NCBI RefSeq assembly: GCF_001583435.1
Contig: NZ_CP013251.1
Span: 62,001-126,000 of the forward strand
Direction: 5' to 3'
Origin: Endozoicomonas montiporae CL-33
GTDB lineage: Bacteria; Pseudomonadota; Gammaproteobacteria; Pseudomonadales; Endozoicomonadaceae
Length of the DNA stretch: 64,000 nucleotides
Shown here: piece by piece, positions 1 to 64,000 of the stretch
Layout: each line of letters opens with the position of its first letter
How positions within the stretch are numbered: the stretch's first letter is position 1
Translations under genes and position numbers: made by a program
The notes under the pieces: generated by a model
The model's input: only the letters and a program-made list of their open reading frames with translations
What the model was told of the DNA's origin: nothing
Databases searched by the model: none

Positions 1-380
1 ATCAGCCAGGTGTCGTTAACTTCTTCAATCAGCCGGTGTGCAAAGTAGGATTTTTCCAGCAGCTCATACATATCAATATCTGATCGGGACTGGAGAACCG
101 GAGCCATAAAATTTTCATCGATGATATCCAGAAAGGGATAGATGAACTCTTCAATATTCAGCTCTTCGGATGCTTTTTCCAGAGCCTTCAGAAAGTCTGG
201 AACATGGTCTATGTATTCAGCGACGAACTTCAGCAACGTTTCGCAAGCATTTTCTTCTGGTAGCTCGATGGTGTGGTGCAGCTGGTTAAGCTGTTTTTCC
301 ACCAGGGAACTTAAATGCATGCTTTGTGCTTCGTGCGCTCTTGCGTGATCAATAAGATCAACGATCGCCTGCACGTCCAT
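1..380 (-). CDS. Hypothetical protein, 3' end outside window (partial)
   Basis: An open frame runs on the minus strand from an ATG at 380 to the window edge without a stop, giving the first 126 residues. A strong ribosome binding site (GGAGG, 386-390 on the opposite strand) sits 5 nt before the ATG, which makes this a real start. The protein begins MDVQAIVDLIDHARAHEAQS and is helical and acidic, with no signal peptide or membrane segment. I do not recognise the family. It is divergent from the cytochrome oxidase operon across a 1.1 kb gap. Other frames here (142-348 plus, 311-541 minus) are shadows. Confidence 0.7.
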   Translation of the reverse strand, partial: MDVQAIVDLIDHARAHEAQSMHLSSLVEKQLNQLHHTIELPEENACETLLKFVAEYIDHVPDFLKALEKASEELNIEEFIYPFLDIIDENFMAPVLQSRSDIDMYELLEKSYFAHRLIEEVNDTWL

Positions 381-1468
381 ATGTGCCTCCATTGACAGTG
401 GCGGATACTGACTAATGATGATGAGGTGTTTGTTCCATTCCAATGAACCATTGATTTCCTGAGTTTCGGTTGAGCGTTAAACTTCAGAAAAAGTCCAATT
501 GGAACGAGACATAATTGACCATAGTGCCAGCTTTGGTACAAGTTATTTTAAATACCCCTTTTTCATAAAAATCACATCTTTTAGAATTAAATAAGAAATA
601 TAAAAAAGCCTTGATTTGCAGGCTATTTCGTGATCTTTCCAGTACTTGTGCAGTCAAAAAAATGACACACAAAATATGCCAGTGAAGCCCGCTGTTTCAA
701 CGTTTTATTGATGGTTGCCAGAACGATTTGTTCCTTCAGCAAAACATGAATGGGAAATCATTTAATTTCCAAAAAAAGGGGGAGTGGAATTGAAATCATT
801 TTGCTGTGAGTGATTAAAACTACCTGTGTCGTTTGTTTTTGTGCTGGGTTTTTCTGCATAAATCTATTTTTTAACGTGTATTTTTTGGACAAAAAACACA
901 AGAATAATTTCCTTTTTTTTATCCATGTTGTTTAATGAAGTTCTGGGACTATACTTCTTGGATCATTATTGTCAGATCCTTGGGGTATGTATTGCAGGGT
1001 GTTCCTGCGATTTGGGTTTAGCAAGCCGACGTGCAGATTTTATCTGTCCGGTCGGATACTCAGGCACAACATTCCGGCAGTGATCAGTTGCTGGCCGGTA
1101 AGCAGCTAACTAGGTGTAGTTAATTTGCAGTGTCCAGGTAGTGTGACTTTGTCTTCTATTTTTAGGCATGATGATAAATGGTCGCTCTTGCATAGAATTT
1201 TACCCTTTACCATGTTGATAGTGTTCTGCCAGATCATTCTCTGCTGAACAATAGTCTGCTGGTAGATGTTTGGGAAAGCTTTTTTCAGGCAAGATGCTGT
1301 ACTGACCAGGGCAGGTCAACAGGACAATAATAAAACCAGCTTAATGACAGTAGTTCATTAGCCGGTTAACACCTCTGAATGCAGGGCTCTGGGTCTGCTC
1401 AATAATAATAAGAAGTTTCCGCCACCAATCTTTTAGACACAGGGCGGATCGTCAGGGGATGTAAGGGA
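381..1468. other. Long gene-free leader upstream of coxB
   Basis: This 1.09 kb AT-rich stretch contains no convincing coding frame on either strand. The visible items are a possible sigma-70 promoter at 928-955 and a small GC hairpin (GCAGG/CCTGC) near 995-1010. If that promoter drives coxB, the mRNA leader would be about 500 nt. No riboswitch class was recognised. Confidence 0.5.
928..955 (+). promoter_or_regulatory. Candidate sigma-70 promoter for the cox operon
   Basis: TTGTTT (928-933) and TATACT (950-955) are separated by 16 nt. It is the best -35/-10 pair seen in the leader, but it lies about 510 nt before coxB and closer promoters cannot be excluded. Confidence 0.3.
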
Positions 1469-2665
1469 ATGATGCAGCAAATGCGAGCACTTTTTCTTCT
1501 TGCTACCGGTTTTCTTGGTAGCTTGTTGCCTGTGCGCCTGATGGCGGACTGGCAGGTCAATATGACTGAGGGGGTGACGGCTATCAGCCGTTCCATCTAC
1601 GGTCTTCACATGACCATATTCATCATTTGCGTTGTTATCGGCGTGTTGGTGTTTGGTGTCATGTTCTATTCAATCATCATGCACCGGAAATCCCGTGGCG
1701 TTAAACCGCAGCACTTTCACGAAAGTACTTTGGTTGAAATTGCCTGGACCACTATTCCGTTTCTCATTCTGGTTGTCATGGCAATCCCTGCCACCAAAAC
1801 CCTCATCGATATTTACAACACTGATGAAGCGGAAGTGGACATAAAAATCACCGGCTATCAGTGGAAATGGCAGTATGAATATCTTGGGGAAGGTGTTTCG
1901 TTCTTCAGTAATCTCTCCACACCTAAAGAACAGATTTATAATGTCCGCGACAAGCAGGATAACTACCTGCTGGAAGTCGATGAACCTTTAGTCCTGCCTG
2001 TCGGTAAAAAGATTCGTTTTCTGGTCACTGCTGCGGATGTTATCCACTCCTGGTGGGTGCCGGCTTTTGCGGTGAAACGCGATGCCATTCCCGGGTTTAT
2101 TAACGAAGCCTGGACCAAGATTGAACGCCCCGGCATTTATCGCGGACAGTGTGCAGAACTGTGCGGCAAGGATCACGGCTTTATGCCAGTGGTGGTGGAT
2201 GCCAGAACACCGGAAGACTTTGACCTTTGGCTGGCAGAGAAAAGGCAGGAAGCCGAACATATCAAGAAGTTAACGGATGAAGACTGGGACATGGACAAGT
2301 TAATGACGCTGGGCAAAACCACCTACGAAAAAATCTGTGCTGCCTGTCATCAGGTGGGTGGTGAAGGTATTCCGCCTCTGTTCCCTGCCCTGAAGGGATC
2401 AGAGATGGCAATTAAAACAGGCATGCTGAAAGACCATGTTGACATTGTCGTGAATGGTAAGAAAGGTACTGCCATGCAAGCATTTGCCAACCAGCTGAAT
2501 GAAGCTGAGCTGGCGGCCGTGATCACTTATGAGCGCAACGCCTGGGGCAACAATACGGGTGAATTAGTCACTCCGAAACAGATTCTTGAATACAAGAAAA
2601 CAGGAGAGCTGAAGCCTGACGACAGCGGTCAGCCTGCTGCAAACACCAAGCAAGCATCGCTGTGA
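1469..2665 (+). CDS. coxB: Cytochrome c oxidase subunit II with fused cytochrome c domain
   Basis: This subunit accepts electrons from soluble cytochrome c and passes them through the binuclear CuA centre to subunit I. An N-terminal signal (residues 1-26) is followed by two membrane segments (about 47-69 and 90-108) and a periplasmic cupredoxin domain. HSWWVPAF lies at 193-200, and the CuA ligands are C228, C232, H236 and M239 in GQCAELCGKDHGFM. A C-terminal extension carries a heme-binding CAACH (290-294), so this is the caa3-like form with a covalently fused cytochrome c. At 398 aa it is longer than plain subunit II, as expected for the fusion. The start is preceded by a purine-rich AAGGGA; two ATGs are adjacent. 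It is the first gene of the cox operon, 10 nt before coxA. Confidence 0.95.
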   Translation: MMQQMRALFLLATGFLGSLLPVRLMADWQVNMTEGVTAISRSIYGLHMTIFIICVVIGVLVFGVMFYSIIMHRKSRGVKPQHFHESTLVEIAWTTIPFLILVVMAIPATKTLIDIYNTDEAEVDIKITGYQWKWQYEYLGEGVSFFSNLSTPKEQIYNVRDKQDNYLLEVDEPLVLPVGKKIRFLVTAADVIHSWWVPAFAVKRDAIPGFINEAWTKIERPGIYRGQCAELCGKDHGFMPVVVDARTPEDFDLWLAEKRQEAEHIKKLTDEDWDMDKLMTLGKTTYEKICAACHQVGGEGIPPLFPALKGSEMAIKTGMLKDHVDIVVNGKKGTAMQAFANQLNEAELAAVITYERNAWGNNTGELVTPKQILEYKKTGELKPDDSGQPAANTKQASL

Positions 2666-2675
2666 GGACGCCACT

Positions 2676-4259
2676 ATGACCGAACATACACTTGAACATC
2701 ACGACGATCATCATCACGGCCCGGCCAAAGGGTTAATGCGCTGGGTTCTGACCACCAACCACAAAGACATTGGCACCATGTATTTGTGGTTCAGCTTCAT
2801 TATGTTCCTGACCGGTGGTGCCATGGCCATGGTAATCCGGGCAGAGCTGTTTCAACCCGGCCTGCAGATTGTCGAGCCTGAATTCTTCAACCAGATGACC
2901 ACCATGCACGGGCTGATTATGGTGTTTGGTGCGGTAATGCCTGCCTTTGTCGGGCTGGCAAACTGGATGATTCCCATGATGATTGGTGCGCCGGATATGG
3001 CACTGCCGAGAATGAACAACTGGAGCTTCTGGATTTTGCCGTTTGCTGCCCTGATGCTGGTCAGTACCCTGTTTATGGAAGGCGGCGGTCCTAACTTTGG
3101 CTGGACGTTCTATGCTCCGCTGTCAACGGACTATGCGCCGCCCTCCACCACCTACTTTATTTTTGCCATTCACATGCTGGGTATCTCGTCGATTATGGGG
3201 GCGATCAATATCATCGCCACCATTCTTAACCTTCGGGCACCGGGCATGACCATGATGAAAATGCCTTTGTTTGTCTGGACCTGGCTGATCACTGCGTATC
3301 TTCTGATTGCCGTAATGCCGGTACTGGCGGGTGCCGTGACCATGATGCTGATGGATATTCACTTCGGCACCAGCTTCTTTAACGCCGGTGGTGGCGGTGA
3401 TCCGGTACTGTTCCAGCATATCTTCTGGTTCTTTGGACATCCTGAAGTGTACATCATGATACTGCCGTCATTCGGTATCGTGTCCGCCATCATTCCAACC
3501 TTTGCCCGCAAGCCGTTGTTTGGTTACACCTCTATGGTGTATGCCACCAGTAGTATTGCTTTTCTGTCGTTCATTGTCTGGGCGCATCACATGTTTACAG
3601 TAGGTATTCCGCTAGTGGGTGAACTGTTCTTTATGTATGCCACCATGCTGATCGCTGTGCCGACGGGTGTGAAAGTATTCAACTGGGTCACTACCATGTT
3701 CCGTGGTGCCATGACTTTTGAAACACCCATGCTGTTTGCCATTGCCTTTGTGGTGCTGTTTACCATTGGCGGTTTCTCAGGTTTGATGCTGGCGATTGCA
3801 CCGGCGGATTTCCAGTACCACGACACGTACTTTGTGGTGGCTCATTTCCATTATGTGCTGGTGCCGGGTGCTATCTTTGCCATCTTCGCCGCTGCCTATT
3901 ACTGGCTGCCCAAGTGGACCGGTCATATGTATGACGAAACTTTGGGTAAAACACACTTCTGGTTGTCGTTTATTGGCATGAACCTGACATTCTTCCCCAT
4001 GCACTTTATCGGGCTGGCGGGAATGCCAAGACGTATTCCGGATTATGCCTTGCAATTTGCCGACTTTAATCAGATAGCCAGTGTTGGTGGTTTCCTGTTT
4101 GGTACCACGCAACTGTTGTTCCTGTTCATTGTGATCAAGTGTATTCGTGGTGGGAAACAGGCAACGGATGAGGTTTGGGAAAATGCCGAAGGGCTGGAGT
4201 GGAGTCTTCCTTCTCCAGCGCCTTATCACACGTTTACTACTCCGCCTGACGTAAAGTGA
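2676..4259 (+). CDS. coxA: Cytochrome c oxidase subunit I
   Basis: This is the catalytic subunit of the aa3-type oxidase. It reduces oxygen at the heme a3-CuB centre and pumps protons. It has 527 residues, about 12 membrane helices and a His-rich N-terminus. Visible ligands are H78 (low-spin heme), HPEVY at 255-259 (CuB His and the cross-linked Tyr), HH at 304-305 (CuB), and H390 and H392 in VAHFHY (the two hemes). It follows coxB by 10 nt and precedes the copper chaperone ctaG, the standard order in Pseudomonas-type operons. Length is normal and no key residue is missing. Confidence 0.97.
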   Translation: MTEHTLEHHDDHHHGPAKGLMRWVLTTNHKDIGTMYLWFSFIMFLTGGAMAMVIRAELFQPGLQIVEPEFFNQMTTMHGLIMVFGAVMPAFVGLANWMIPMMIGAPDMALPRMNNWSFWILPFAALMLVSTLFMEGGGPNFGWTFYAPLSTDYAPPSTTYFIFAIHMLGISSIMGAINIIATILNLRAPGMTMMKMPLFVWTWLITAYLLIAVMPVLAGAVTMMLMDIHFGTSFFNAGGGGDPVLFQHIFWFFGHPEVYIMILPSFGIVSAIIPTFARKPLFGYTSMVYATSSIAFLSFIVWAHHMFTVGIPLVGELFFMYATMLIAVPTGVKVFNWVTTMFRGAMTFETPMLFAIAFVVLFTIGGFSGLMLAIAPADFQYHDTYFVVAHFHYVLVPGAIFAIFAAAYYWLPKWTGHMYDETLGKTHFWLSFIGMNLTFFPMHFIGLAGMPRRIPDYALQFADFNQIASVGGFLFGTTQLLFLFIVIKCIRGGKQATDEVWENAEGLEWSLPSPAPYHTFTTPPDVK

Positions 4260-4274
4260 TTCAGGGGATTGTGT

Positions 4275-4847
4275 ATGAGCGGGAAGGATAAAAACAAAGA
4301 AGACAATGTCGTCGATTTGTCAAAGCGAACCATGCTTCGCACCGGGCTGGTAGCCGGAGGTATGTTTGGCTTTGGTTTTGCGATGGTGCCTATCTACGAC
4401 GTTTTCTGCAAAGTCACTGGCCTTAATGGCAAGACAGATCCTAACCCTTATACCGGCAAGGCCGTTATGGACACCAGCCGCACCATTAAAGTGCAGTTTG
4501 TGGCGACTAAAAATGCGGGAATGAGCTGGGACTTCCACCCGGATATTTCCGAAGTAGAAGTACACCCGGGACAGGTGGGCGAACTCAGCTTTTACGCCCG
4601 AAACCCGACCGGAAAACGGATGATTGGTCAGGCAATACCCAGCGTAACGCCGTTTCAGGCCACGAATTATCTGCACAAGGTCGAATGTTTCTGCTTTACC
4701 ACACAGACCCTGGATGCAGGTGAAGAAAAAGTCATGCCGCTGAGAATTATTGTGGATCAGGAATTACCCCGGCATATCACAAAACTAACCCTGTCGTACA
4801 CTCTGTTCGATGTGACAACGATGGGGGAAAGGACGTTGAAGTCTTGA
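4275..4847 (+). CDS. ctaG: Cytochrome c oxidase assembly protein CtaG/Cox11
   Basis: CtaG is a membrane-anchored periplasmic copper chaperone that inserts CuB into subunit I. The 190-residue protein has one N-terminal transmembrane helix (about 21-40), an immunoglobulin-like domain, and the conserved copper motif CFCF at 138-141. I chose the ATG at 4275, with AGGGG seven bases upstream. An in-frame TTG two codons earlier has no comparable ribosome binding site. It lies between coxA and coxC with short gaps, so it is co-transcribed. Confidence 0.93.
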   Translation: MSGKDKNKEDNVVDLSKRTMLRTGLVAGGMFGFGFAMVPIYDVFCKVTGLNGKTDPNPYTGKAVMDTSRTIKVQFVATKNAGMSWDFHPDISEVEVHPGQVGELSFYARNPTGKRMIGQAIPSVTPFQATNYLHKVECFCFTTQTLDAGEEKVMPLRIIVDQELPRHITKLTLSYTLFDVTTMGERTLKS

Positions 4848-4857
4848 GGAGAGTTTA

Positions 4858-5748
4858 ATGGCTGACGAAGGAAGCTATTACGTTCCCGCACAGAGCAAGT
4901 GGCCAATCATTGCTTCTATTGGCATGTTTGTGACGCTGGCGGGTGCAGGCATGATGATGAACGATATGTCTGCCGGTGTGAAAGATTCCATTGCGCATTA
5001 CGTAATGTTTGCCGGTGCGCTGATCATGGCTTACATGCTGTTTGGCTGGTTTGGCAATGTGATTAAAGAGTCCCATGACGGGCTGTACAGTGCGCAAATG
5101 GACCGAAGTTTCCGCTGGGGAATGAGCTGGTTTATCTTCTCGGAAGTGATGTTCTTTTTTGCCTTCTTTGGCACCCTGTTTTACATCCGGATGTTTTCGG
5201 TCCCGTGGCTGGGCGGTGAAGGTCACGGGGCTATGACCAATCAGTTGTTATGGCCCGAGTTTGAGGCTGGCTGGCCTTTGATGAAAACACCGGACAACGA
5301 AACCTTCCCGGGGCCGGATGCCATCATCGATCCTTTCCACCTGCCGCTGTTGAACACACTTTTGCTGGTGGCTTCCAGTATCACTCTGACCATTGCTCAT
5401 CATGCACTGCGTAAAAACGAACGTAAAAAGGTCATTGTCTGGCTGGCTGCCACCTTGGTACTAGGTTTTACCTTCCTGTTTTTTCAGGCTGAAGAATACA
5501 TTCAGGCCTACAACGAACTGGGACTGACCCTGAGTGCCGGCATTTATGGTTCCACCTTTTTTATTCTGACGGGCTTTCATGGTGCTCACGTCACACTGGG
5601 TGCGTTGATGTTGACGATCATGTTTGTCAGGGTGCTGAAAGGTCATTTTGAACCCGAGAAGCACTTCGCCTTTGAAGCGTCCAGCTGGTACTGGCACTTT
5701 GTGGATGTAGTGTGGATCGGACTCTTTATTTTTGTCTACCTGTTGTGA
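4858..5748 (+). CDS. coxC: Cytochrome c oxidase subunit III
   Basis: This is the third core subunit, which stabilises the catalytic subunit and its proton uptake. It has 296 residues and about seven membrane helices, with the typical subunit III motifs HGAHVTLG near residues 240-247 and a C-terminal SSWYWHFVDVVWIGLF segment. GAGGAG lies just before the ATG. It ends the coxB-coxA-ctaG-coxC run. Immediately after the stop (5745-5776) the sequence TGATGANC(A/G)TTG recurs three times, a small tandem duplication. Confidence 0.95.
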   Translation: MADEGSYYVPAQSKWPIIASIGMFVTLAGAGMMMNDMSAGVKDSIAHYVMFAGALIMAYMLFGWFGNVIKESHDGLYSAQMDRSFRWGMSWFIFSEVMFFFAFFGTLFYIRMFSVPWLGGEGHGAMTNQLLWPEFEAGWPLMKTPDNETFPGPDAIIDPFHLPLLNTLLLVASSITLTIAHHALRKNERKKVIVWLAATLVLGFTFLFFQAEEYIQAYNELGLTLSAGIYGSTFFILTGFHGAHVTLGALMLTIMFVRVLKGHFEPEKHFAFEASSWYWHFVDVVWIGLFIFVYLL

Positions 5749-5792
5749 TGAGCATTGTGATGAACGTTGTGATGATAAGAGCAAAGCGCCCG

Positions 5793-6008
5793 CTAACGGT
5801 ATAACCATGGAGCGTGGCTGTGAATATCACCGTGCAGCCATGCCACAACAATGATCAACATAATCAGAACCGTCAGGGTGATACGTGCTGTAAGAGAGTT
5901 AAGCAGTCTGGTCGATCCGCTTCGGTCGGTGACAAGGTAGTAAAGTCCCCGCCCCAGGCAGACGAGCACTGCGAAGAAAAGAATAAGAATAATAACTTTT
6001 AACCACAT
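5793..6008 (-). CDS. DUF2909-type small twin-transmembrane protein
   Basis: A 71-residue protein with two membrane helices (about residues 2-22 and 43-63) joined by a basic loop, matching the DUF2909 small protein that sits between coxC and surf1 in Pseudomonas genomes. A possible role in oxidase assembly rests only on position; the biochemical function is unknown. I chose the ATG at 6008, with AGGTG before it. A GTG three codons upstream (6017) is an alternative. It is antisense to its neighbours, which is also its usual arrangement. Confidence 0.75.
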   Translation of the reverse strand: MWLKVIILILFFAVLVCLGRGLYYLVTDRSGSTRLLNSLTARITLTVLIMLIIVVAWLHGDIHSHAPWLYR

Positions 6009-6102
6009 ACCAGACACCTGTTGCTTGAATAAGCGCTTAATTGAGCCATCAGCCGGTAAAGAGCTTTTAAAAGCATATCAGTGGAACTGGAATGAGCACC
6101 AG

Positions 6103-6819
6103 ATGTTGAAGTATAGAATCAAGTTGTCGCTGTTGGTGATGCTATTGCTGCCCTTGCTGGTATCCCTTGGACTATGGCAGCTCTCCCGCTATGAGCAAAA
6201 GCTGGAGCTGGAACAGATGCTGATCGAGCGTCTGCACATGTCGCCTTTGTCTTACTCGGATGTAAAACAATTCCCTGATCCCATGTATCTGCCCGTGAAC
6301 GTTCAGGGGCAGTTCGATGCTTCCCGATATTTCCTGCGGGATAATCAGGTGCATGCAGGGCAGGCCGGTTATGAACTGATCATGCCTTTTACGACAATCG
6401 ACGGACAAACAATACTGGTTAACCGCGGCTGGCTAAACAGTGTGTCCAGAGAAACACTGCCTGATGTTATAACGCCTTCGTCAACGATTGAGCTGACAGG
6501 CACTCTTTATCGTCCCCTTGGAAAAGCATTCACTTTGGGTGAAGACGTTTGGACAGAGTTGTGGCCCAAGCGCATTCAGGCTCTGGATTTCCCAAAAATG
6601 CGAGCCGCTCTCAACCTTGAAATTCCATCTATGCTGCTGGTGCTGACTTCGGGGCAACCGGGGGCATTGCAGGTTCGCCCTGTGACGATGAAAACCAGTT
6701 CCGGCAAGCATCTGGGTTACTCCTTTCAATGGTTCACCATGGCGCTGGTGTTGCTGGGACTTTATCTCTATCAAATGATTAAAACCGGGAAGCGACAACA
6801 TGCAGGAAGCCACTCATAA
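6103..6819 (+). CDS. SURF1-family cytochrome oxidase assembly protein
   Basis: SURF1 (Shy1) assists insertion of heme a into cytochrome oxidase subunit I. The protein has an N-terminal membrane helix (LLVMLLLPLLVSLGLWQLSR), the SURF1 hallmark GLWQLSRYEQK, a periplasmic domain with LRDNQ and LVNRGW, and a second helix near the C-terminus. The frame is open back to a TTG at 6025, but that would leave only 16 bp to the divergent small gene and no ribosome binding site. The ATG at 6103 gives 238 aa, which fits the family. It overlaps the next gene by 20 bp. Confidence 0.88.
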   Translation: MLKYRIKLSLLVMLLLPLLVSLGLWQLSRYEQKLELEQMLIERLHMSPLSYSDVKQFPDPMYLPVNVQGQFDASRYFLRDNQVHAGQAGYELIMPFTTIDGQTILVNRGWLNSVSRETLPDVITPSSTIELTGTLYRPLGKAFTLGEDVWTELWPKRIQALDFPKMRAALNLEIPSMLLVLTSGQPGALQVRPVTMKTSSGKHLGYSFQWFTMALVLLGLYLYQMIKTGKRQHAGSHS

Positions 6820-7417
6820 ACGCAGAGCAGACAGCGGGAAGAACGCCAAGGCAAAAGGTCGGCTGCAAATGGTATTGATATTTGCCATTCCTGCTTTTGC
6901 TATCTGTCTTTCGTACCTGATGTACTTTACCGGCGCTTTTGTTCCGGAAGGTAAAACCAATAAAGGACAGCTGATTTTGCCGCCTAAATCACTGGCACAG
7001 ATGAACCTGATACATGAAGGCAGGTTATTTTCCGAGAAAAACCTGGAAGGGCGCTGGGGCATTATCGTGTTGGGCAGCAAAGACTGTGCATCGAAGTCCT
7101 GTCAGGACGCTATGTATCAGACACGTCAGGCACATATTGCATTGGGAAAGGAAACCGATCGTGTGGTGCGAACGTTTGTTGCTGATGAAGAGTTGGCAGT
7201 GACTCGCGGGTTTCAACAGGAGCACCCGGATATTGTTTGGCTGAAAGCAGATAAAGCCGGTTTGCTCAAAGAGCTGGATTTAAAAGAGTGGTCAACCGGT
7301 CGGTATTTCATTGTCGATCCGCTGGGCAACATCATGATGGGTTACGATTCGGCACAACATGGTGGTGATTTGTTGAAAGACTTAAAGCGGCTGTTGAAGG
7401 CTTCAAAAATCGGCTAG
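6800..7417 (+). CDS. Membrane-anchored cytochrome oxidase-associated protein, unknown function
   Basis: A 205-residue protein with a basic N-terminus, one transmembrane helix (about 24-45) and a periplasmic domain whose pattern (GRWGIIVLGSKDC, then YFIVDPLGNIMMGY) resembles SCO/thioredoxin-fold proteins. It lacks the CxxxC copper site of true SCO proteins. It occupies the slot between SURF1 and heme A synthase where Pseudomonas has a conserved hypothetical. The start overlaps the 3' end of surf1, suggesting translational coupling. Its TAG stop (7415-7417) is formed by the first bases of the inverted-repeat element that follows, so the native C-terminus may have been altered. Confidence 0.8.
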   Translation: MQEATHKRRADSGKNAKAKGRLQMVLIFAIPAFAICLSYLMYFTGAFVPEGKTNKGQLILPPKSLAQMNLIHEGRLFSEKNLEGRWGIIVLGSKDCASKSCQDAMYQTRQAHIALGKETDRVVRTFVADEELAVTRGFQQEHPDIVWLKADKAGLLKELDLKEWSTGRYFIVDPLGNIMMGYDSAQHGGDLLKDLKRLLKASKIG

Positions 7418-7580
7418 GAGCCTGTCGGACTTAGCCGACCGTAGCGAGAAAAAGACAGGTTTGAGACAGTTTTGACGATCATTTGAGGCGAATAGCGAGC
7501 TATTCAACGAAAAGGATCGTCAAAAATGGCCAAATCCGGCTTTTTCGCAGTAGGTCAGTGGTAAGTCCGACAGGCTCCTA
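7415..7580. repeat. Family A inverted-repeat element, copy 1 (166 bp)
   Basis: The element is bounded by perfect 19-bp inverted repeats (TAGGAGCCTGTCGGACTTA at 7415-7433 and its complement at 7562-7580). It contains no gene. Its centre holds AATAGCGAGCTATT (7490-7503), a near palindrome also found in copy 2 at 33.8 kb and, with one change, in family B. It behaves like a non-autonomous MITE or palindromic repeat. It lies between the SCO-like gene and ctaA and supplies the stop codon of the former. Confidence 0.85.
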
Positions 7581-7633
7581 GCGATAAGAAATTGTGAGAG
7601 CAATACGACGTCGGCAGGATAAAGGGGGTTCAC

Positions 7634-8668
7634 ATGGGAACAACAAAAAAGAAAGGCTTTTATCTGGCACTGTTTGCCACGGTTCTGGCAATGGTCGTCG
7701 TGGTTCTTGGGGCTTATACCCGGCTGGTGCATGCCGGTCTGGGTTGCCCTGACTGGCCCGGTTGTTACGGACAGTTAACGGTTCCGGAAACGGCCAGAGA
7801 AATAGCCGTGGCTGAAGCTTTATTTCCTGGTGCACCCGTAGAAGTGGAAAAAGGCTGGGCGGAAATGATTCACCGTTACGTGGCCGGATTGCTGCTGCTT
7901 GTGGTGTTGGGTATTGCACTGCTTTCATGGAAGCACCGTAAGGAACCGGGACAACCGCTGATACACCCTGTCTTTATCCTTGGTCTTATCATTTTACAGG
8001 CCGCCTTTGGTATGTGGACGGTGACACTGAAACTCTGGCCACAAGTCGTGACGCTGCATCTGCTGGGTGGCTTTGCCACGTTCAGCCTGCTTTTTTTACT
8101 AACCCTTCGTTTGTCAGGCATGGGGTGGAAGAAACTGCCTCCGGATGTGGTTAATGGTTTGAAAGGGCTGGGCATGGCCGGATTGCTGGTGGTGATTGTG
8201 CAGATCACGCTGGGTGGCTGGATCAGTTCAAACTATGCTGCACTCGCCTGCCCTGACCTGCCCATGTGTCAGGGACAATGGTTACCACCGGCTGATTTTG
8301 CAGAAGGGTTTGATATTACTCAGGAGATAGGGCCAAACTACCTTGGCGGACAAATGGATTCTGCTGCCCGAACCGCCATTCACCTGACTCACCGGTTGGG
8401 AGCTTTAATCACGGTGCTGGTGCTACTGCTACTGTCGTTCAAGGTTCTGACACGCAGTAAACAACTGTCTTATAGTTCACGCGGCAGCCTGCAAAAAATA
8501 TCATTAGCTATTCTGTTTATTCTGACGATTCAGGTGATTCTGGGTCTCAGTAATATTATCTGGCATCTGCCATTACCGGTAGCCGTTGCACACAACCTGT
8601 TTGGTGCTTTGTTGCTGCTGTCTCTGGTCGCTTTAAATTACCGACTTCGTATTTCAGGGGATGAATGA
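7634..8668 (+). CDS. ctaA: Heme A synthase (COX15/CtaA)
   Basis: CtaA oxidises the methyl group of heme O to the formyl group of heme A. The 344-residue protein has about eight membrane helices. Conserved heme ligand histidines are visible in [22 protein letters not shown] and VAHNLFGA, and two cysteine pairs are present (CPDWPGC and CPDLPMC). It is separated from the upstream assembly genes by a family A repeat, yet keeps the conserved order ctaA-cyoE-sco. It nearly overlaps cyoE. Confidence 0.93.
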
Positions 8669-8679
8669 GGAACGTTGTG

Positions 8680-9567
8680 ATGAGCAAGGTAACGTACAGT
8701 GAATCGGTCCACTGGAAGGACTACCTCGAACTGACCAAGCCCAAAGTGGTCACATTGATGGTGCTGACGGTGGTGATTGGCATGTGTCTGGCAACACCGG
8801 GCATTGTGCCACTGGACGTATTGGTTTTTGGTAATGTCGGCATCGCTTTGTCTGCGGGTTCTGCGGCGGTGATTAACCATGTGGTAGATCGACGTATTGA
8901 TAACATCATGGCGCGAACCCACAAACGTCCGGTCGCCGAGGGCAGAATTGCTCCGGCTCATGCATTGTTGTTTGCCTTTGTGCTGGGTGTTACCGGCATG
9001 GGTATTTTAGCTTTTCTGGTTAACCCGTTGACTGCCTGGCTGACGCTGGCTTCCCTGATTGGTTATGCCGTGGTTTATACCTCTTTTCTGAAACGTGCCA
9101 CACCACAGAATATTGTCATTGGTGGTCTGGCGGGTGCAGCGCCTCCCCTGCTGGGCTGGACATCAGTAACAGGACAGCTTGATGGCAATGCGCTGCTGCT
9201 GGTTCTGATTATCTTTGCCTGGACGCCGCCGCACTTCTGGGCCTTGGCTATCCATCGCAAAAAAGAGTACGCCAGAGCCCATATTCCCATGTTGCCTGTC
9301 ACCCACGGTGAGGCTTACACCAAACTGCACATTGTCCTTTATACAGTGATCATGATTCTGGTGAGTGTGTTACCGTTTCTGACCGGCATGAGCGGGCTGC
9401 TTTATCTGGCCGGTGCGCTGGTACTGGGAGGGCGTTTCCTGTACTGGTCCATCGCTTTGATGCGTGACAGTCGTCCTAATGCTGCCATCAAGACGTTTAA
9501 ATACTCCATTACCTACCTGATGTTGCTGTTTGTCGTTTTACTGGCAGACCATTACACGACGTTTTAA
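8680..9567 (+). CDS. cyoE: Protoheme IX farnesyltransferase (heme O synthase)
   Basis: This enzyme transfers a farnesyl group to protoheme to make heme O, the precursor that CtaA converts to heme A. It is a UbiA-superfamily membrane protein with about nine helices and the prenyl-diphosphate motif [20 protein letters not shown] chose the ATG at 8680, which has GAGGAA seven bases upstream and gives 295 aa. An ATG at 8665 overlapping the ctaA stop is possible (300 aa). Confidence 0.93.
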
Positions 9568-9604
9568 CGGCAATAGTTCATAGCCTTATAAAAGAGAGAG
9601 CCGC

Positions 9605-10267
9605 ATGAAAAGACAGATAAAAGGCAATATCAGTAAAACCGTACTGTTACTTCTGGCGGCTGTTGCCATGGTGTTTGGCTTAACATTTTATAAATACACA
9701 ACCCAGCCTTCTCTGTCGCTCGACGATTTACAGAAGATGGGTACCATCGTTTTTGAACAGCCCCGTTCTTTTTTAATGGCTGATCTGACCGATCATAATG
9801 GCAAGGTCTATAACAACAGTACCCAGAAAAACCAATGGACACTGATGTACTTTGGCTACACATTCTGTCCGGACATTTGTCCGATCACTCTGAGCCAGTT
9901 GAATGGAATGGATAAACAGCTGAAGCAAGACAATGCAAAGCTGGCTCAGCAGATGCGTTATGTACTGGTATCGGTTGATCCCCGTCGTGATTCCGTTGAG
10001 AAACTGAAAGGCTATGTACCTTACTTTAATAAAGACTTTATTGGTGTTACTGGTGATGTAAAAAATATTCACGACCTCACGGTTCAGCTGAATGTGCCTT
10101 ACACGCCAGTGATTGATCCGGAAGATGAGTATTATCTGGTTGATCACGGCGCCAACCTTGCAATTATTAATCCTGATGGGCAGTACCATGGCTTTATCCG
10201 CCCTCCTCTCGAACCGGCAAGGCTCACCCGGATCATGACGGCTGTTGATGAAAACTACAGGCACTAA
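9605..10267 (+). CDS. SCO1/SenC family copper chaperone
   Basis: SCO proteins carry copper and thiol-redox activity for assembling the CuA centre of subunit II. The 220-residue protein has an N-terminal membrane anchor (about 11-28), a thioredoxin fold, the copper ligands CPDIC (near residue 93), and the third ligand in DHGANLAII. GAGAGAG precedes the start. It is the last gene of the cox/assembly run; a hairpin at 10360-10394 follows. Confidence 0.92.
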   Translation: MKRQIKGNISKTVLLLLAAVAMVFGLTFYKYTTQPSLSLDDLQKMGTIVFEQPRSFLMADLTDHNGKVYNNSTQKNQWTLMYFGYTFCPDICPITLSQLNGMDKQLKQDNAKLAQQMRYVLVSVDPRRDSVEKLKGYVPYFNKDFIGVTGDVKNIHDLTVQLNVPYTPVIDPEDEYYLVDHGANLAIINPDGQYHGFIRPPLEPARLTRIMTAVDENYRH

Positions 10268-10359
10268 CCTTTTGATAGACGACCCCTTTGATAGGCGACA
10301 TATGGCGAATTACTTATATGGAGCCAGACCTTTACTTCGATACACTGCGTGTTCTTTAA

Positions 10360-10394
10360 AGCCTGCGCCTCTGCGATGAGGTTTGGCGCAGGCT
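10360..10394 (+). terminator. Hairpin after the cox assembly genes
   Basis: AGCCTGCGCC pairs with GGCGCAGGCT around a 15-nt loop. The following tract (TAAATTG) is poor in T, so it may be a weak terminator or an mRNA 3' stabiliser. It also lies directly ahead of the pyrophosphatase gene. Confidence 0.45.
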
Positions 10395-10422
10395 TAAATT
10401 GTTAGATAAAAAACATGAGAAC

Positions 10423-11334
10423 ATGATGATTCAGGTTGTAGGTCACAGTAATCCCGATTCCGATAGTATTTGTTCTGCCCTGGCGGCTGCCGAGTGGCTG
10501 AAAGTATCCCGTGGTGAAGAAGCTGTTGCTGTTTCCCAAGGTGAAATTACCGGTGAAACCGCGTTTATCCTGAATGAAGCGGGTGTTGAAGCGCCTGTTC
10601 TGTGTGAAAACGTGGAAGACCAAAAAGTATGGCTGGTTGACTTCACCGATCTGGGTCAGGGACCGGAAGGTCTGGATAAAGCCGATATCATGGGTGTTAT
10701 CGATCACCACCGTCTGGGTGATCTGACGACCGTTAATCCACTGGAAATGTGGATCTGGCCAGTAGGCTGCAGCTCTACCATTCTTTTCAACCTGTTCCGA
10801 ATGGAAAACGTCAAAATTGAGCGCTCTGTTGCCGTTCTGATGCTGGGTGCCATTATCAGTGACACCGTTGCTTTCCGTTCTCCAACCTGCACTGACAAAG
10901 ACCGTGAAGCCGCTCAACAGCTGGCAGAAGAAGCGGGTATCAGTCTGTATGACTTTGCTGACCGTCTGCTGCGTGCCAAGACCAATCTGGATGGTCTGAC
11001 CATCGAAAGCCTGGTAGACCGTGACCTGAAGCAATACGCCATTAATGGTGCCAACGTTGTCGTGGGGCAGGTTGAAATCGCCAGCTTCGAACAGGTTGAA
11101 GACAAGATTGAAGCACTGGACGCCGAACTGCAGGCTCGTTGCGAACAGAAAGGTTTCAAACTGGCTTCTCTGATGCTGACGGATATCACCACTTCTACCA
11201 CTCGTTTGCTGGTGAAAGGTGAATGGGCTGAAAAACTGAAGTCCGACAGCGACGATCGCTGGGTTCAGATGGAAGACACCCTGAGTCGTAAGAAGCAGGC
11301 GTGGCCATGGATGCAAAAGGTGCTGGCTGCATAA
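10423..11334 (+). CDS. ppaC: Manganese-dependent inorganic pyrophosphatase (family II)
   Basis: Hydrolyses pyrophosphate to phosphate in the cytoplasm. It is a DHH-family protein of 303 residues with the N-terminal metal motif GHSNPDSDS, VDFTD, the DHH signature VIDHHRLGD, and a C-terminal DHHA2 domain. The frame is open upstream to a TTG at 10399, but the adjacent ATGs at 10423 and 10426 begin exactly where family members begin. Gammaproteobacteria more commonly use the family I enzyme, so family II here may be an addition or a replacement. A terminator follows. Confidence 0.93.
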   Translation: MMIQVVGHSNPDSDSICSALAAAEWLKVSRGEEAVAVSQGEITGETAFILNEAGVEAPVLCENVEDQKVWLVDFTDLGQGPEGLDKADIMGVIDHHRLGDLTTVNPLEMWIWPVGCSSTILFNLFRMENVKIERSVAVLMLGAIISDTVAFRSPTCTDKDREAAQQLAEEAGISLYDFADRLLRAKTNLDGLTIESLVDRDLKQYAINGANVVVGQVEIASFEQVEDKIEALDAELQARCEQKGFKLASLMLTDITTSTTRLLVKGEWAEKLKSDSDDRWVQMEDTLSRKKQAWPWMQKVLAA

Positions 11335-11352
11335 GCATCCTTTCACCTTCAG

Positions 11353-11380
11353 ACCACTCATGCCTGCATGAGTGGTTTGT
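11353..11380 (+). terminator. Terminator-like hairpin after ppaC
   Basis: ACCACTCATGC pairs with GCATGAGTGGT over a 2-nt gap, followed by TTGTAAAAA. The stem is strong and the T tract weak. Confidence 0.5.
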
Positions 11381-11474
11381 AAAAATACTTCCTGAGACGT
11401 ACAACATGTGTTGTTTTAAAGATTGAGAGGGCTATAAGATAAAAGCAAGGGAATAATAAAAACAGGTAAGCCCC

Positions 11475-12431
11475 ATGAAGCCAGCACGCTACAGACTCTT
11501 ACCACTGGCCACGTTTCTGTCACTGAGTGTCAGTGCATCAACATTACAATTCGGCATGGATAACGATGTACTGTTCAAAGTGGATGGAGACTACTCGAAT
11601 GGCATGTTTTTCGGTTACAGTTCTTCTCCTTCACCACTGACTTCTGATTCTTTCCTTCCTCTTGATCCTGCAAACGGCTATCAGACCAACTGGTCCGCTT
11701 CTATTGCTCATAAAATGTGGACACCTTCCGACATTGAGCAGACAACGCCTCAAAAAAATGAACGTCCCTACGCCGGGTTGCTGGCTGTAGACTCAGGCAT
11801 TGTTGCAACGAATGGTACAACCGCTCATCAGCTTGGGCTGTTGCTTGGACTGGTTGGGCCAGACTCCGGTGCTGAAGATGCCCAGAAGCGGGCGCACCGA
11901 CTGCTTGGAAATGCTATTCCCAAGGGCTGGGACTATCAGGTAAAAAATAAAGCGATCATCGATGTCAGTTATGAAGTGGATCAGTTGTTCTATCGATCAG
12001 GCAATACGCCTTATCAGAATGAATTCAGTGGTTATGGTCGTGTAGTGGCAGGAAACTTTCAGCCTGAACTAGCTGCCGGTGTTGGGTGGCGCTGGGGTAA
12101 AAGTCTGGAAAACAGCTTCAATGCGAACAGCTTAAGACCTTACCGACAGCACGCTATGGCTGCTGACGGACTCCATGGGGGTTGGTATCTCTATGGAAAT
12201 CTGGAAGCGCGTTACCGCTTTGATGATCTGACCATTACAGGTAGCACATTAAAGCCGGTTCCTGATGTGGATATGGAAAAAGGTCAAATGACCGCAGCCT
12301 CGGGTGTCGTGTATTTTTACAGACAGTTTGGAATTGGGCTGTCTGCCGTTGCTTACTCCAAAGCATTCAAACAGGATCAGGATGACTGGCATTTCCGAAA
12401 TTCACTGACCTTCTATTGGCTATTCATGTGA
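11475..12431 (+). CDS. LpxR-like outer membrane lipid A deacylase (DUF2219)
   Basis: A 318-residue outer membrane beta-barrel candidate with a signal peptide (about 1-21, SVSAS). The DUF2219/LpxR hallmarks are visible: FGMDNDVLF near the N-terminus (the catalytic Asn-Asp pair in characterised LpxR), YSNGMFFGY, ERPYAGLLAVDSG, and a P-K-GWDYQVKN stretch. LpxR removes the 3'-acyloxyacyl group from lipid A; activity here is inferred from family only. The C-terminus ends in an aromatic beta strand (FYWLFM). The next gene, same strand, is another outer-membrane protein. Confidence 0.8.
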   Translation: MKPARYRLLPLATFLSLSVSASTLQFGMDNDVLFKVDGDYSNGMFFGYSSSPSPLTSDSFLPLDPANGYQTNWSASIAHKMWTPSDIEQTTPQKNERPYAGLLAVDSGIVATNGTTAHQLGLLLGLVGPDSGAEDAQKRAHRLLGNAIPKGWDYQVKNKAIIDVSYEVDQLFYRSGNTPYQNEFSGYGRVVAGNFQPELAAGVGWRWGKSLENSFNANSLRPYRQHAMAADGLHGGWYLYGNLEARYRFDDLTITGSTLKPVPDVDMEKGQMTAASGVVYFYRQFGIGLSAVAYSKAFKQDQDDWHFRNSLTFYWLFM

Positions 12432-12562
12432 GGTGAAAGTTCGTTAAGTCTCAATAGTTATAAAAAATAATTTGGGTACAATCGCGCGGTTTAGAACTCC
12501 GTGTTTGAGCAGCAAGGAAAACTGCTTACCAGTAAAAACCGATTGAATAACCCGAATTCTTT

Positions 12563-13927
12563 ATGACCAACAAAAATGTCTCTGGCCTGCACAGAAAAAC
12601 AATCCGGACAACGATAGCCTCTATTCTCTCCGTAGCGGCCTGTTCTACAGCAGTTGCTTCGACTGCAGAGACCGGGCGCTGGGGGATCGGGGTTTCTGCC
12701 CGTCATGGCACGATCCCTTATAACACTGATCGGGCTGATACGGTTCGAACCACCATTCCTCAGATTTTCTATGAAGGTGAACATGTCTTTCTGCGTGATC
12801 TTGAGTGGGGGATTAAAGCCTATGAAGACGGCGATAATCGTATCAACGCAGTAGTAAAGCGTCGCTTTGTCAGCATCCCCCGTCGTATGCAAAACGACTA
12901 TCAGGAAGACGCACTGGACTGGGGTCTGCAGTGGATTCACCGGGTAAACGACGAGCGTAGTTGGCGTTTTGAAGCCTTAACTGAGACCCGCTCCCGGTCA
13001 CAGCTTTACGCAGGCCACGACTGGCAGCTTCAATACGGTGATCTTGAACTGAACCCTAGTGCCGGTCTTCGATATAAGTCTAAAAAGTTCAACAGTCACT
13101 ACTATGGCCTGAGCAACTATGAAGAGTTCAATGGTCAAAAGATTGATGCAGGTATTGAGGCCGAGGTTGGTGTCAGTCTGCGTTATCCATTGATTGGCGG
13201 GCTTTATTTAACCGGTGCGCTGGAATACGTTTATCTGGACTCCAATGCCCGCAAATCCCCGCACGTGGACAGCAATGGTTTTGGTGCCGTCCGACTGGGT
13301 TTTATTTACTTTGATGAACCGTCAGCCAGACCGGCTCCTGTTCTGGCTGAAGGGGCTTATATAAGAGGTGCCCACGGTTGGGCGACGCCTTCGGATATGA
13401 ACGAGATACTTCGTTTTAAATCCGAGCGGGATCGCTATAACAATCAGATGAGTTCGGTCTTCTATGGTCATCCTTTGAAACAAGGATGGCTGGGACGGCC
13501 TATAGACGTCTACCTTCACAGCGGTATTGTTTATCACTACGAGAAAGACAAGGTCGACGAGAACGGCAGAAAGGTTCAGGACCCGGTCTGGGAAGGTGTA
13601 GTTTCCATCAAGGCTTATTACAATTTTACCTGGCCAACTCGCTGGCGCTTTGGCGTTGCAGAGGGTTTGTCCTATGTCAGCAGACTGACCTACAACGAAT
13701 GGCAGGAGATGGACAGAAAAGGTAATGAAGGCAGTAAGTTGATGAATTATCTGGATGTCAGCTTTGATGCCAATCTGGGTGATCTGTTCCGCAGCAAGTC
13801 TATGGAAAACCTGTGGGCTGGTTACAGTATGCATCACCGGTCTTCTATCTTTAAGCAGGCTTCCCAGTTTGGTCGTATCAAAGGTGGCAGTAACTTCAAC
13901 ACCTTCTATCTGCAATACCACTTTTAA
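12563..13927 (+). CDS. MipA/OmpV-like outer membrane protein with extra C-terminal barrel region
   Basis: A 454-residue outer membrane protein with a signal peptide (about 1-33). Residues about 38-270 read like the MipA/OmpV family (GRWGIGVSARHG at the start, YFDEPSARPAP at its end). MipA/OmpV proteins are usually near 250 aa, so about 180 extra residues remain. That C-terminal part has alternating beta-strand character, WAGYSMHHRSSIF, and a terminal FNTFYLQYHF strand. The HxRS spacing recalls PagL-type lipid A 3-O-deacylases (His-x-Ser), but I cannot place the expected Glu, so this is only a suggestion. It sits next to an LpxR-like gene on the same strand. Confidence 0.65.
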   Translation: MTNKNVSGLHRKTIRTTIASILSVAACSTAVASTAETGRWGIGVSARHGTIPYNTDRADTVRTTIPQIFYEGEHVFLRDLEWGIKAYEDGDNRINAVVKRRFVSIPRRMQNDYQEDALDWGLQWIHRVNDERSWRFEALTETRSRSQLYAGHDWQLQYGDLELNPSAGLRYKSKKFNSHYYGLSNYEEFNGQKIDAGIEAEVGVSLRYPLIGGLYLTGALEYVYLDSNARKSPHVDSNGFGAVRLGFIYFDEPSARPAPVLAEGAYIRGAHGWATPSDMNEILRFKSERDRYNNQMSSVFYGHPLKQGWLGRPIDVYLHSGIVYHYEKDKVDENGRKVQDPVWEGVVSIKAYYNFTWPTRWRFGVAEGLSYVSRLTYNEWQEMDRKGNEGSKLMNYLDVSFDANLGDLFRSKSMENLWAGYSMHHRSSIFKQASQFGRIKGGSNFNTFYLQYHF

Positions 13928-13960
13928 GGGTATAGATGTCTGATTGAATCGGCTATAAAT

Positions 13961-13993
13961 AGGTCACCAGTTCATAGTTGAGCTGGTTACCTT
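13961..13993 (+). terminator. Weak hairpin after the MipA/OmpV-like gene
   Basis: GGT-ACCAG and CTGGT-ACC segments flank an AT-rich loop with only a short T run after it. Possible terminator between this gene and the convergent znuB. Confidence 0.3.
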
Positions 13994-14100
13994 AAACAAT
14001 AAACCTGAAAACCCAATTATAGAGGGAGCATTAATTGGCAAACCGGGCCCGGTGGACCCGTCTTACCAGTTTTTCAGATTATTGAAGCGCGGGGCGGACA

Positions 14101-14892
14101 CTACTCACGCAGAGTCGTATAAATCAGACTTAGCAGAAACATTATAAAGCAGACGACAACAACAGAAGGACCAGCGGGTGTGTCCAGATGCCAGGAGGCT
14201 GAGAGTCCGCCACTGACACCCAGTAAACCAAAGCCACTGGCTAACACCGCCATTTGCTCAGGTGTACGTGCAAACTTCTGAGCGGTGGCAGCCGGGATAA
14301 TCATTAACGAGGTGATCAGCAGAACACCGACAATCTTCATGGCGATCGCGATAACCAGAGCCATCAGCAGGGTCAATACCAGTCGGGCTTTTTGCACCGG
14401 AAAGCCTTCTACCTGAGCCAGTTCGGCATGCACGGTCATGGCAAGCAACGGGCGCCACAACCAGATCAGGGCCGCGAGTACAATCGCACCGCCGCCATAA
14501 ATCCATAACAGGTCTTCGACGCCAGTGGCCAGCAGATCGCCAAACAGATAAGACATCATATCGATGCGCACATTACCGGCAAAACTGATGGCAACGAGAC
14601 CTATAGACAGGCTGCTGTGGGCCAGTATGCCCAGCAAGGTATCTGAAGCCATGTGCTTCTGGTTTTGCATGACCACCAAAATAAGTGCCAGCAAGAGTGA
14701 GCAGAAAATAACCGCAAGGTTCAGGTCGATATCCAGCAACAGCCCAATAGCCACGCCCAGCAAAGCCGAGTGAGACAACGTGTCGCCAAAGTAAGCCATG
14801 CGTTGCCAGACCACAAAGCAGCCCAGGGGACCGGCAATCAGGGCTACACCAAATCCGGCAAACATGGCATGAAACAGCAGGTCAGACATCAT
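14101..14892 (-). CDS. znuB: Zinc ABC transporter permease ZnuB
   Basis: Membrane permease of the high-affinity zinc importer ZnuABC. It has 263 residues with about eight helices and the ABC-3 family pattern ([28 protein letters not shown] near the start, [16 protein letters not shown] later). It overlaps the end of znuC by 4 bp (ATGA), so it is translationally coupled. It is the last gene of zur-znuC-znuB. Confidence 0.95.
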
Positions 14893-15647
14893 GGAGTGTC
14901 TCCGGTATTGCCAGGTTTGCGAACAACATGCCCGTCAACCGTATGTTCATGGTCGTGGTGGTGAGTGTAAATAGCCAGTTCCTCAGACTCTCCGCCGAAC
15001 AGTTTCAGATAGGCCGGATCCTTGCGAACTTTATGAGGGTGGCCCGAACAACATATGTGACGGTTCAGGCAAATAACACTGTCGGTGGAAGCCATCACCA
15101 GATGCAGGTCGTGAGAGACCATGAGCACTGAACAGCCCTGTTCATCTCTCAGCTCTGTTATCAGATGATAAAGCTCTTTCTGACCATTAACATCGACGCC
15201 CTGAACAGGTTCGTCCAGCACCAGCAGGTGTGGGTTGTGCAGTAGAGCCCTTGCCAGCAGGGTTCTTTGTAGCTCTCCTCCAGACAATGACTGTACCGGG
15301 GAGTTGATGACATGCTCTACCCCGGTTCGGCCCAGAGCATTTTTAATATCAGTCATGGGCTGGTTGGTCAGTGACAGAAAGCGCTTAACTGTCAATGGCA
15401 TAGTGTTATCTACGTGCAGTTTCTGGGGCATGTAGCCAATGCGTAATCCGCGCCTGATGGTTCTTTGCCCGGAATCAGGCTTTTGTAAACCCAGAACAAT
15501 TCGAACCAGCGTGGTTTTTCCTGCCCCGTTTGGTCCTATAAGCGTGACGATCTCTCCGGGATTCAGATCCAGAGAAATATTGGCAAGCACGGTTCGCTCC
15601 CTGTACGCCAGGCTGATGTTATTCAGGTTTATTAGTGTTTGTGACAT
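14889..15647 (-). CDS. znuC: Zinc ABC transporter ATP-binding protein ZnuC
   Basis: The ATPase of the zinc importer. In its 252 residues the Walker [10 protein letters not shown] (near 39-47), the signature LSGGELQR, the Walker B HLLVLDEP and the H-loop SHDLH are all present. A His-rich C-terminal tail (THHHDHEH) is common in ZnuC and may sense or buffer zinc. It lies between zur and znuB. Confidence 0.95.
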
Positions 15648-15695
15648 CGTAATCCGTGAAAAATAGGCTGACCAGAAAGGGCTGTCGCCCTCTGG

Positions 15696-16205
15696 TCATG
15701 ACTGTTCATTCATGTCGGTATCAGGCGCGCCGTCACTGGCAGCACAATTACGACACAGACCGGTTAGCTCAATGGAGCTTTCAGAGACAATAAACCCCTG
15801 CTCGGACGCACAGGAATGGATGGCGTTATTTATAGCAGCATGATCGACTTCCTTAGTGGTTCGGCACTGTTTACAGATGAGAAAACTGCCAAGGTGTCGT
15901 TCCCCCGGGTGGGGGCAGCCGATAAAAGCGTTCAGTGACGATAGCCGGTGAATAAGCCCCTGTTCCAGCAGGAAATCCAGAGCTCGATAGACAGTGGGAG
16001 GTTGCGCAGGTCTGGATTCCAGTTCTGCCAGCCGGGCAAGAACATCATAAGCTCCAACGGGCTCATGGCTCTGCCACACCAGTTCCAGAACGGTTTTACG
16101 CAAAGGTGTCAGGCGAACCCCGTTGCTCTGGCATATCTCGGAGGCGGTCTGAAGCGCCTCTTCAATGCATTCGTCATGATTGTGGGGGTGGTAAACACTG
16201 CTCAT
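15696..16205 (-). CDS. zur: Zinc uptake regulator Zur (Fur family)
   Basis: Zn-responsive repressor of zinc uptake genes. The 169-residue protein has an N-terminal winged helix (GVRLTPLRKTVLELVWQ) and a C-terminal dimerisation domain with CxxC-type structural zinc sites (ICKQC and CRNC) and the metal segment GCPHPGERHLGSF. It heads zur-znuC-znuB. An AT-rich palindromic operator lies 32 nt upstream of its ATG and is identical to one upstream of znuA, indicating autoregulation. Confidence 0.93.
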   Translation of the reverse strand: MSSVYHPHNHDECIEEALQTASEICQSNGVRLTPLRKTVLELVWQSHEPVGAYDVLARLAELESRPAQPPTVYRALDFLLEQGLIHRLSSLNAFIGCPHPGERHLGSFLICKQCRTTKEVDHAAINNAIHSCASEQGFIVSESSIELTGLCRNCAASDGAPDTDMNEQS

Positions 16206-16231
16206 ACTATCGGGTTAATGGCTCGAAAAAT

Positions 16232-16250
16232 GTAATGTTACATTATAACC
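16232..16250 (-). promoter_or_regulatory. Zur-like operator upstream of zur-znuCB
   Basis: The palindromic GTAATGTTACATTATAAC contains a 13-mer (GTTACATTATAAC, 16237-16249) that is also present at 33615-33627 before znuA. In both places the 13-mer begins 32 nt from the start codon. It resembles gammaproteobacterial Zur boxes (TGTTATANTATAACA type). Confidence 0.7.
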
Positions 16251-16294
16251 TGAATTGGTATGGATTTGTGGGTTATGAGCTTCTTCTTTTGTCA

Positions 16295-18016
16295 CTACTC
16301 TTTGTCATCTAATGGAGGAGGATCCATGTTCCATGGAGAATAATTTGATTGTTTGGACGATTTATCATTGTTTGCTGTAAGGGATGTAGGTGGAGTCAAA
16401 AACTCATTATCTGTTCCCATGCCGATACCACTCTCACCGGAGACACTCTTACCGTAGACACTCTTACCGTAGACACTTTCACCGTAGACACTTTCACCGT
16501 AGACACTTTCACCGGGGACACTAAGATTATCCTCTGCGTCGTCTTTAGATTGGGTTGTGGCGCTATAAGTTGGGAACTGAGACTCTGTAAATGGCACTTC
16601 GAACTCATCTGTCTGAGTGGAGGAAGACATTGTGGTTGGCACTTCAACGTGTTCAACCTGTCTGTTGGTAAGAAATCGTTGCAGGCGCTCTCTTAACTCT
16701 TCTTCCCGAAAAGCATTACCTTTGTCAGCCAGAGAAGGGTAGGCACTTTTCAACATATTGATGGTTTGATCAATAGCCTCTTCCATTGGCAGCTGTACAT
16801 TATCGTAATACAGGGGGCGGCTGATGCGTTTTGCTGCCAGATCGCGGTATTTCTGCGGGAAATGACTGTTGTCTTTAATGCCCTGATCTTCCAGTCTTTC
16901 AACTTTCTTCACGGCCTTCAGTCTTGTTCTGGACCAGTAAGCGGTTTGAGTTTGATGGACCGCTTTAGCTTTGGCTTTTTGCAGTTTGGCATGCTCTTTC
17001 GTATGCAGGTTGGCCTTTTCCAGAAGTATCGCCTTTTTTATATTTTCTGGTGAACCATTTTCAAGAAGCTTTATTGCCTCTTCCGACCAAGTCTCTTTGA
17101 TTTTCCGGAGTTGTTTGATTTTTTTGGCTACGTGCTTGCCTTCAGGAATATCGTCCGGATTTATAATGTAATCTCCCTGCTCAAGCATCTGGTCAACAGC
17201 CAGATCTGTCGGAGACTGGAACTTAAAGCTGTTATTGCGATCGGCATCACTCATTTCACGTTTGTTTTTCCAGGCTTGCTCCTGCTCTTCTGACGGGGTG
17301 CGAGGCTCTGCTTTATGCTGCTCACCATGTGAGGAGTCAGGTGATGATTCGCTCCACTCCTGCGGAGGGCTGTACACCCTTCTTGCGTAGTCACAGGCTA
17401 CGTTATACAACGCCACTTTAACGGTTTTGTCGTCAAGCGCAGCATCTAACTGTTTGATAGTGGCTTTTTTTACACCGGCCCGGGATAGAATCTCTGTCAC
17501 GTCGGAGCGCAACTGCTGCATTTGTGCGACACGGCAAAGCTGTTCGTTTTCTACCGCGAGGTCTGCTGCTTGTTTTGCACCGTCCAGAGGATCCGTTATC
17601 ATTTCTGACGGGTGTGTCAGAGCGTCGGTAATATTGGCTACGATCCGGTCAAACCGAAGTCGATCAGTCTGAGACTCATTTAATAGTTGCCTGATATCGA
17701 CAACTTTGCTGGAATTGGCGGTATAAGGCTTGGTGGTTCGCTTTGATATAGCCCCTGCAAGCGCTCTGGCAAAGGCTTGCTCTTCCTGTTTGCTGACGTC
17801 TTCAAAGCTGGCTTGTCTGGCTTCCAGAAACTCTTTTTTCCAGCTGGTTGGGGGCCAGAACAGTTTAACCAGCATCCCTTTAAATTTTTGTAGACCGGTT
17901 CCCTTGAATTCACCGACAACGATCTTACCGTTGCGGAGCCTCAGTACCTGATCATCATTATGTCTTTGTGTTAAGTTTTCAGCCTGTTGAATCAGGTTGG
18001 CAGGTATACCAAGCAT
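16295..18016 (-). CDS. Orphan 573-residue protein with tandem SVYG repeats
   Basis: I do not recognise this protein. The start is supported by AAGGA six bases before the ATG. Residues 1-65 hold a small beta-like domain (VLRLRNGKIVVGEFKG). The middle is charged and helical, with a probable coiled coil around 290-400 rich in Lys/Glu/Ala. The last 140 residues are low complexity (Ser, Thr, Pro, Asp). These contain six tandem 5-residue units of the form S-V-(Y/P/S)-G-(E/K), encoded by 15-bp repeats at 16431-16520. There is no signal peptide. Such architecture recalls secreted effectors of host-associated bacteria with repeated tyrosine motifs, but no secretion genes are nearby, so that is speculation. 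A family C palindrome lies 17 bp upstream. Confidence 0.75.
   Translation of the reverse strand: MLGIPANLIQQAENLTQRHNDDQVLRLRNGKIVVGEFKGTGLQKFKGMLVKLFWPPTSWKKEFLEARQASFEDVSKQEEQAFARALAGAISKRTTKPYTANSSKVVDIRQLLNESQTDRLRFDRIVANITDALTHPSEMITDPLDGAKQAADLAVENEQLCRVAQMQQLRSDVTEILSRAGVKKATIKQLDAALDDKTVKVALYNVACDYARRVYSPPQEWSESSPDSSHGEQHKAEPRTPSEEQEQAWKNKREMSDADRNNSFKFQSPTDLAVDQMLEQGDYIINPDDIPEGKHVAKKIKQLRKIKETWSEEAIKLLENGSPENIKKAILLEKANLHTKEHAKLQKAKAKAVHQTQTAYWSRTRLKAVKKVERLEDQGIKDNSHFPQKYRDLAAKRISRPLYYDNVQLPMEEAIDQTINMLKSAYPSLADKGNAFREEELRERLQRFLTNRQVEHVEVPTTMSSSTQTDEFEVPFTESQFPTYSATTQSKDDAEDNLSVPGESVYGESVYGESVYGKSVYGKSVSGESGIGMGTDNEFLTPPTSLTANNDKSSKQSNYSPWNMDPPPLDDKE
16431..16520. repeat. 15-bp tandem repeat, six units, inside the orphan gene
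   Basis: Six 15-bp units with the pattern CT(C/T)T(C/T)ACCG(K)(A/G)GACA run back to back. Being a multiple of three, copy changes would add or remove five residues without a frameshift. Confidence 0.9.
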
Positions 18017-18033
18017 GCTGCGTCCTTGCTGTG

Positions 18034-18060
18034 CTATATACCCAAATCCGATGGGTATAG
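18034..18060. repeat. Family C terminal palindrome (remnant)
   Basis: The sequence CTATATACCCAAATCCGATGGGTATAG reads almost identically on both strands and its halves match the ends of the 225-bp family C element at 54141-54365 (TATACCCATTGGATTTGG). It looks like two element ends joined after internal deletion. It lies just upstream of the orphan gene start. Confidence 0.6.
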
Positions 18061-18086
18061 ATTAAATCCCTTAAAGCAAGAATAGG

Positions 18087-19070
18087 TCAGGGAAGCGCCG
18101 GAATACTCTCCTGACCGCGTAAACACATCATTTTTTTAAATTCATCCGGATCTTTGAAGTTAAGAACCTGGTTTTCCTGATGCTCTTTATCCACTTCCTG
18201 CTCAGGATGGACGAAGGTAATGATTCGGGAAATCCAGAATCGGAAGGCTGCAAGGCGCAGCATCAGTGGCCATGCTTCCCTTTCCTGAGTCGTGAATGAT
18301 CGAATGTCGGAGTAGGCTTGTGTGATGGTCGTCAAACGATTGTCATTCAACGACAAATCCGGGTTAATACACCAGTCATTGACGGTAACGGCCAGATCAT
18401 AGAGCAGGTAATCATGGCAGGCGTTATAAAAGTCGATGATACCGGTGATTCTGCCCTGTTCGAACAGAGCGTTGTCATGGAACAGGTCGCCGTGGATCAA
18501 TCCTGTGGGTAACTGGTCAAACCGGGACAATTCTGAGGTAATACTCTGCCAGGCCGATTCCATGAGCTCTGCATCGTCAGCAGACAACAGGGTATTCAGC
18601 CGTTGCACCTGCTGCTTCAGCCAGGGAATACCCCGCTGGTTTTCCTGTTGCAGGGCTGATTTCTGGCCAATTCTGTGCATTTTCGCCAGTTGTGTACCAA
18701 TCTGGGCGCAATCTTCAGCACTGATGGTTTGCAGGTGTTTGCCTGAAAAGCAGGGGCTGATCAGACAGGGCCTGTCCTTTAGCGTATGCAGGGCTTGCCC
18801 CTTTCGATCCTTGATGGGGGCTGGAACCTGAAGACCGCCTTCACTGAGTTCTGTGATGAAATCAATAAAAAAAGGCAGGGTGTCTTCTGGCAGATATTCA
18901 AACAGCGTCAGCACATAGCGTTGCTGCTTGTCTCCGGACTTCAGATCGATGAAGTAGTTGGTATTCTCGACACCGCTCTCGATACCTGTAAAGTCTTGCA
19001 GGGTTCCAAGATCGTAATGCGACAACAGCGAACGGATGTCGCTGGCAGACAAATGGGTATAAACGGACAT
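18087..19070 (-). CDS. thrB: Homoserine kinase, aminoglycoside-phosphotransferase type
   Basis: Phosphorylates homoserine in threonine synthesis. It is the APH/choline-kinase-fold enzyme used by Pseudomonas rather than the GHMP-type ThrB of E. coli. In its 327 residues the catalytic loop GLIHGDLFHDNALF and the Mg-binding GIIDFYNACHDYLLYDLA are both intact. It lies downstream of a DUF2782 lipoprotein gene on the same strand and divergent from polA, as in Pseudomonas. Confidence 0.92.
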   Translation of the reverse strand: MSVYTHLSASDIRSLLSHYDLGTLQDFTGIESGVENTNYFIDLKSGDKQQRYVLTLFEYLPEDTLPFFIDFITELSEGGLQVPAPIKDRKGQALHTLKDRPCLISPCFSGKHLQTISAEDCAQIGTQLAKMHRIGQKSALQQENQRGIPWLKQQVQRLNTLLSADDAELMESAWQSITSELSRFDQLPTGLIHGDLFHDNALFEQGRITGIIDFYNACHDYLLYDLAVTVNDWCINPDLSLNDNRLTTITQAYSDIRSFTTQEREAWPLMLRLAAFRFWISRIITFVHPEQEVDKEHQENQVLNFKDPDEFKKMMCLRGQESIPALP

Positions 19071-19147
19071 AACTTCCTTAACGTATAGCCCCTGTGCTTT
19101 CTTGCACTGATATTGGCATTCTGTTTATAAACCGGTTTTTGGTGGGC

Positions 19148-19543
19148 TTACTTCCACTGGAAAATAGTCCACGATGGGACAAGCATGCCGGGTTTATCGG
19201 CTCTAATAAAGTTACCCTCACTGTCGGCAGCGACCAGGAAATACGGAGGGCCGACTTTGGGTGTCACGTGAATGGCGTAGAGGAAAGGACCAATACGATA
19301 TTCGCGAATAGTGCGGTCATCTCCCGAACGGATCACAACGGTTGTATCATCCCGTTGTTCCAGTTCTTCGGGGCGCAGGTTTTTGGGAATTTTATTAAAG
19401 TCAGCTTCGCTGATGACATTCGCTTCCGAACTGACTCTGGGTGGCTTTTCCAGATCGTTTTGCTCTGAGTCCGGTGCTTTGGTAGCGCAACCTGCGGTAA
19501 GAAGGCTGGCTGTAACCAGCGAGGCTATGAGTTGCTTGTTCAT
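19148..19543 (-). CDS. DUF2782 small lipoprotein
   Basis: A 131-residue predicted lipoprotein: signal MNKQLIASLVTASLLTAGCAT with a lipobox Cys near residue 18. The mature part has the DUF2782 pattern (DDTTVVIRSGDDRTIREYRIGPFLYAIHVTPKVGPPYFL). The function is not established. The frame extends eight codons upstream, but the ATG at 19543 begins the signal peptide. The conserved position is between polA and thrB. Confidence 0.8.
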   Translation of the reverse strand: MNKQLIASLVTASLLTAGCATKAPDSEQNDLEKPPRVSSEANVISEADFNKIPKNLRPEELEQRDDTTVVIRSGDDRTIREYRIGPFLYAIHVTPKVGPPYFLVAADSEGNFIRADKPGMLVPSWTIFQWK

Positions 19544-19566
19544 ATTGTGTATCGCTCGTGCTCTCA

Positions 19567-19586
19567 TTTAGAAGGCGGAACTGGTA
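19567..19586. repeat. Solo end of a family B element
   Basis: TTTAGAAGGCGGAACTGGTA matches the terminal 20 bp of family B copies (TTTAGAANNCGGAATTGGTA) with few changes. No opposite end is visible. It lies in the divergent promoter region between the DUF2782 gene and polA. Confidence 0.5.
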
Positions 19587-19650
19587 TAAAATAGCCGCAG
19601 TCGCTGAGTTTACTCGGAATTCTCTAAACCGAATATCATTTTAAAAAGTA

Positions 19651-22425
19651 ATGACTATGTCAGAACAAGTTTCAGAACATGTGCCAGAAGCCGCCTCCAG
19701 GCAAGAGACAGCCCCGCTGATTCTTGTTGATGGCTCTTCCTATCTTTACCGTGCTTTCCATGCCTCGGAGCGCGCTAACCTGCGAACCTCTGATGGTCAG
19801 CCTACCGGCGCGATCCGGGTCATGACCAACATGCTGCGCAAGCTGAGCAATGAGTACTCTGGCAGTACGGTCGTTGTCATATTTGATGCCAAAGGGAAAA
19901 CCTTCCGGCATGACATGTACTCCGAGTACAAGGCTACCCGCAAGCCCATGCCGGATGACCTGCGCTCTCAGGTTCAGCCAATTCACGATATTGTTCGTGC
20001 GCTGGGCATGCCACTGCTGATGATTGAAGGTGTGGAAGCGGATGATGTCATCGGCACTCTGGCCCGCGAAGCGACGGAAAAACAAGTGGATACCATCATT
20101 TCTACGGGCGATAAGGACATTGCCCAGCTGGTATCCGAGCACGTTACTCTAATCGATACCATGAAGAACGAAGCCACTGACCTCTCTGGAGTCGTGGATA
20201 AGTTTGGTATCCCTGCCCATCTGATTGTGGATTATCTGGCTCTGATGGGCGATTCCAGTGATAACATTCCCGGCATGCCGGGGGTTGGGCAGAAGACTGC
20301 TCTGGCTCTTCTGCAGGGCATTGGCAGTATTGATGATATTGCCGAACGTCTGGATGAAGTTCCGGCACTGGGTTTTCGAGGCAGTAAAAACTTTGCCAGC
20401 AAGTTTGCTGAACACAAAGATGTGGTGCTGTTATCCCGTGAACTGGCCACCATTAAAACCGATGTAGAACTGCCAGTGGGTGTAGACGGCCTGAAGGCTG
20501 AAGCCATCGATAAAGAAGCGTTGCTCGAACTGTTCCGGACGTTTGAATTTCGCTCCATGATCGCAGAGCTGGACAGTGGTGCAGTAGAAGCTTCTGAAGA
20601 TCAGAAGCCAAAGGTTGAAGCACACTACGACACTGTTCTGACTGAAGATGAGTTTAACCATTGGCTGGAACAGCTAAATAATGCTGAGCTGTTTGCTTTT
20701 GATACTGAAACCACCAGCCTCGACTACATGGTGGCAGAGCTGGTGGGGGTTTCTTTTGCCATTGAGCCGGGCAAAGCGGCTTATGTACCCGTGGCTCATG
20801 ATTATATGGGGGCACCGGAGCAACTGAATCGTGACTGGGTGCTGGAGCAGTTGAGGCCTCTGCTGGAAAACGATGAAAAGAAAAAAGTAGGCCAAAACCT
20901 CAAGTACGATCAGAGTGTTTTGGCACGCTATGGTATCCATCTTCAGGGCATTGCTTTTGATACCATGCTTGAGTCGTATGTATTCAACTCCACTGCTACC
21001 CGCCACGATATGGACAGCTTGGCTGATAAATACCTTGGTCATCGATGCACGTCTTTTGAAGACATCGCAGGCAAAGGTAAAAAACAACTGACGTTTAATC
21101 AGATTGAACTGGAAAAAGCTTCACCCTATGCCGCTGAAGATGCCGACATTACCCTGCGTTTGCATCAGGCTATCTATCCCGGGCTGGAAGCTGAAGCCTC
21201 TCTGGGCAAAGTGTTCCACGACATTGAAATGCCGCTGGTGGATATTATTTCCCGGATGGAACGCAACGGTGCCAAAGTCGATGGCTCATTGTTGGCAAAG
21301 CAGAGTCTGGAGATTGGTGAACGGCTGAAAGAGCTGGAACGACAGACGCATGAAATGGCGGGTGAGCCGTTTAATCTCGCTTCTCCAAAGCAACTTCAGG
21401 CATTGCTGTTTGAAAAGCTGGGTTTGCCGGTCATTAAGAAAACCCCTAAAGGACAACCATCGACGGCTGAAGAAGTGTTGCAGGAACTGGCACTGGACTA
21501 CCCGTTGCCCAAGCTGCTGATTGAGCATCGTGGTTTGAGCAAGCTGAAGTCTACCTACACTGATAAACTGCCACAGATGATTAATCCTGAAACTGGGCGA
21601 ATTCATACGTCTTATCATCAGGCTGTAACAGCAACAGGACGACTGTCGTCTTCTGACCCGAACCTGCAGAACATTCCAATTCGAACTGAAGAAGGTCGCA
21701 GAGTGCGACAAGCATTTGTTGCGCCGCAGGGCTACAAACTGATCGCAGCAGACTACTCCCAGATTGAATTGCGTATTATGGCGCACCTTTCTGGTGACAG
21801 AGGGTTACTGGAAGCCTTTGCTAACGGTCTGGATATTCACAAAGCGACAGCTTCGGAAGTCTTTGGTGTGACTCTGGACGATGTGACTTCCGAGCAGCGT
21901 CGCAGTGCCAAGGCGATTAACTTTGGCCTGATCTATGGTATGTCGTCGTTTGGTTTATCGAAGCAGCTGAACATTTCCAGAAAGTCGGCGCAGGAATACA
22001 TCGACCTTTATTTTGATCGCTACCCGGGTGTGCTGCGCTACATGGAAACCACCAAAGAGAGTGCCCGTGATAAAGGCTATGTTGAAACGCTGTTTGGCCG
22101 TCGTCTTTATTTACCGGAAATTAACGCACGAAACGGTATGCGTCGTCAGGGAGCAGAGCGTACGGCCATCAATGCCCCCATGCAGGGAACGGCTGCGGAT
22201 ATTATCAAACGCGCCATGGTTGATGTGGATCACTGGCTGACAGACAGCAAACTGGATGCTCGCATGATTATGCAGGTGCACGATGAATTGGTTCTGGAAG
22301 TGGCTGAGAGTGATCTTGAGTCAGTTCGTAAAGGCGTTGAGGCAAAAATGTCTCAGGCCGCTACTCTGGATGTGCCATTACTGGTAGAAGCAGGTATTGG
22401 TGATAACTGGGATGAAGCACACTGA
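19651..22425 (+). CDS. polA: DNA polymerase I
   Basis: Repair and Okazaki fragment polymerase of 924 residues. Three domains are present: the N-terminal 5'-3' exonuclease (LILVDGSSYLYRAFHA, TGDKDIAQL, MGDSSDNIPG), the 3'-5' proofreading domain with an intact DxE (FAFDTETTSLDY near residue 350), and the C-terminal polymerase (DYSQIELRIMAHLSGD, the RRSAKAINFGLIYGMS O-helix, and VHDELVLEV). Length is typical. It is followed by the sRNA array rather than directly by a coding gene. Confidence 0.97.
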   Translation: MTMSEQVSEHVPEAASRQETAPLILVDGSSYLYRAFHASERANLRTSDGQPTGAIRVMTNMLRKLSNEYSGSTVVVIFDAKGKTFRHDMYSEYKATRKPMPDDLRSQVQPIHDIVRALGMPLLMIEGVEADDVIGTLAREATEKQVDTIISTGDKDIAQLVSEHVTLIDTMKNEATDLSGVVDKFGIPAHLIVDYLALMGDSSDNIPGMPGVGQKTALALLQGIGSIDDIAERLDEVPALGFRGSKNFASKFAEHKDVVLLSRELATIKTDVELPVGVDGLKAEAIDKEALLELFRTFEFRSMIAELDSGAVEASEDQKPKVEAHYDTVLTEDEFNHWLEQLNNAELFAFDTETTSLDYMVAELVGVSFAIEPGKAAYVPVAHDYMGAPEQLNRDWVLEQLRPLLENDEKKKVGQNLKYDQSVLARYGIHLQGIAFDTMLESYVFNSTATRHDMDSLADKYLGHRCTSFEDIAGKGKKQLTFNQIELEKASPYAAEDADITLRLHQAIYPGLEAEASLGKVFHDIEMPLVDIISRMERNGAKVDGSLLAKQSLEIGERLKELERQTHEMAGEPFNLASPKQLQALLFEKLGLPVIKKTPKGQPSTAEEVLQELALDYPLPKLLIEHRGLSKLKSTYTDKLPQMINPETGRIHTSYHQAVTATGRLSSSDPNLQNIPIRTEEGRRVRQAFVAPQGYKLIAADYSQIELRIMAHLSGDRGLLEAFANGLDIHKATASEVFGVTLDDVTSEQRRSAKAINFGLIYGMSSFGLSKQLNISRKSAQEYIDLYFDRYPGVLRYMETTKESARDKGYVETLFGRRLYLPEINARNGMRRQGAERTAINAPMQGTAADIIKRAMVDVDHWLTDSKLDARMIMQVHDELVLEVAESDLESVRKGVEAKMSQAATLDVPLLVEAGIGDNWDEAH

Positions 22426-22546
22426 TACAGGGAAGACCATGCGTAACTGAGAGTTTTGTAAGGTTTTTGTAAGGTCGAAAACAGTCAGGAACTAATCTCT
22501 GAACTGCTTGTCTTAGATAGTAACAGTCACGTTAAGTGGCTTGTTT

Positions 22547-22646
22547 ACTCCTTGTGTGTTTAGTGTTGGCAAGAAGCAGTGGTCAGTACCCCTGCAGACT
22601 ACTGCATCAACCAGCTTCCTTCCCCCAAAGGCAGCTGGTTTTTTTT
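22547..22646 (+). ncRNA. Putative C-rich-loop small RNA, unit 1
   Basis: The unit starts with a 25-nt block (ACTCCTTGTGTGTTTAGTGT and GGCA-containing end) that is identical in units 2 and 3. Next comes a 9-bp stem (GCAGTGGTC at 22576-22584 with GACTACTGC at 22597-22605) whose loop carries ACCCCT. The unit ends in an intrinsic terminator (22610-22646) with ACCAGCT/AGCTGGT arms, a CCTTCCCCCAAAGG tip and eight Ts. No coding frame is supported. It sits between polA and engB, the Spot 42/ErsA position. Whether the shared block is the RNA 5' end or a promoter cannot be settled by eye. Confidence 0.65.
22610..22646 (+). terminator. Intrinsic terminator of sRNA unit 1
   Basis: ACCAGCT pairs with AGCTGGT, with an inner CCTT/AAGG pairing, a C-rich loop (CCCCC) and a run of eight T residues. 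Confidence 0.85.
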
Positions 22647-22760
22647 CGCCTGTAAAAAAGAGACCTGCCGTGCAAAAAAAGTTTTTCAAAAAAATAAAAA
22701 AAATTTTGAACTTTTTCCAGAAGCCGTTGTCTTAGATTATGCAGGAGGGAAACTTTCTGC

Positions 22761-22863
22761 ACTCCTTGTGTGTTTAGTGTTGGCATATACGGGCAGTCTG
22801 ACGTTCCCCAACAACAGACTGTCATCACCAGCTACCAGTCCCCTCTGGTAGCTGGTTTTTTTT
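22761..22863 (+). ncRNA. Putative C-rich-loop small RNA, unit 2
   Basis: This unit has the same 25-nt block as units 1 and 3, then a 9-bp stem (GGCAGTCTG at 22792-22800 with CAGACTGTC at 22815-22823) with a loop containing TTCCCC. A terminator follows with a 12-bp stem (ACCAGCTACCAG/CTGGTAGCTGGT), a TCCCCT loop and eight Ts. The architecture parallels unit 1 although the stem sequences differ, which suggests selection on structure. Units 1 and 2 also share TTGTCTTAGAT 32-38 nt before the block. Confidence 0.65.
22827..22863 (+). terminator. Intrinsic terminator of sRNA unit 2
   Basis: Perfect 12-bp stem with a short C-rich loop (TCCCCT region) and a T8 tract. It is one of the strongest terminators in the window. 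Confidence 0.9.
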
Positions 22864-22926
22864 ATCTCTATAGACGACAAATGTTTAATTTCGGAGTAAA
22901 GTTTTTCTTCTTTTGTCGATTCCTTA

Positions 22927-22958
22927 TACCAATTCATGTTTAGAAGACGGAATTGGTA
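22927..22958. repeat. Family B remnant (fused ends, 32 bp)
   Basis: The two termini of the family B repeat (TACCAATTC and GACGGAATTGGTA) lie together without the internal 125 bp. It lies between sRNA units 2 and 3. Confidence 0.6.
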
Positions 22959-23075
22959 TTACCCAATGATCCGCTTTTTTTGATCTTTCGCAGGGCTTTT
23001 TGTGGTGCATGATTTCTTTCATCGTTGTATGCGATGAAAAAAATCACCATTTAAGAGTTTTTATGGAGCGATCCA

Positions 23076-23121
23076 TGGAACTATTTGTGGAACTATTTGT
23101 GGAACTATTTGTGGAACTATT
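23076..23121. repeat. 12-bp tandem repeat, 3.8 units
   Basis: TGGAACTATTTG is repeated three times and followed by a partial fourth copy (TGGAACTATT). It is non-coding and lies between sRNA units 2 and 3. Confidence 0.9.
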
Positions 23122-23175
23122 CAAAAAAACGCAGGTCTGATGTTGTGTAAGGTGGCTGAATGCCTTCTTACACCA

Positions 23176-23261
23176 ACTCCTTGTGTGTTTAGTGTTGGCA
23201 AATACTCCGTTTTCGGAGCTTTGAACTCCAGTTCCCCTCCCCCGGGAACTGGAGTTTTTTT
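23176..23261 (+). ncRNA. Putative C-rich-loop small RNA, unit 3
   Basis: The third copy of the identical 25-nt block is followed by a small CTCCG-TTTT-CGGAG stem, whose loop is T-rich unlike units 1 and 2. A long terminator then has AACTCCAGTTCCC/GGGAACTGGAGTT arms and a C/T-rich loop (CTCCCCC). The T tract ends 1 nt before the convergent engB stop codon, so the hairpin probably terminates both transcripts. Confidence 0.6.
23224..23261 (+). terminator. Terminator of sRNA unit 3, shared with engB
   Basis: A 13-bp perfect stem with a C-rich loop and T7. On the minus strand the same stem, preceded by the engB stop, could act in reverse. Confidence 0.85.
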
Positions 23262-23262
23262 C

Positions 23263-23952
23263 TTATTCTTCTTCGTGATTTTCTACAGAACCTTCTTCAT
23301 CAAATGGCTCTTCGTCAGGCAGTTCGTTGTCTTCAACCCCAAGCCAGGTGTCAAGGTGATGAGCCAGCTCGGTGACACCGGTTTTTTTCAAAGATGAGAA
23401 TAGCTGAACAGTGACCTGATCATGCTCTTTTACTTCATTTTTGAGCTTGTTAAGCGCCTGTTTGCCTACGCCGGACTTTAGCTTATCAGCTTTGGTCAGA
23501 AGAATGTGAAGGGGCATATGAGACTCAATGCTCCACTGCAGTATCATTCGGTCAAATTCTTTCATGGGATGCCGAATATCGACGAGCAGTACTACACCTG
23601 CCAGAGATTCCCGGTTGGTCAGGTAATCATCCAGATGCTTTTGCCATTTTATTTTCATGGCTTCAGGGACTTTGGCATAGCCATAGCCCGGCAGGTCAAC
23701 AAGATAACGGTTTTCTTCGATCTCAAAAAAGTTGATCAGCTGCGTCCGGCCAGGGGTTTTACTGGTTCTGGCCAGTTTGGATGATCCTGTCAGCGCATTA
23801 AGAGCGCTGGATTTTCCTGCATTGGAGCGACCGGCAAAAGCCACTTCAAGGGCATTGTCCGGTGGGCACTGCTTCAGGGTCGGAGCACTTGTCACAAAGT
23901 GTGCTTTACGGTAATTCAGGTGACGGGGAGTGGTATTATTTGATTCAGTCAT
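23263..23952 (-). CDS. engB: Ribosome biogenesis GTPase YihA/EngB
   Basis: Essential GTPase acting in assembly of the large ribosomal subunit. In its 229 residues the G1 motif is GRSNAGKSS, the G3 [10 protein letters not shown], and the G4 LTKADK. The C-terminal 25 residues are an acidic tail ([16 protein letters not shown]). It is convergent with the sRNA array and divergent from cytochrome c4, as in Pseudomonas. Confidence 0.95.
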
Positions 23953-24296
23953 GAGGCTTGTTCTGGTCGCCGACTCGGTAAGTGTTTATACTAGTCAGCG
24001 TTTCGGGGTGTATGCGGCCGGTGGCTGCTGTATTCGCTGAAAAGCACTTAACACACTGTTTGTATGAGAGTTTGACAAGAACGCATGGTGAAAGTTCTTA
24101 TCAGATTTCTGACAAACACTGTGGAATAACAGTCTGGAAAACAGACTGGGTTGATAACAGTAAACATAAACAAGTGTGTCATCCAAAATCTCTTCTGAGA
24201 TTCGGAAACGCTGATTATAACAAACAGTCTTTCTGTATGGTTTGGCCAGAATAATAACAGCCATTTTAGGCAAGTGCCGTAGCTGGGTCAGGGGTA
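23953..24296. other. Divergent intergenic region engB / cytochrome c4
   Basis: 344 bp without a supported gene. Both flanking genes start here, so it should hold two promoters. A perfect TTGACA is seen on the plus strand at 24072-24077. No repeat or RNA structure was recognised. Confidence 0.5.
24072..24101 (+). promoter_or_regulatory. Candidate promoter for the cytochrome c4 gene
   Basis: TTGACA (24072-24077) lies 18 nt before TCTTAT (24096-24101). The -35 is perfect and the -10 matches 4 of 6. Confidence 0.35.
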
Positions 24297-24914
24297 ATGA
24301 AAAAAATCATTCTCAGTCTCTTAGTTCCATTGGGTGTCTCATTAGGCGTTTCTGAATTGGCGTATGCAAAAGGAGATGCAGAGGCCGGTAAGGCTAAAAT
24401 CGCCACCTGTTCGGCCTGTCACGGGGCAACAGGCGTCAGTGCTGCACCCAACTACCCAAATCTTGCTGGCCAGGGAGAACGTTACCTGATCAAGCAGATT
24501 AAAGAAATCAAATCGGGTGTTCGCAGTGTGCCGGAAATGGCGCCGTTCACAGGCAAGCTGACCGATCAGGATATTGAAGACATTTCAGCATTTTATGCCA
24601 GCCAGCCAGCAGTAAAAGGTGTCGCTGATCCGGAAAAAGTGGCTCTGGGTGAAAAACTGTTCCGCTTTGGGGACGCCAAAAAAGCTATTCCGGCATGCAG
24701 TGCCTGCCATTCACCAACAGGTAAAGGCAATTTCCTTGCAGGCTTCCCGTACTTGTCCGGTCAGCACCCAGCGTATACCGAAAAGCAGCTGAAAGAATTC
24801 CGGGAAGGTATTCGGGTGAATGATGGTGACTCTAAAACCATGAGAATGATTGCTGAAAAACTCAGCAATAAAGAAGTTGAGGCTCTGGCCAGTTATATCA
24901 GTGGACTTCAGTAA
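24297..24914 (+). CDS. Diheme cytochrome c4
   Basis: Periplasmic or membrane-associated diheme electron carrier that donates electrons to terminal oxidases, plausibly including the caa3-like oxidase encoded here. The 205-residue protein has a signal peptide (cleavage after ELAYA, about residue 24) and two cytochrome c domains with heme motifs CSACHG (near residue 38) and CSACHS (near residue 137). Axial Met candidates are in VPEMAPF and SKTMRMI. It has the usual cytochrome c4 length and domain symmetry. Confidence 0.93.
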   Translation: MKKIILSLLVPLGVSLGVSELAYAKGDAEAGKAKIATCSACHGATGVSAAPNYPNLAGQGERYLIKQIKEIKSGVRSVPEMAPFTGKLTDQDIEDISAFYASQPAVKGVADPEKVALGEKLFRFGDAKKAIPACSACHSPTGKGNFLAGFPYLSGQHPAYTEKQLKEFREGIRVNDGDSKTMRMIAEKLSNKEVEALASYISGLQ

Positions 24915-25067
24915 GTCTGATCGGGCTAAAGCGTCTATCCTGTTTTCAGATAAATGGTTTATCCATTGTGATTATCCAATACGAAAACAATAGACCGGAC
25001 GTCGCAGCTCAGGTGGAAGTGCTGTTAGGGCAGACGGTAACAAACGCTGCACTGGCGGGAGTGACTG

Positions 25068-25787
25068 ATGAGAAAAATAATTCAAGGCTTTTGGCTATTG
25101 GTTTTATGCATCCCTTTTCTGGCGCAGGCAGCTCCTGTTGAGGGCTTTAAGGAAGGGAAAGATTATCATCTGTTGAAATCACCGGTTCAGACTTCAGTCT
25201 CTGATGACCGTATCGAAGTGGCTGAAGTGTTCTGGTACGGTTGCCCACACTGTTCCAGTCTTGAAAAAGTGGTCACTCGCTGGAAGCCTCAAATGACCGA
25301 TGAGGCTCAGTTAGTCCGGGTTCCGGGTTTTTTCGGGCCTAACCTCTGGCAAACCCATGCCCAGCTTTATTACACACTGGAAAGTCTTTTTCCGGATGAA
25401 AAATCACTCAAACCAGTCCATGACGCTATATTCCAGCAGGTGCAAGAGAGAAACAACCTTCTGAAGAACGAAGAAGAAATGCTGGGTTATCTGACCAAAC
25501 ATCACAAAGTGGATAAAGACAAGTTTCTGTCTCTCTACAACTCTTTTGGTGTAAAAAACCTGATGAACCAGGCTTCTTCCAAAGTTCGCGGTTATCAGTT
25601 GACCGGTGTGCCAGTACTGGTTATTGACGGGCGGTTTGTGGTTGAGCCAAAAGTGGGTCTGGAAAGAATGCCTGAGATTGCGGATTACCTGATCGAGAGA
25701 GTGAGTAAAGAGCGCGCCGAAGCAAAGGCAAAGAAATCTCCGACTAGTCCCCAGTCAGCAAAAGATCAGAACGCTAAAGTAAAGTAA
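25068..25787 (+). CDS. dsbA: Thiol:disulfide interchange protein DsbA
   Basis: Periplasmic oxidase that introduces disulfide bonds into secreted proteins. The 239-residue protein has a signal peptide (about 1-21), the active site CPHC in FWYGCPHCSSLE, and the cis-Pro loop TGVPVLVIDG. A Lys-rich C-terminal tail of about 25 residues extends beyond the usual end. It follows cytochrome c4, as in Pseudomonas. Confidence 0.93.
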   Translation: MRKIIQGFWLLVLCIPFLAQAAPVEGFKEGKDYHLLKSPVQTSVSDDRIEVAEVFWYGCPHCSSLEKVVTRWKPQMTDEAQLVRVPGFFGPNLWQTHAQLYYTLESLFPDEKSLKPVHDAIFQQVQERNNLLKNEEEMLGYLTKHHKVDKDKFLSLYNSFGVKNLMNQASSKVRGYQLTGVPVLVIDGRFVVEPKVGLERMPEIADYLIERVSKERAEAKAKKSPTSPQSAKDQNAKVK

Positions 25788-25863
25788 TTGTTACGGTTGT
25801 GGGATAGTCGCTGAGCCTTAGGGTAAGCTTAGAAACAGAGTCTGTAACTTTCGGATATCACTG

Positions 25864-26736
25864 ATGCCGATAAGAACCCTTAAGGGAGCCATTGCTGCCA
25901 GCTTACGCAAGCGCAGCAAAGCTCCTCAGGCTGTTGCCTGTAGCGAGCTAGACTATTTCCCCGTCAGCTTTAAAAAACACCAGTGCCTGCGACTGCTTAG
26001 TTTTAACATCCAGGTGGGCATAAACACTCAGCAATACCGTCACTATCTTACCCGTAGCTGGCAGCATGTCCTTCCTCATGCCAAACGGGTTCAGAACCTG
26101 AATTCAATCGCTTCTGTTTTGCCTGACTTTGATATTGTTGCCCTGCAGGAAGTGGATGGAGGCAGCTTACGTAGCGGCTTTGTCAACCAGACTGAATACC
26201 TTGCACTTAAAGGCCGTTTTCCCTATTGGTACCAGCAGCTGAATCGCAATCTTGGTAAATTTGCCCAGCACAGTAATGGGCTGTTAAGCCGTTACAAACC
26301 CGCCAATCTTGAAGATCACAAATTACCCGGCATTATTCCGGGGCGTGGCGCCATTGTTGCGGAGTATGGTCAGGGGCGGGAAAGTCTTCTGGTCGTGATG
26401 ATGCACCTTGCACTGAGCCGGAGAACCCGCGACATTCAGTTATCGTATATTCGCGAATTGGTACAGTCCTACCGGCATGTTGTTCTGATGGGCGATATGA
26501 ACACTCATGCTGAACAGTTGCTCAATCAGTCACCACTCAGGGGCAGTGGTTTACAGGCTGCACACTGGGAGCAAAATACCTTTCCCAGCTGGAAGCCGCA
26601 TAAATCGCTGGATCATATTCTTGTCAGCCAGTCGCTACTGGTGAACAAAATGGAAGTATTGAATTTGCCGGTTTCAGACCATTTGCCCGTGGCTGTCGAA
26701 ATAGAAGTGCCGGATAGTGTGCAGTTGAAGAAGTAG
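25864..26736 (+). CDS. Endonuclease/exonuclease/phosphatase family protein
   Basis: A metal-dependent phosphohydrolase of the EEP fold; the substrate is unknown (nucleic acid or phospholipid relatives both exist). In its 290 residues the family motifs appear in order: LLSFNIQVGIN, DIVALQEVDGG, LMGDMNTH, SLDHILV and SDHLPVAVEI, so all catalytic residues appear present. There is no signal peptide. It holds the same position after dsbA as in Pseudomonas. A minus-strand-oriented terminator lies 30 bp beyond its stop. Confidence 0.88.
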   Translation: MPIRTLKGAIAASLRKRSKAPQAVACSELDYFPVSFKKHQCLRLLSFNIQVGINTQQYRHYLTRSWQHVLPHAKRVQNLNSIASVLPDFDIVALQEVDGGSLRSGFVNQTEYLALKGRFPYWYQQLNRNLGKFAQHSNGLLSRYKPANLEDHKLPGIIPGRGAIVAEYGQGRESLLVVMMHLALSRRTRDIQLSYIRELVQSYRHVVLMGDMNTHAEQLLNQSPLRGSGLQAAHWEQNTFPSWKPHKSLDHILVSQSLLVNKMEVLNLPVSDHLPVAVEIEVPDSVQLKK

Positions 26737-26764
26737 GAAAAATATCTGAAGGTGCCGGAGCCAT

Positions 26765-26815
26765 AAAAAAAGGTCTGGCATCGAGGGGGAAGGAGGAGGG
26801 GTGATGCCAGACCTT
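26765..26815 (-). terminator. Orphan intrinsic terminator with C/U-rich loop (minus strand)
   Basis: The stem is 13 bp perfect (26770-26782 with 26803-26815). Read on the minus strand, the 20-nt loop ACCCCTCCTCCTTCCCCCTC is followed by seven Ts. The plus-strand side has no T tract, so the direction is minus. No minus-strand gene precedes it, which implies a small non-coding transcript. Confidence 0.75.
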
Positions 26816-26855
26816 AACAAATTCCAACCAGAAGTCAGGGAGTAATTGATGGGAA
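26765..26855 (-). ncRNA. Putative small RNA ending at the C/U-rich terminator
   Basis: A TATACT box on the minus strand (complement of 26855-26860) lies about 90 nt before the end of the T tract, so a transcript of roughly 80-90 nt is plausible. No good -35 was found. The loop resembles those of the polA-engB units but lacks the 25-nt block. Confidence 0.4.
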
Positions 26856-27188
26856 GTATATTACCCATCTAAAAATTGATTTGTATCAGTATATTCGTGC
26901 TGTTCGGTAGGTAATCCAACTGATCAGGCCGGTCAGGCCTGTCAATCAAGAAAGTGCTAATTCAGTGCTAATAATCGTATATTGTTGACTGAAATCAACA
27001 ATATATGGGGCTTTTGGGCTATTTTGACCACATCTAACCACAAGAGTCGCACAGTTAGCCGATTTTAGAGCTTCTGCATTAGTTACTTATAAGATGTTTG
27101 TTTTGCGAAATTCTGCTTTTTCTACACACAAACATTGGAACCGCTCAGCCAATGATAGAATAGAGCTCAAGTTTCTGGATGTGACAGT

Positions 27189-27821
27189 ATGAATCCAATA
27201 AAAATCGGAGTCTTTGGCTCTGCGTTTAACCCTCCTACTCTCGGTCATCAGGATGTTCTTCGTCAGGCTGCAGATCACTTTGACCGGATTCTTCTGGTGC
27301 CTTCAGCTTCCCATGCGTTTTCCAAAAAACTCCTGCCTTTTGCCCAGCGGGTAGCTATGCTCGAACGCTTTCTGAGTGAGGCTCAGGTTCCTCAGTGTGA
27401 GCTGGAACTGTGTTTACTTGAAGAAGCCCTGCTGAACAATAATCCTGATAAGCCTGTTTACACCTACGATCTGATGGAAGCGCTTGAGCAGCAATATGCT
27501 CAAGGACAATCTGGTGAAGACCCGTGCGGTGAAAAACAGTCTGGTGAAAAACAGTCTGGTGAAAAAAAAGTAACACTCGGTTTTATCAGGGGGCCGGACA
27601 ATGCCGACCCGGATACGTGGAGCCGGTTTTACAAGGCAGACGAAATAGAACAGCGCTGGCCACTTTTTACCGCCGAGGAAAGACGTCCGGTTCGAAGTAG
27701 TCTGGTACGAAGCTTAACAGCTTCGGCAACATCGGACGATAACAGAAGAAAGGTGCTGGATGGTTTGTTACACCCATCAGTACGGGACTTCATGTTGATC
27801 AATAAACTTTATCAGGTTTGA
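27189..27821 (+). CDS. Nicotinate/nicotinamide-nucleotide adenylyltransferase-like protein
   Basis: A nucleotidylyltransferase fold starting IGVFGSAFNPPTLGHQD, where TLGH is the (H/T)xGH motif, followed later by GFIRGPDN and a degenerate RSSLVR near the end. This pattern fits NadD/NadM-type enzymes that join ATP and NMN or NaMN to make NAD precursors; the exact substrate is not decided here. The 210 residues include an unusual insert GEKQSGEKQSGEKK (about 113-126) made by 15-bp tandem repeats at 27528-27569. The next gene, nudF, degrades ADP-ribose from NAD turnover, so the pair may serve NAD salvage. Confidence 0.75.
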   Translation: MNPIKIGVFGSAFNPPTLGHQDVLRQAADHFDRILLVPSASHAFSKKLLPFAQRVAMLERFLSEAQVPQCELELCLLEEALLNNNPDKPVYTYDLMEALEQQYAQGQSGEDPCGEKQSGEKQSGEKKVTLGFIRGPDNADPDTWSRFYKADEIEQRWPLFTAEERRPVRSSLVRSLTASATSDDNRRKVLDGLLHPSVRDFMLINKLYQV

Positions 27822-27831
27822 CTGAAATTTT

Positions 27832-28443
27832 ATGAAACTATCCAATCTCGGGCTGGATGATGTTCGCATTGACGAAGAACAAAATGTCTATTCCGGTTTT
27901 CTGAAGCTGAGCCGATACAAAATCCGACATGCGCTGTTTGAAGGTGGCTGGAGTCCTCAATTAGAGCGGGAAGCCGTTTATCGTGTGCCATCTGTGGGTG
28001 TGCTTCTTTATGATCCTGCGCTGGATCTGGTGGTGCTGGTGGAGCAGTTTCGGATTGGTCCTCTGCTGAGTAACGATGACCCATGGTTACTTGAAGTGGT
28101 TGCTGGTATTTCCGAGGCTGACGAAACGCTGGAATCGGTGGCGCTAAGGGAAGTGAAAGAAGAAGCAAATTGTGAAGTGAAGGCATTGCTGCCTGTTTCT
28201 AATTTTTATGTCAGTCCCGGCGCGACCAATGAAAGGCTGATGCTTTACTGTGGCATCACCGATGCTTCAAAAGCCGGTGGCTGCTATGGCGTTGAGGATG
28301 AGGGTGAAGATATCAAGGTACATGTCGTGCCTTTTGCTGAAGCCTATGCGATGGTAAAAGACGGACGTATTGCCAATGCCCCGGCTGTCATCGCCCTTCA
28401 GTGGTTGAAATTACATCATCAGGAGTTACAACAATATGCTTAA
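27832..28443 (+). CDS. nudF: ADP-ribose pyrophosphatase, Nudix family
   Basis: Hydrolyses ADP-ribose to AMP and ribose 5-phosphate. The 203-residue protein contains a Nudix box (GISEADETLESVALREVKEEANCEV) with the catalytic REVKEE; the usual Gly after EE is Asn. The upstream segment VYRVPSVGVLLYDPALDLVVLVEQFR matches ADPRase family proteins. It lies 10 bp after the adenylyltransferase-like gene and overlaps the next gene by 8 bp, indicating one transcript. Confidence 0.88.
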   Translation: MKLSNLGLDDVRIDEEQNVYSGFLKLSRYKIRHALFEGGWSPQLEREAVYRVPSVGVLLYDPALDLVVLVEQFRIGPLLSNDDPWLLEVVAGISEADETLESVALREVKEEANCEVKALLPVSNFYVSPGATNERLMLYCGITDASKAGGCYGVEDEGEDIKVHVVPFAEAYAMVKDGRIANAPAVIALQWLKLHHQELQQYA

Positions 28444-28984
28444 ACCGAAAACGGTCTCTAATCATAGTGTGTTTACCCTGCTGGTTTTGTTTTTGCTGGC
28501 AGGCTGTCAGTCCTCCAGTGTGCCCAGTTTATACCGGGAAGGTTTACCTGGTACGGCCAGCTGGGCTGTGTTGCCATTCGTTAATTACACCGAATCAGAA
28601 AATGTTTCAGATCAGGTAGAAAAGATTCTGATGGTGTTGTTGCCTTCTAACGGAATTGATGAGCCTGAGCTGTATCCGGAATTTCTGGTGACCAGTGCAA
28701 ATAATGTGCTGACCGATGCTCATAAAGTTCAGAGTGGACGACAGTGGGCTTTCCAGAATGGTGTCAGCTTTGCATTTACTGGCACTGTGAATGAATGGAT
28801 GTTTGATGACGAGGGGCGCCCTCACGTTGCCCTGAGTCTGACGGTTATGGATGTGCGCAGCGACGAAACCCTCTGGAGTATCAGTGGTGCCAGTGAAGGC
28901 CTGCCGGGGGATGATCTGTTTGCTGTCAGCCGCGGCCTGATTAATGACCTGCTTCGGTCGCTCCCTGTCAATCGCCGCCTATAA
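28436..28984 (+). CDS. Putative lipoprotein, LpoB/PelC-like fold
   Basis: A 182-residue lipoprotein with signal and lipobox LFLLAGCQ (Cys near residue 25). The mature domain (SWAVLPFVNYTES, TGTVNEWMF, VALSLTVMDVRSDETLWS) resembles the alpha/beta fold shared by LpoB, PelC and CsgG-type lipoproteins, where a domain of unknown ligand sits in the periplasm. Family assignment is by pattern only. It overlaps nudF by 8 bp. Confidence 0.7.
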   Translation: MLKPKTVSNHSVFTLLVLFLLAGCQSSSVPSLYREGLPGTASWAVLPFVNYTESENVSDQVEKILMVLLPSNGIDEPELYPEFLVTSANNVLTDAHKVQSGRQWAFQNGVSFAFTGTVNEWMFDDEGRPHVALSLTVMDVRSDETLWSISGASEGLPGDDLFAVSRGLINDLLRSLPVNRRL

Positions 28985-29035
28985 ACAGTCTTAAATCCTA
29001 TAAAGAAAAGGAAATAATCAAGAGGATCAGCAAGG

Positions 29036-29380
29036 ATGCTATACGCGCTAAAGGATGATAAGGGAATGATCACTGCGGTATCAGAAAAGCAGCTTTCTGA
29101 TGACTGGAAGTCAGTAGATCTGGAAGACGAGTCGGTCATGGTTTTTCTCCAATGTAATCCAACCATTGGCGACAAGGTGATGCAGGCTGCTGATGCTGAC
29201 TTTATTCGGGTGCTGGAGGATGTTATCGATCTGCTCATCGACAAATCCGTTATCCAGTTCACCGAATTGCCTGATCCTGTGCAGAATAAGTTATTGAATC
29301 GTCGTCGTTATCGTGAAGAGCTTCGTAATAATGACGACAGAAACAACCTGATCAGCGGAGAGGACGAGAGTATTTTTTAG
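29036..29380 (+). CDS. Conserved small acidic protein
   Basis: A 114-residue cytoplasmic protein (MLYALKDDKGMITAVSEKQ) with a well-placed AAGG before the ATG. It resembles a small conserved protein of Pseudomonas that databases often label tryptophan synthase beta-like; it has no PLP-binding features and that label should not be read as function. It is the last gene of the nadD-like/nudF/lipoprotein run and overlaps the convergent def stop by 4 bp. Confidence 0.7.
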   Translation: MLYALKDDKGMITAVSEKQLSDDWKSVDLEDESVMVFLQCNPTIGDKVMQAADADFIRVLEDVIDLLIDKSVIQFTELPDPVQNKLLNRRRYREELRNNDDRNNLISGEDESIF

Positions 29381-29985
29381 CGTTCTCTGGAAATAGCCCC
29401 TATCGGGGTTATTTTGGCATTCGGTGTTGGCCAGTCTTCAGCCCAGTCATCCTGATGACAGATGGCATCATTGGGAATCAGCATCGTTTTATCGTCCACC
29501 CGCATTGGGTACAAAATACCATTAAGATGATCCAGTTCGTGCTGCATTAAGCGGGCATGAAAGTTTGTCAGTTCTGCTTCCTGTCGTTCCCCATGTCGGT
29601 CATAGCCCGCCACGGTGATCGATGCTGGCCTTTCTACCCAGCCCCGCATACCCGGGACAGACAGGCAGGCTTCCCATGTCCAGCAAGTGTCCGAGCTGCT
29701 TTCAATGATTTGAGGGTTAATCCAGAAATTGAAAGGAATGTATTCTGCATCCGGATAACGAGCACGACTTTCATCGGATATCCCTACACTGATGGCTCTT
29801 ACCGGCCATTCTGCCTGGGGGGCGGCAATACCGATACCATTGCTACGAATCTGTACCTGTCGTAAAGCGTCGAGGTTGTCCTGAAACTTGCGAGTGGTTA
29901 TTTCATCCAGAGTGACCTGAGACTGTTCCTGAAAGAGCAGTGGATGTCCCATGATTAAAACGTCTGCTTCTGGTGACAATTTCAT
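29377..29985 (-). CDS. def: Peptide deformylase
   Basis: Removes the formyl group from nascent N-terminal methionine. In its 202 residues the three deformylase motifs are recognisable: GIGIAAPQ (usual GxGxAAxQ), EACLSVPG (usual EGCLS, with Ala for Gly) and HELDHLNG (metal-binding HExxH). At 202 aa it is longer than E. coli Def (about 170) and may be a second paralogue rather than the housekeeping copy, since no fmt gene adjoins it. Its neighbour beyond the IS, purU, also handles formyl groups. Confidence 0.85.
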   Translation of the reverse strand: MKLSPEADVLIMGHPLLFQEQSQVTLDEITTRKFQDNLDALRQVQIRSNGIGIAAPQAEWPVRAISVGISDESRARYPDAEYIPFNFWINPQIIESSSDTCWTWEACLSVPGMRGWVERPASITVAGYDRHGERQEAELTNFHARLMQHELDHLNGILYPMRVDDKTMLIPNDAICHQDDWAEDWPTPNAKITPIGAISRER

Positions 29986-30056
29986 CGATTTGCCTCTATT
30001 TTCGTTAAATCTGCGCGGTTAGTAAAAATAGTCAAGATATCACGGCGGAGTCGTCA

Positions 30057-30062
30057 TATAAT
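30057..30062 (+). promoter_or_regulatory. Perfect -10 box, likely the original purU promoter
   Basis: TATAAT lies 47 bp before the IS target site, without an obvious -35. In the pre-insertion sequence it would be about 70 bp before the purU ATG. It now faces the IS. Confidence 0.35.
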
Positions 30063-30114
30063 GCCGCTTTTCAAGCCTGACCCCTCTCAGGCCTTTCATA
30101 ATAATCCTGAATTA

Positions 30115-31223
30115 ACTCATGTTACGCACCCCTTCATCGACTGAAGTTTCTGGAACGATGATTTCAATGCAGTGAGATAAAGCTTTGCCCGCAACTCAAA
30201 ATGGTTTAAATCAAGCTTATTAGCCAGCACCTCGAGACGAAATGCCGAATATATCGACATAAACAGATGATTACTCTGCGTCAAAACTGTATAAGTCGGT
30301 GACTTGGCCATTGACGCATTAGATTTGAGTGTTTTATGGAAGACTTCAACTTTCCACCGTTTTTTGTAGATCGCCTTCAAAGCCTCTGCGTCACACTCAA
30401 GATCACTGCATATCAGATAGAGAATGCCCTTACTGCCATCTTTGTTTGTAAAGACCTGCCGGAACAGCAGAACGGGGAAGTCCACGCCTGCAATCCAGCC
30501 TTTGATAGGCTTTTCTTCTGAGAAATCAATGGAATCTATGCGCTGTGAGCGCCCCCGACTTTTATCTTCCTCACTCAGCGAAACCTTCCGGTTTGACTTG
30601 CTGGCCATGACAAAATGCTTATCGCATTCGTGTCGTATATACAGCATGTTGTCGTTAGAACAGAACCAGCTATCTGCCAGCACGTAACGAAATTTGAGCT
30701 GATTATCACAGCAAACTTTCAGCATCTCCCGAAAGTCTTCGTTCTTGGTGGTTTCAGCCTTGCGTTTAACTTTTTTAGTTTTTACGTCGGAGTATTGAAT
30801 AGGCTTTTCGATAAGCTTGTAGGCCACGGGAATAGAGATATCACCGACATGGTAAACAAAGTTGAGAAGGTTGATACCTTTTACCGAACGACCAAAGGTG
30901 TGATCAAAGTGCCATGCAATCAGGTCGTTCTCATCAGTGTAGAGTTTCTCCTGAATAGTGTCGTCGGCAATAAGTACTCCATCATCGCGCTCTTCCTGAC
31001 GCACAACGGCTTTAACATGGTGCCAAAGAGTCTTACTGTCGAAGTGATTACGGGACAGAAGGCGTGTTACCTGATCATGGCTGTATGCGCCGTCCAGCAA
31101 AGATGACAGCTGTGTAGCTGTCGTTTTGCCGAATGAGGACAGCAGGTAATCGCTATACAGCTCAAACAGCTCTGTGTTCATGCTCTAAAGCATGGCAGAT
31201 TTTTCTGGGTGCGTAACATGAGT
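30115..31223 (-). mobile_element. Complete IS4-like insertion sequence (1,109 bp)
   Basis: Bounded by perfect 17-bp inverted repeats (ACTCATGTTACGCACCC at 30115-30131 and its complement at 31207-31223) and flanked by direct repeats GAATTA (30109-30114 and 31224-31229), a 6-bp target duplication. It carries one intact transposase gene on the minus strand. The right end lies 19 bp before the purU ATG. The clean target duplication suggests a recent insertion. Confidence 0.9.
30117..31181 (-). CDS. IS4/IS701-superfamily DDE transposase
   Basis: The 354-residue transposase of the insertion sequence. The acidic triad can be placed in IADDTIQEK (first Asp), VLADSWFCS (second Asp) and KKRWKVEVFHKTLK (the YREK-like helix with Glu). 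The frame is intact and the stop lies inside the left inverted repeat. The exact IS family (IS4 or IS701) is uncertain; a 6-bp duplication does not match the 4 bp typical of IS701. Confidence 0.88.
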   Translation of the reverse strand: MNTELFELYSDYLLSSFGKTTATQLSSLLDGAYSHDQVTRLLSRNHFDSKTLWHHVKAVVRQEERDDGVLIADDTIQEKLYTDENDLIAWHFDHTFGRSVKGINLLNFVYHVGDISIPVAYKLIEKPIQYSDVKTKKVKRKAETTKNEDFREMLKVCCDNQLKFRYVLADSWFCSNDNMLYIRHECDKHFVMASKSNRKVSLSEEDKSRGRSQRIDSIDFSEEKPIKGWIAGVDFPVLLFRQVFTNKDGSKGILYLICSDLECDAEALKAIYKKRWKVEVFHKTLKSNASMAKSPTYTVLTQSNHLFMSIYSAFRLEVLANKLDLNHFELRAKLYLTALKSSFQKLQSMKGCVT

Positions 31224-31242
31224 GAATTAAAAGAATAGAACG

Positions 31243-32097
31243 ATGACAAGGACCTATCGATTGTTAATCTCTTGTCCGGATGCCAGTGGCATTGTTGCTG
31301 CAGTAAGCCAGTTTATTGCAAGGGAAGGTGGCTGGATTCTGGAGGCTAACCACCATTCGGACCCGGTAACCGGACGGTTTTATATGCGCAATGAAATCAG
31401 AGCAGACAGCCTCCCTTTTGGGCTGGAAGAGTTTTGCACAAGATTTCAGTCTATCGCAGATGAGTTGAAGCTCGACTGGCGCATCAACGATTCCGGGCAA
31501 CCTCACCGAGTGGCTCTGTTAGCGAGTAAACAGGCTCATTGCCTGTCGGATCTGCTCTACCGCTGGCGCAGCGGAGACCTGTCTATGGATATTCCCTGCG
31601 TGATCTCGAACCATGAAGATCTTCGCAGCTTTGTGGAGTGGCACGGTATTCCTTTCCATTATGTGCCCGTCGATAGAGACAATAAGGCGGTTGCCTATCA
31701 GCGAATGAAAGAGCTGCTGGCAGAATATACGGTTGATACTGTCGTGTTGGCTCGCTACATGCAGATCATCCCGCCTGAGTTGTGTGACCTGTATGAAAAC
31801 CGCCTGATCAATATTCATCACAGCTTCCTGCCCTCATTTGTGGGTGCAAAACCTTATCATCAGGCTTATGACCGTGGCGTTAAGCTGGTTGGAGCCACCT
31901 GCCACTATGTGACTGAAGAGCTGGATGCAGGTCCTATCATTGAGCAGGATGTGATTCGCGTGGGTCATAACCACCTGCCGGAAGATATGGTGCGTCTGGG
32001 CAAAGATGTTGAAAAAACGGTTCTGGCTCATGGTCTGCGCTACCATCTTGAAGATCGCGTTATTGTTGATGGCAGAAAAACCATTATTCTGGACTGA
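31243..32097 (+). CDS. purU: Formyltetrahydrofolate deformylase
   Basis: Converts 10-formyl-THF to THF and formate, balancing one-carbon pools and feeding formate to PurT. The 284-residue protein has an N-terminal ACT domain (LLISCPDASGIVAAVSQFI) and a formyltransferase-fold catalytic domain with NIHHSFLPSFVGAKPYHQAYDRGVKLVGAT and ELDAGPIIEQD (catalytic Asn, His and Asp). An IS ends 19 bp before the start codon, so the native leader has been displaced; expression now depends on the IS end or on read-through. Confidence 0.93.
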   Translation: MTRTYRLLISCPDASGIVAAVSQFIAREGGWILEANHHSDPVTGRFYMRNEIRADSLPFGLEEFCTRFQSIADELKLDWRINDSGQPHRVALLASKQAHCLSDLLYRWRSGDLSMDIPCVISNHEDLRSFVEWHGIPFHYVPVDRDNKAVAYQRMKELLAEYTVDTVVLARYMQIIPPELCDLYENRLINIHHSFLPSFVGAKPYHQAYDRGVKLVGATCHYVTEELDAGPIIEQDVIRVGHNHLPEDMVRLGKDVEKTVLAHGLRYHLEDRVIVDGRKTIILD

Positions 32098-32116
32098 TTG
32101 CTCTGACAGCAGGTTC

Positions 32117-32274
32117 TACCAATTCCATCTTCTAAACATGAATTGCGCAGCCATTTCAAACCACTGGCTCTGCGTCAGAACTCCTCGCAATAGCCAGCTA
32201 TTACTCGTCGTTCTTCCTTGTCCAGCAATTTGAAATAGCTTGCTCATGGTCATATTTAGAAAACGGAATTGGTA
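32117..32274. repeat. Family B inverted-repeat element, copy 1 (158 bp)
   Basis: Ends are TACCAATTCC and GGAATTGGTA with imperfect complementarity for about 30 bp. The centre contains AATAGCCAGCTATT followed by ACTCGTCGTT. No coding potential. It lies 19 bp after purU. Ends begin and finish with TA, consistent with a TA-targeting MITE. Confidence 0.85.
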
Positions 32275-32343
32275 TTATCTTGTGGATAACCTGTTAGCAA
32301 ATGTGTAAAACTGATTTTAAATGATCTGCACATTAAGCTGCTT

Positions 32344-32631
32344 ATGGAAAAGCACCCTCCTCTGGCCATACTCAAGACCTGCCCCTGCTGCAAAGGAAAG
32401 GCCGAACTGTCCGATATGGTCGTTGCTGAAACACAAATGTGGCAGGTGCATTGCAATCAGTGCGGATTATCGTCTGAGCTGGATGATGATGCTGAATTTA
32501 GCGTGCAATGCTGGAATCGGCGTTTGGAGTCAGATGGCTTGAGAATGTGGCTGACTCTGTCAGCCACAGCCATTCCCCTTGTTAGTGTTATAGCTTTTCT
32601 GGCGGGAACTTATCTGGGTATGAGCCTCTGA
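32344..32631 (+). CDS. Lar-like zinc-ribbon protein with C-terminal membrane helix
   Basis: A 95-residue protein. The N-terminal half has CPCC (13-16), CNQC (about 37-40) and a WNRR motif, the layout of the Lar/restriction-alleviation zinc ribbon found in phages and bacteria. The C-terminal half is a single hydrophobic helix (LTLSATAIPLVSVIAFLAGTYLG). The membrane tail is unusual for Lar proteins. Function is unknown. Convergent with znuA, 4 bp between stops. Confidence 0.65.
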   Translation: MEKHPPLAILKTCPCCKGKAELSDMVVAETQMWQVHCNQCGLSSELDDDAEFSVQCWNRRLESDGLRMWLTLSATAIPLVSVIAFLAGTYLGMSL

Positions 32632-32635
32632 TAGG

Positions 32636-33583
32636 CTACTTCAGGCAGCTGACAATATTGTTAACAAGGCCGTCGAGGAATTCCGGATAAGCATTCGGAC
32701 CTTCTGCAATATCGGTTGCCAGAGGATCTAAGAGGGACACTTTGGTATCAAGACCCCTAACGATTCTGTTGATGTAGGCAGGCTGGAACTGTGGCTCTCT
32801 GAATACGCAGGTTTTGCCTGATTCTTTCAGTTTATCTCTCAATTCTGTCAGATGGCGGGCACCTGGCTGCTGCTCCGGGTTCAGGGTGAAGTGTCCGGCA
32901 ATGTTAAGGTGGTAGTGATCCTGAAGATAACCATAAGCATCGTGGAACACAAACACTGGGCGCTTGATAACCGGTGCCAGCTTTTTCTTATTACGAGCAT
33001 CCACCATGTTCAGGCTGCTGGTAAATTTTTTCAGATTGCTTTTGTACTGCTTCGCATTGGCCGGATCCATTTCGCTCAGGGTTTCACTCATCGCTGAAGC
33101 TATGGCAATCGCATTCTGTGGGCTTAGCCAGATGTGGGCATCGTAGTCACCGTGATGGTGGTCATGGTCATGATCGTGATCATGATGATTATTATGGTCA
33201 TGGCTATGTTCATCGTAGCGCCTTAGATGAGTACCTTTAGCGCTCATCATCGGGACAGATCGTGTACTTTTGGCATTAGCCAGCATTCTTTCCAGAAACA
33301 CTTCCATATCAGGACCAATCCAGAACATGACATCGGCACTGTTCAGCAAACGGGCGTCGGAGGGACGCAGGCTGTGGTTATGAGGTGAAGCACCAGGAGG
33401 CAGCAGTACGTCAGGTTCCGTGATGCCATCAGTGATGGCCCGGGCAATCAGTTGCACAGGTTTGATAGAGGTTAACACTTTCGGAGGCTGCTGAGTCGGC
33501 AGTTTGCTGGAAAATGTTGGCGCACTAATAAACAGCAAGCTGATCAGGCTGACTATTATTGGGAATTTTTTATTGAGAACCAT
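32636..33583 (-). CDS. znuA: Zinc ABC transporter periplasmic binding protein ZnuA
   Basis: Captures zinc in the periplasm for ZnuBC. The 315-residue protein has a signal peptide (about 1-25) and a cluster-9 solute-binding fold with ligand histidines in PHNHSLRPSD, AHIWLSPQNA and VFHDAYGYL. A long His/Asp-rich loop (about 123-146) is typical of ZnuA. It is separated from zur-znuCB by 16 kb, but the operator 32 nt before its ATG matches the one before zur. Confidence 0.94.
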   Translation of the reverse strand: MVLNKKFPIIVSLISLLFISAPTFSSKLPTQQPPKVLTSIKPVQLIARAITDGITEPDVLLPPGASPHNHSLRPSDARLLNSADVMFWIGPDMEVFLERMLANAKSTRSVPMMSAKGTHLRRYDEHSHDHNNHHDHDHDHDHHHGDYDAHIWLSPQNAIAIASAMSETLSEMDPANAKQYKSNLKKFTSSLNMVDARNKKKLAPVIKRPVFVFHDAYGYLQDHYHLNIAGHFTLNPEQQPGARHLTELRDKLKESGKTCVFREPQFQPAYINRIVRGLDTKVSLLDPLATDIAEGPNAYPEFLDGLVNNIVSCLK

Positions 33584-33611
33584 GAATTGTTACGACACTG
33601 CTTAACTTCAA

Positions 33612-33630
33612 AGCGTTACATTATAACATA
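33612..33630 (-). promoter_or_regulatory. Zur-like operator upstream of znuA
   Basis: The 13-mer GTTACATTATAAC (33615-33627) is identical to that before zur and is at the same 32-nt distance from the start codon. Flanks differ. Confidence 0.7.
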
Positions 33631-33685
33631 TATATTTTAGAGTGTACTTATGTTCTATATGTGTTGTCCCATGACCCATTTTTAT

Positions 33686-33898
33686 CTAGGAGGCTGTCCG
33701 AGAATAGTCTGCCCTACCGGCAACTGCTCCTGCGTTGCACTAGCTCCTGCATCCATGCAGTCGTGCGGTGGCAGCAAATTGGTCTGAAAAATCGCTTTTG
33801 TTCGTCAAATAGCTCGCTATTCTCCTTACAAAACCGCTTTTTCATCCTCAATTTTCTGCCATCCTCGCTACGGGCGCTATTCTCGGACAGCCTCCTAG
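33686..33898. repeat. Family A inverted-repeat element, copy 2 (213 bp)
   Basis: Perfect 21-bp ends (CTAGGAGGCTGTCCGAGAATA type, 33686-33706 and 33878-33898). Centre carries AATAGCTCGCTATT. The element also contains, at 33717-33764, a segment that reappears almost unchanged in the family C element at 54277-54323. Directly after it (33896-33911) another CTAGGAGGCTGTCCGG starts, the stub of a second, abutting copy. Confidence 0.85.
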
Positions 33899-34023
33899 GA
33901 GGCTGTCCGGTCATTTTTCTTAAAAAGAAAGGTGTCAGGGACTGTTGGGCAATGCAGAAGGGAGTTTGTTTAAGGGGGCATCAGGCAGCATGTTGCTGCC
34001 TGTTATGACAAAGATAAGAAAGG

Positions 34024-34197
34024 TCAGTCACTCCAGTAATCGTCGCCGCATTCACTGCTCAGACGCTTTTTCTCTTCCCGGTCTTCCAGAGCCCGGCGAA
34101 TATACAATGCTCGCTTCGAACCTTTTTCGGGTATCCCGCCACGGGCATGGCCGGAAGCGGTAATCGAGGTTTTTTTAGAGGTTTTATTCTTATTCAT
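34024..34197 (-). CDS. Small basic conserved-looking protein, 57 aa
   Basis: An ATG at 34197 opens a 57-residue frame, starting MNKNKTSKKTSITASGHARG, followed by a helical RALYIRRALEDREEKKRLSSE region and an acidic end (CGDDYWSD). The composition is protein-like: a basic disordered head, then an amphipathic helix. An AGAGA lies 13 nt before the ATG. It sits downstream of the RpiR regulator on the same strand. Function unknown. Confidence 0.6.
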   Translation of the reverse strand: MNKNKTSKKTSITASGHARGGIPEKGSKRALYIRRALEDREEKKRLSSECGDDYWSD

Positions 34198-34305
34198 GGC
34201 AGTAATCTCTTATTATTTTTCTTACTGACAAATTTAAAATAAACCTGTGTCATATTATTGACAAGAGAGCATTTCTTTTATCTGTGTAAGACATCTCGTA
34301 CACCG

Positions 34306-35163
34306 TCAGGTCTCGACTTTACCGACGCTTAAACTTTGCTTTATCTTTCGTAATTGCTCTGCAATGTCGGGTTGCTTGAGAACTGCAACGGCCGTTGCCA
34401 ATACGTCGATCACCACCAGATGAGCAATTCTCGATGACAGTGGTGTAAATAGCGCAGTGTCTTCTCTGGCTTCAATCGACAGAGGGATATGGCAATATTC
34501 TGCCAGAGGGGTGTGGTCAGAACAGACGCCAATAATGGTGGCACCGCGTTTTTTGGCCTGTTTTACGCTTTCAATCAGCTCTCTGGAGCGACCGGAGTGT
34601 GAAATGGCAATCACAACATCAGCCTCAGTCATTGTCGATGCTGAAATCAATTGCAGGTGAGGGTCAGAGCTGGCAAATGTCAGTGGCTTCAGACGCATGA
34701 ATTTATGCTGTGCATCCTGAGCTACGATGCCTGAGGCGCCAAAGCCGAAAAACTCCACTCTTCTGGCTCTTGCAATCACTCGGGTGGCCGTTTCTATCAG
34801 CCTGAAATCCAGAGCCTGCTTCACCTGTAGAATTTCTCTAATAGAACTATCAAATACTTTACGACTCAAATCTTCCAGTGAGTCTCCGGGATTCAGTGAA
34901 AACTCGGCAAACTGTGGTGTAGCGGTATCAATACTACCCATTGTTTTAGCCAGTTTTAAACGAAAGTCCTGATAACCACTGCAGCCAATGGCTTTGCAAA
35001 AGCGTATGACGGTAGGTTCGCTGACCTCTGCCTTTTTTGCCAGATCAGCAATGCTGGAATTTAAACTATCGTGAGGATGCGTGAGAACAAAATCGGCAAC
35101 TTTTTTCTCGGAGCGGCGAAGGGAAGAGTAACCCTGCTGTACGGCAATAATAGGGTCGTTCAT
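34306..35163 (-). CDS. MurR/RpiR family transcriptional regulator
   Basis: A sugar-phosphate-responsive regulator of 285 residues. An N-terminal helix-turn-helix of the RpiR type (SSIADLAKKAEVSEPTVIRFCKAIGCSGYQDFRLKLA) is followed by a SIS sugar-isomerase domain (VEFFGFGASGIVAQDAQHKFMR, ADVVIAISHSGRSRELIESV). It could be a HexR-like regulator of central carbon metabolism, but no target genes adjoin it. The ATG at 35163 is preferred to a TTG three codons earlier. Divergent from uvrD. Confidence 0.88.
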   Translation of the reverse strand: MNDPIIAVQQGYSSLRRSEKKVADFVLTHPHDSLNSSIADLAKKAEVSEPTVIRFCKAIGCSGYQDFRLKLAKTMGSIDTATPQFAEFSLNPGDSLEDLSRKVFDSSIREILQVKQALDFRLIETATRVIARARRVEFFGFGASGIVAQDAQHKFMRLKPLTFASSDPHLQLISASTMTEADVVIAISHSGRSRELIESVKQAKKRGATIIGVCSDHTPLAEYCHIPLSIEAREDTALFTPLSSRIAHLVVIDVLATAVAVLKQPDIAEQLRKIKQSLSVGKVET

Positions 35164-35296
35164 AAACGTCAAACTTCATTATTATTAGAATATTTGCATT
35201 TATACTACATTGCCTGAATTGAAGATATAAGCGCCTGATCGATTACGCACTGAGTATTCGTTACACTGTTCCAAGTTTTAATTGCGAAGACCCGCC

Positions 35297-37468
35297 ATGG
35301 ATGTAACACCGATTATTGACTCCCTGAATGATGCCCAGCGCAAGGCCGTTACAGCCCCGCTGAGCTCAATGCTGGTTCTGGCTGGTGCCGGAAGTGGTAA
35401 GACCAGAGTACTGGTACACCGAATTGCCTGGCTGGTTCAGGTAGAAACAATATCGCCTTACTCCATTATGGCCGTTACCTTTACCAATAAAGCAGCGGCC
35501 GAAATGCGCACCCGTATTGAAGATTTGCTGGGCATTCCGCCACGCGGTATGTGGGTGGGGACTTTCCACGGCTTATCCCACCGTCTGTTGCGTGCACATT
35601 ATCAGGATGCTGGCTTACCGGAGAGTTTTCAGATACTCGACAGCGACGACCAGCTTCGGGTCATCAAGCGCATCATGAAAGCGATGCAGCTGGATGATCA
35701 GCGCTGGCCACCCAGACAGGCTCAGTGGTACATCAACAGTAAAAAAGATGAAGGCTTGCGTCCGGACTACATCGATCCGGGTTATGACCCGTTTGAACGT
35801 ACTATGCTGGACGTCTATCGGGCGTATCATCAGTACTGTGAACAGATGGGCGTCGTCGATTTTGGTGAGCTGTTACTACGATCCCATGAGCTGTTCCTGA
35901 AGCGTCCCGATATCCTGCAGCACTACCGACAGCGCTTCCGTTATGTGCTGGTGGATGAATTTCAGGATACCAACGCCGTCCAGTATGCGTGGCTCAGGTT
36001 GCTGGTGGGTGATGAAGACAAAATGATGGTGGTAGGTGATGACGACCAGTCCATTTATGGCTGGCGTGGTGCCCGTATCGAAAATATACGTCAATTCACC
36101 GTAGATTTTCCCAAGTCTGAAACGGTCAAGCTCGAACAGAATTATCGTTCTACCGGTATGATCCTGAACGCTGCCAATGCGGTCATAGCCCATAACCCGG
36201 ACCGTCTGGGTAAAGAGTTACGAACCGACAGCAGTGATGGTGAAGCGATACAGCTCTACTCCGGCTTTAATGAAATGGATGAGGCCCGCTTTATTACAGA
36301 CCGGATCAGCGAGGTGGTTAATGCAGGCACAGCCCGCAGTGATATTGCCATTCTTTATCGTTCAAATGCCCAGTCTCGTAACCTTGAAGAAGCACTGCTA
36401 CGTGCAGGTATTCCTTACCGGATTTACGGCGGTCAACGATTCTTCGAACGGGCAGAAATCAAAAATGCCCTGGCTTATCTCAGGTTGATCAGTACCCCCC
36501 ATGATGACACTTCTCTGGAGCGGGTCATCAATATTCCGGCGCGGGGCATTGGCGAGAAAACCGTTGAAAAACTGAGAGAGGCTGCTCGTACACAAGATGT
36601 TTCTCTATGGCTCGCTATCAAGAACGTGATTGCGAACAAAGCCATTGGCGGGAAGGCAGGTCGCTCTCTGGCAGAGTTTGTGGACCTGATCGAAACGTTG
36701 ACAGTTGCGGGAGACGACCTTGATCTTGGTGAACTGACTGACCGTGTCATTACTCACACAGGTCTGGTCGAACACCATGAAAAAGAGAAAGGCGAAAAAG
36801 GCCGTGCCCGGGTAGAAAACCTTGAGGAACTGGTAACAGCCTGTCGTCAGTTTGATATCGAAGATCTGGATCTGGACGAAGAAACCGAAGCCATGAGTCC
36901 GCTGGATGCCTTTCTGGCCAATGCTGCACTGGAAGCCGGTGACAATCAGGCCGACCAGTTTTCTGACAGCGTTCAGATGATGACACTGCACTCGGCTAAA
37001 GGGCTCGAATTTCCGGTGGTCTTTCTGGCAGGTATGGAAGAAGGTCTGTTCCCTCATAAAATGTCGCTGGATGAAGGCAATCTGGAAGAAGAGCGTCGTC
37101 TTTGTTACGTGGGCATTACCCGGGCAATGGAGAAACTGTACCTTACCTATGCGGAGAATCGTCGTTTATATGGCAAGGACACCTTTAATCGCCCTTCCCG
37201 CTTTATCCGGGAGATACCCGGTGAGTTGATTCAGGAAGTCCGTCTGGGAGGAACCATTTCCCGTCCGACAGCCACACGACAGCCTTCATCTTCTGCTGCT
37301 TCTGCCGGACTGGAACTGGGACAAAGAGTACATCACGATGTGTTTGGTGAAGGCGTCATTTTGAATGCGGAAGGTGACGGAGCCCAGGCAAGGGTTCAGG
37401 TCAATTTTGACAGCGAAGGCACCAAATGGCTGATGATGGCTTACGCTAACCTGACAATTATTTCCTGA
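35297..37468 (+). CDS. uvrD: DNA helicase II UvrD
   Basis: Superfamily 1 helicase of nucleotide excision and mismatch repair, 723 residues. Walker A is AGAGSGKT, motif Ia VTFTNKAAAEM, motif II VDEFQDTN, motif III GDDDQSIYGWRGA, motif IV EQNYRS, motif V TLHSAKGLEFP and motif VI VGITRAM. The N-terminus MDVTPIIDSLNDAQRKAV is almost that of E. coli UvrD, which fixes the start at 35297 although the frame is open 15 nt further. The C-terminus keeps the QRVHHDVFGEGVIL Tudor-like segment. No clear LexA box was found upstream. Confidence 0.96.
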   Translation: MDVTPIIDSLNDAQRKAVTAPLSSMLVLAGAGSGKTRVLVHRIAWLVQVETISPYSIMAVTFTNKAAAEMRTRIEDLLGIPPRGMWVGTFHGLSHRLLRAHYQDAGLPESFQILDSDDQLRVIKRIMKAMQLDDQRWPPRQAQWYINSKKDEGLRPDYIDPGYDPFERTMLDVYRAYHQYCEQMGVVDFGELLLRSHELFLKRPDILQHYRQRFRYVLVDEFQDTNAVQYAWLRLLVGDEDKMMVVGDDDQSIYGWRGARIENIRQFTVDFPKSETVKLEQNYRSTGMILNAANAVIAHNPDRLGKELRTDSSDGEAIQLYSGFNEMDEARFITDRISEVVNAGTARSDIAILYRSNAQSRNLEEALLRAGIPYRIYGGQRFFERAEIKNALAYLRLISTPHDDTSLERVINIPARGIGEKTVEKLREAARTQDVSLWLAIKNVIANKAIGGKAGRSLAEFVDLIETLTVAGDDLDLGELTDRVITHTGLVEHHEKEKGEKGRARVENLEELVTACRQFDIEDLDLDEETEAMSPLDAFLANAALEAGDNQADQFSDSVQMMTLHSAKGLEFPVVFLAGMEEGLFPHKMSLDEGNLEEERRLCYVGITRAMEKLYLTYAENRRLYGKDTFNRPSRFIREIPGELIQEVRLGGTISRPTATRQPSSSAASAGLELGQRVHHDVFGEGVILNAEGDGAQARVQVNFDSEGTKWLMMAYANLTIIS

Positions 37469-37476
37469 TGGATATC

Positions 37477-37498
37477 AGCCCGGATACTTGTCCGGGCT
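37477..37498 (+). terminator. Hairpin after uvrD
   Basis: AGCCCGGA pairs with TCCGGGCT across 6 nt, followed by GTCAGTTTGGG. Strong stem, weak T tract. Confidence 0.5.
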
Positions 37499-37518
37499 GT
37501 CAGTTTGGGCTCGTTTAA

Positions 37519-37676
37519 TACCAATTACGTTTTCTAAATATGACCATGAGCAAGCCAATCCAAATCGCTGGGCAAGGACGAACGACGAGTAATAGCTGGC
37601 TATTGCGAGGAGTTCTGACGCAGAACCAGCGGTTTGGAATGGCTGTGCAATTCATGTTTCGAAGACGAAATTGGTA
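37519..37676. repeat. Family B inverted-repeat element, copy 2 (158 bp)
   Basis: Same length as copy 1 but in the opposite orientation (starts TACCAATTACGTTTTCTAAA, ends GACGAAATTGGTA). The central AATAGCTGGCTATT and the flanking GAACGACGAGT are conserved. Located 50 bp after uvrD. Confidence 0.85.
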
Positions 37677-37750
37677 TAAGCTGGTTCCCCGGAACTGAGC
37701 TGATTGAGACGGCGGCGTTATCGATCGAGACTGAAGGGAGTGGGACCGGG

Positions 37751-38584
37751 TTAACCCTCTTGGTCATTATTGAACCGTTTGCGCCAAACATACCCTCTAC
37801 TCAGGGTATCTCTTACCAGTTTCCGGGCATCTATAACACTCAGGAAATGGAGCACATTGTTACGAACCAGAAGCACCAGAGAACAACCACTGAGCAAAGT
37901 CATGCTCAGATAGTCTTCGCTGTCCAGAAACGGTCCATGCTCATTCTCTTGTATCTCTTCCTTAGACATGGTGACAAAGCTGGAAGTGTTCTGATCCGGC
38001 ATAAACAGTTCTTCAACGTCTTGAGGATCAATGACTGTTGAATGTTCTTGTGAGCTTGCGGAGAAACCCAGAAAAAAAGCCATGATACTGGAGGTGAGAT
38101 ACCCATTTTCTAAACTCTCATGATGCAAGCCAACGGTGTTGGTCAACCCTGTTGAGTGAACCTTGAAGGCATTGGCCATAACATTGGAAAATTGGGTATC
38201 ATAGGGGCTGATTGTAAAAACAAATGAATAAGGTGGCACCCCACAAGACATACTATTGTTGGCATTCTCAGGCCCGCAGCTGCCGGAAGACTCCATATGG
38301 GTAAACCGGACGTTGTCAAGATCGTAACCAGTATAATCGTTCATCGCATAGTTGTTGCCAAGGTCAAGTTCTGTGACCATAGGACCATCGATACTAAACA
38401 TGATCACCTCAAAGGTTAGCTCGTCACCTCCTGAAACAGGCTGCGTTTTATCGTGGTAAAACGTTATAGTGATTGCCTGAACTTGAGTGACAACACTGAT
38501 AGCCGAAACAGCAAATACTAAAACAACACGGAAGAAGTTCAAGAAATGAGTGGAGATTTTTTGGGAGCTTATATCTTTTAACAT
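37751..38584 (-). CDS. Hypothetical secreted protein
   Basis: I do not recognise the family. From the ATG at 38584 the 277-residue protein begins with a signal sequence (FFRVVLVFAVSAISVVTQVQA, cleavage near residue 37). A beta-rich part (ITITFYHDKTQPVSGGDELTFEVIMFSI) follows, with three cysteines in GSCGPENANNSMSCG, then a second hydrophobic stretch near the C-terminus (LSMTLLSGCSLVLLV). The frame opens 13 codons earlier at 38623. Neither start has a strong ribosome binding site. It lies between two family B repeats and may be a lineage-specific acquisition. Confidence 0.55.
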   Translation of the reverse strand: MLKDISSQKISTHFLNFFRVVLVFAVSAISVVTQVQAITITFYHDKTQPVSGGDELTFEVIMFSIDGPMVTELDLGNNYAMNDYTGYDLDNVRFTHMESSGSCGPENANNSMSCGVPPYSFVFTISPYDTQFSNVMANAFKVHSTGLTNTVGLHHESLENGYLTSSIMAFFLGFSASSQEHSTVIDPQDVEELFMPDQNTSSFVTMSKEEIQENEHGPFLDSEDYLSMTLLSGCSLVLLVRNNVLHFLSVIDARKLVRDTLSRGYVWRKRFNNDQEG

Positions 38585-38764
38585 GTACAAAGGAGGGACT
38601 CCAAAGGTCAGGGAAAACATCAAAACAATAAGCCTTAAAGAAGGCAGTGATATTGGTACACTTTCTCGGTTCTATAGCACTGTTTTCAGGGTTATTGGCG
38701 AAGACGAAGTAAAAGTAGAAGATAATTTACCCTTCCGCCATGCTTGCTCACACAGAGTGAGTAA

Positions 38765-38940
38765 TACCAATCCCACCTTCTAAACATGAATTGCGCAGCC
38801 ATTTTGAATCACGGGAGCTGCGTTGGAACTCCTCGCAATAGCTGGCTATTACTCGTCGTTCCGCCTTTATGTCCTTCAGGGTATTGTCCTGCGACCCAGA
38901 ATGACTTGCTCATAGTCATATTTAGAGAGCGGAATTGGTA
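38765..38940. repeat. Family B inverted-repeat element, copy 3 (176 bp)
   Basis: Same orientation as copy 1, with ends TACCAATCCC and GGAATTGGTA and the conserved CTCGCAATAGCTGGCTATTA centre. It carries about 18 bp of extra sequence in its right half compared with copies 1 and 2. The rest of the 38624-39158 interval holds only the dctP-like promoter. Confidence 0.85.
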
Positions 38941-39104
38941 TGACTGGCTGTGCCCGGTCTGATCAATAGGCGGTAGTGGTCTAAATCTGTGATTTCTCAT
39001 CTTGTTATCTCGGTGTTGGCAAGGTCTACAGACTTTTATGATCACAGGTTTGACCCACTACCCAATAGGCTATTGCGTAATTTAAGTTGCCAGAAAAGTC
39101 ACAC

Positions 39105-39132
39105 TTGATAACATGCACCTGTCTTTTATAAA
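39105..39132 (+). promoter_or_regulatory. Sigma-70 promoter of the TRAP binding protein gene
   Basis: TTGATA (39105-39110) and TATAAA (39127-39132) with a 16-nt spacer; the ATG follows 27 nt after the -10. One of the better promoter matches in the window. Confidence 0.55.
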
Positions 39133-39158
39133 AACAATAATGACAGAAAGGTAAAGTC

Positions 39159-40265
39159 ATGAAACATCGACATCTGTTTGCCTCGGTCGGACTGGCGTTA
39201 TCTGCAACATTGCTTGCGGGTTGTGGATCGTCCGAGCAAGCCGAAACTTCGGTTGTTGTGGAGCCTGAAGCACAGTCTTTTGAATGGAAACTGGTCACCT
39301 CCTGGCCGAAAAACTTCCCCGGTCTGGGTATGGGGCCTGAACGTTTTGCCACTATGGTGGATGAAATGAGTTCAGGCCGTCTGAAGGTTAAGGTGTTCGG
39401 TGCTGGCGAACTGGTTCCGGCACTGGAAGTGTTTGATGCGGTGTCCAATGGTACCGCTGATATGGGACATGCCGGAGCTTATTACTGGAAAGGGAAAGAA
39501 CCGTCTGCACAATTCTTTGCCGCTGTGCCTTTTGGTTTAAACGCTCAGGAAATGAACAGCTGGATTCACTATGGCGGTGGACAGGCTTTATGGGATGAAG
39601 TGTACAAGCCTTTTAATATCAAACCGTTTGCTGGTGGCAGTACCGGTGTACAGATGGCAGGCTGGTTTAATAAGGAAATTAACTCTCTTGATGATATCAA
39701 AGGGTTAAAAATGCGCATTCCCGGCATGGGCGGAGAAGTGTTGAAGCGTTTGGGTGGTGTTCCGGTGACCTTGCCCGGTGGTGAACTCTTCACAGCTTTG
39801 CAGACTGGCGCTATTGATGCGACGGAGTGGGTTGGCCCGTATAACGACTTGGCCTTTGGTTTTTATAAAGTGGCATCTTACTACTACTATCCGGGTTGGC
39901 ACGAGCCGGGCACCATGCTGGAATTCACCATCAATCTTGATGCCTGGAATGCCTTGCCGGAAGACCTTCAGGCGATGGTAAAAGCATCAATCAGGGCGGT
40001 GAACCAGGATATGCTGGATGAGTATACTGCCAGAAATAATGCAGCGTTGAACCAGCTGGTGTCTGAACACGGTGTTAAGTTGCGTCGCTTGCCGGATGAC
40101 GTATTAAAAGAACTGAAGAAAACCTCTGACGAAGTCACGGCTGAAGTGGCAGCCACCAGTGACGTCGCCAAACGGGTTTACGAATCCTTTAATGCCTTCC
40201 GTAAACAGTCCATGGAATATCACAAAATCTCTGAAGAAGCCTATTACGACGCTCGTTCACTGTAA
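39159..40265 (+). CDS. TRAP transporter substrate-binding lipoprotein (DctP family)
   Basis: Binds an organic acid in the periplasm for a TRAP transporter. The 368-residue protein has a lipoprotein signal (LSATLLAGCGSS, Cys near residue 22) and a DctP fold. The opening SWPKNFPGLGMGPERFATMV and the later GGELFTALQTGAIDATEWVGPYNDLAFGFYKVA resemble TakP-like 2-oxoacid binding proteins. No DctQ or DctM membrane genes adjoin it, so it is an orphan here and must work with a transporter encoded elsewhere. Convergent with murI. Confidence 0.88.
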   Translation: MKHRHLFASVGLALSATLLAGCGSSEQAETSVVVEPEAQSFEWKLVTSWPKNFPGLGMGPERFATMVDEMSSGRLKVKVFGAGELVPALEVFDAVSNGTADMGHAGAYYWKGKEPSAQFFAAVPFGLNAQEMNSWIHYGGGQALWDEVYKPFNIKPFAGGSTGVQMAGWFNKEINSLDDIKGLKMRIPGMGGEVLKRLGGVPVTLPGGELFTALQTGAIDATEWVGPYNDLAFGFYKVASYYYYPGWHEPGTMLEFTINLDAWNALPEDLQAMVKASIRAVNQDMLDEYTARNNAALNQLVSEHGVKLRRLPDDVLKELKKTSDEVTAEVAATSDVAKRVYESFNAFRKQSMEYHKISEEAYYDARSL

Positions 40266-40273
40266 AAAGTTGT

Positions 40274-40297
40274 GAGCAGGGGTTAATGCTCCTGCTC
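40274..40297. terminator. Bidirectional hairpin between dctP-like gene and murI
   Basis: GAGCAGG pairs with CCTGCTC; the right arm includes the last codons of murI. Convergent genes make a shared terminator plausible. Confidence 0.45.
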
Positions 40298-41245
40298 CAG
40301 CTGACTCACCGTTTCAAAACCCATTGATTTCAGGGCAGGCATCAGGGCCTGAACTCCGTCATCATTACCGGTATAAATAAACTGATCGGAGTTCGCTGTT
40401 CCAGACTCGGGTGCCCTCTCCAGTAAGTACTCTACCCTTCTGGCGATGGCTTCACCGGAATTGATCCAGTGAATCGGAACCGGGCTGGCAGCCTGAAGCT
40501 GCTCTTCCAGTAGAGGGAAATGCGTGCAGCCTAAAACGATACAGTCTGGCTGCTGACCGTTCACAAAGAATGGCTCTATAACGGCTTTGAACTCTTCATG
40601 ACCAACAGGCTCGTCCCGCAGGTGGCGCTCTGCCATGTCTACCAGTTCACTGGAACCGACCATAATCACTTCGCAATCTTTGGCAAAATCGCGAACCAGC
40701 TGTTGAGTGTATTCTCTGGCAATGGTTCCCGGTGTCGCCAGTAGTCCTATCCTGCGCTTTTTTGACCACTCTCCGGCAGGCTTGATGGCAGGAACAACAC
40801 CGACCACCGGAATTTGAAGTGCTTGCCTGGCTTTGGGTAGAGAGATAGTGCTGGCAGTATTGCAGGCGATGATGGCAAGGGATGGCTGGAATTGCCGGGC
40901 CAGCTCGTTCAGGCAATAGAGGGTACGATCAATGACTTCTGTTTCCGGCTTTGAGCCGTATGGGAATGCTTCATTATCGGCGCAGTAAATGACTTCAATG
41001 TCTGGCAGCTTTCGTTTGACTTCCTGATAGATGCTCAGCCCTCCAACGCCGGAGTCGAAGATCACAATGGGACGACTCTTTATGGAGTGCCCCTTCATAG
41101 AGCTACTCTTTATTGAACTGCTCTCCATAGAGAAACTGCTCACAGGATCATTCTGTTGCGCTGACCGTTGCATAGACGATAGGTGCTGTCGTTCCACAAA
41201 AGCCATTAGGTTAGTCGCTGGCAACCGGTTTGCAAATAAGTTCAT
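40283..41245 (-). CDS. murI: Glutamate racemase with an N-terminal extension
   Basis: Makes D-glutamate for peptidoglycan. Both catalytic cysteines are present, in IIACNTAST and LGCTHFP, and the core begins RPIVIFDSGVGGLS near residue 58. Normal MurI starts about there, so about 50 residues are extra: a Ser-rich stretch (SMESSSIKSSSMKGHSIKSR) made by degenerate duplication of ATAAAGAGT-containing DNA. Possible internal starts are the ATGs at about 41128 and 41098; none has a decisive ribosome binding site. The true start is therefore uncertain, the family is not. Confidence 0.92.
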   Translation of the reverse strand: MNLFANRLPATNLMAFVERQHLSSMQRSAQQNDPVSSFSMESSSIKSSSMKGHSIKSRPIVIFDSGVGGLSIYQEVKRKLPDIEVIYCADNEAFPYGSKPETEVIDRTLYCLNELARQFQPSLAIIACNTASTISLPKARQALQIPVVGVVPAIKPAGEWSKKRRIGLLATPGTIAREYTQQLVRDFAKDCEVIMVGSSELVDMAERHLRDEPVGHEEFKAVIEPFFVNGQQPDCIVLGCTHFPLLEEQLQAASPVPIHWINSGEAIARRVEYLLERAPESGTANSDQFIYTGNDDGVQALMPALKSMGFETVSQLEQEH

Positions 41246-41269
41246 GCTGCAAAAGACTGCGTTTTGGCT

Positions 41270-41632
41270 TTATCGCCTTTGTTCCGCCTTGCTTTGACAC
41301 TGGATGCACAAGGGAGTTTCCGGTCGGGCTTCCAGTCTTGGAAAACCAATGGATTGGTCACAGCCCGGACAAAAGCCATACTCATCGGCTTCAAACCGTT
41401 TAAGTGCCTTTATGGTCATTTGTAGACGTTTCTTTATGTGGGCTTCACTGGCTTTGGCCATACTTTGCTGTTGCAGTGCGCCTCCACGGGACACTCTCCC
41501 AAACGCCTGCTGGTCCAGGTGAACCGGTTGAGCCGACTCGCTGGTCTGCTGAAGTGTTTTTTGCAGCCCGGCTTTCAGAGACTGCAATATTGTTTTAAGT
41601 TGCTTTTCCTGTTTGCTGGTTAATGGTTTCAT
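41270..41632 (-). CDS. DksA/TraR-type zinc finger protein
   Basis: A 120-residue protein with a helical N-terminal coiled coil and a C-terminal four-cysteine zinc finger (CPGC and CIQC, about residues 90-113), the DksA/TraR arrangement. DksA relatives bind the RNA polymerase secondary channel; the LDQQAFGRV stretch corresponds to the coiled-coil tip region (usual DxxA). It is shorter than DksA (about 150) and probably a paralogue. It lies just upstream of murI on the same strand. Confidence 0.8.
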   Translation of the reverse strand: MKPLTSKQEKQLKTILQSLKAGLQKTLQQTSESAQPVHLDQQAFGRVSRGGALQQQSMAKASEAHIKKRLQMTIKALKRFEADEYGFCPGCDQSIGFPRLEARPETPLCIQCQSKAEQRR

Positions 41633-41730
41633 GAGTCTTTCTTGTTGTTTTCGATATTGTTTAAAAACTGGACAGAAGGCTGCAATGCAGTATTGTTAGC
41701 CTCCGTCACTTTCGTACTGGTCATTATGTC

Positions 41731-42627
41731 ATGCAGACAAAAAACGACTTCAAACTTCTTTTAAATGAATTTCCAGCTGAAGCGGCCAATATCCTCAGAA
41801 ACACAGCTCTGCAGTCGGGACGCCTGAGTAAAGAACAGACTACCTCGTTGTTATCCTGTTTGAATATGACAATAGAGGAGCTGATGAAAGCACTGTTGCC
41901 GCTGGCTGCTTCCCTGAGTGTTACCCCGATTTCCGATTTTCAGGTGGGTACAGTGGCAGAAGGAGGCAGTGGAGATCTGTACTTCGGGGCAAACCTTGAA
42001 TTTGAACAACACCCTTTGAAGGTTACCGTTCATGCCGAGCAGTGTGTGGTGACCAATGCCTGGCATCAGGGTGAAACCCGGTTGAAACGTCTGATGGTGA
42101 ATGAAGCGCCCTGTGGCCACTGCCGTCAGTTTCTGAAAGAGCTGAACCGGGTTGATGAGATGGAAATCATTATTGACCGTACTCCCAAAGGAGAAGTCAT
42201 AAACTGCCATATTGCCGACTTGTTGCCAGACGCCTTTGGCCCTGATGATCTGGGAATCAGTGACTACCTGATGAGTGACGTTTGTTATCCGCTGGTGCTA
42301 AACGACACGGGTGAGCTGGCTCAGGCGGCTCTCGACGCTGCAAAAAGGAGCCACGCACCGGTTTCACAGAGTCGTGCGGGTGTGGCGTTGCAATTGTCCG
42401 GTGGTCGCGTGGTAACAGGTCGCTACGGAGAAAATGCGGCATTTAACCCCGGCATCTCTGCCATGGAAGCCGCCATTGTTAACTGGCGAATGTCCCTGCT
42501 GTCTGAGCCTGAAGATCAAGTGATTGCTGCCGTTATGGTTGAACAGCAGGGAACCAGCTCCCAGCGCTATCTGGCAGAAGCTTTTCTGGCTGGTTATGGC
42601 ATCGGGCTTGAATATTTCAGAGTCTAA
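41731..42627 (+). CDS. cdd: Cytidine deaminase
   Basis: Deaminates cytidine and deoxycytidine to uridine forms in pyrimidine salvage. It has 298 residues in the two-domain E. coli-type arrangement. The zinc site is HAEQ (near residue 101) with PCGHCRQF (near residue 127). The second domain is catalytically degenerate as in the family. Normal length. Confidence 0.93.
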   Translation: MQTKNDFKLLLNEFPAEAANILRNTALQSGRLSKEQTTSLLSCLNMTIEELMKALLPLAASLSVTPISDFQVGTVAEGGSGDLYFGANLEFEQHPLKVTVHAEQCVVTNAWHQGETRLKRLMVNEAPCGHCRQFLKELNRVDEMEIIIDRTPKGEVINCHIADLLPDAFGPDDLGISDYLMSDVCYPLVLNDTGELAQAALDAAKRSHAPVSQSRAGVALQLSGGRVVTGRYGENAAFNPGISAMEAAIVNWRMSLLSEPEDQVIAAVMVEQQGTSSQRYLAEAFLAGYGIGLEYFRV

Positions 42628-42700
42628 ACTTAAAAGAGTTTCTTAAAAAAGAGTTTCTTAAAAACGGAATGGTTATTAACTCGGGCAGGGACGCTCAATC

Positions 42701-42937
42701 ATGAAAATAGACCCTTCTACAACGTCAACCAATCTGGATTACGGGCAAAGCTCTGACGATGGTTCAGGAGAGGATCAACAAAATAAAAAGCAAGGTGATA
42801 AAACCTATCAACCGGTTTTACCCCATGACCGTTCTGAACGATCCAATGATAAACGACTGGCTGCCCGCAAGGCGCGTAAGAAAAAAAGGAAAATCATCGA
42901 GCGCAAAACCAAGAAAAAGAAAGATCAGGATAAATAA
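42701..42937 (+). CDS. Small, highly charged hypothetical protein
   Basis: A 78-residue frame with an acidic/polar first half (DDGSGEDQQNKKQGD) and a very basic tail (RKARKKKRKIIERKTKKKKD). The basic tail would bind nucleic acid or be disordered. Support is moderate: an AGGGA lies before the ATG. The upstream 42637-42665 contains a 14-bp direct duplication (AAAGAGTTTCTTAA twice). No family recognised. Confidence 0.45.
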   Translation: MKIDPSTTSTNLDYGQSSDDGSGEDQQNKKQGDKTYQPVLPHDRSERSNDKRLAARKARKKKRKIIERKTKKKKDQDK

Positions 42938-43051
42938 GCTTCATCCATACCCTTTCCCCCCTGAGAACCTGTAAAAATCTGAGAAAAGAAAGCAATTGCC
43001 TTGCCGATAGTGTGATTGTTAATGCGGTAAATTCATGGCAGGCACGATCAA

Positions 43052-44149
43052 ATGGACAGGAAACACATTAAAGCCTTAACCGGGGTTCGTGGTGTCGCTG
43101 CCTTGTGGGTTTTTTTTCATCATATTATCAATCAATATCCACTGAATGGCTCTTTGCCTGAGTCTGTGAAAAATGTGGCTGACACCGGTTGGCTCGGGGT
43201 CGATTTATTCTTTATTCTGAGCGGCTTTGTCATATCGTACGTTCACCAGAAAGACTTTGAAGACGGTGTGACAGCCACGTCCTGGAAGAACTTCATGATT
43301 CTCCGGTTTGCCAGAGTCTACCCGGTTCATTTTTTTACAACGATGGCTTTGGTGGTTATTTATCTCTCGGCCTCGGTGCTGTTTCATTATGAATCTAAAG
43401 TCGAAGCTTTTACGTTTAGCAAACTGGTTTATTCCCTTACATTGACCAACGGGTTTGGCATTCCTGAATCAAGGGGCTGGAATATTCCGTCCTGGTCTGT
43501 CAGTACGGAAGCGTTTGCTTATCTTGTATTTCCCTGGCTGACGTATCTTGTTTTTTCCCGAAAAATGTCCATGTTGACCTGCCTGATAAGCTGCATTGCT
43601 ATTCTGCTCTGTACGACGGCAATAGGCTGGTATCTGAGTGATGGGGAAAAGTACTTTAGTGGTTGGGAAACCAATGTCATCCGAATTTTATCCGAGTTCT
43701 CTATTGGCTGCTTGTTGTTTAATATCTTCAAGCAGAATACAAAATACGCCCTGTGGTGGCTGGGTGAAGTCGCCTTTATAGCCATTATCGTGATGACCTG
43801 GTTACAGGTGCCGCACCAGTGGGATGTTCTTTACATTATGGCGTTGGCTGTTCTGGTGATTGCCCTGACAGAAGACAAGGGACTGCTTGCCCGCTGTCTG
43901 GGAAGACGCATCTGGATTTATCTGGGAGAAATTTCTTACTCGGTTTACCTTTGCCACTGGCTTGTTTTCATGGTGTTTAACTACCTTTTCCAGAAACTGC
44001 TATCAGTTGACGTAGGATGGCACACTGCTCTCGCTGTATTGGTTTATGTTGCAGTGACTTGGCTGGTTTCCCATGTGACGTATTATCACCTTGAGGTAAA
44101 GGCGCGGCTTTATATTAAAGACCGTTTTCTTAAGAAAAAGGCGAGCTGA
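43052..44149 (+). CDS. Acyltransferase 3 family membrane protein (OafA-like)
   Basis: Transfers acyl groups to cell-surface glycans or lipids. The 365-residue protein has about ten membrane helices. It begins with the family motif LTGVRGVAALWVFFHH (catalytic His), then LFFILSGFVISYVH and RFARVYPVHFF; later GEISYSVYLCHWLVF. It opens the 43-49.5 kb cluster, so the acyl group may come from the ACP-dependent genes downstream. Confidence 0.88.
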   Translation: MDRKHIKALTGVRGVAALWVFFHHIINQYPLNGSLPESVKNVADTGWLGVDLFFILSGFVISYVHQKDFEDGVTATSWKNFMILRFARVYPVHFFTTMALVVIYLSASVLFHYESKVEAFTFSKLVYSLTLTNGFGIPESRGWNIPSWSVSTEAFAYLVFPWLTYLVFSRKMSMLTCLISCIAILLCTTAIGWYLSDGEKYFSGWETNVIRILSEFSIGCLLFNIFKQNTKYALWWLGEVAFIAIIVMTWLQVPHQWDVLYIMALAVLVIALTEDKGLLARCLGRRIWIYLGEISYSVYLCHWLVFMVFNYLFQKLLSVDVGWHTALAVLVYVAVTWLVSHVTYYHLEVKARLYIKDRFLKKKAS

Positions 44150-44227
44150 TTTCAGGCCAGATTGATGAGTGTCATCAGTCAGAAAAGTATGGTTTTATAG
44201 TAAATTGCATAAAGACAGGGAGTGTCT

Positions 44228-45244
44228 ATGCAGGGACTAAGAAATATCTTGTTTAAAGGGCTTGTGCGCTCTGGTGCAACAAGAGCGGCTTCTTATTTCC
44301 ATCGCCATCATGTCACGATTCTCTGTTTTCATTCTATTTCTCTGGAAGACGAACATCGTTTCTGGCCGGGTGTCTTTGTATCTAAAGACAAGCTGACCGA
44401 GCTGTTGGATTATCTTCAGCAATCCCATTACAACGTGATCAGTTTGCAAGAAGCAGAGCGGCATCTGCGCGGAGAAGTGACCTATCAATATCCGGTGGTC
44501 ATAACCATTGATGACGGATGGTTTTCCAGTGTCTCATCGTTGCTGCCGGTGTTATCTTGTTACCAGTTTCCTGCCACGCTTTATGTGACGACGTATTACT
44601 GCAATCACCAGATTCCGGTTGTTAATGTGCTACTGCAATACTGGTTGTGGAAAAAGCCTGCCAAGTCATTGGATGTTGAGTACGACGGAAAGCGTTTTGA
44701 ATTTACAGGTGATAAAGCCGCCATTGTTAGAAGTGTCGAGCAGACCATCAGCGCTTTTACCGATCAGCAGAAAATGCAGTTCCTGAAAGCAATCGCTGCC
44801 AGCCTGAATGTGGATGGGAGAGATATAACTTCTCGCCGGTTTCATAATGCCAACTACAGTGAGATCGCTGCAGCAGCCAGTTCGCCTCTGGTTGATATCC
44901 AGTTACACACTCATACACACCGGCTGCCTAACGACGATGCAGGTATTGAGCGTGAAGTTCAGGTGAATAAAAATACGTTATCCGAGCAGTTGAAAATAGA
45001 CAGCGGTCTGGATCACTTTTGTTATCCGAGTGGTATCTGGTCGCCCGAGCAGATTCCCTATTTGGAGCAGCTGGGTATCAAAACGGCGACAACGCTGGAC
45101 GAAGGGTTAAACAGCAGGCAAGAGCACCTTCTTAAACTGAAACGCAACCTGATTATGGATTCTCGCTCGCTGGATCAGCTGAGAGTCACTATGTCAGGGA
45201 CTCTGGATGTAATGCGGCGTTTGAAGAAAAAGGTTCGAGCATAA
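44228..45244 (+). CDS. Polysaccharide deacetylase family protein
   Basis: A NodB-homology (CE4-type) protein of 338 residues. VVITIDDGWFSSVSS (near residue 90) is the TFDDG-type metal motif, and QLHTHTHRLPND provides the HxxxH-like pair. It probably removes acetyl groups from a polysaccharide. There is no signal peptide, which is unusual for exported deacetylases, so it may act on a cytoplasmic or lipid-linked intermediate. GGGAG lies 5 nt before the chosen ATG; a GTG two codons upstream is less likely. Confidence 0.85.
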   Translation: MQGLRNILFKGLVRSGATRAASYFHRHHVTILCFHSISLEDEHRFWPGVFVSKDKLTELLDYLQQSHYNVISLQEAERHLRGEVTYQYPVVITIDDGWFSSVSSLLPVLSCYQFPATLYVTTYYCNHQIPVVNVLLQYWLWKKPAKSLDVEYDGKRFEFTGDKAAIVRSVEQTISAFTDQQKMQFLKAIAASLNVDGRDITSRRFHNANYSEIAAAASSPLVDIQLHTHTHRLPNDDAGIEREVQVNKNTLSEQLKIDSGLDHFCYPSGIWSPEQIPYLEQLGIKTATTLDEGLNSRQEHLLKLKRNLIMDSRSLDQLRVTMSGTLDVMRRLKKKVRA

Positions 45245-45276
45245 AACCGGGTGGGTAAAGCTATGACAGAGCCATT

Positions 45277-45348
45277 AGCTGTAAAGGAGCCATCAGCTGT
45301 AAAGGAGCCATCAGCTGTAAAGGAGCCATCAGCTGTAAAGGAGCCATC
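45277..45348. repeat. 18-bp tandem repeat, four units, each with an AAAGGAG
   Basis: AGCTGTAAAGGAGCCATC is repeated four times without a mismatch. Each unit contains the Shine-Dalgarno core AAAGGAG; the last is 9 nt before the ATG at 45353. If the upstream ATG (45263) is used instead, the array is coding and adds four KEPSAV-type hexapeptides. Confidence 0.95.
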
Positions 45349-45352
45349 AGCA

Positions 45353-47131
45353 ATGAAAATCCGTTACCCGTTGGACGTGGCGTATTTGCAGCGTCATCAA
45401 AAAAAGATGCGACGCTCTCTTAAAAAACAGCTGAACCGGGAACCTTTGCGAATTGCTGTTTTAGGTGGCTCAACCACCAACGAAGTGTGCCAGTTCATCG
45501 AGTTGTTTTTGTTAAATGAAGGCATCAATGTCGAGACATACGAGTCTGGTTACAACCAGTTTTATCAGGAGGCGGTATTCGATAACCCTGAACTGGATGC
45601 CTTTAATCCTCAGGTTATTTATATCCACACCAGCAGTGTCAATTTAACCGACTGGCCTGATTTATCAGCCAGTGAGGCCGATGTCGAACAGGCTTTGAAA
45701 AGCTGCTTTGATTATTATCAAGCCATCTGGCAGGCATTGGGCAGCAAATACAATGCGACTGTTATCCAGAATAACTTTGAGCTGCCCTTTTCCCGCCCGC
45801 TGGGAAATCTGGATGCCAGCGCAGTGTGCGGCAAAACCCGGTTTACCCAGAAGCTGAACAGTCTGTTTTCTGAGTATTCCCAAACACATTCCGGTTTTAT
45901 TTTACACGACATTAACTATTTATCGGCCTGGTTTGGATTAGGCCGCTGGTATGACAAGGCGCAGTGGTACGCTTACAAGTACGCTATGAGTAGCGATGCA
46001 GTTCCAGAGTTGGCCTACAGTATTGCGGCACAGGTTAAAGCGTCACTGGGGTTGAGCAAAAAGGCCGTTGTCTGTGATCTGGATAATACCTTGTGGGGCG
46101 GCATCATTGGCGATGATGGTGTTAACGGCATAAAAATAGGTCAGGAAAATGCCGATGCCGAAGCTTTCAGTGACCTTCAGTATTATTTGAAAGCACTTCA
46201 CCAGCGGGGGATTTTGCTGGCAGTCTGCAGCAAGAATGAAGATGAAAATGCCCGGCTTGGCTTTACCCACCCCGACAGTGTGCTGGGTTTAAAAGATTTC
46301 AGTGCTTTTAAAGCAAACTGGAACAATAAAGACATCAATATCGAAAACATTGCCAAAACACTCAACATCGGATTGGATTCACTGGCGTTTCTGGATGATA
46401 ACCCCAGTGAGCGTAACCTGGTCAGCAATACGCATCCCGCAGTGGCTGTGCCCGACATCGGTGACGATATAACAGACTACATACGTTATCTGGATAAGGC
46501 TTGTCTGTTCGAGCTGATTTCTCTGAACAAGGAAGACATACAACGAGCAGAAATGTACGCCCAGAATCAGCAGCGGCAACAGCTACAAAGCCAGCATCAA
46601 AACTATGCGGATTATCTGCTGTCACTGGACATGAAAGCCACGATCAAACCGTTCGATGATGTTGCGCTGGAAAGAGTGACTCAGCTCACCAATAAAACCA
46701 ATCAGTTTAATCTCACTACCTACCGCTACGGCTTTCAGGAAATGGAGACCTTTATGCAGTCGTCTTCCCATATCACTCTGTATGGACGACTGATCGACAA
46801 GTTTGGCGACAATGGCATTGTATCCGTGGTGGTAGCTGAACAAAAAGACGGTGGATTGTATATCCAACTCTGGTTAATGAGTTGCCGGGTCTTCAAGCGA
46901 GACCTTGAATGGGCCATGTTCCGGGAACTGCGAAGTCATGCGCAGAAAGCCGGTATTACCCATCTGGTTGGACACTATATACCCACAAAGAAGAATGGTC
47001 TTGTCAAAGAGCTTTATCAGACACTGGATTTTCAATGCACATCAAAAGAAGATGATGGTTCGAGCTGGTGGGAGTATGAAGTCACGGATGCCGAGCTGAA
47101 CCACGATATTCCCATGACCATTGAGAATTAA
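45353..47131 (+). CDS. FkbH-like HAD-IIIC family protein
   Basis: FkbH-like proteins are HAD-superfamily enzymes that, in polyketide and glycan pathways, load a phosphoglycerate-derived glyceryl group onto an ACP. The protein has an N-terminal SGNH-like part (RIAVLGGSTTNEV, FEL-PFSRPLGN). The central HAD domain has VVCDLDNTLWGGIIGDDG (motif I DxDxT), AVCSKN (motif II) and FLDDNPSER (motif III). The C-terminal GNAT-like part has LMSCRVFKRDLEWAMF. I chose the ATG at 45353 because of AAAGGAG 9 nt before it (593 aa); an ATG at 45263 is in frame through the repeat. The next gene is an ACP. Confidence 0.88.
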   Translation: MKIRYPLDVAYLQRHQKKMRRSLKKQLNREPLRIAVLGGSTTNEVCQFIELFLLNEGINVETYESGYNQFYQEAVFDNPELDAFNPQVIYIHTSSVNLTDWPDLSASEADVEQALKSCFDYYQAIWQALGSKYNATVIQNNFELPFSRPLGNLDASAVCGKTRFTQKLNSLFSEYSQTHSGFILHDINYLSAWFGLGRWYDKAQWYAYKYAMSSDAVPELAYSIAAQVKASLGLSKKAVVCDLDNTLWGGIIGDDGVNGIKIGQENADAEAFSDLQYYLKALHQRGILLAVCSKNEDENARLGFTHPDSVLGLKDFSAFKANWNNKDINIENIAKTLNIGLDSLAFLDDNPSERNLVSNTHPAVAVPDIGDDITDYIRYLDKACLFELISLNKEDIQRAEMYAQNQQRQQLQSQHQNYADYLLSLDMKATIKPFDDVALERVTQLTNKTNQFNLTTYRYGFQEMETFMQSSSHITLYGRLIDKFGDNGIVSVVVAEQKDGGLYIQLWLMSCRVFKRDLEWAMFRELRSHAQKAGITHLVGHYIPTKKNGLVKELYQTLDFQCTSKEDDGSSWWEYEVTDAELNHDIPMTIEN

Positions 47132-47172
47132 CGGACAGGCGTCACTAACAAGAATGACAATCAGGAGCCGCT

Positions 47173-47421
47173 ATGACAATTTTCGAAACACTCGCCACTA
47201 TTATCAGTGATGTACTGGATGAAGACGATCTGGAGATAACCCCTCAAACGGTGGCAGACGATGCTGAAGACTGGGATTCTCTGGCACAGATTCAAATCAT
47301 TCATGCGATAGAGCATGAGCTGAAAATCAAGTTCAGCCTGCAGGAGATCGAACAACTCAATCATGCCGGTAACGTAGGCGACACCGTTGAATTAATTTCT
47401 AAAAAAATAGAAGCCTCATAA
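47173..47421 (+). CDS. Acyl carrier protein
   Basis: An 82-residue carrier protein with the phosphopantetheine site in EDWDSLAQIQI (Ser near residue 38) and the typical acidic four-helix pattern (IFETLATIISDVLDED). Unlike housekeeping AcpP (DSLD) it has DSLA, so it is a specialised ACP. It lies between the FkbH-like gene and a MaoC-like dehydratase, suggesting that the acyl group is built on this carrier. Confidence 0.9.
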   Translation: MTIFETLATIISDVLDEDDLEITPQTVADDAEDWDSLAQIQIIHAIEHELKIKFSLQEIEQLNHAGNVGDTVELISKKIEAS

Positions 47422-47438
47422 GCTTCAGTGAGAACGCC

Positions 47439-47864
47439 ATGAATCGCTATACCATTGATACGATCAGAGTGGGGTTAAAATACAGCTTTGAGTCGGAGGT
47501 GACCCATGAAAAGCTTCAGGCATTTACCCTCATCAGTGGCGATATCAACCCTTTGCACACCGATAAAGAGCACGCTGTAAAAAGAGGCCACCCGGATGTG
47601 GTGGTGTACGGCATGCTCACAGCTTCGCTCTATTCCACGCTGGTGGGCGTTTATCTGCCCGGTGAAATGGCTTTACTTCAGGAAGTACAAACGCAGTTCA
47701 AACGACCCGTTTATGTGGGGGATACATTGACACTGGAAGGTGAAGTGGTGGATGTACATACCTTACTTAAACGCATTGAGATTAAAGCCGTTATCCGTAA
47801 CCAGCACGGTAAGGTGGTGTCAAAGGCAAGAATTTTCTCAGGTATTGAAGAGGCGCAGGTATGA
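47439..47864 (+). CDS. MaoC-like (R)-specific enoyl hydratase/dehydratase
   Basis: A 141-residue hot-dog fold protein. FTLISGDINPLHTDKEHA is the hydratase-2 motif with the catalytic Asp and His. Such enzymes interconvert trans-2-enoyl and (R)-3-hydroxyacyl thioesters. It overlaps the next gene (SDR) by 4 bp, so the pair is translationally coupled; together they could process a 3-hydroxyacyl-ACP. Confidence 0.87.
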   Translation: MNRYTIDTIRVGLKYSFESEVTHEKLQAFTLISGDINPLHTDKEHAVKRGHPDVVVYGMLTASLYSTLVGVYLPGEMALLQEVQTQFKRPVYVGDTLTLEGEVVDVHTLLKRIEIKAVIRNQHGKVVSKARIFSGIEEAQV

Positions 47865-48592
47865 GTGTCCACCGTATGATCATTGGTGCCAGCTCTGAAA
47901 TTGGCCGGGAAACGATGAGAGTTCTGGATCGTCAGGGTGATCGTATTCTTGCCCACGGTTTTCACAATACACAGTCCCTTGAAAATATGGGTAAAGGCAT
48001 GCTCTGCCAGTTGGATACCCTTGGTGCAGATTTAAGCCGAGAAGAAGACTGTGAACGTTTTATTGAGCAAGCCAAAGCCCTTTGTGAAGGGCCCGACCAT
48101 CTTATTTTTGCCCAGTCTCCACGGTTGGAATTAACCCGTTTTAAAAAAATTACGCGAGACCAGGCACTTCAGCATTTACAGGTACAGGCGTTGAGCAGTC
48201 TGGAAATTGCCAAAGCCTTTTTACCGGGTATGGCAAAGCGTGGATACGGACGAGTGGTGTTTATCATCAGCAGTGTCACGCTGGGTATGCCGCCCAATGC
48301 CATGGCAGATTACACAATGGCAAAGTATGCACAGCTTGGTTTGATGCGATCACTGGCTAAGGAATACGGTAGTAAAGGCGTTACCGTAAATGCAGTGTCA
48401 CCCTCAATGGTTGATACACCATTTATAGAAGGGTTGCCAGATAATATGCGACTGCAGGGTGCTGCTTCTCACCCTCTGAGGCGCCATGCAACGGTCAGTG
48501 AAGTTGCACCGGCAGTTGCCTTTTTGTTGTCTGATGAGGCGAGGTATATCAACGGCACGAACTTACCGATCACTGGTGGAGAATCTGTGTGA
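47861..48592 (+). CDS. Short-chain dehydrogenase/reductase (FabG-like)
   Basis: NAD(P)-dependent reductase, 243 residues. The Rossmann motif is slightly modified (IIGASSEIGRET), the catalytic Ser lies in VVFIISSVTL and the YxxxK motif is DYTMAKYAQLGLMRSLAKEY. The C-terminal ARYINGTNLPITGGESV is typical of FabG relatives. It is a likely 3-oxoacyl-ACP reductase working with the ACP of this cluster. It overlaps the MaoC gene and, by 4 bp, the unknown gene downstream. Confidence 0.87.
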   Translation: MSVHRMIIGASSEIGRETMRVLDRQGDRILAHGFHNTQSLENMGKGMLCQLDTLGADLSREEDCERFIEQAKALCEGPDHLIFAQSPRLELTRFKKITRDQALQHLQVQALSSLEIAKAFLPGMAKRGYGRVVFIISSVTLGMPPNAMADYTMAKYAQLGLMRSLAKEYGSKGVTVNAVSPSMVDTPFIEGLPDNMRLQGAASHPLRRHATVSEVAPAVAFLLSDEARYINGTNLPITGGESV

Positions 48593-49515
48593 CACTGCCT
48601 CAAAAACTATTGCACACACAACAGGTTCTGGAAAACGCGCTAAGTCATGTGAACGACAGAAGCACCCTTATTCAACGGTATCTGGCGTTTGTTCAGAATG
48701 ATATGCCTGCGCGTCCATACGACAGTTTTACTGATGACATGATGCGCTGGCTGGATGAGCTGGAGCGTTTATACGATAAGCCCACACTCAACAGTATTCA
48801 CAAGTTGGCGTTAGTTAAGCTGATGTTGCACAGCCTTCCACAGCTGGATGCCGCAATGGCAAAACACCTTCCTGATGTTTGTGTGGAAGCTGTTGAGCGA
48901 TGGTTCGAATCGGTCTGTGATCAAGCCAGTGATGAAAGTGCTGTTCTGGATCGCAACAGCGATTTGTTTAAAAAAGATCTGGCAATATCGGCTTTGAACC
49001 TGTGGCCAAGTCACTCCATTTGCCACTATGAACCCAGAGCATTACCCAGAGGCTTTTTATTGTCGGGCGGTGGTAAACAGTTTTTCAGAGGAATCTGCCT
49101 GCTGTACGGCACATTGAAAAACCGTTATCGGACTATGTATGAGCTGCACATGGAAGACCGGCGAACCAATCCTCACTTTTTAGAGGCAGGCTGGCAATCT
49201 TTCTACATTGAGATAGCCAGACGTCTGGAGTCCGAACCGGATGTAGCAGGTATTTTTGCACAAAGTTGGTTCTGGGACCCTGTTGTCGGGCAGCAGTCGT
49301 CAAAAATGGCTTATTTACGACAGTTACCTGAATCGGGCGGTGCCTCTTTTTTTCGCTTAAACAGCAGCACTGATGCTGATCATATAGCTTTGCAGAACAA
49401 GAAACGGCGCAAGCTGTTTGAGCAGGGGGAATATACCCCAACCAGCTATTTAATGGTTTGGGGACGCAGTGATTTGATCCACTGGGCGAAGGATCAGACT
49501 CTGATAACTGGTTGA
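48589..49515 (+). CDS. Unknown protein of the FkbH/ACP cluster
   Basis: A 308-residue protein starting at a GTG that overlaps the SDR stop (GTGA), so it is made with the cluster. No known domain was recognised. It is soluble and mostly helical at the N-terminus. A conserved-looking region in the second half contains LLSGGGKQFFRGICLLYGTLKNRYRTMYELHMEDR and AQSWFWDPVV, and the C-terminus has SYLMVWGRSDLIHWA. Those features would fit an enzyme using an acyl or glycan substrate, but this is not established. Confidence 0.75.
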   Translation: MTLPQKLLHTQQVLENALSHVNDRSTLIQRYLAFVQNDMPARPYDSFTDDMMRWLDELERLYDKPTLNSIHKLALVKLMLHSLPQLDAAMAKHLPDVCVEAVERWFESVCDQASDESAVLDRNSDLFKKDLAISALNLWPSHSICHYEPRALPRGFLLSGGGKQFFRGICLLYGTLKNRYRTMYELHMEDRRTNPHFLEAGWQSFYIEIARRLESEPDVAGIFAQSWFWDPVVGQQSSKMAYLRQLPESGGASFFRLNSSTDADHIALQNKKRRKLFEQGEYTPTSYLMVWGRSDLIHWAKDQTLITG

Positions 49516-49575
49516 ATGCAGTCATTAAAAATTGCCGGACAAGTAGCCCGGCAGTTTAGAACAGAGTTTTCAGAC

Positions 49576-51222
49576 TTAATGGCCTAACTTGGGAAAATCT
49601 TCTTCATAATTTGACTGTAGATTCAATTCACTTTTTTGATCGGTAATGCCTTCTTGCGGTTCTTTTGGCACTTCCTCTTCATGACTTGGATCAGGATGCG
49701 CACTTTGCTTCTCTCCATCAGGTTGGTCTTGTTTCTTATTATCCTTTATTTGAGAATTGTGCAGATCTCTCTCGTATTCTTTTTGCTGTCTCTGTCTTTC
49801 AGCTTCTTCGGTTTCTTCGTAGATGTACCAGTCTTCTTTAACCTGTTGCATCAGCTGATTTGTTGTTAAGCGATGATCCTTATCTTTAGCCTTTGGTAAT
49901 TTGGACAATACTTCCTTTCTGGCAGGAGGCACTTGTCTGGCTTGCTTCAACTGTGCAAGCAAATCAGTTACCTTTCCTTCCAGTGAGCTGAGTTCTTGCA
50001 TTTTTCTTTCGTAATTTGGTGATTCACTGGTTCTTTTTTTCTGCAACCATTTGTTACCAATATGGACTTTAAGAGAGTTGATTTCTGAGCGAATTTTATC
50101 TATTGCCGCTTCTAAATTTTTGACCTTAGTACTGTATTTTTTTAATTCACCTACAGTAGAGTCATTTGGTTGCTTTGGCCCGTAGTCCGTAGGACGTTCT
50201 TCATTTGGGTCATCACCATCCTGCCCACCAGTTGACCTTTTCTTTTTAGGCAAATCACCTTTGCCACTTAAATCTTTTTTTCTATTTTTTGGTGCACTAT
50301 CCCCTTTTTGAGAATCACTTTGCGTTCCTGAACCGGTCCTTTCTCCTCCGGCGTCGGTTAGCTCTTCAGCGTTTTGAATATCCCCAATAGCTGCTATTTT
50401 TACGGGCTTTCCTTTATAGGTTAAAAACAAATGTTCGTCGGATAAAAATCGCCCATTATAAATACCGAATGGCTGCTCGCTAAATTGAGAAAACAATGGT
50501 TCCCGGGGATAAGCTCTTAAATTCAAAAAGTAGTTGTATGAATTTTTCGAACTACCTGCTGAAAGCAATGCGTCATTATCACAACCTACAATGTGTGGCC
50601 GATGCGAGGTGGCACTATTGTGATAGCAATGGAATGCGTTGAAGACATCCCCTAACGAAGTTTTACTCAGCATTGTAAAACCGGGAAGAACACCTTCCGG
50701 ATCATTATCCGCTATGATTTGTGAAGGTATCTGAATGCTGAACGTTGCCATTGATTGAGAAGCAGGGGCGTAGGATTCGAAAGAGAGGGTAAAGTTTCCA
50801 TTTTTCTCGTTGTACCAGACTTGGGCGCCATTTTGCACAATCATTACTGCCACTTGCAGCAATAGTTTATCGTAGTCAGATGTGAATAGTTCTGGCTGCT
50901 GCAATGCTGGGGGGCTCACTTTGGATTCTTCGAACGTTAGCACCTGTCGCCCGTCTTCATAACGGGAAACGGTCGCAGATATGCCTTTGAATCGTGCGGG
51001 TAGCTCGATCGTCTGTGATTTTACTGGTGCTGGTTTCACCTTATCCGCTTTTGGGGTTAGCCTGCCATCAACAGGCCAAACTTCTTTTTTAACAAAACCG
51101 GCTGCAGAGGGCTGTATCTCCAGAACGTCCAGTGAACCAGAGAACCCGGACTCTGAACCTGTAAAAGCCAGCGCAGGAAAAGCCGTAAAAAGGTAAACAG
51201 CAGGTATGGTTCGATACTTCAT
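49576..51222 (-). CDS. Secreted orphan protein with a charged coiled-coil tail
   Basis: Not recognised. The 548-residue protein has a signal peptide (MKYRTIPAVYLFTAFPALAF). The N-terminal half is beta-rich (ARFKGISATVSRYEDGRQVLTF, QVWYNEKNGNFTLSFESYAP). A linker rich in Gly, Ser, Asp and Lys runs from about 285 to 360. A coiled-coil segment (VKNLEAAIDKIRSEINSLKVHIGNKWLQKK) follows, and the last 90 residues are very polar. Organisation is like that of secreted or surface proteins of host-associated bacteria. It is convergent with the biosynthesis cluster and not obviously part of it. Confidence 0.7.
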   Translation of the reverse strand: MKYRTIPAVYLFTAFPALAFTGSESGFSGSLDVLEIQPSAAGFVKKEVWPVDGRLTPKADKVKPAPVKSQTIELPARFKGISATVSRYEDGRQVLTFEESKVSPPALQQPELFTSDYDKLLLQVAVMIVQNGAQVWYNEKNGNFTLSFESYAPASQSMATFSIQIPSQIIADNDPEGVLPGFTMLSKTSLGDVFNAFHCYHNSATSHRPHIVGCDNDALLSAGSSKNSYNYFLNLRAYPREPLFSQFSEQPFGIYNGRFLSDEHLFLTYKGKPVKIAAIGDIQNAEELTDAGGERTGSGTQSDSQKGDSAPKNRKKDLSGKGDLPKKKRSTGGQDGDDPNEERPTDYGPKQPNDSTVGELKKYSTKVKNLEAAIDKIRSEINSLKVHIGNKWLQKKRTSESPNYERKMQELSSLEGKVTDLLAQLKQARQVPPARKEVLSKLPKAKDKDHRLTTNQLMQQVKEDWYIYEETEEAERQRQQKEYERDLHNSQIKDNKKQDQPDGEKQSAHPDPSHEEEVPKEPQEGITDQKSELNLQSNYEEDFPKLGH

Positions 51223-51429
51223 TATGTATTCCTCGTTCAGCCACTGTTTTTATGACCGTATTGGTTTAGCAGTGACTGAATGAGTTGCAAGTTCTTGAGC
51301 ATTCAAACAGGCTATGCTCAGATGACGGACACACAAAAAGTGCCGCCGCTGGAATGCCTTCTGGCGGAAAGAAGAGTAGCAAATATGAGCAGCAAACATG
51401 AGCGGCAAACAAGGCAACGATAAAGAATA

Positions 51430-52713
51430 ATGATGAATAAACAACACTACGATGTACTGGTAGTTGGTGGAGGCATGGTGGGTGCAGCCCTGGCAGCAGC
51501 TCTGGGTCAGCATGATATTCGTGTGGCCGTGTTTGATCAGGCTGTGCCAGACCCTTTCGAGCCTGACTCATTGCCCGATATTCGTGTGTCGGCACTGAGT
51601 CAGGCATCAGAAGCACTGTTGCAGAAAGTGGGTGCATGGCCGGTCATGCAATCCATGCGCATGTGTCCCTACCGGAAAATGGCTGTCTGGGAAAAGCTGG
51701 ATGCATCTTTAAGTCTGTTTTCCCAACAGAAGAAAACAGGTCAGCGGTTTAATCAAACCCTGTTTAATGCTGCGGATGCTCATTTTGACCAACTGGGCTT
51801 TATTGTTGAAAACCGGGTGACTCAGCTGGGCTTGCTTGAAGTGTTAAGCAATAACAGTCATGTTGATCTGTATTCTCCGGTCAGTATTGAACAAATGAAT
51901 TTGTCAGGAGAACAGCCGGAACTGACTTTGCAGGATGGACGCACCTTTACCGGTGAATTGCTGGTGGGGGCAGACGGCGCCCGTTCCAGAGTCAGGGAGC
52001 AGGCTGGCATACGACTGGAAACGTCTGAATACGCCCAGCAATGTTTTGTTGCTACAGTGGAAATAGCTGGCGGGCAGCAGGACATCACCTGGCAGGCATT
52101 TACTCCAACAGGGCCGGAAGCTTTTTTACCCCTGCCGGATATTAACGGTAAAAGCTATGCATCCATTGTCTGGTATCACCAGCCGGAGCAGGTTCGGCAG
52201 TTGATGATGTTGTCAGGACAAGAAAGCAATAAGCTGTTAATTGATCAGATCAGGTCTAGCTTTCCTGAAGAGTTGCCGGAAATACTCGCCTTGCATGAGT
52301 GCAGCTACTTTCCTCTTGCCAGAAGACATGCCGGAACTTACTACAAGAAAGGTGTTGTTCTGGTGGGTGACGCTGCCCACACTATTAATCCTCTTGCCGG
52401 TCAGGGAGTCAATCTTGGTTTTCAGGATGTTGCCTGGCTAACTCAGCATTTGCTCGATGCGAAAAAGCAGCAGCGTAGTCTGGGAGCTATTGATGTACTC
52501 GCGGGTTATGAAAAATCCAGACGAAAAGATAACCAGTTAATGATGTCCACAATGGACACTTTCTATCATGCATTCAGTAACGACACATTGCCGTTAAAGC
52601 TGGCGCGTAATGCACTGTTAGCCATTGCAGGGAAAAGTAAACCAGCCGTTTCGCAGGTGATGAAGTATGCGATGGGAGTTTCCGGTAAAAAGCCCTGCTG
52701 GCTTTCACATTAA
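51430..52713 (+). CDS. FAD-dependent ubiquinone-biosynthesis hydroxylase (UbiF/UbiH family)
   Basis: A flavin monooxygenase of 427 residues hydroxylating the ubiquinone ring. The N-terminal GxGxxG is VLVVGGGMVGAALAAALG, the middle motif GADGARSRVREQAG, and the second FAD motif VVLVGDAAHTINPLAGQGVNLGFQDVAWL. The segment PDIRVSALSQASEALLQKVGAW and MRMCPYRKMAVWE reads very like E. coli UbiF, so C6 hydroxylation (2-octaprenyl-3-methyl-6-methoxy-benzoquinol step) is the likeliest. Two adjacent ATGs open the frame. Confidence 0.88.
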   Translation: MMNKQHYDVLVVGGGMVGAALAAALGQHDIRVAVFDQAVPDPFEPDSLPDIRVSALSQASEALLQKVGAWPVMQSMRMCPYRKMAVWEKLDASLSLFSQQKKTGQRFNQTLFNAADAHFDQLGFIVENRVTQLGLLEVLSNNSHVDLYSPVSIEQMNLSGEQPELTLQDGRTFTGELLVGADGARSRVREQAGIRLETSEYAQQCFVATVEIAGGQQDITWQAFTPTGPEAFLPLPDINGKSYASIVWYHQPEQVRQLMMLSGQESNKLLIDQIRSSFPEELPEILALHECSYFPLARRHAGTYYKKGVVLVGDAAHTINPLAGQGVNLGFQDVAWLTQHLLDAKKQQRSLGAIDVLAGYEKSRRKDNQLMMSTMDTFYHAFSNDTLPLKLARNALLAIAGKSKPAVSQVMKYAMGVSGKKPCWLSH

Positions 52714-52804
52714 ACTGCCTGCATTTGCGTTAATCCCTGATGCCTATGGAGTCGCAGGGGCGTTACGATGCCCACGCGAATTATTTAAGGTAGGGCGTCA
52801 GGTT

Positions 52805-53032
52805 ATGCGGATGTTGTTATCGGCCTTTTTAAAACTGGCTGCAATTGCCTCTTTGGGTTACTGGTGGCTTTGGCTGTTTCTTGGAACCGCCTACCATTAC
52901 CTGATACAGCATGACTCTCTATGGTCTTCCATGCAGTCTGGTGCAGGGATGACGCTGGTGATTTTTGTAGTGGGAATGATGAGTGTTCAGCTTTCGGAAG
53001 TCCTCGCTCCCATAGAAGAATACACCGACTGA
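52805..53032 (+). CDS. Small two-helix membrane protein
   Basis: From the ATG at 52805 a 75-residue protein contains two hydrophobic helices (LLSAFLKLAAIASLGYWWLWLFLG and AGMTLVIFVVGMMSVQLSEVL). The open frame reaches back to 52667 within the Ubi hydroxylase gene, but the start nearest the first helix is more natural. Family not recognised. Confidence 0.5.
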   Translation: MRMLLSAFLKLAAIASLGYWWLWLFLGTAYHYLIQHDSLWSSMQSGAGMTLVIFVVGMMSVQLSEVLAPIEEYTD

Positions 53033-53037
53033 TTTTA

Positions 53038-53067
53038 TGAAAAAGGGCAGCCATCGCAGCCCTTTTC
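53038..53067. terminator. Bidirectional terminator before fieF
   Basis: AAAAGGGC pairs with GCCCTTTT; the T run on both sides serves the small membrane protein gene on the plus strand and fieF on the minus strand. Confidence 0.75.
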
Positions 53068-53070
53068 ATG

Positions 53071-53988
53071 TTACGACACTGATTCATTCCATGGGTCAAT
53101 GTGTATCAGCACCTCAATGATGTGAGGCCCTTCTTCCAGTAGTAATGTTTCAACGGCTAAAGCAATATCATGCCCCTGATTAACACTCAGGCTACCGTCA
53201 ACGTACAGATGCATATCCACAAACAACCCGCCATGATGCCGGGTGCGTAATCGATGAATGCCCTTAACACCTTCTACGGTGACAGCCAGCGCATGAAGTC
53301 GTTCGGTAATGTCTTCCGATGCCCCGGAATCCACCAGAGAACTCAATGCAGGGGCACAGATTTTAAAGGCTGAAAACAGGATGAACAGGGCGATGACCAG
53401 CGCACCTGCCAAGTCTATCCATGCAAACTGCGGCAGAAACATCGACACCAGCACGGCAATGGCTGCAGGCATGGAACTTAAAGCATCACTGCGGTGGTGC
53501 CAGGCGTTGGCAATCAGGGCAGACGAATTAACCTGTTTGCCCTTGTACAAGGTCCAGTGAAACAAGCCCTCTTTTATGACAATAGAAATGAGCGCGGCAA
53601 TCAGGGCAATGGGCTCAGCACTGGCAATATTTCCCGCATCCCAGGAAACAAAGGCATCCCATGCGATACCGATGCCGGTTCCAACCATCAACAATCCGAT
53701 AAACAGAGTCACCAGAGTTTCAAAACGCTGATGTCCGTAGGGGTGACAACTGTCAGCAGGCTTTGACCAGACTTTTACGCCAGCCAGAACGGCAAAGTCG
53801 CTGACAAGATCAGACAAGCTGTGCAAACCATCAGCGACCACTGCCCGGCTGTTGCCCAGTGTTCCGGATAAAATTTTCAGAATGGAAAGTGCCAGATTAA
53901 CGATTAAACCGACCCAGGTGGTACCGGTAACCGTTCGGGTGGCCAGTTCTGCATCATGCATAGACGGCGATAGTTGTTTGTCAGTCAT
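53071..53988 (-). CDS. fieF: Cation diffusion facilitator (FieF/CzcD type)
   Basis: Proton-coupled exporter of Zn2+, Fe2+ or related ions. The 305-residue protein has six membrane helices and a cytoplasmic C-terminal metal-binding domain. Membrane site residues are in VVADGLHSLSDLVSDF and NAWHHRSDALSSM (the HxxxD and DxxxD pairs), and the C-terminal domain has RTRHHGGLFVDMHLYVDG. With Zur and ZnuABC in the same window it could balance zinc export, although no Zur box was noticed upstream. Confidence 0.9.
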   Translation of the reverse strand: MTDKQLSPSMHDAELATRTVTGTTWVGLIVNLALSILKILSGTLGNSRAVVADGLHSLSDLVSDFAVLAGVKVWSKPADSCHPYGHQRFETLVTLFIGLLMVGTGIGIAWDAFVSWDAGNIASAEPIALIAALISIVIKEGLFHWTLYKGKQVNSSALIANAWHHRSDALSSMPAAIAVLVSMFLPQFAWIDLAGALVIALFILFSAFKICAPALSSLVDSGASEDITERLHALAVTVEGVKGIHRLRTRHHGGLFVDMHLYVDGSLSVNQGHDIALAVETLLLEEGPHIIEVLIHIDPWNESVS

Positions 53989-54140
53989 TGAATCTACGGT
54001 TGTGCGCGTTTTTATGAATTATCTGGCTTGAACCTTAAAGCGATCAGTGTGTTTTGAAAATACCGGATTACCCCATTGACCCCATGCAGAGAGACCGATA
54101 AGGTTCACAGCCTGCAAATTATGTACTTTCGTACATATCC

Positions 54141-54365
54141 TATACCCATTGGATTTGGAGATGTGGGTAGGCGGCAAACGAGCGAAGCCCCGTTATCTCC
54201 AAGGATGGAGTGTATGCTGAGCAACGTCAGGAACGTTGTCAGTGAGCCTACGAAAAGTAGGTGATCGGGGTGAGTGACGACTGCATGGATGCAGGAGCTA
54301 GAGCAACGCAGGAGCAGTTGCCGTGAGCAGCCAACACCCCCACATCTCCAAAGACGATGGGTATA
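54141..54365. repeat. Family C inverted-repeat element (225 bp)
   Basis: Imperfect inverted ends of about 30 bp (TATACCCATTGGATTTGGAG left, complement of TATACCCATCGTCTTTGGAG right). Inside, 54277-54323 matches the complement of 33717-33764 within a family A element at nearly every base, showing exchange between families. A further palindrome ATGTACTTTCGTACAT (54121-54136) abuts the left end. The yhhQ ribosome binding site lies just beyond the right end. Confidence 0.8.
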
Positions 54366-54399
54366 TAAACGACAGCGGTTTCAAACGAGGAGTCTCTTC

Positions 54400-55044
54400 A
54401 TGAGTACCCGGGAATACCCACTGCCGAGAATGATCGTATTTTCACTGTTCTTCTCTGGCATGGCCATCGCAGCTGTTCTGGCTGCAAAAATCATCAACAT
54501 TGCCGGCTTTGCCGTACCTGCCGGGGTATTGGCTTACGCAATTACTTTTGCCTGCACCGACATCATTGGTGAAGTGTATGGCGAAAAGGTGGCGCGTAAA
54601 ATGGTGCTGGCAGGCTTTGTTGCCATGATTTCAGTGACCTTGCTGATTCAACTGGCCATTGTCTGGCCGGCTGCCTACTTCTGGCAGGGACAGGAAATGT
54701 TCGAACAGGTATTAGGCAGCAGTCCACGAATTATCATTGCCAGTATGGCCGCATACATTTGCAGCCAGTATCTGGATATCACCATTTTCAGTCGTCTGAA
54801 AAAGGCCACCAATGGTAAACATCTGTGGCTGCGTAACAACGTTTCCACTTTTTCATCGCAACTGATTGATTCTGCCGTTTTTGTAACGGTTGCCTTTTAT
54901 GGTGTGTTTCCGATCAGTGAAATGATTATTGGTCAGTGGATCGTTAAAATGCTGATTGCGGCGATTGACACTCCGGTTGTTTACATGGGCGTTTCCATGT
55001 TGAAGAAACATCCTGTTTCCAAAACACAACCTGCTTACGCCTGA
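54400..55044 (+). CDS. yhhQ: Queuosine precursor transporter YhhQ (VUT family)
   Basis: Imports preQ0 or a related queuosine precursor across the inner membrane. The 214-residue protein has six membrane helices and the family pattern ACTDIIGEVYGEKVARKMV and SQLIDSAVFVTVAFYG. The ATG at 54400 has GAGGAG 7 nt upstream. The frame remains open to 54274, but that part lies within the family C repeat and is not coding. Confidence 0.9.
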   Translation: MSTREYPLPRMIVFSLFFSGMAIAAVLAAKIINIAGFAVPAGVLAYAITFACTDIIGEVYGEKVARKMVLAGFVAMISVTLLIQLAIVWPAAYFWQGQEMFEQVLGSSPRIIIASMAAYICSQYLDITIFSRLKKATNGKHLWLRNNVSTFSSQLIDSAVFVTVAFYGVFPISEMIIGQWIVKMLIAAIDTPVVYMGVSMLKKHPVSKTQPAYA

Positions 55045-55053
55045 TCGGTACTG

Positions 55054-55076
55054 GTCGTCTGGTAAAGCCAGACGAC
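55054..55076 (+). terminator. Hairpin after yhhQ
   Basis: GTCGTCTGG pairs with CCAGACGAC around TAAAG; followed by TTAAGACGCTTTATTTG. Confidence 0.6.
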
Positions 55077-55199
55077 TTAAGACGCTTTATTTGACCTGCC
55101 CTCCTTATTTCTTTGTTTCCCCGAAGATACAATCGAACATTTCCAGCCATTTGCCGGAGTGTGTGAGTGTCTTTTCCATCATCGTATTTCTGTGACTGC

Positions 55200-55475
55200 T
55201 CCCCCAACTGAAGTAGGGGGCTTCTGACTTCAAGGGCTACAGCCAGTCTATAACGACTGGACTTACACAGAAGCCTCCATCAGCAGAACCGGACAGTCCT
55301 TCCGGTTTAATTTTAAATTCTGGGCTTTCTAACATTGGTTGTCACTTGGTTTTCGATAACAGCCAATTAAAAGCCAAGAGCAGCATAGAGTACGATAAGA
55401 GCTATGTCAAAATCTCAACCGGAGTCCTTGCGGACTCCCGACTTATATCTCCCTACTCAAAGTAGGGAGGCTTAC
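55200..55475 (-). mobile_element. Relic of an IS200/IS605-type element (tnpB 3' end region)
   Basis: On the minus strand, a 32-residue reading frame tail (PEGLSGSADGGFCVSPVVIDWL then stop, 55240-55340 region) is followed by the hairpin CCCCCTACTTCAGTTGGGGG, like the right ends of IS605/IS1341-type elements. At the other side a second hairpin (CTCCCTACTCAAAGTAGGGAG, 55450-55470) and GGAGTCCTTGCGGACTCC (55421-55438) resemble a left end. No transposase gene remains. Identification is by pattern. Confidence 0.5.
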
Positions 55476-56165
55476 GTCGAAAATGCTAAAGCCCTGTTGC
55501 TGGTTGCCATCTGTACGGTTTCTTTTCAAGCTGTCTCTGCGCCACAGAATTTCTCACAGGCCAAACGAGAAGCTGAAAAAATTTACGAAAATAATATGAC
55601 CAGTTTTTATTGCGGCTGCGATATCAGGCGTGAAGGTAAAAGGTTGGTGCCTGACCTTGAATCCTGTGGTTACGAAGTACGAAAGCAAGAAGTTCGTGCG
55701 AATCGCATAGAGTGGGAGCACGTTGTACCCGCCTGGGAGTTTGGTCATCAGCTGCAATGCTGGCAGGACGGTGGCCGCAGAAACTGTGGACGCAATGAGA
55801 AGTTTCGCCGGATGGAGGCCGACCTGCACAATCTGGCACCGGCAGTGGGCGAAGTGAATGGTGATCGATCCAACTACCGGTTTGGCTTTCTTCTGGATAC
55901 GCCGGAAATGTATGGGCAATGCGATTTCAAAGTGAATTTCAGGGAGCGTAAAGCACAGCCTCCTATTGCCAAGCGGGGCAAGATTGCCCGAATCTACCTG
56001 TATATGGAAGATCGCTATCCGTTCAGGCTGAGCGATGGTCAACGAAAACTGTATGAATCCTGGAATAAGTTGTATCCACCCACCGAGTGGGAGTTAAGGC
56101 GCAATGACAAGATTTCGCGGGTTCAGGGTTGGGAGAACCCTTACGTTTCAGCACATGCCGGTTAG
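55404..56165 (+). CDS. endA: Endonuclease I (EndA/Dns family)
   Basis: Secreted or periplasmic non-specific nuclease. The catalytic beta-beta-alpha metal region is [40 protein letters not shown] follows, and the cysteines CGCD and C-NCG are in place. The 253-residue frame starts at an ATG inside the IS605-type relic, so its first about 27 residues ([20 protein letters not shown]...) are encoded by IS end sequence. A signal-peptide-like stretch ([19 protein letters not shown]) follows internally. The original start appears to have been replaced, and export of the present protein is uncertain. Confidence 0.88.
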
Positions 56166-56214
56166 TCTGATATCATAACTAGCTGACTATTTAACGCTTC
56201 CGGGTTTTATCAGA

Positions 56215-58470
56215 ATGGAACAAACCGTTATTGGCGACGACGGAATAGAACGCCAGTCATTGCGCGCGTATACAGAAAGCGCTTATCTGAATTATTCCAT
56301 GTATGTCATTCTGGACCGGGCTTTGCCTCATATTGGCGACGGTCTCAAGCCGGTACAGCGGCGCATTGTTTATGCAATGAGTGAGCTGGGGCTGAAAAAC
56401 ACAGCCAAGTTCAAAAAGTCTGCCCGTACTGTGGGTGATGTGCTGGGTAAGTTTCATCCCCACGGTGACAGTGCCTGTTATGAAGCCATGGTACTGATGG
56501 CGCAGCCGTTTTCCTATCGCTATACGCTGGTGGATGGTCAGGGTAACTGGGGTTCTCCTGATGACCCCAAGTCGTTTGCGGCGATGCGTTACACCGAATC
56601 CCGCCTGACCAAATACTCGGATGTGCTTCTGGGTGAGCTGGGGCAGGGTACCGTAGACTGGGTACCTAACTTTGATGGAACTCTGGAAGAACCGTCTATC
56701 TTGCCAGCTCGCCTGCCGAACCTGCTGTTGAATGGTACAACCGGCATCGCGGTGGGCATGGCGACGGATGTGCCCCCCCATAACCTGAGTGAAGTCGCGG
56801 ATGCCTGCGTGCATTTGCTGGAAAACCCTAAGGCAACGGTTGCTGATCTGGTTGAGCATATTCAGGGACCGGATTACCCGACGGAAGCCGAGATTATTAC
56901 GCCCCGTGAAGACATTCTGAAAATGTACGAACAGGGTCGTGGTTCTATTCGCATGCGGGCGGTTTACCAGAAAGAGTCTGGTGACATCATCATCACTGCC
57001 CTGCCTCATCAGTGTTCCGGTGCCAAGGTGCTGGAACAGATTGCAGCCCAGATGCAGGCCAAGAAGCTGCCGATGGTGGCAGATCTGCGTGATGAATCTG
57101 ACCATGAAAATCCGACTCGTCTGGTGATTGTGCCCAAATCTAACCGCATGGATGTGGAAGGACTGATGAATCATTTGTTTGCGACCACGGATCTGGAAAA
57201 GACCTACCGCGTGAACATGAACATGATTGGCGTCAATGGTCGTCCACAGGTGAAGTCGCTGGATCGTATGCTGACCGAGTGGCTGTCGTGGCGGACGGAT
57301 ACGGTGCGCCGTCGTTTGCAGTATCGTCTGGACAAAGTGCTGGCTCGCCTGCACCTTCTGCAAGGTTTGTTGGTAGCGTTCCTCAATATTGATGAAGTCA
57401 TCGATATTATTCGCAACGAAGACAAGCCCAAAGAAGCCCTGATGGCGAAATTCGGACTGTCTGAACTTCAGGCTGATGCTATTCTCGAAATCAAGCTGCG
57501 TCAGCTGGCGAAGCTTGAAGAGATGAAGATTCGTGCCGAGCAGGAAGAACTGGATAACGAACGTAAGCAACTGGAGCTGGTATTAAGCTCCGAGCGTCGT
57601 TTGAAGACCCTGATTAAGAAAGAGATCATTGCAGACAAAGAGCAGTATGGTGATGAGCGTCGTTCTCCTATCGAGCAGCGTCAGGAAGCCAGAGCGTTGT
57701 CTGAGACTGACCTGATGAGCTCAGAGCCGGTTACTATCATTCTGTCTGAAAAAGGCTGGGTTCGCTGTGCCAAAGGGCATGAAGTGGACCCTACCACCAT
57801 GAATTATAAGTCGGGTGATAAATATCGATTGTCGGCACGGGGCAAGAGCAATCAGTCGTCTGTCTTTATCGATTCCACCGGTCGCGCCTATTCGGTGCAA
57901 ACCCACAGCCTGCCATCTGCCCGTGGACAGGGTGAGCCTTTGACCGGGCGGGTTAATCCGCCATCCGGCGCGACGTTTGAAGGTTTGTGTGTCGGTGATA
58001 ACAGCGACTGCTATCTCATGGCGTCCGATGCCGGTTACGGTTTTGTGGTTCAGCATGGCGATATGGTCAGCAAGAACAAAGCCGGTAAGGCGCTTCTGAC
58101 ATTACCTAAAAATGCCCGCGTAATGTTGCCGGTGCCGGTTGTAGGTGATGATCAGTTGTTGGCTGCAGTCACCAATGAAGGGCGCATGCTGGTATTCCCG
58201 TTATCTGAATTGCCCAAGCTGGGTCGGGGTAAAGGCAACAAGATAATCAGCATTGCAACGGCAAGGGCAGCAGACCGTGTTGAAATTCTGGTGGCTCTGG
58301 CTGTCTTCAGTCGAGATGATTCTCTGGTGTTACGTGCGGGTAAACGTCATGTGAAGTTAAAACCTGCTGACCTTGAACATTATCATGGAGAGCGTGGCCG
58401 CCGGGGTAACAAGCTGCCCAGAGGTTTCCAGAAAGTGGACAGTGTTGAAGTAGCAGACGACAGTGAATAG
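56215..58470 (+). CDS. parC: DNA topoisomerase IV subunit A
   Basis: Decatenates daughter chromosomes with ParE. The 751-residue protein has an N-terminal breakage-reunion domain with the catalytic Tyr in [10 protein letters not shown] (near residue 124), the quinolone region [15 protein letters not shown], and a C-terminal beta-pinwheel DNA-wrapping domain (from about 500) with degenerate GxxxRGxxG-like blades. The start is preceded by CAGAATG without a strong ribosome binding site. Length is as in gammaproteobacteria. parE is not adjacent. Confidence 0.96.
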
Positions 58471-58520
58471 TAAGCTCATTCACTGTCCTGTTGGCTGGAA
58501 GTAGTGGATCAGGCGTAGCG

Positions 58521-58663
58521 CTATGCCTTGACACTATGCCTTGACACTATGCCTTGACACTATGCCTTGACACTATGCCTTGACACTATGCCTTGACACT
58601 ATGCCTTGACACTATGCCTTGACACTATGCCTTGACACTATGCCTTGACACTATGCCTTGACA
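58521..58663. repeat. 13-bp minisatellite, exactly 11 units
   Basis: CTATGCCTTGACA is repeated 11 times with no mismatch (143 bp) between parC and the TetR gene. The last unit contains the TetR stop codon (TAG, complement of CTA at 58651-58653) and its last three codons. As the other ten units lie beyond the stop, copy-number change would alter only the 3' untranslated region. Confidence 0.97.
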
Positions 58664-59310
58664 CCACAGCCTTTGATAACCAGGTTGCACAGATGATCGG
58701 TAGCAGCCTGGATATCTTCCTCGCTGAGTTCTTCCTTCCCCACAACGCAGGCTACCTGTGGGTTGTAGTCCACATAGTATTGAGTCGTGGCCCAGATAGT
58801 AAACAACAGGTGTAATGGGTCAACCGGATCCATTTTGCCCTGCTCGATCCAGGCTTGAATCACTTTGGATTTTTCGTCGATCCAGTCTTTGAAATGTTTA
58901 AAGTGTTCTCTAAGGTGCTGACCTCCGTGAATAATTTCACTGCTGAAAATGCGTGACGCATTAGAGTGAGCCAGACAATATTGCATTTTGGCATTGATGT
59001 ATTGTCGTAAGGCGCTGGCCGGATCATCATCCGGATTCAAACCACTGAAAACAGCTTCCCATAAGTCCATGATGTGGGAGAGTACGGCACTGTAAAGATC
59101 CATTTTGCTGTTGAAGTAGTAGTGCACATTGGCTTTAGGAAGCCCGGCCCGGTTAGCAATATCCCGAATCGAAGCCCCTTTGAACCCGCTGATGACAAAT
59201 TCGTCTTCAGCGGCTTTTAGTATGACCTGGATATTTTTCTGTCGGACCCGGCTGGTCTTTATTCCTGTATGCCCAATGGTGGATGCAGAAGATTGCATGA
59301 CAGGTACCAT
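58651..59310 (-). CDS. TetR family transcriptional regulator (RutR-like)
   Basis: A 219-residue repressor-type regulator. The N-terminal helix-turn-helix is GASIRDIANRAGLPKANVHYYFNSKMDLY. The C-terminal part (SRIFSSEIIHGGQHLREHF, LLFTIWATTQYYVDYNPQV) matches the TetR_C_6 ligand-binding domain found in RutR relatives, which respond to pyrimidines or related small molecules. The ligand here is unknown. ATGs at 59310 and 59298 both fit. The end of the gene is formed by a minisatellite unit. Confidence 0.88.
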   Translation of the reverse strand: MVPVMQSSASTIGHTGIKTSRVRQKNIQVILKAAEDEFVISGFKGASIRDIANRAGLPKANVHYYFNSKMDLYSAVLSHIMDLWEAVFSGLNPDDDPASALRQYINAKMQYCLAHSNASRIFSSEIIHGGQHLREHFKHFKDWIDEKSKVIQAWIEQGKMDPVDPLHLLFTIWATTQYYVDYNPQVACVVGKEELSEEDIQAATDHLCNLVIKGCGVKA

Positions 59311-59497
59311 GTTTAAGTTGTGAGTTATGACTGTCGAGTACCAATATAGACAAGGGTTACATAATTGCCATCCAACTATGCCGATTTTTAAACGTCGAAC
59401 GACTTTTAAATTGAAAATAATAGTTAATATAAACTTATTATTATTCAGTGATATAGAAGGTTGTATTCAAATTATATAAATCAATCGTCGTTTTAAA

Positions 59498-60226
59498 TTA
59501 AGGTCTTGGTGCATAGTCGAAAACATCTGAATGCATGTTTTTCCGATTAAAACCCGCATTTTCGATAACGTCAATCGTCGCATAAACCATTTGCGGCGAT
59601 CCACTTAGATAGATATTGCCGTCCAGCAGCTGTTCCTTGTCAGCCAGAATGGCCTCGTAGAGTAAGCCGTGGCGGCCACACCAGTCGTCATCAGCAATAG
59701 CATCACTGACAACAGGGTGGTAATGAACGCCCCTGGCTGACCATTGGATCGGCAGGTAAGGCAAATAGAAACCGGCAGGTGTTCGGGCTCCCCAATACAG
59801 GTGAATGCCTTTGGCATGATTCTGGTTCAGGCAATGCTCAACCATGCTTTTCATCTGGGCAAAGCCTGTGCCGGCTGCGACAAACACCAGTGGTGTTTCC
59901 GGTAATGGGTCTGGCAAAAAACAGTTCCCTGAAGGCAGGCGTACATCAACACGGCCTTTGTTCAGCTGATCAAACAGTTCGGTCGAGGTTTGACTTTCCG
60001 GCAATTGCTGCACGTGGAGCTCAATGTCTTCCTGTTGAAAGGATGGTGCAGAAGCAATAGAAAAAGCACAGGGTTGTCTGCCGGGCAAAAGAATTTCCAG
60101 GTATTGCCCGGCTCGATAAGGTGGAACGAAGCCTGAACGGGGTTTCAATTTAATCCGGTAAACGTCGGAACCTGCGGGATGCATGTCGATGACATTAAAA
60201 GCCTGTTCCGAAACGATATTACCCAT
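59498..60226 (-). CDS. fre: NAD(P)H-flavin reductase
   Basis: Reduces free flavins with NAD(P)H. The 242-residue ferredoxin-reductase-fold protein has the flavin-binding RAGQYLEILLPGRQPCAFSIAS and the nicotinamide-binding FVAAGTGFAQMKSMVEHCL. It directly follows ubiD (5 bp), the same pairing as in E. coli. UbiD needs prenylated FMN, so local supply of reduced FMN is a plausible link. Confidence 0.92.
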   Translation of the reverse strand: MGNIVSEQAFNVIDMHPAGSDVYRIKLKPRSGFVPPYRAGQYLEILLPGRQPCAFSIASAPSFQQEDIELHVQQLPESQTSTELFDQLNKGRVDVRLPSGNCFLPDPLPETPLVFVAAGTGFAQMKSMVEHCLNQNHAKGIHLYWGARTPAGFYLPYLPIQWSARGVHYHPVVSDAIADDDWCGRHGLLYEAILADKEQLLDGNIYLSGSPQMVYATIDVIENAGFNRKNMHSDVFDYAPRP

Positions 60227-60231
60227 TTTGA

Positions 60232-61707
60232 TTATTCCTCTGGAAAAATACCCAGTTCATGCCAACGGTCATCGACCCTGCTTTTAATGTCATCACTCAT
60301 GGTGATGACCCTGCCCCACTCTCGCTCGGTTTCTCCCTGCCATTTATGAGTGGCATCAAAACCCACCTTTGAACCCAGACCAGCCACCGGAGAAGCAAAG
60401 TCCAGATAATCAATGGGTGTGTTTTCAATAAATACCGAGTCCCGTTTGGGGTCCATTCTTGTGGTCATTGCCCAGATGACATCGTTCCAGTCCCGTGCAT
60501 TGACATCATCGTCTGTAACAATCACGAACTTGGTGTACATAAACTGTCTGAGAAAAGACCATACTCCCAGCATAATACGCTTGGCATGACCGGGGTACTC
60601 TTTACGCATGGTGACGACCGCCATACGGTATGAACAGCCTTCCGGCGGCAGGTAGAAATCCACGATTTCAGGGAACTGTTTTTTCAGAATAGGCACAAAC
60701 ACTTCATTCAGTGCTACCCCAAGTACGGCGGGCTCATCGGGTGGACGGCCTGTATAAGTGCTGTGGTAAATCGGATTTTTACGATGGGTGATGCAGTCAA
60801 CCGTGAAGACCGGGAAGGATTCAACTTCGTTGTAATAGCCGGTGTGATCGCCATAAGGGCCTTCCTCAGCCATTTCCCCCGGATGGATATGCCCTTCCAG
60901 AACAAATTCGGCACTGGCGGGTACCTGCAGGTCGTTAGTTTTGCATTTTATCAGTTCAGTGCGGGAACCCCTCAAAAGCCCTGCAAACGCGTATTCGGAT
61001 AGTGAATCGGGTACTGGTGTAACGGCTCCCAGTATTGTCGCAGGATCTGCGCCCAGTGCGACGGAGACCGGGAAAGGTTTATCCGGATGTTTCTGTTGCC
61101 AGTCCCTAAAGTCCAGTGCGCCACCGCGATGTGAGAGCCAGCGCATGATCAGTTTGTTGGGTCCCAGAAGCTGTTGGCGATAGATTCCCAGATTCTGCCG
61201 TTCTTTTTCAGGCCCTTTGGTGATGACCAGAGGCCAGGTCACTAAAGGTGCGGCATCTCCGGGCCAGCAGGTTTGTATGGGCAGCCGGGTTAAATCAATG
61301 TCATCCCCTTTTAAAACCACTTCCTGACAGGCCGCCTTGCTGACCATCTTTGGCCCCATGTTCAGAACCTGTTTAAAGATAGGCAGTTTCTGTAAGGCGT
61401 CTTTAAACCCTTTGGGTGGATCGGGTTCTTTCAGGTAGGCGAGCAGCTGCCCCACTTCTTTCAGGGCATCCACATTCTCCTGCCCCATACCAAGGGCTAC
61501 GCGCTTTGGCGTTCCAAACAGGTTGGTGAGAACGGGTGTGTCAAAGCCTTTAGGGTTTTCAAAAAGCAGTGCCGGTCCTTTTTTTCGAAGAGTCCGGTCG
61601 CTGATTTCGGTCATTTCCAGATAGGGATCTACCTTAGCGGTAATTCGCTTCAGTTCGCCCTGCTGCTCCAGCAATTGGATAAAATCTCGAAGGTCCCTGT
61701 ATTTCAT
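60232..61707 (-). CDS. ubiD: 3-octaprenyl-4-hydroxybenzoate decarboxylase UbiD
   Basis: Prenyl-FMN-dependent decarboxylase of ubiquinone synthesis. The 491-residue protein has family motifs including [27 protein letters not shown] and [20 protein letters not shown] with the catalytic Glu residues. The partner ubiX is not in this window. It works in the same pathway as the UbiF-like hydroxylase at 51.4 kb and supplies quinone to the respiratory chain. Confidence 0.95.
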
Positions 61708-61773
61708 GGATTCTACTGCCGGGAAGGTTATCGTTATTGTGCTGAATGTTTTTTTATTGAGAAGGGAGACTAT

Positions 61774-61811
61774 TCCACAGAAACAGCTGCATACAAAACT
61801 GCTTCTGTGGA
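61774..61811 (-). terminator. Hairpin downstream of rho
   Basis: On the minus strand CCACAGAAGCAG and CTG-TTTCTGTGG pair to form a long stem just after the rho stop codon; no clear T tract follows. Confidence 0.4.
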
Positions 61812-61823
61812 CATGAAGAAGGC

Positions 61824-63083
61824 TTACTTGCGCTTCATCGCCTGGAAGAATTCTTCGTTAGTCTTGGTGTGCTTCATGCGATCCAGCAGGAATTCGATGG
61901 CCTGAATTTCGTCCATTGGGTGCAGAATCTTGCGGAGAATCCACATGCGCTGCAGCTCTTCCTCTGTGGTCAGCAGGTCTTCGCGGCGGGTACCGGACTT
62001 GTTGATGCCGATCGCCGGGAATACACGTTTTTCAGCGATGCGACGGTCGAGGTTCAGTTCCATGTTACCGGTACCTTTGAATTCCTCGAAAATCACTTCG
62101 TCCATCTTGGAGCCGGTATCTACCAGTGCGGTGGCAACGATGGTCAGGCTGCCGCCTTCTTCGATGTTACGGGCTGCACCAAAGAAACGCTTTGGACGCT
62201 CCAGTGCGTGGGCGTCCACACCACCGGTCAGTACCTTGCCGGAAGACGGGATGACGGTGTTGTAAGCACGAGCCAGACGGGTGATGGAGTCCAGCAGGAT
62301 AACAACGTCTTTTTTGTGTTCTACCAGACGCTTGGCTTTTTCCAGAACCATTTCTGCCACCTGAACGTGACGTGAAGGTGGTTCGTCAAAGGTAGATGCC
62401 ACTACTTCACCACGAACGGAACGTGCCATCTCTGTGACTTCCTCGGGACGTTCGTCAATCAGAAGTACAATCAGGTGGCATTCAGGGTTGTTGCGGGTGA
62501 TGTTTGCCGCAATGTTTTGCAGCATCAGGGTTTTACCGGCTTTAGGTGGCGATACAATCAGACCGCGCTGACCTTTACCGATCGGAGAAACCAGATCAAT
62601 AATCCGGCCTGTCAGGTCTTCTGTTGAACCGTTACCCATTTGCATAACCAGACGGTCCTGTGGAAACAGTGGGGTCAGGTTTTCAAACAGGATTTTGTTA
62701 CGGGCGTTTTCTGGCTGGTCAAAATTAATTTCATTAACTTTGAGCAGGGCGAAATAACGCTCACCTTCTTTTGGCGGGCGAATTTTGCCAGAGATGCTGT
62801 CGCCGGTTCTCAGGTTAAAACGGCGAATCTGGCTTGGGGATACATAAATATCATCTGGGCCTGCCAGATAGGAACTGTCGGCAGAGCGCAGGAAACCGAA
62901 GCCATCCTGAAGGATTTCCAGAACGCCTTCGCCAAAGATATCTTCCCCGCTGCGGGCGTGGCGCTTGAGGATGGAGAATATTACGTCCTGCTTCCGTGAA
63001 CGGGCGAGGTTGTCCAGACCCATTTCATTGGCTGTTGCCAGAAGCTCAGGAACAGATTTTTTCTTAAGTTCGGTAAGATGCAT
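61824..63083 (-). CDS. rho: Transcription termination factor Rho
   Basis: Hexameric RNA helicase that terminates transcription. The 419-residue protein (E. coli Rho also has 419) has an N-terminal helix bundle and RNA-binding OSB domain ([15 protein letters not shown]), the Walker A SPPKAGKT at 178-185, the Walker [16 protein letters not shown] and the C-terminal Q/R-loop region. The trxA-rho order is conserved with E. coli. Rho here presumably coexists with the strong intrinsic terminators of the sRNA array. Confidence 0.97.
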
Positions 63084-63255
63084 AACAGTTTGGAACGTTA
63101 TATTGAAAGGTAGTGGCCGTCGTAGTTGCAGGAAAATCAGATATTATTGAGATTATTATATTCAGGATCGCTTAATGCCGATCCCTGCGAAAGCTGTTTA
63201 CAGCCTTCCAGCTACAGCCCGATGTTTTAGGTCATGTTATTGAATTAAGTGAGTT

Positions 63256-63411
63256 ATGGCTCGAAAGAATTCAAAACAAGCCTGGCCGGAAATAATTCTG
63301 TTGACTGTCATTGTACCAATTTATGTTGCTTTGGTATCTGACACACGTCACTTCGACAGTCTATATCCTTTTCTGGAAAATAATCAAGAACTAGTGTCTC
63401 GTCAACTTTAA
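63256..63411 (+). CDS. Candidate small membrane protein, 51 aa
   Basis: An ATG at 63256 opens a frame starting MARKNSKQAWPEIILLTVIV: a basic head, one hydrophobic helix (EIILLTVIVPIYVALVS) and a polar tail. It lies antisense in the leader between trxA and rho. A weak GTGAG precedes the ATG. It has protein-like composition but no further support. Confidence 0.35.
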   Translation: MARKNSKQAWPEIILLTVIVPIYVALVSDTRHFDSLYPFLENNQELVSRQL

Positions 63412-63526
63412 TTCGGCTTTAATTCGGTTTTATTATTATTTTATCCGTTTCAGGTGTTGATAGACCTGACTAACATTGCTTTGACGTTCATTGAACGTCG
63501 GTTTTGATGACTGCGCCAGTCAAACC

Positions 63527-63558
63527 GCCGGATGAAAACCTCAACAATAACATCCGGC
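63527..63558 (-). terminator. Hairpin between trxA and rho
   Basis: GCCGGATG and CATCCGGC pair over 16 nt just downstream of trxA on the minus strand. The following sequence has only GGTTTG, so it is a weak terminator or an attenuator in the rho leader. Confidence 0.4.
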
Positions 63559-63588
63559 CATTTCTGGCATGTGAACCCCTGATATCAA

Positions 63589-63912
63589 TCAGAGATTGCT
63601 ATCCAGAAATACGGTCAACTGGGATTTGGACAGCGCGCCGACTTTAGTGGCTTCTACATTTCCGCCCTTGAACAGCATCAGGGTCGGGATACCACGCACA
63701 CCGTATTTTGGTGGAGTCGCTTCGTTCTCATCGATGTTCAGCTTGCAGATTTTCAGCTTGCCGTCGTAGTCCTGGGCTATTTCATCCAGTACCGGAGCAA
63801 TCATTTTGCAGGGCCCGCACCACTCAGCCCAGTAATCGACCAGTACCGGTCCGTCTGCTTTCAGTACGTCCTCATCGAAGGAAGCGTCTGTCACATTGAC
63901 AATATCGCTCAT
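63589..63912 (-). CDS. trxA: Thioredoxin 1
   Basis: Cytoplasmic disulfide reductant. The 107-residue protein has the classic active site WCGPC (31-35) and the cis-Pro loop [11 protein letters not shown]. Length and sequence are typical. It precedes rho on the same strand with a 505-bp leader between them, which in E. coli also contains regulatory sequence for rho. Confidence 0.95.
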
Positions 63913-64000
63913 GGAATGGATCTCCTAGCCATTTGCATTCAGTTACGAAATCATAGCAAACGGCCTGCCCGGGAAACAATTGCCGACGTTTTAAATTTGC

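Follow-up and report, generated by a model that had tools for sequence, protein, structure and literature searches.

Three tandem units of small-RNA type lie between polA and engB in the window, that is, the whole 64-kb stretch of DNA analysed here (NZ_CP013251.1). The upstream neighbour, polA (19651-22425, forward strand), encodes DNA polymerase I and provides a tblastn anchor in relatives. The downstream neighbour, a convergent engB/yihA GTPase gene (23263-23952, reverse strand), is also seen in relatives, and both genes are ORFs named from their sequence and locus. Each unit contains the same 25-nt block, ACTCCTTGTGTGTTTAGTGTTGGCA, whose three perfect copies (22547-22571, 22761-22785 and 23176-23200) lie exactly where the initial annotation had placed them. 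With up to three mismatches allowed, the 20-nt core of this block occurs at exactly three sites in the 64 kb, compared with a mean of 0.05 in dinucleotide shuffles, none of which (0/100) reaches three. The block begins with CUCCUU, which can be seen from the sequence to be the complement of Shine-Dalgarno sequences.

In predicted folds, the units, all on the forward strand, are composed of a 5' hairpin (SL1), the single-stranded U-rich block, a middle hairpin (SL2, reduced in unit 3) and a terminator hairpin (SL3). Unit 1 is preceded by a sigmaE/AlgU-type promoter motif, GAACTA-N15-GTCTTA (22489-22515), and its predicted sRNA of about 126 nt (22521-22646; match to the covariance model R2 at 22522-22646) comprises SL1 (22522-22545), the block, SL2 with a CCCC loop (22576-22605) and an intrinsic terminator with a C5 run and a T8 tail (22610-22646). 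Unit 2 has the motif GAACTT-N15-GTCTTA (22708-22734) and a predicted sRNA of about 124 nt (22740-22863, also matched by R2), with SL1 at 22740-22761, SL2 with a CCCC loop at 22791-22823 and a terminator with a C4 run and a T8 tail at 22827-22863. Unit 3, with the motif GAACTA-N15-GTCTGA (23114-23140) and a predicted sRNA of about 116 nt (23146-23261, R2 match), has SL1 at 23146-23172, a shortened middle hairpin of 5 bp with a UUUU loop and without a C run at 23205-23218, and a terminator with C runs and a T7 tail at 23220-23261, to which its C runs are confined. Promoters are assigned by motif, SL1 by folding, the middle hairpins by folding and sequence, and the blocks by identity and by alignment with the Rfam model RF01719, in which they are the counterpart of the U-rich domain II of ErsA. 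The 5' ends of all three RNAs are assumed, being set about 6 nt past the -10 box.

The terminators with T7-T8 tails that had been reported to end at 22646, 22863 and 23261 are seen in folds and sequence, as is the second stem-loop with a CCCC loop in units 1 and 2. A simple terminator scan lists those of units 2 and 3; the terminator of unit 1, visible in the fold, is absent from that list, its stem having a 1x1 mismatch. The transcripts of 80-105 nt proposed initially are too short, because the promoter and the 5' hairpin that all three units carry upstream of the block had been overlooked, and RNAs of about 116-126 nt are predicted instead. The statement that the region holds no ORF needs correcting: mechanical ORFs of 64-90 aa run across the units, none of them tracking the unit boundaries.

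Simple repeats also occur at this locus. Past the polA stop and ahead of the unit 1 promoter, the 11-bp sequence TTTTGTAAGGT is directly repeated without mismatch (22454-22475). The 12-bp sequence TGGAACTATTTG is present in 3.8 copies at 23076-23121, the last of which provides unit 3 with its -35 box, and as a single copy in G005, G007 and G009 (80 bases read upstream). Since the spacing is right for the last copy alone, the extra copies look like a recent slippage expansion.

The promoter motif GAACTW-N15-GTCTNA is found ahead of each of the three units; over 2.06 Mb, both strands counted, it has only five sites, these three included. When the spacer is left free between 12 and 20, the box pair is found in 38 of 42 units, the window's three included, and the spacer is always 15 or 16. 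The motif agrees with the sigma22/sigmaE type of promoter expected for ErsA, while the stricter GGAACTT form does not occur at the units. Across the whole genome, the canonical pattern GGAACTT-N15..18-GTCTNA yields three sites (L033-L035, for which the sites themselves were read), compared with two for a reversed control, and none of the three belongs to the units or to rpoE. The genome encodes an rpoE/AlgU-type sigma factor (TIGR02939, 315.9 bits) and Hfq (100.9 bits). Sigma factors of the RpoE/AlgU type autoregulate, and GGAACTT-N15-GTCTAT can be read by eye upstream of the rpoE-type gene; GTCTAT misfits GTCTNA, and the typed pattern is silent there. To judge from these motifs, the three units would be sigmaE-dependent.

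In Pseudomonas, ErsA is made under cell envelope stress, and in Pseudomonas aeruginosa, where its gene lies downstream of polA, it couples the control of porins and biofilm to envelope stress. The initial annotation had hinted at ErsA from the position of the units, and the resemblance goes beyond position, as the units are also matched by the covariance model of ErsA (RF01719, Pseudomon-1). At Rfam's own cut-offs no match is obtained in the 64-kb window. Nevertheless, units 1, 2 and 3 reach 42.8, 27.7 and 44.8 bits, with model positions 1-116 aligned, so that none of the three attains the gathering score of 50 bits. The corresponding E-values are 1.1e-6, 0.0047 and 3.5e-7 in 1.2 kb, and 5.7e-5, 0.25 and 1.9e-5 window-wide, where unit 2 by itself is thus not significant. 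When the 64 kb are scanned with 4227 families, the RF01719 matches up to E 0.5 are the three units only, and two further matches belong to other families (E 0.12 and 0.35). The next-best RF01719 match in the 5.43-Mb genome scores 14.4 bits (E 8). By these scores, the window units are ErsA homologues without being formal Rfam members.

Among relatives, RF01719 matches at E<=0.1 are found in 22 of 57 genomes, including all ten of the genus (the window's own counted), and in none of 14 control genomes. The Rfam cut-off is passed in only three of the 57, two of the same genus (52.9 and 50.6 bits) and G054 of family f20 (121.3 bits). Since 30 of the 32 family matches in this search fall below the cut-off, standard annotation would miss them. 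Among individual loci, L117 and L125 pass RF01719 with 121.3 and 138.7 bits, and none of ten others tested (six of family f1, to which the window's genome belongs, and four others) reaches gathering. Family f20 is taken as Pseudomonas-like because both of the loci tested from it pass RF01719, rather than by name.

The initial annotation had suggested a covariance-model search of related genomes, and such models do recover units in relatives. Model R2, made from 12 units of six other genomes of the genus with the window and outgroups excluded, scores the window units at 72.4, 77.5 and 67.7 bits, and also finds L117 (49.1 bits, E 1.2e-8) and L125 (30.6 bits, E 1.3e-4) among 28 sources, these E-values being rough. 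Matches of model R1 are partly by construction, since this model includes the units of the window and a single outgroup unit. Within the window, R2 also gives a weak match at 26766-26873 on the reverse strand (20.2 bits, E 0.025), probably by chance.

The predicted structure is borne out by covariation. In A2, an alignment of 12 units, the three-helix structure comprises 34 pairs, 89.0% of whose cells are paired (95.1, 83.8 and 89.7% for the individual helices). Twelve pairs are changed on both sides, compared with 6.8 in shuffled alignments (1/500 shuffles as high), and the covariation score is 0.292, compared with 0.167 (0/500 as high). Little weight is given to the number of further pair types (28 vs. 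25.2), which 50/500 shuffles reach. When partners are slid by 1-3 columns, 34-47% of cells pair, a control biased in favour of the structure, which was derived from one member's fold. In A1, an alignment of 32 rows, RNAalifold recovers the terminator stem alone, as loop length differs among unit classes. Single-sequence folds of several units, including the window's, leave the block weakly paired, and some relatives fold otherwise. Together with the occurrence of the units in related genomes, the covariation supports the initial proposal of tandem small RNAs under structural selection.

ErsA is described as a strictly sigma22-dependent RNA of 132 nt (PMC7565897), with three stem-loops (SL1-SL3) and a U-rich, unstructured domain II of 34 nt between SL1 and SL2, nucleotides 31-54 being predicted to pair with anr (PMC8575079). 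The window units resemble it in their sigmaE-type boxes, in the order of SL1, U-rich single strand, SL2 and SL3, in their C runs, in the block core GUGUUNAGUGUUGGC and in size. They share with ErsA a position directly 3' of polA, which is also where the Rfam-grade loci L117 and L125 lie. They differ from ErsA in being three tandem, diverged copies that score below gathering and in the reduced middle stem of unit 3; their promoter spacer is 15, whereas that of L117 and L125 is 16. The units are, on the basis of this layout and of the model scores, divergent and tandemly multiplied homologues of a known sRNA, and look functional.

How often the units are multiplied was counted by a rule that requires a GAACTW/GTC box pair (spacer 14-17) and a block with at most six errors, and that ends each unit at the following T run, the stem being left unchecked. 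In 48 stretches (47 plus the window), this rule gives 65 units, distributed over 40 stretches; the eight unit-free stretches are G123 and seven f1 loci on the engB side. At least one unit is present in 30 of the 37 f1 genomes, and two to four at one locus in 18 of the 37: four in G008, three in G000 (the window's genome), G001, G005, G007 and G009, and two in twelve genomes. The same 30 genomes have a full-length R1 match of at least 40 bits; of the seven f1 genomes without a unit, two have weak R1 matches only and the other five have none at E<=0.1. The stretch read includes polA in 27 of the 30 genomes with units (all but G001, G014 and G031) and engB in 16. In G010 and G015, the second unit is omitted from the count, as is the third of G004, for which no -35 box was seen; so are the second units of G036 and G081, of family f2. 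The latter two score 26.6 and 17.8 bits with R2 and have visible GAACTT boxes. The loci concerned, L118 and L124, thus hold a tandem ErsA-like pair, although polA gave no match within the stretch read there, and tandem pairs may occur outside f1 as well.

A search of the order (293 genomes, f1 included) returns 18 genomes outside f1 that match over the full length at 40 bits or above, with one such match each, and 12 f20 genomes with one match each at this level. In a class sample of 369 genomes, matches at E<=1e-5 are obtained only in G000 and G054. These wide searches score about ten candidates per genome, so second copies can go unseen. A pattern scan of named genomes gives 16 stretches, nine from Endozoicomonas and relatives and seven from unrelated bacteria, the latter taken as chance.

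What is new at this locus is the copy number, with arrays of two to four promoter-bearing ErsA-type units at one locus. By title, among the matches listed, the PMC literature (which leaves subscription papers mostly uncovered) describes no such arrangement, and the one paper in it that mentions Endozoicomonas together with ErsA is about a Pseudomonas genome. The initial annotation had regarded a multi-copy version with C-rich loops as undescribed. The multi-copy arrangement is indeed new, but the C-rich loops are not, since C runs are already present in the RF01719 consensus and in the polA-adjacent RNA sX13 described in PMC3771888. Multiplied sRNAs of other families and under other regulators are described elsewhere, the Neisseria siblings NgncR_162/163 having more than one related copy per genome. 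The RNAs PrrF1/2 of Pseudomonas are arranged in tandem. They too, named in PMC8395346, are related copies within one genome, again in another family with another regulator.

The sequence shows homology, promoter motifs, layout, covariation and arrays in relatives; transcription, sigmaE dependence, Hfq dependence and targets are what we infer from it. On these grounds, it is very probable that the units encode three separately transcribed, paralogous, trans-acting sRNAs, homologues of Pseudomonas ErsA that each have a sigmaE-type promoter and a terminator of their own. Two points make this reading slightly less firm: unit 2 lacks significance when taken by itself, and none of the units fits the canonical promoter pattern. 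In the proposed mechanism, envelope stress would free RpoE, leading to transcription of all three units together. All three RNAs would expose the identical block and pair with mRNAs through it, and the complementarity of its CUCCUU start to Shine-Dalgarno sequences makes the blocking of ribosome binding the simplest action. Hfq would take part for at least some targets, as the RNAs carry U-tails and hfq is present. For ErsA itself, the repression of oprD is described as involving Hfq (PMC7264166), and its effect on amrZ is reported to be Hfq-independent (PMC5819304). Copy-specific C-rich loops could make further contacts, with G-rich parts of mRNAs, as is reported for sX13 (PMC3771888), and the net effect would be chiefly the repression of envelope genes.

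Whether the copies differ in function can be approached through their divergence. A tree built from 33 units over 135 columns, in which 10 of 30 inner branches have good support, groups the units of G000, G005, G007 and G009 into three positional clades, with support values of 95/81 for u1, 97/98 for u2 and 99/96 for u3, which indicates that the copies have been kept apart in these four species. The units on the engB side in G001 and G008 attach weakly to u3 (91/60), and orthology beyond the four close species is uncertain. The copies could simply be dosage copies, all three doing the same job and the extra ones raising the RNA level, as may be suggested by the identical block, by the common promoter type and by the near-identical, recent pair formed by u1 and u2 of G008. 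We regard this as rather unlikely, given that differences outside the block persist in the position clades of the four species and that unit 3 is without the C run in SL2. A tentative proposal, for which we claim somewhat limited confidence, is that the array may act as a combinatorial envelope-stress module with a common pairing domain and sigma factor, and with SL2 and SL3 loops that differ by position across at least four species. One stress signal would then release two to four variants with overlapping but distinct target sets. The family of Endozoicomonas is host-associated, and if the combinatorial reading were true, ErsA expansion would be a trait of this bacterial family. A lineage with two to four diverged copies, each with a sigmaE-type promoter, also constitutes a natural experiment on whether the block or the C-rich loops govern the target choice of ErsA.

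It is improbable that the loops act without the block. In this alternative, the units would work like sX13 of the Xanthomonadaceae, independently of Hfq, with C-rich loops acting on G-rich motifs near start codons, and the block would not be the pairing site. By its description in PMC3771888, sX13 is likewise polA-adjacent, is 115 nt long with three stems and C-rich loops that act in this manner, and has Hfq as a dispensable partner. C runs are kept in the units as well, those of at least three in the middle part of 54/65 units and those of at least four in the last 40 nt of 52/65, as measured in crude slices. However, most invariant columns of the 32-row alignment fall in the block, unit 3 is without the SL2 C run, and GGGG near starts is no commoner in outer-membrane-type genes (2/23) than in others (165/1680).

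In enterics, spf, the gene of Spot 42, is under CRP control. Were the units RNAs of the Spot 42 type, they would be regulators of carbon metabolism rather than envelope-stress RNAs, which we judge very improbable. Spot 42 shares the polA neighbourhood (PMC3771888), and ErsA is described as having been first identified as its functional orthologue (PMC8395346). Membership of the Spot 42 family was nevertheless rejected, as its covariance model gives no match at E 10 in 22300-23500 or at E 0.5 in the window; the promoter type also differs, a simple scan of 22400-23300 finding no sigma70-type promoter where sigmaE-type boxes are present. That the units are a non-functional tandem repeat or the remnants of duplicated terminators, as the tandem arrangement and the simple 12-bp repeat at the same locus might suggest, is scarcely credible in view of the promoter motifs, the covariation and the arrays in related genomes.

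For the ErsA-homologue reading, candidate targets were sought at 1703 ORF starts (genome positions 62001-2126000, 38% of the genome). Over these starts, block duplex energies show no excess (top-20 mean of -24.2, compared with -23.9 +/- 0.68 for 60 shuffled blocks), and a longest-match scan of the block gives no enrichment. Outer-membrane-type genes (n=23) are not enriched (p = 0.65; 21/100 shuffles at or beyond the native difference), and exported-type genes account for seven of the top 50 of the 1703 starts, compared with 7.7 expected. A Porin_8 gene ranks 245th of the 1703. Matches to tsx (PF03502) are found in 19 of the 37 family genomes and to yfaZ (PF07437) in two of 37. For tsx leaders (26 match rows, 22 taken and 21 measured), pairing energies with the block of about -24.5 are obtained only in G000 and G005, those in G006, G007 and G009 being -11.1, -17.9 and -18.7. 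In the window's species, two outer-membrane genes, of tsx type (G000:C1:320040-320774) and yfaZ type (900486-901043), have leaders that pair strongly with the block, ranking 6th and 15th of the 1703 starts.
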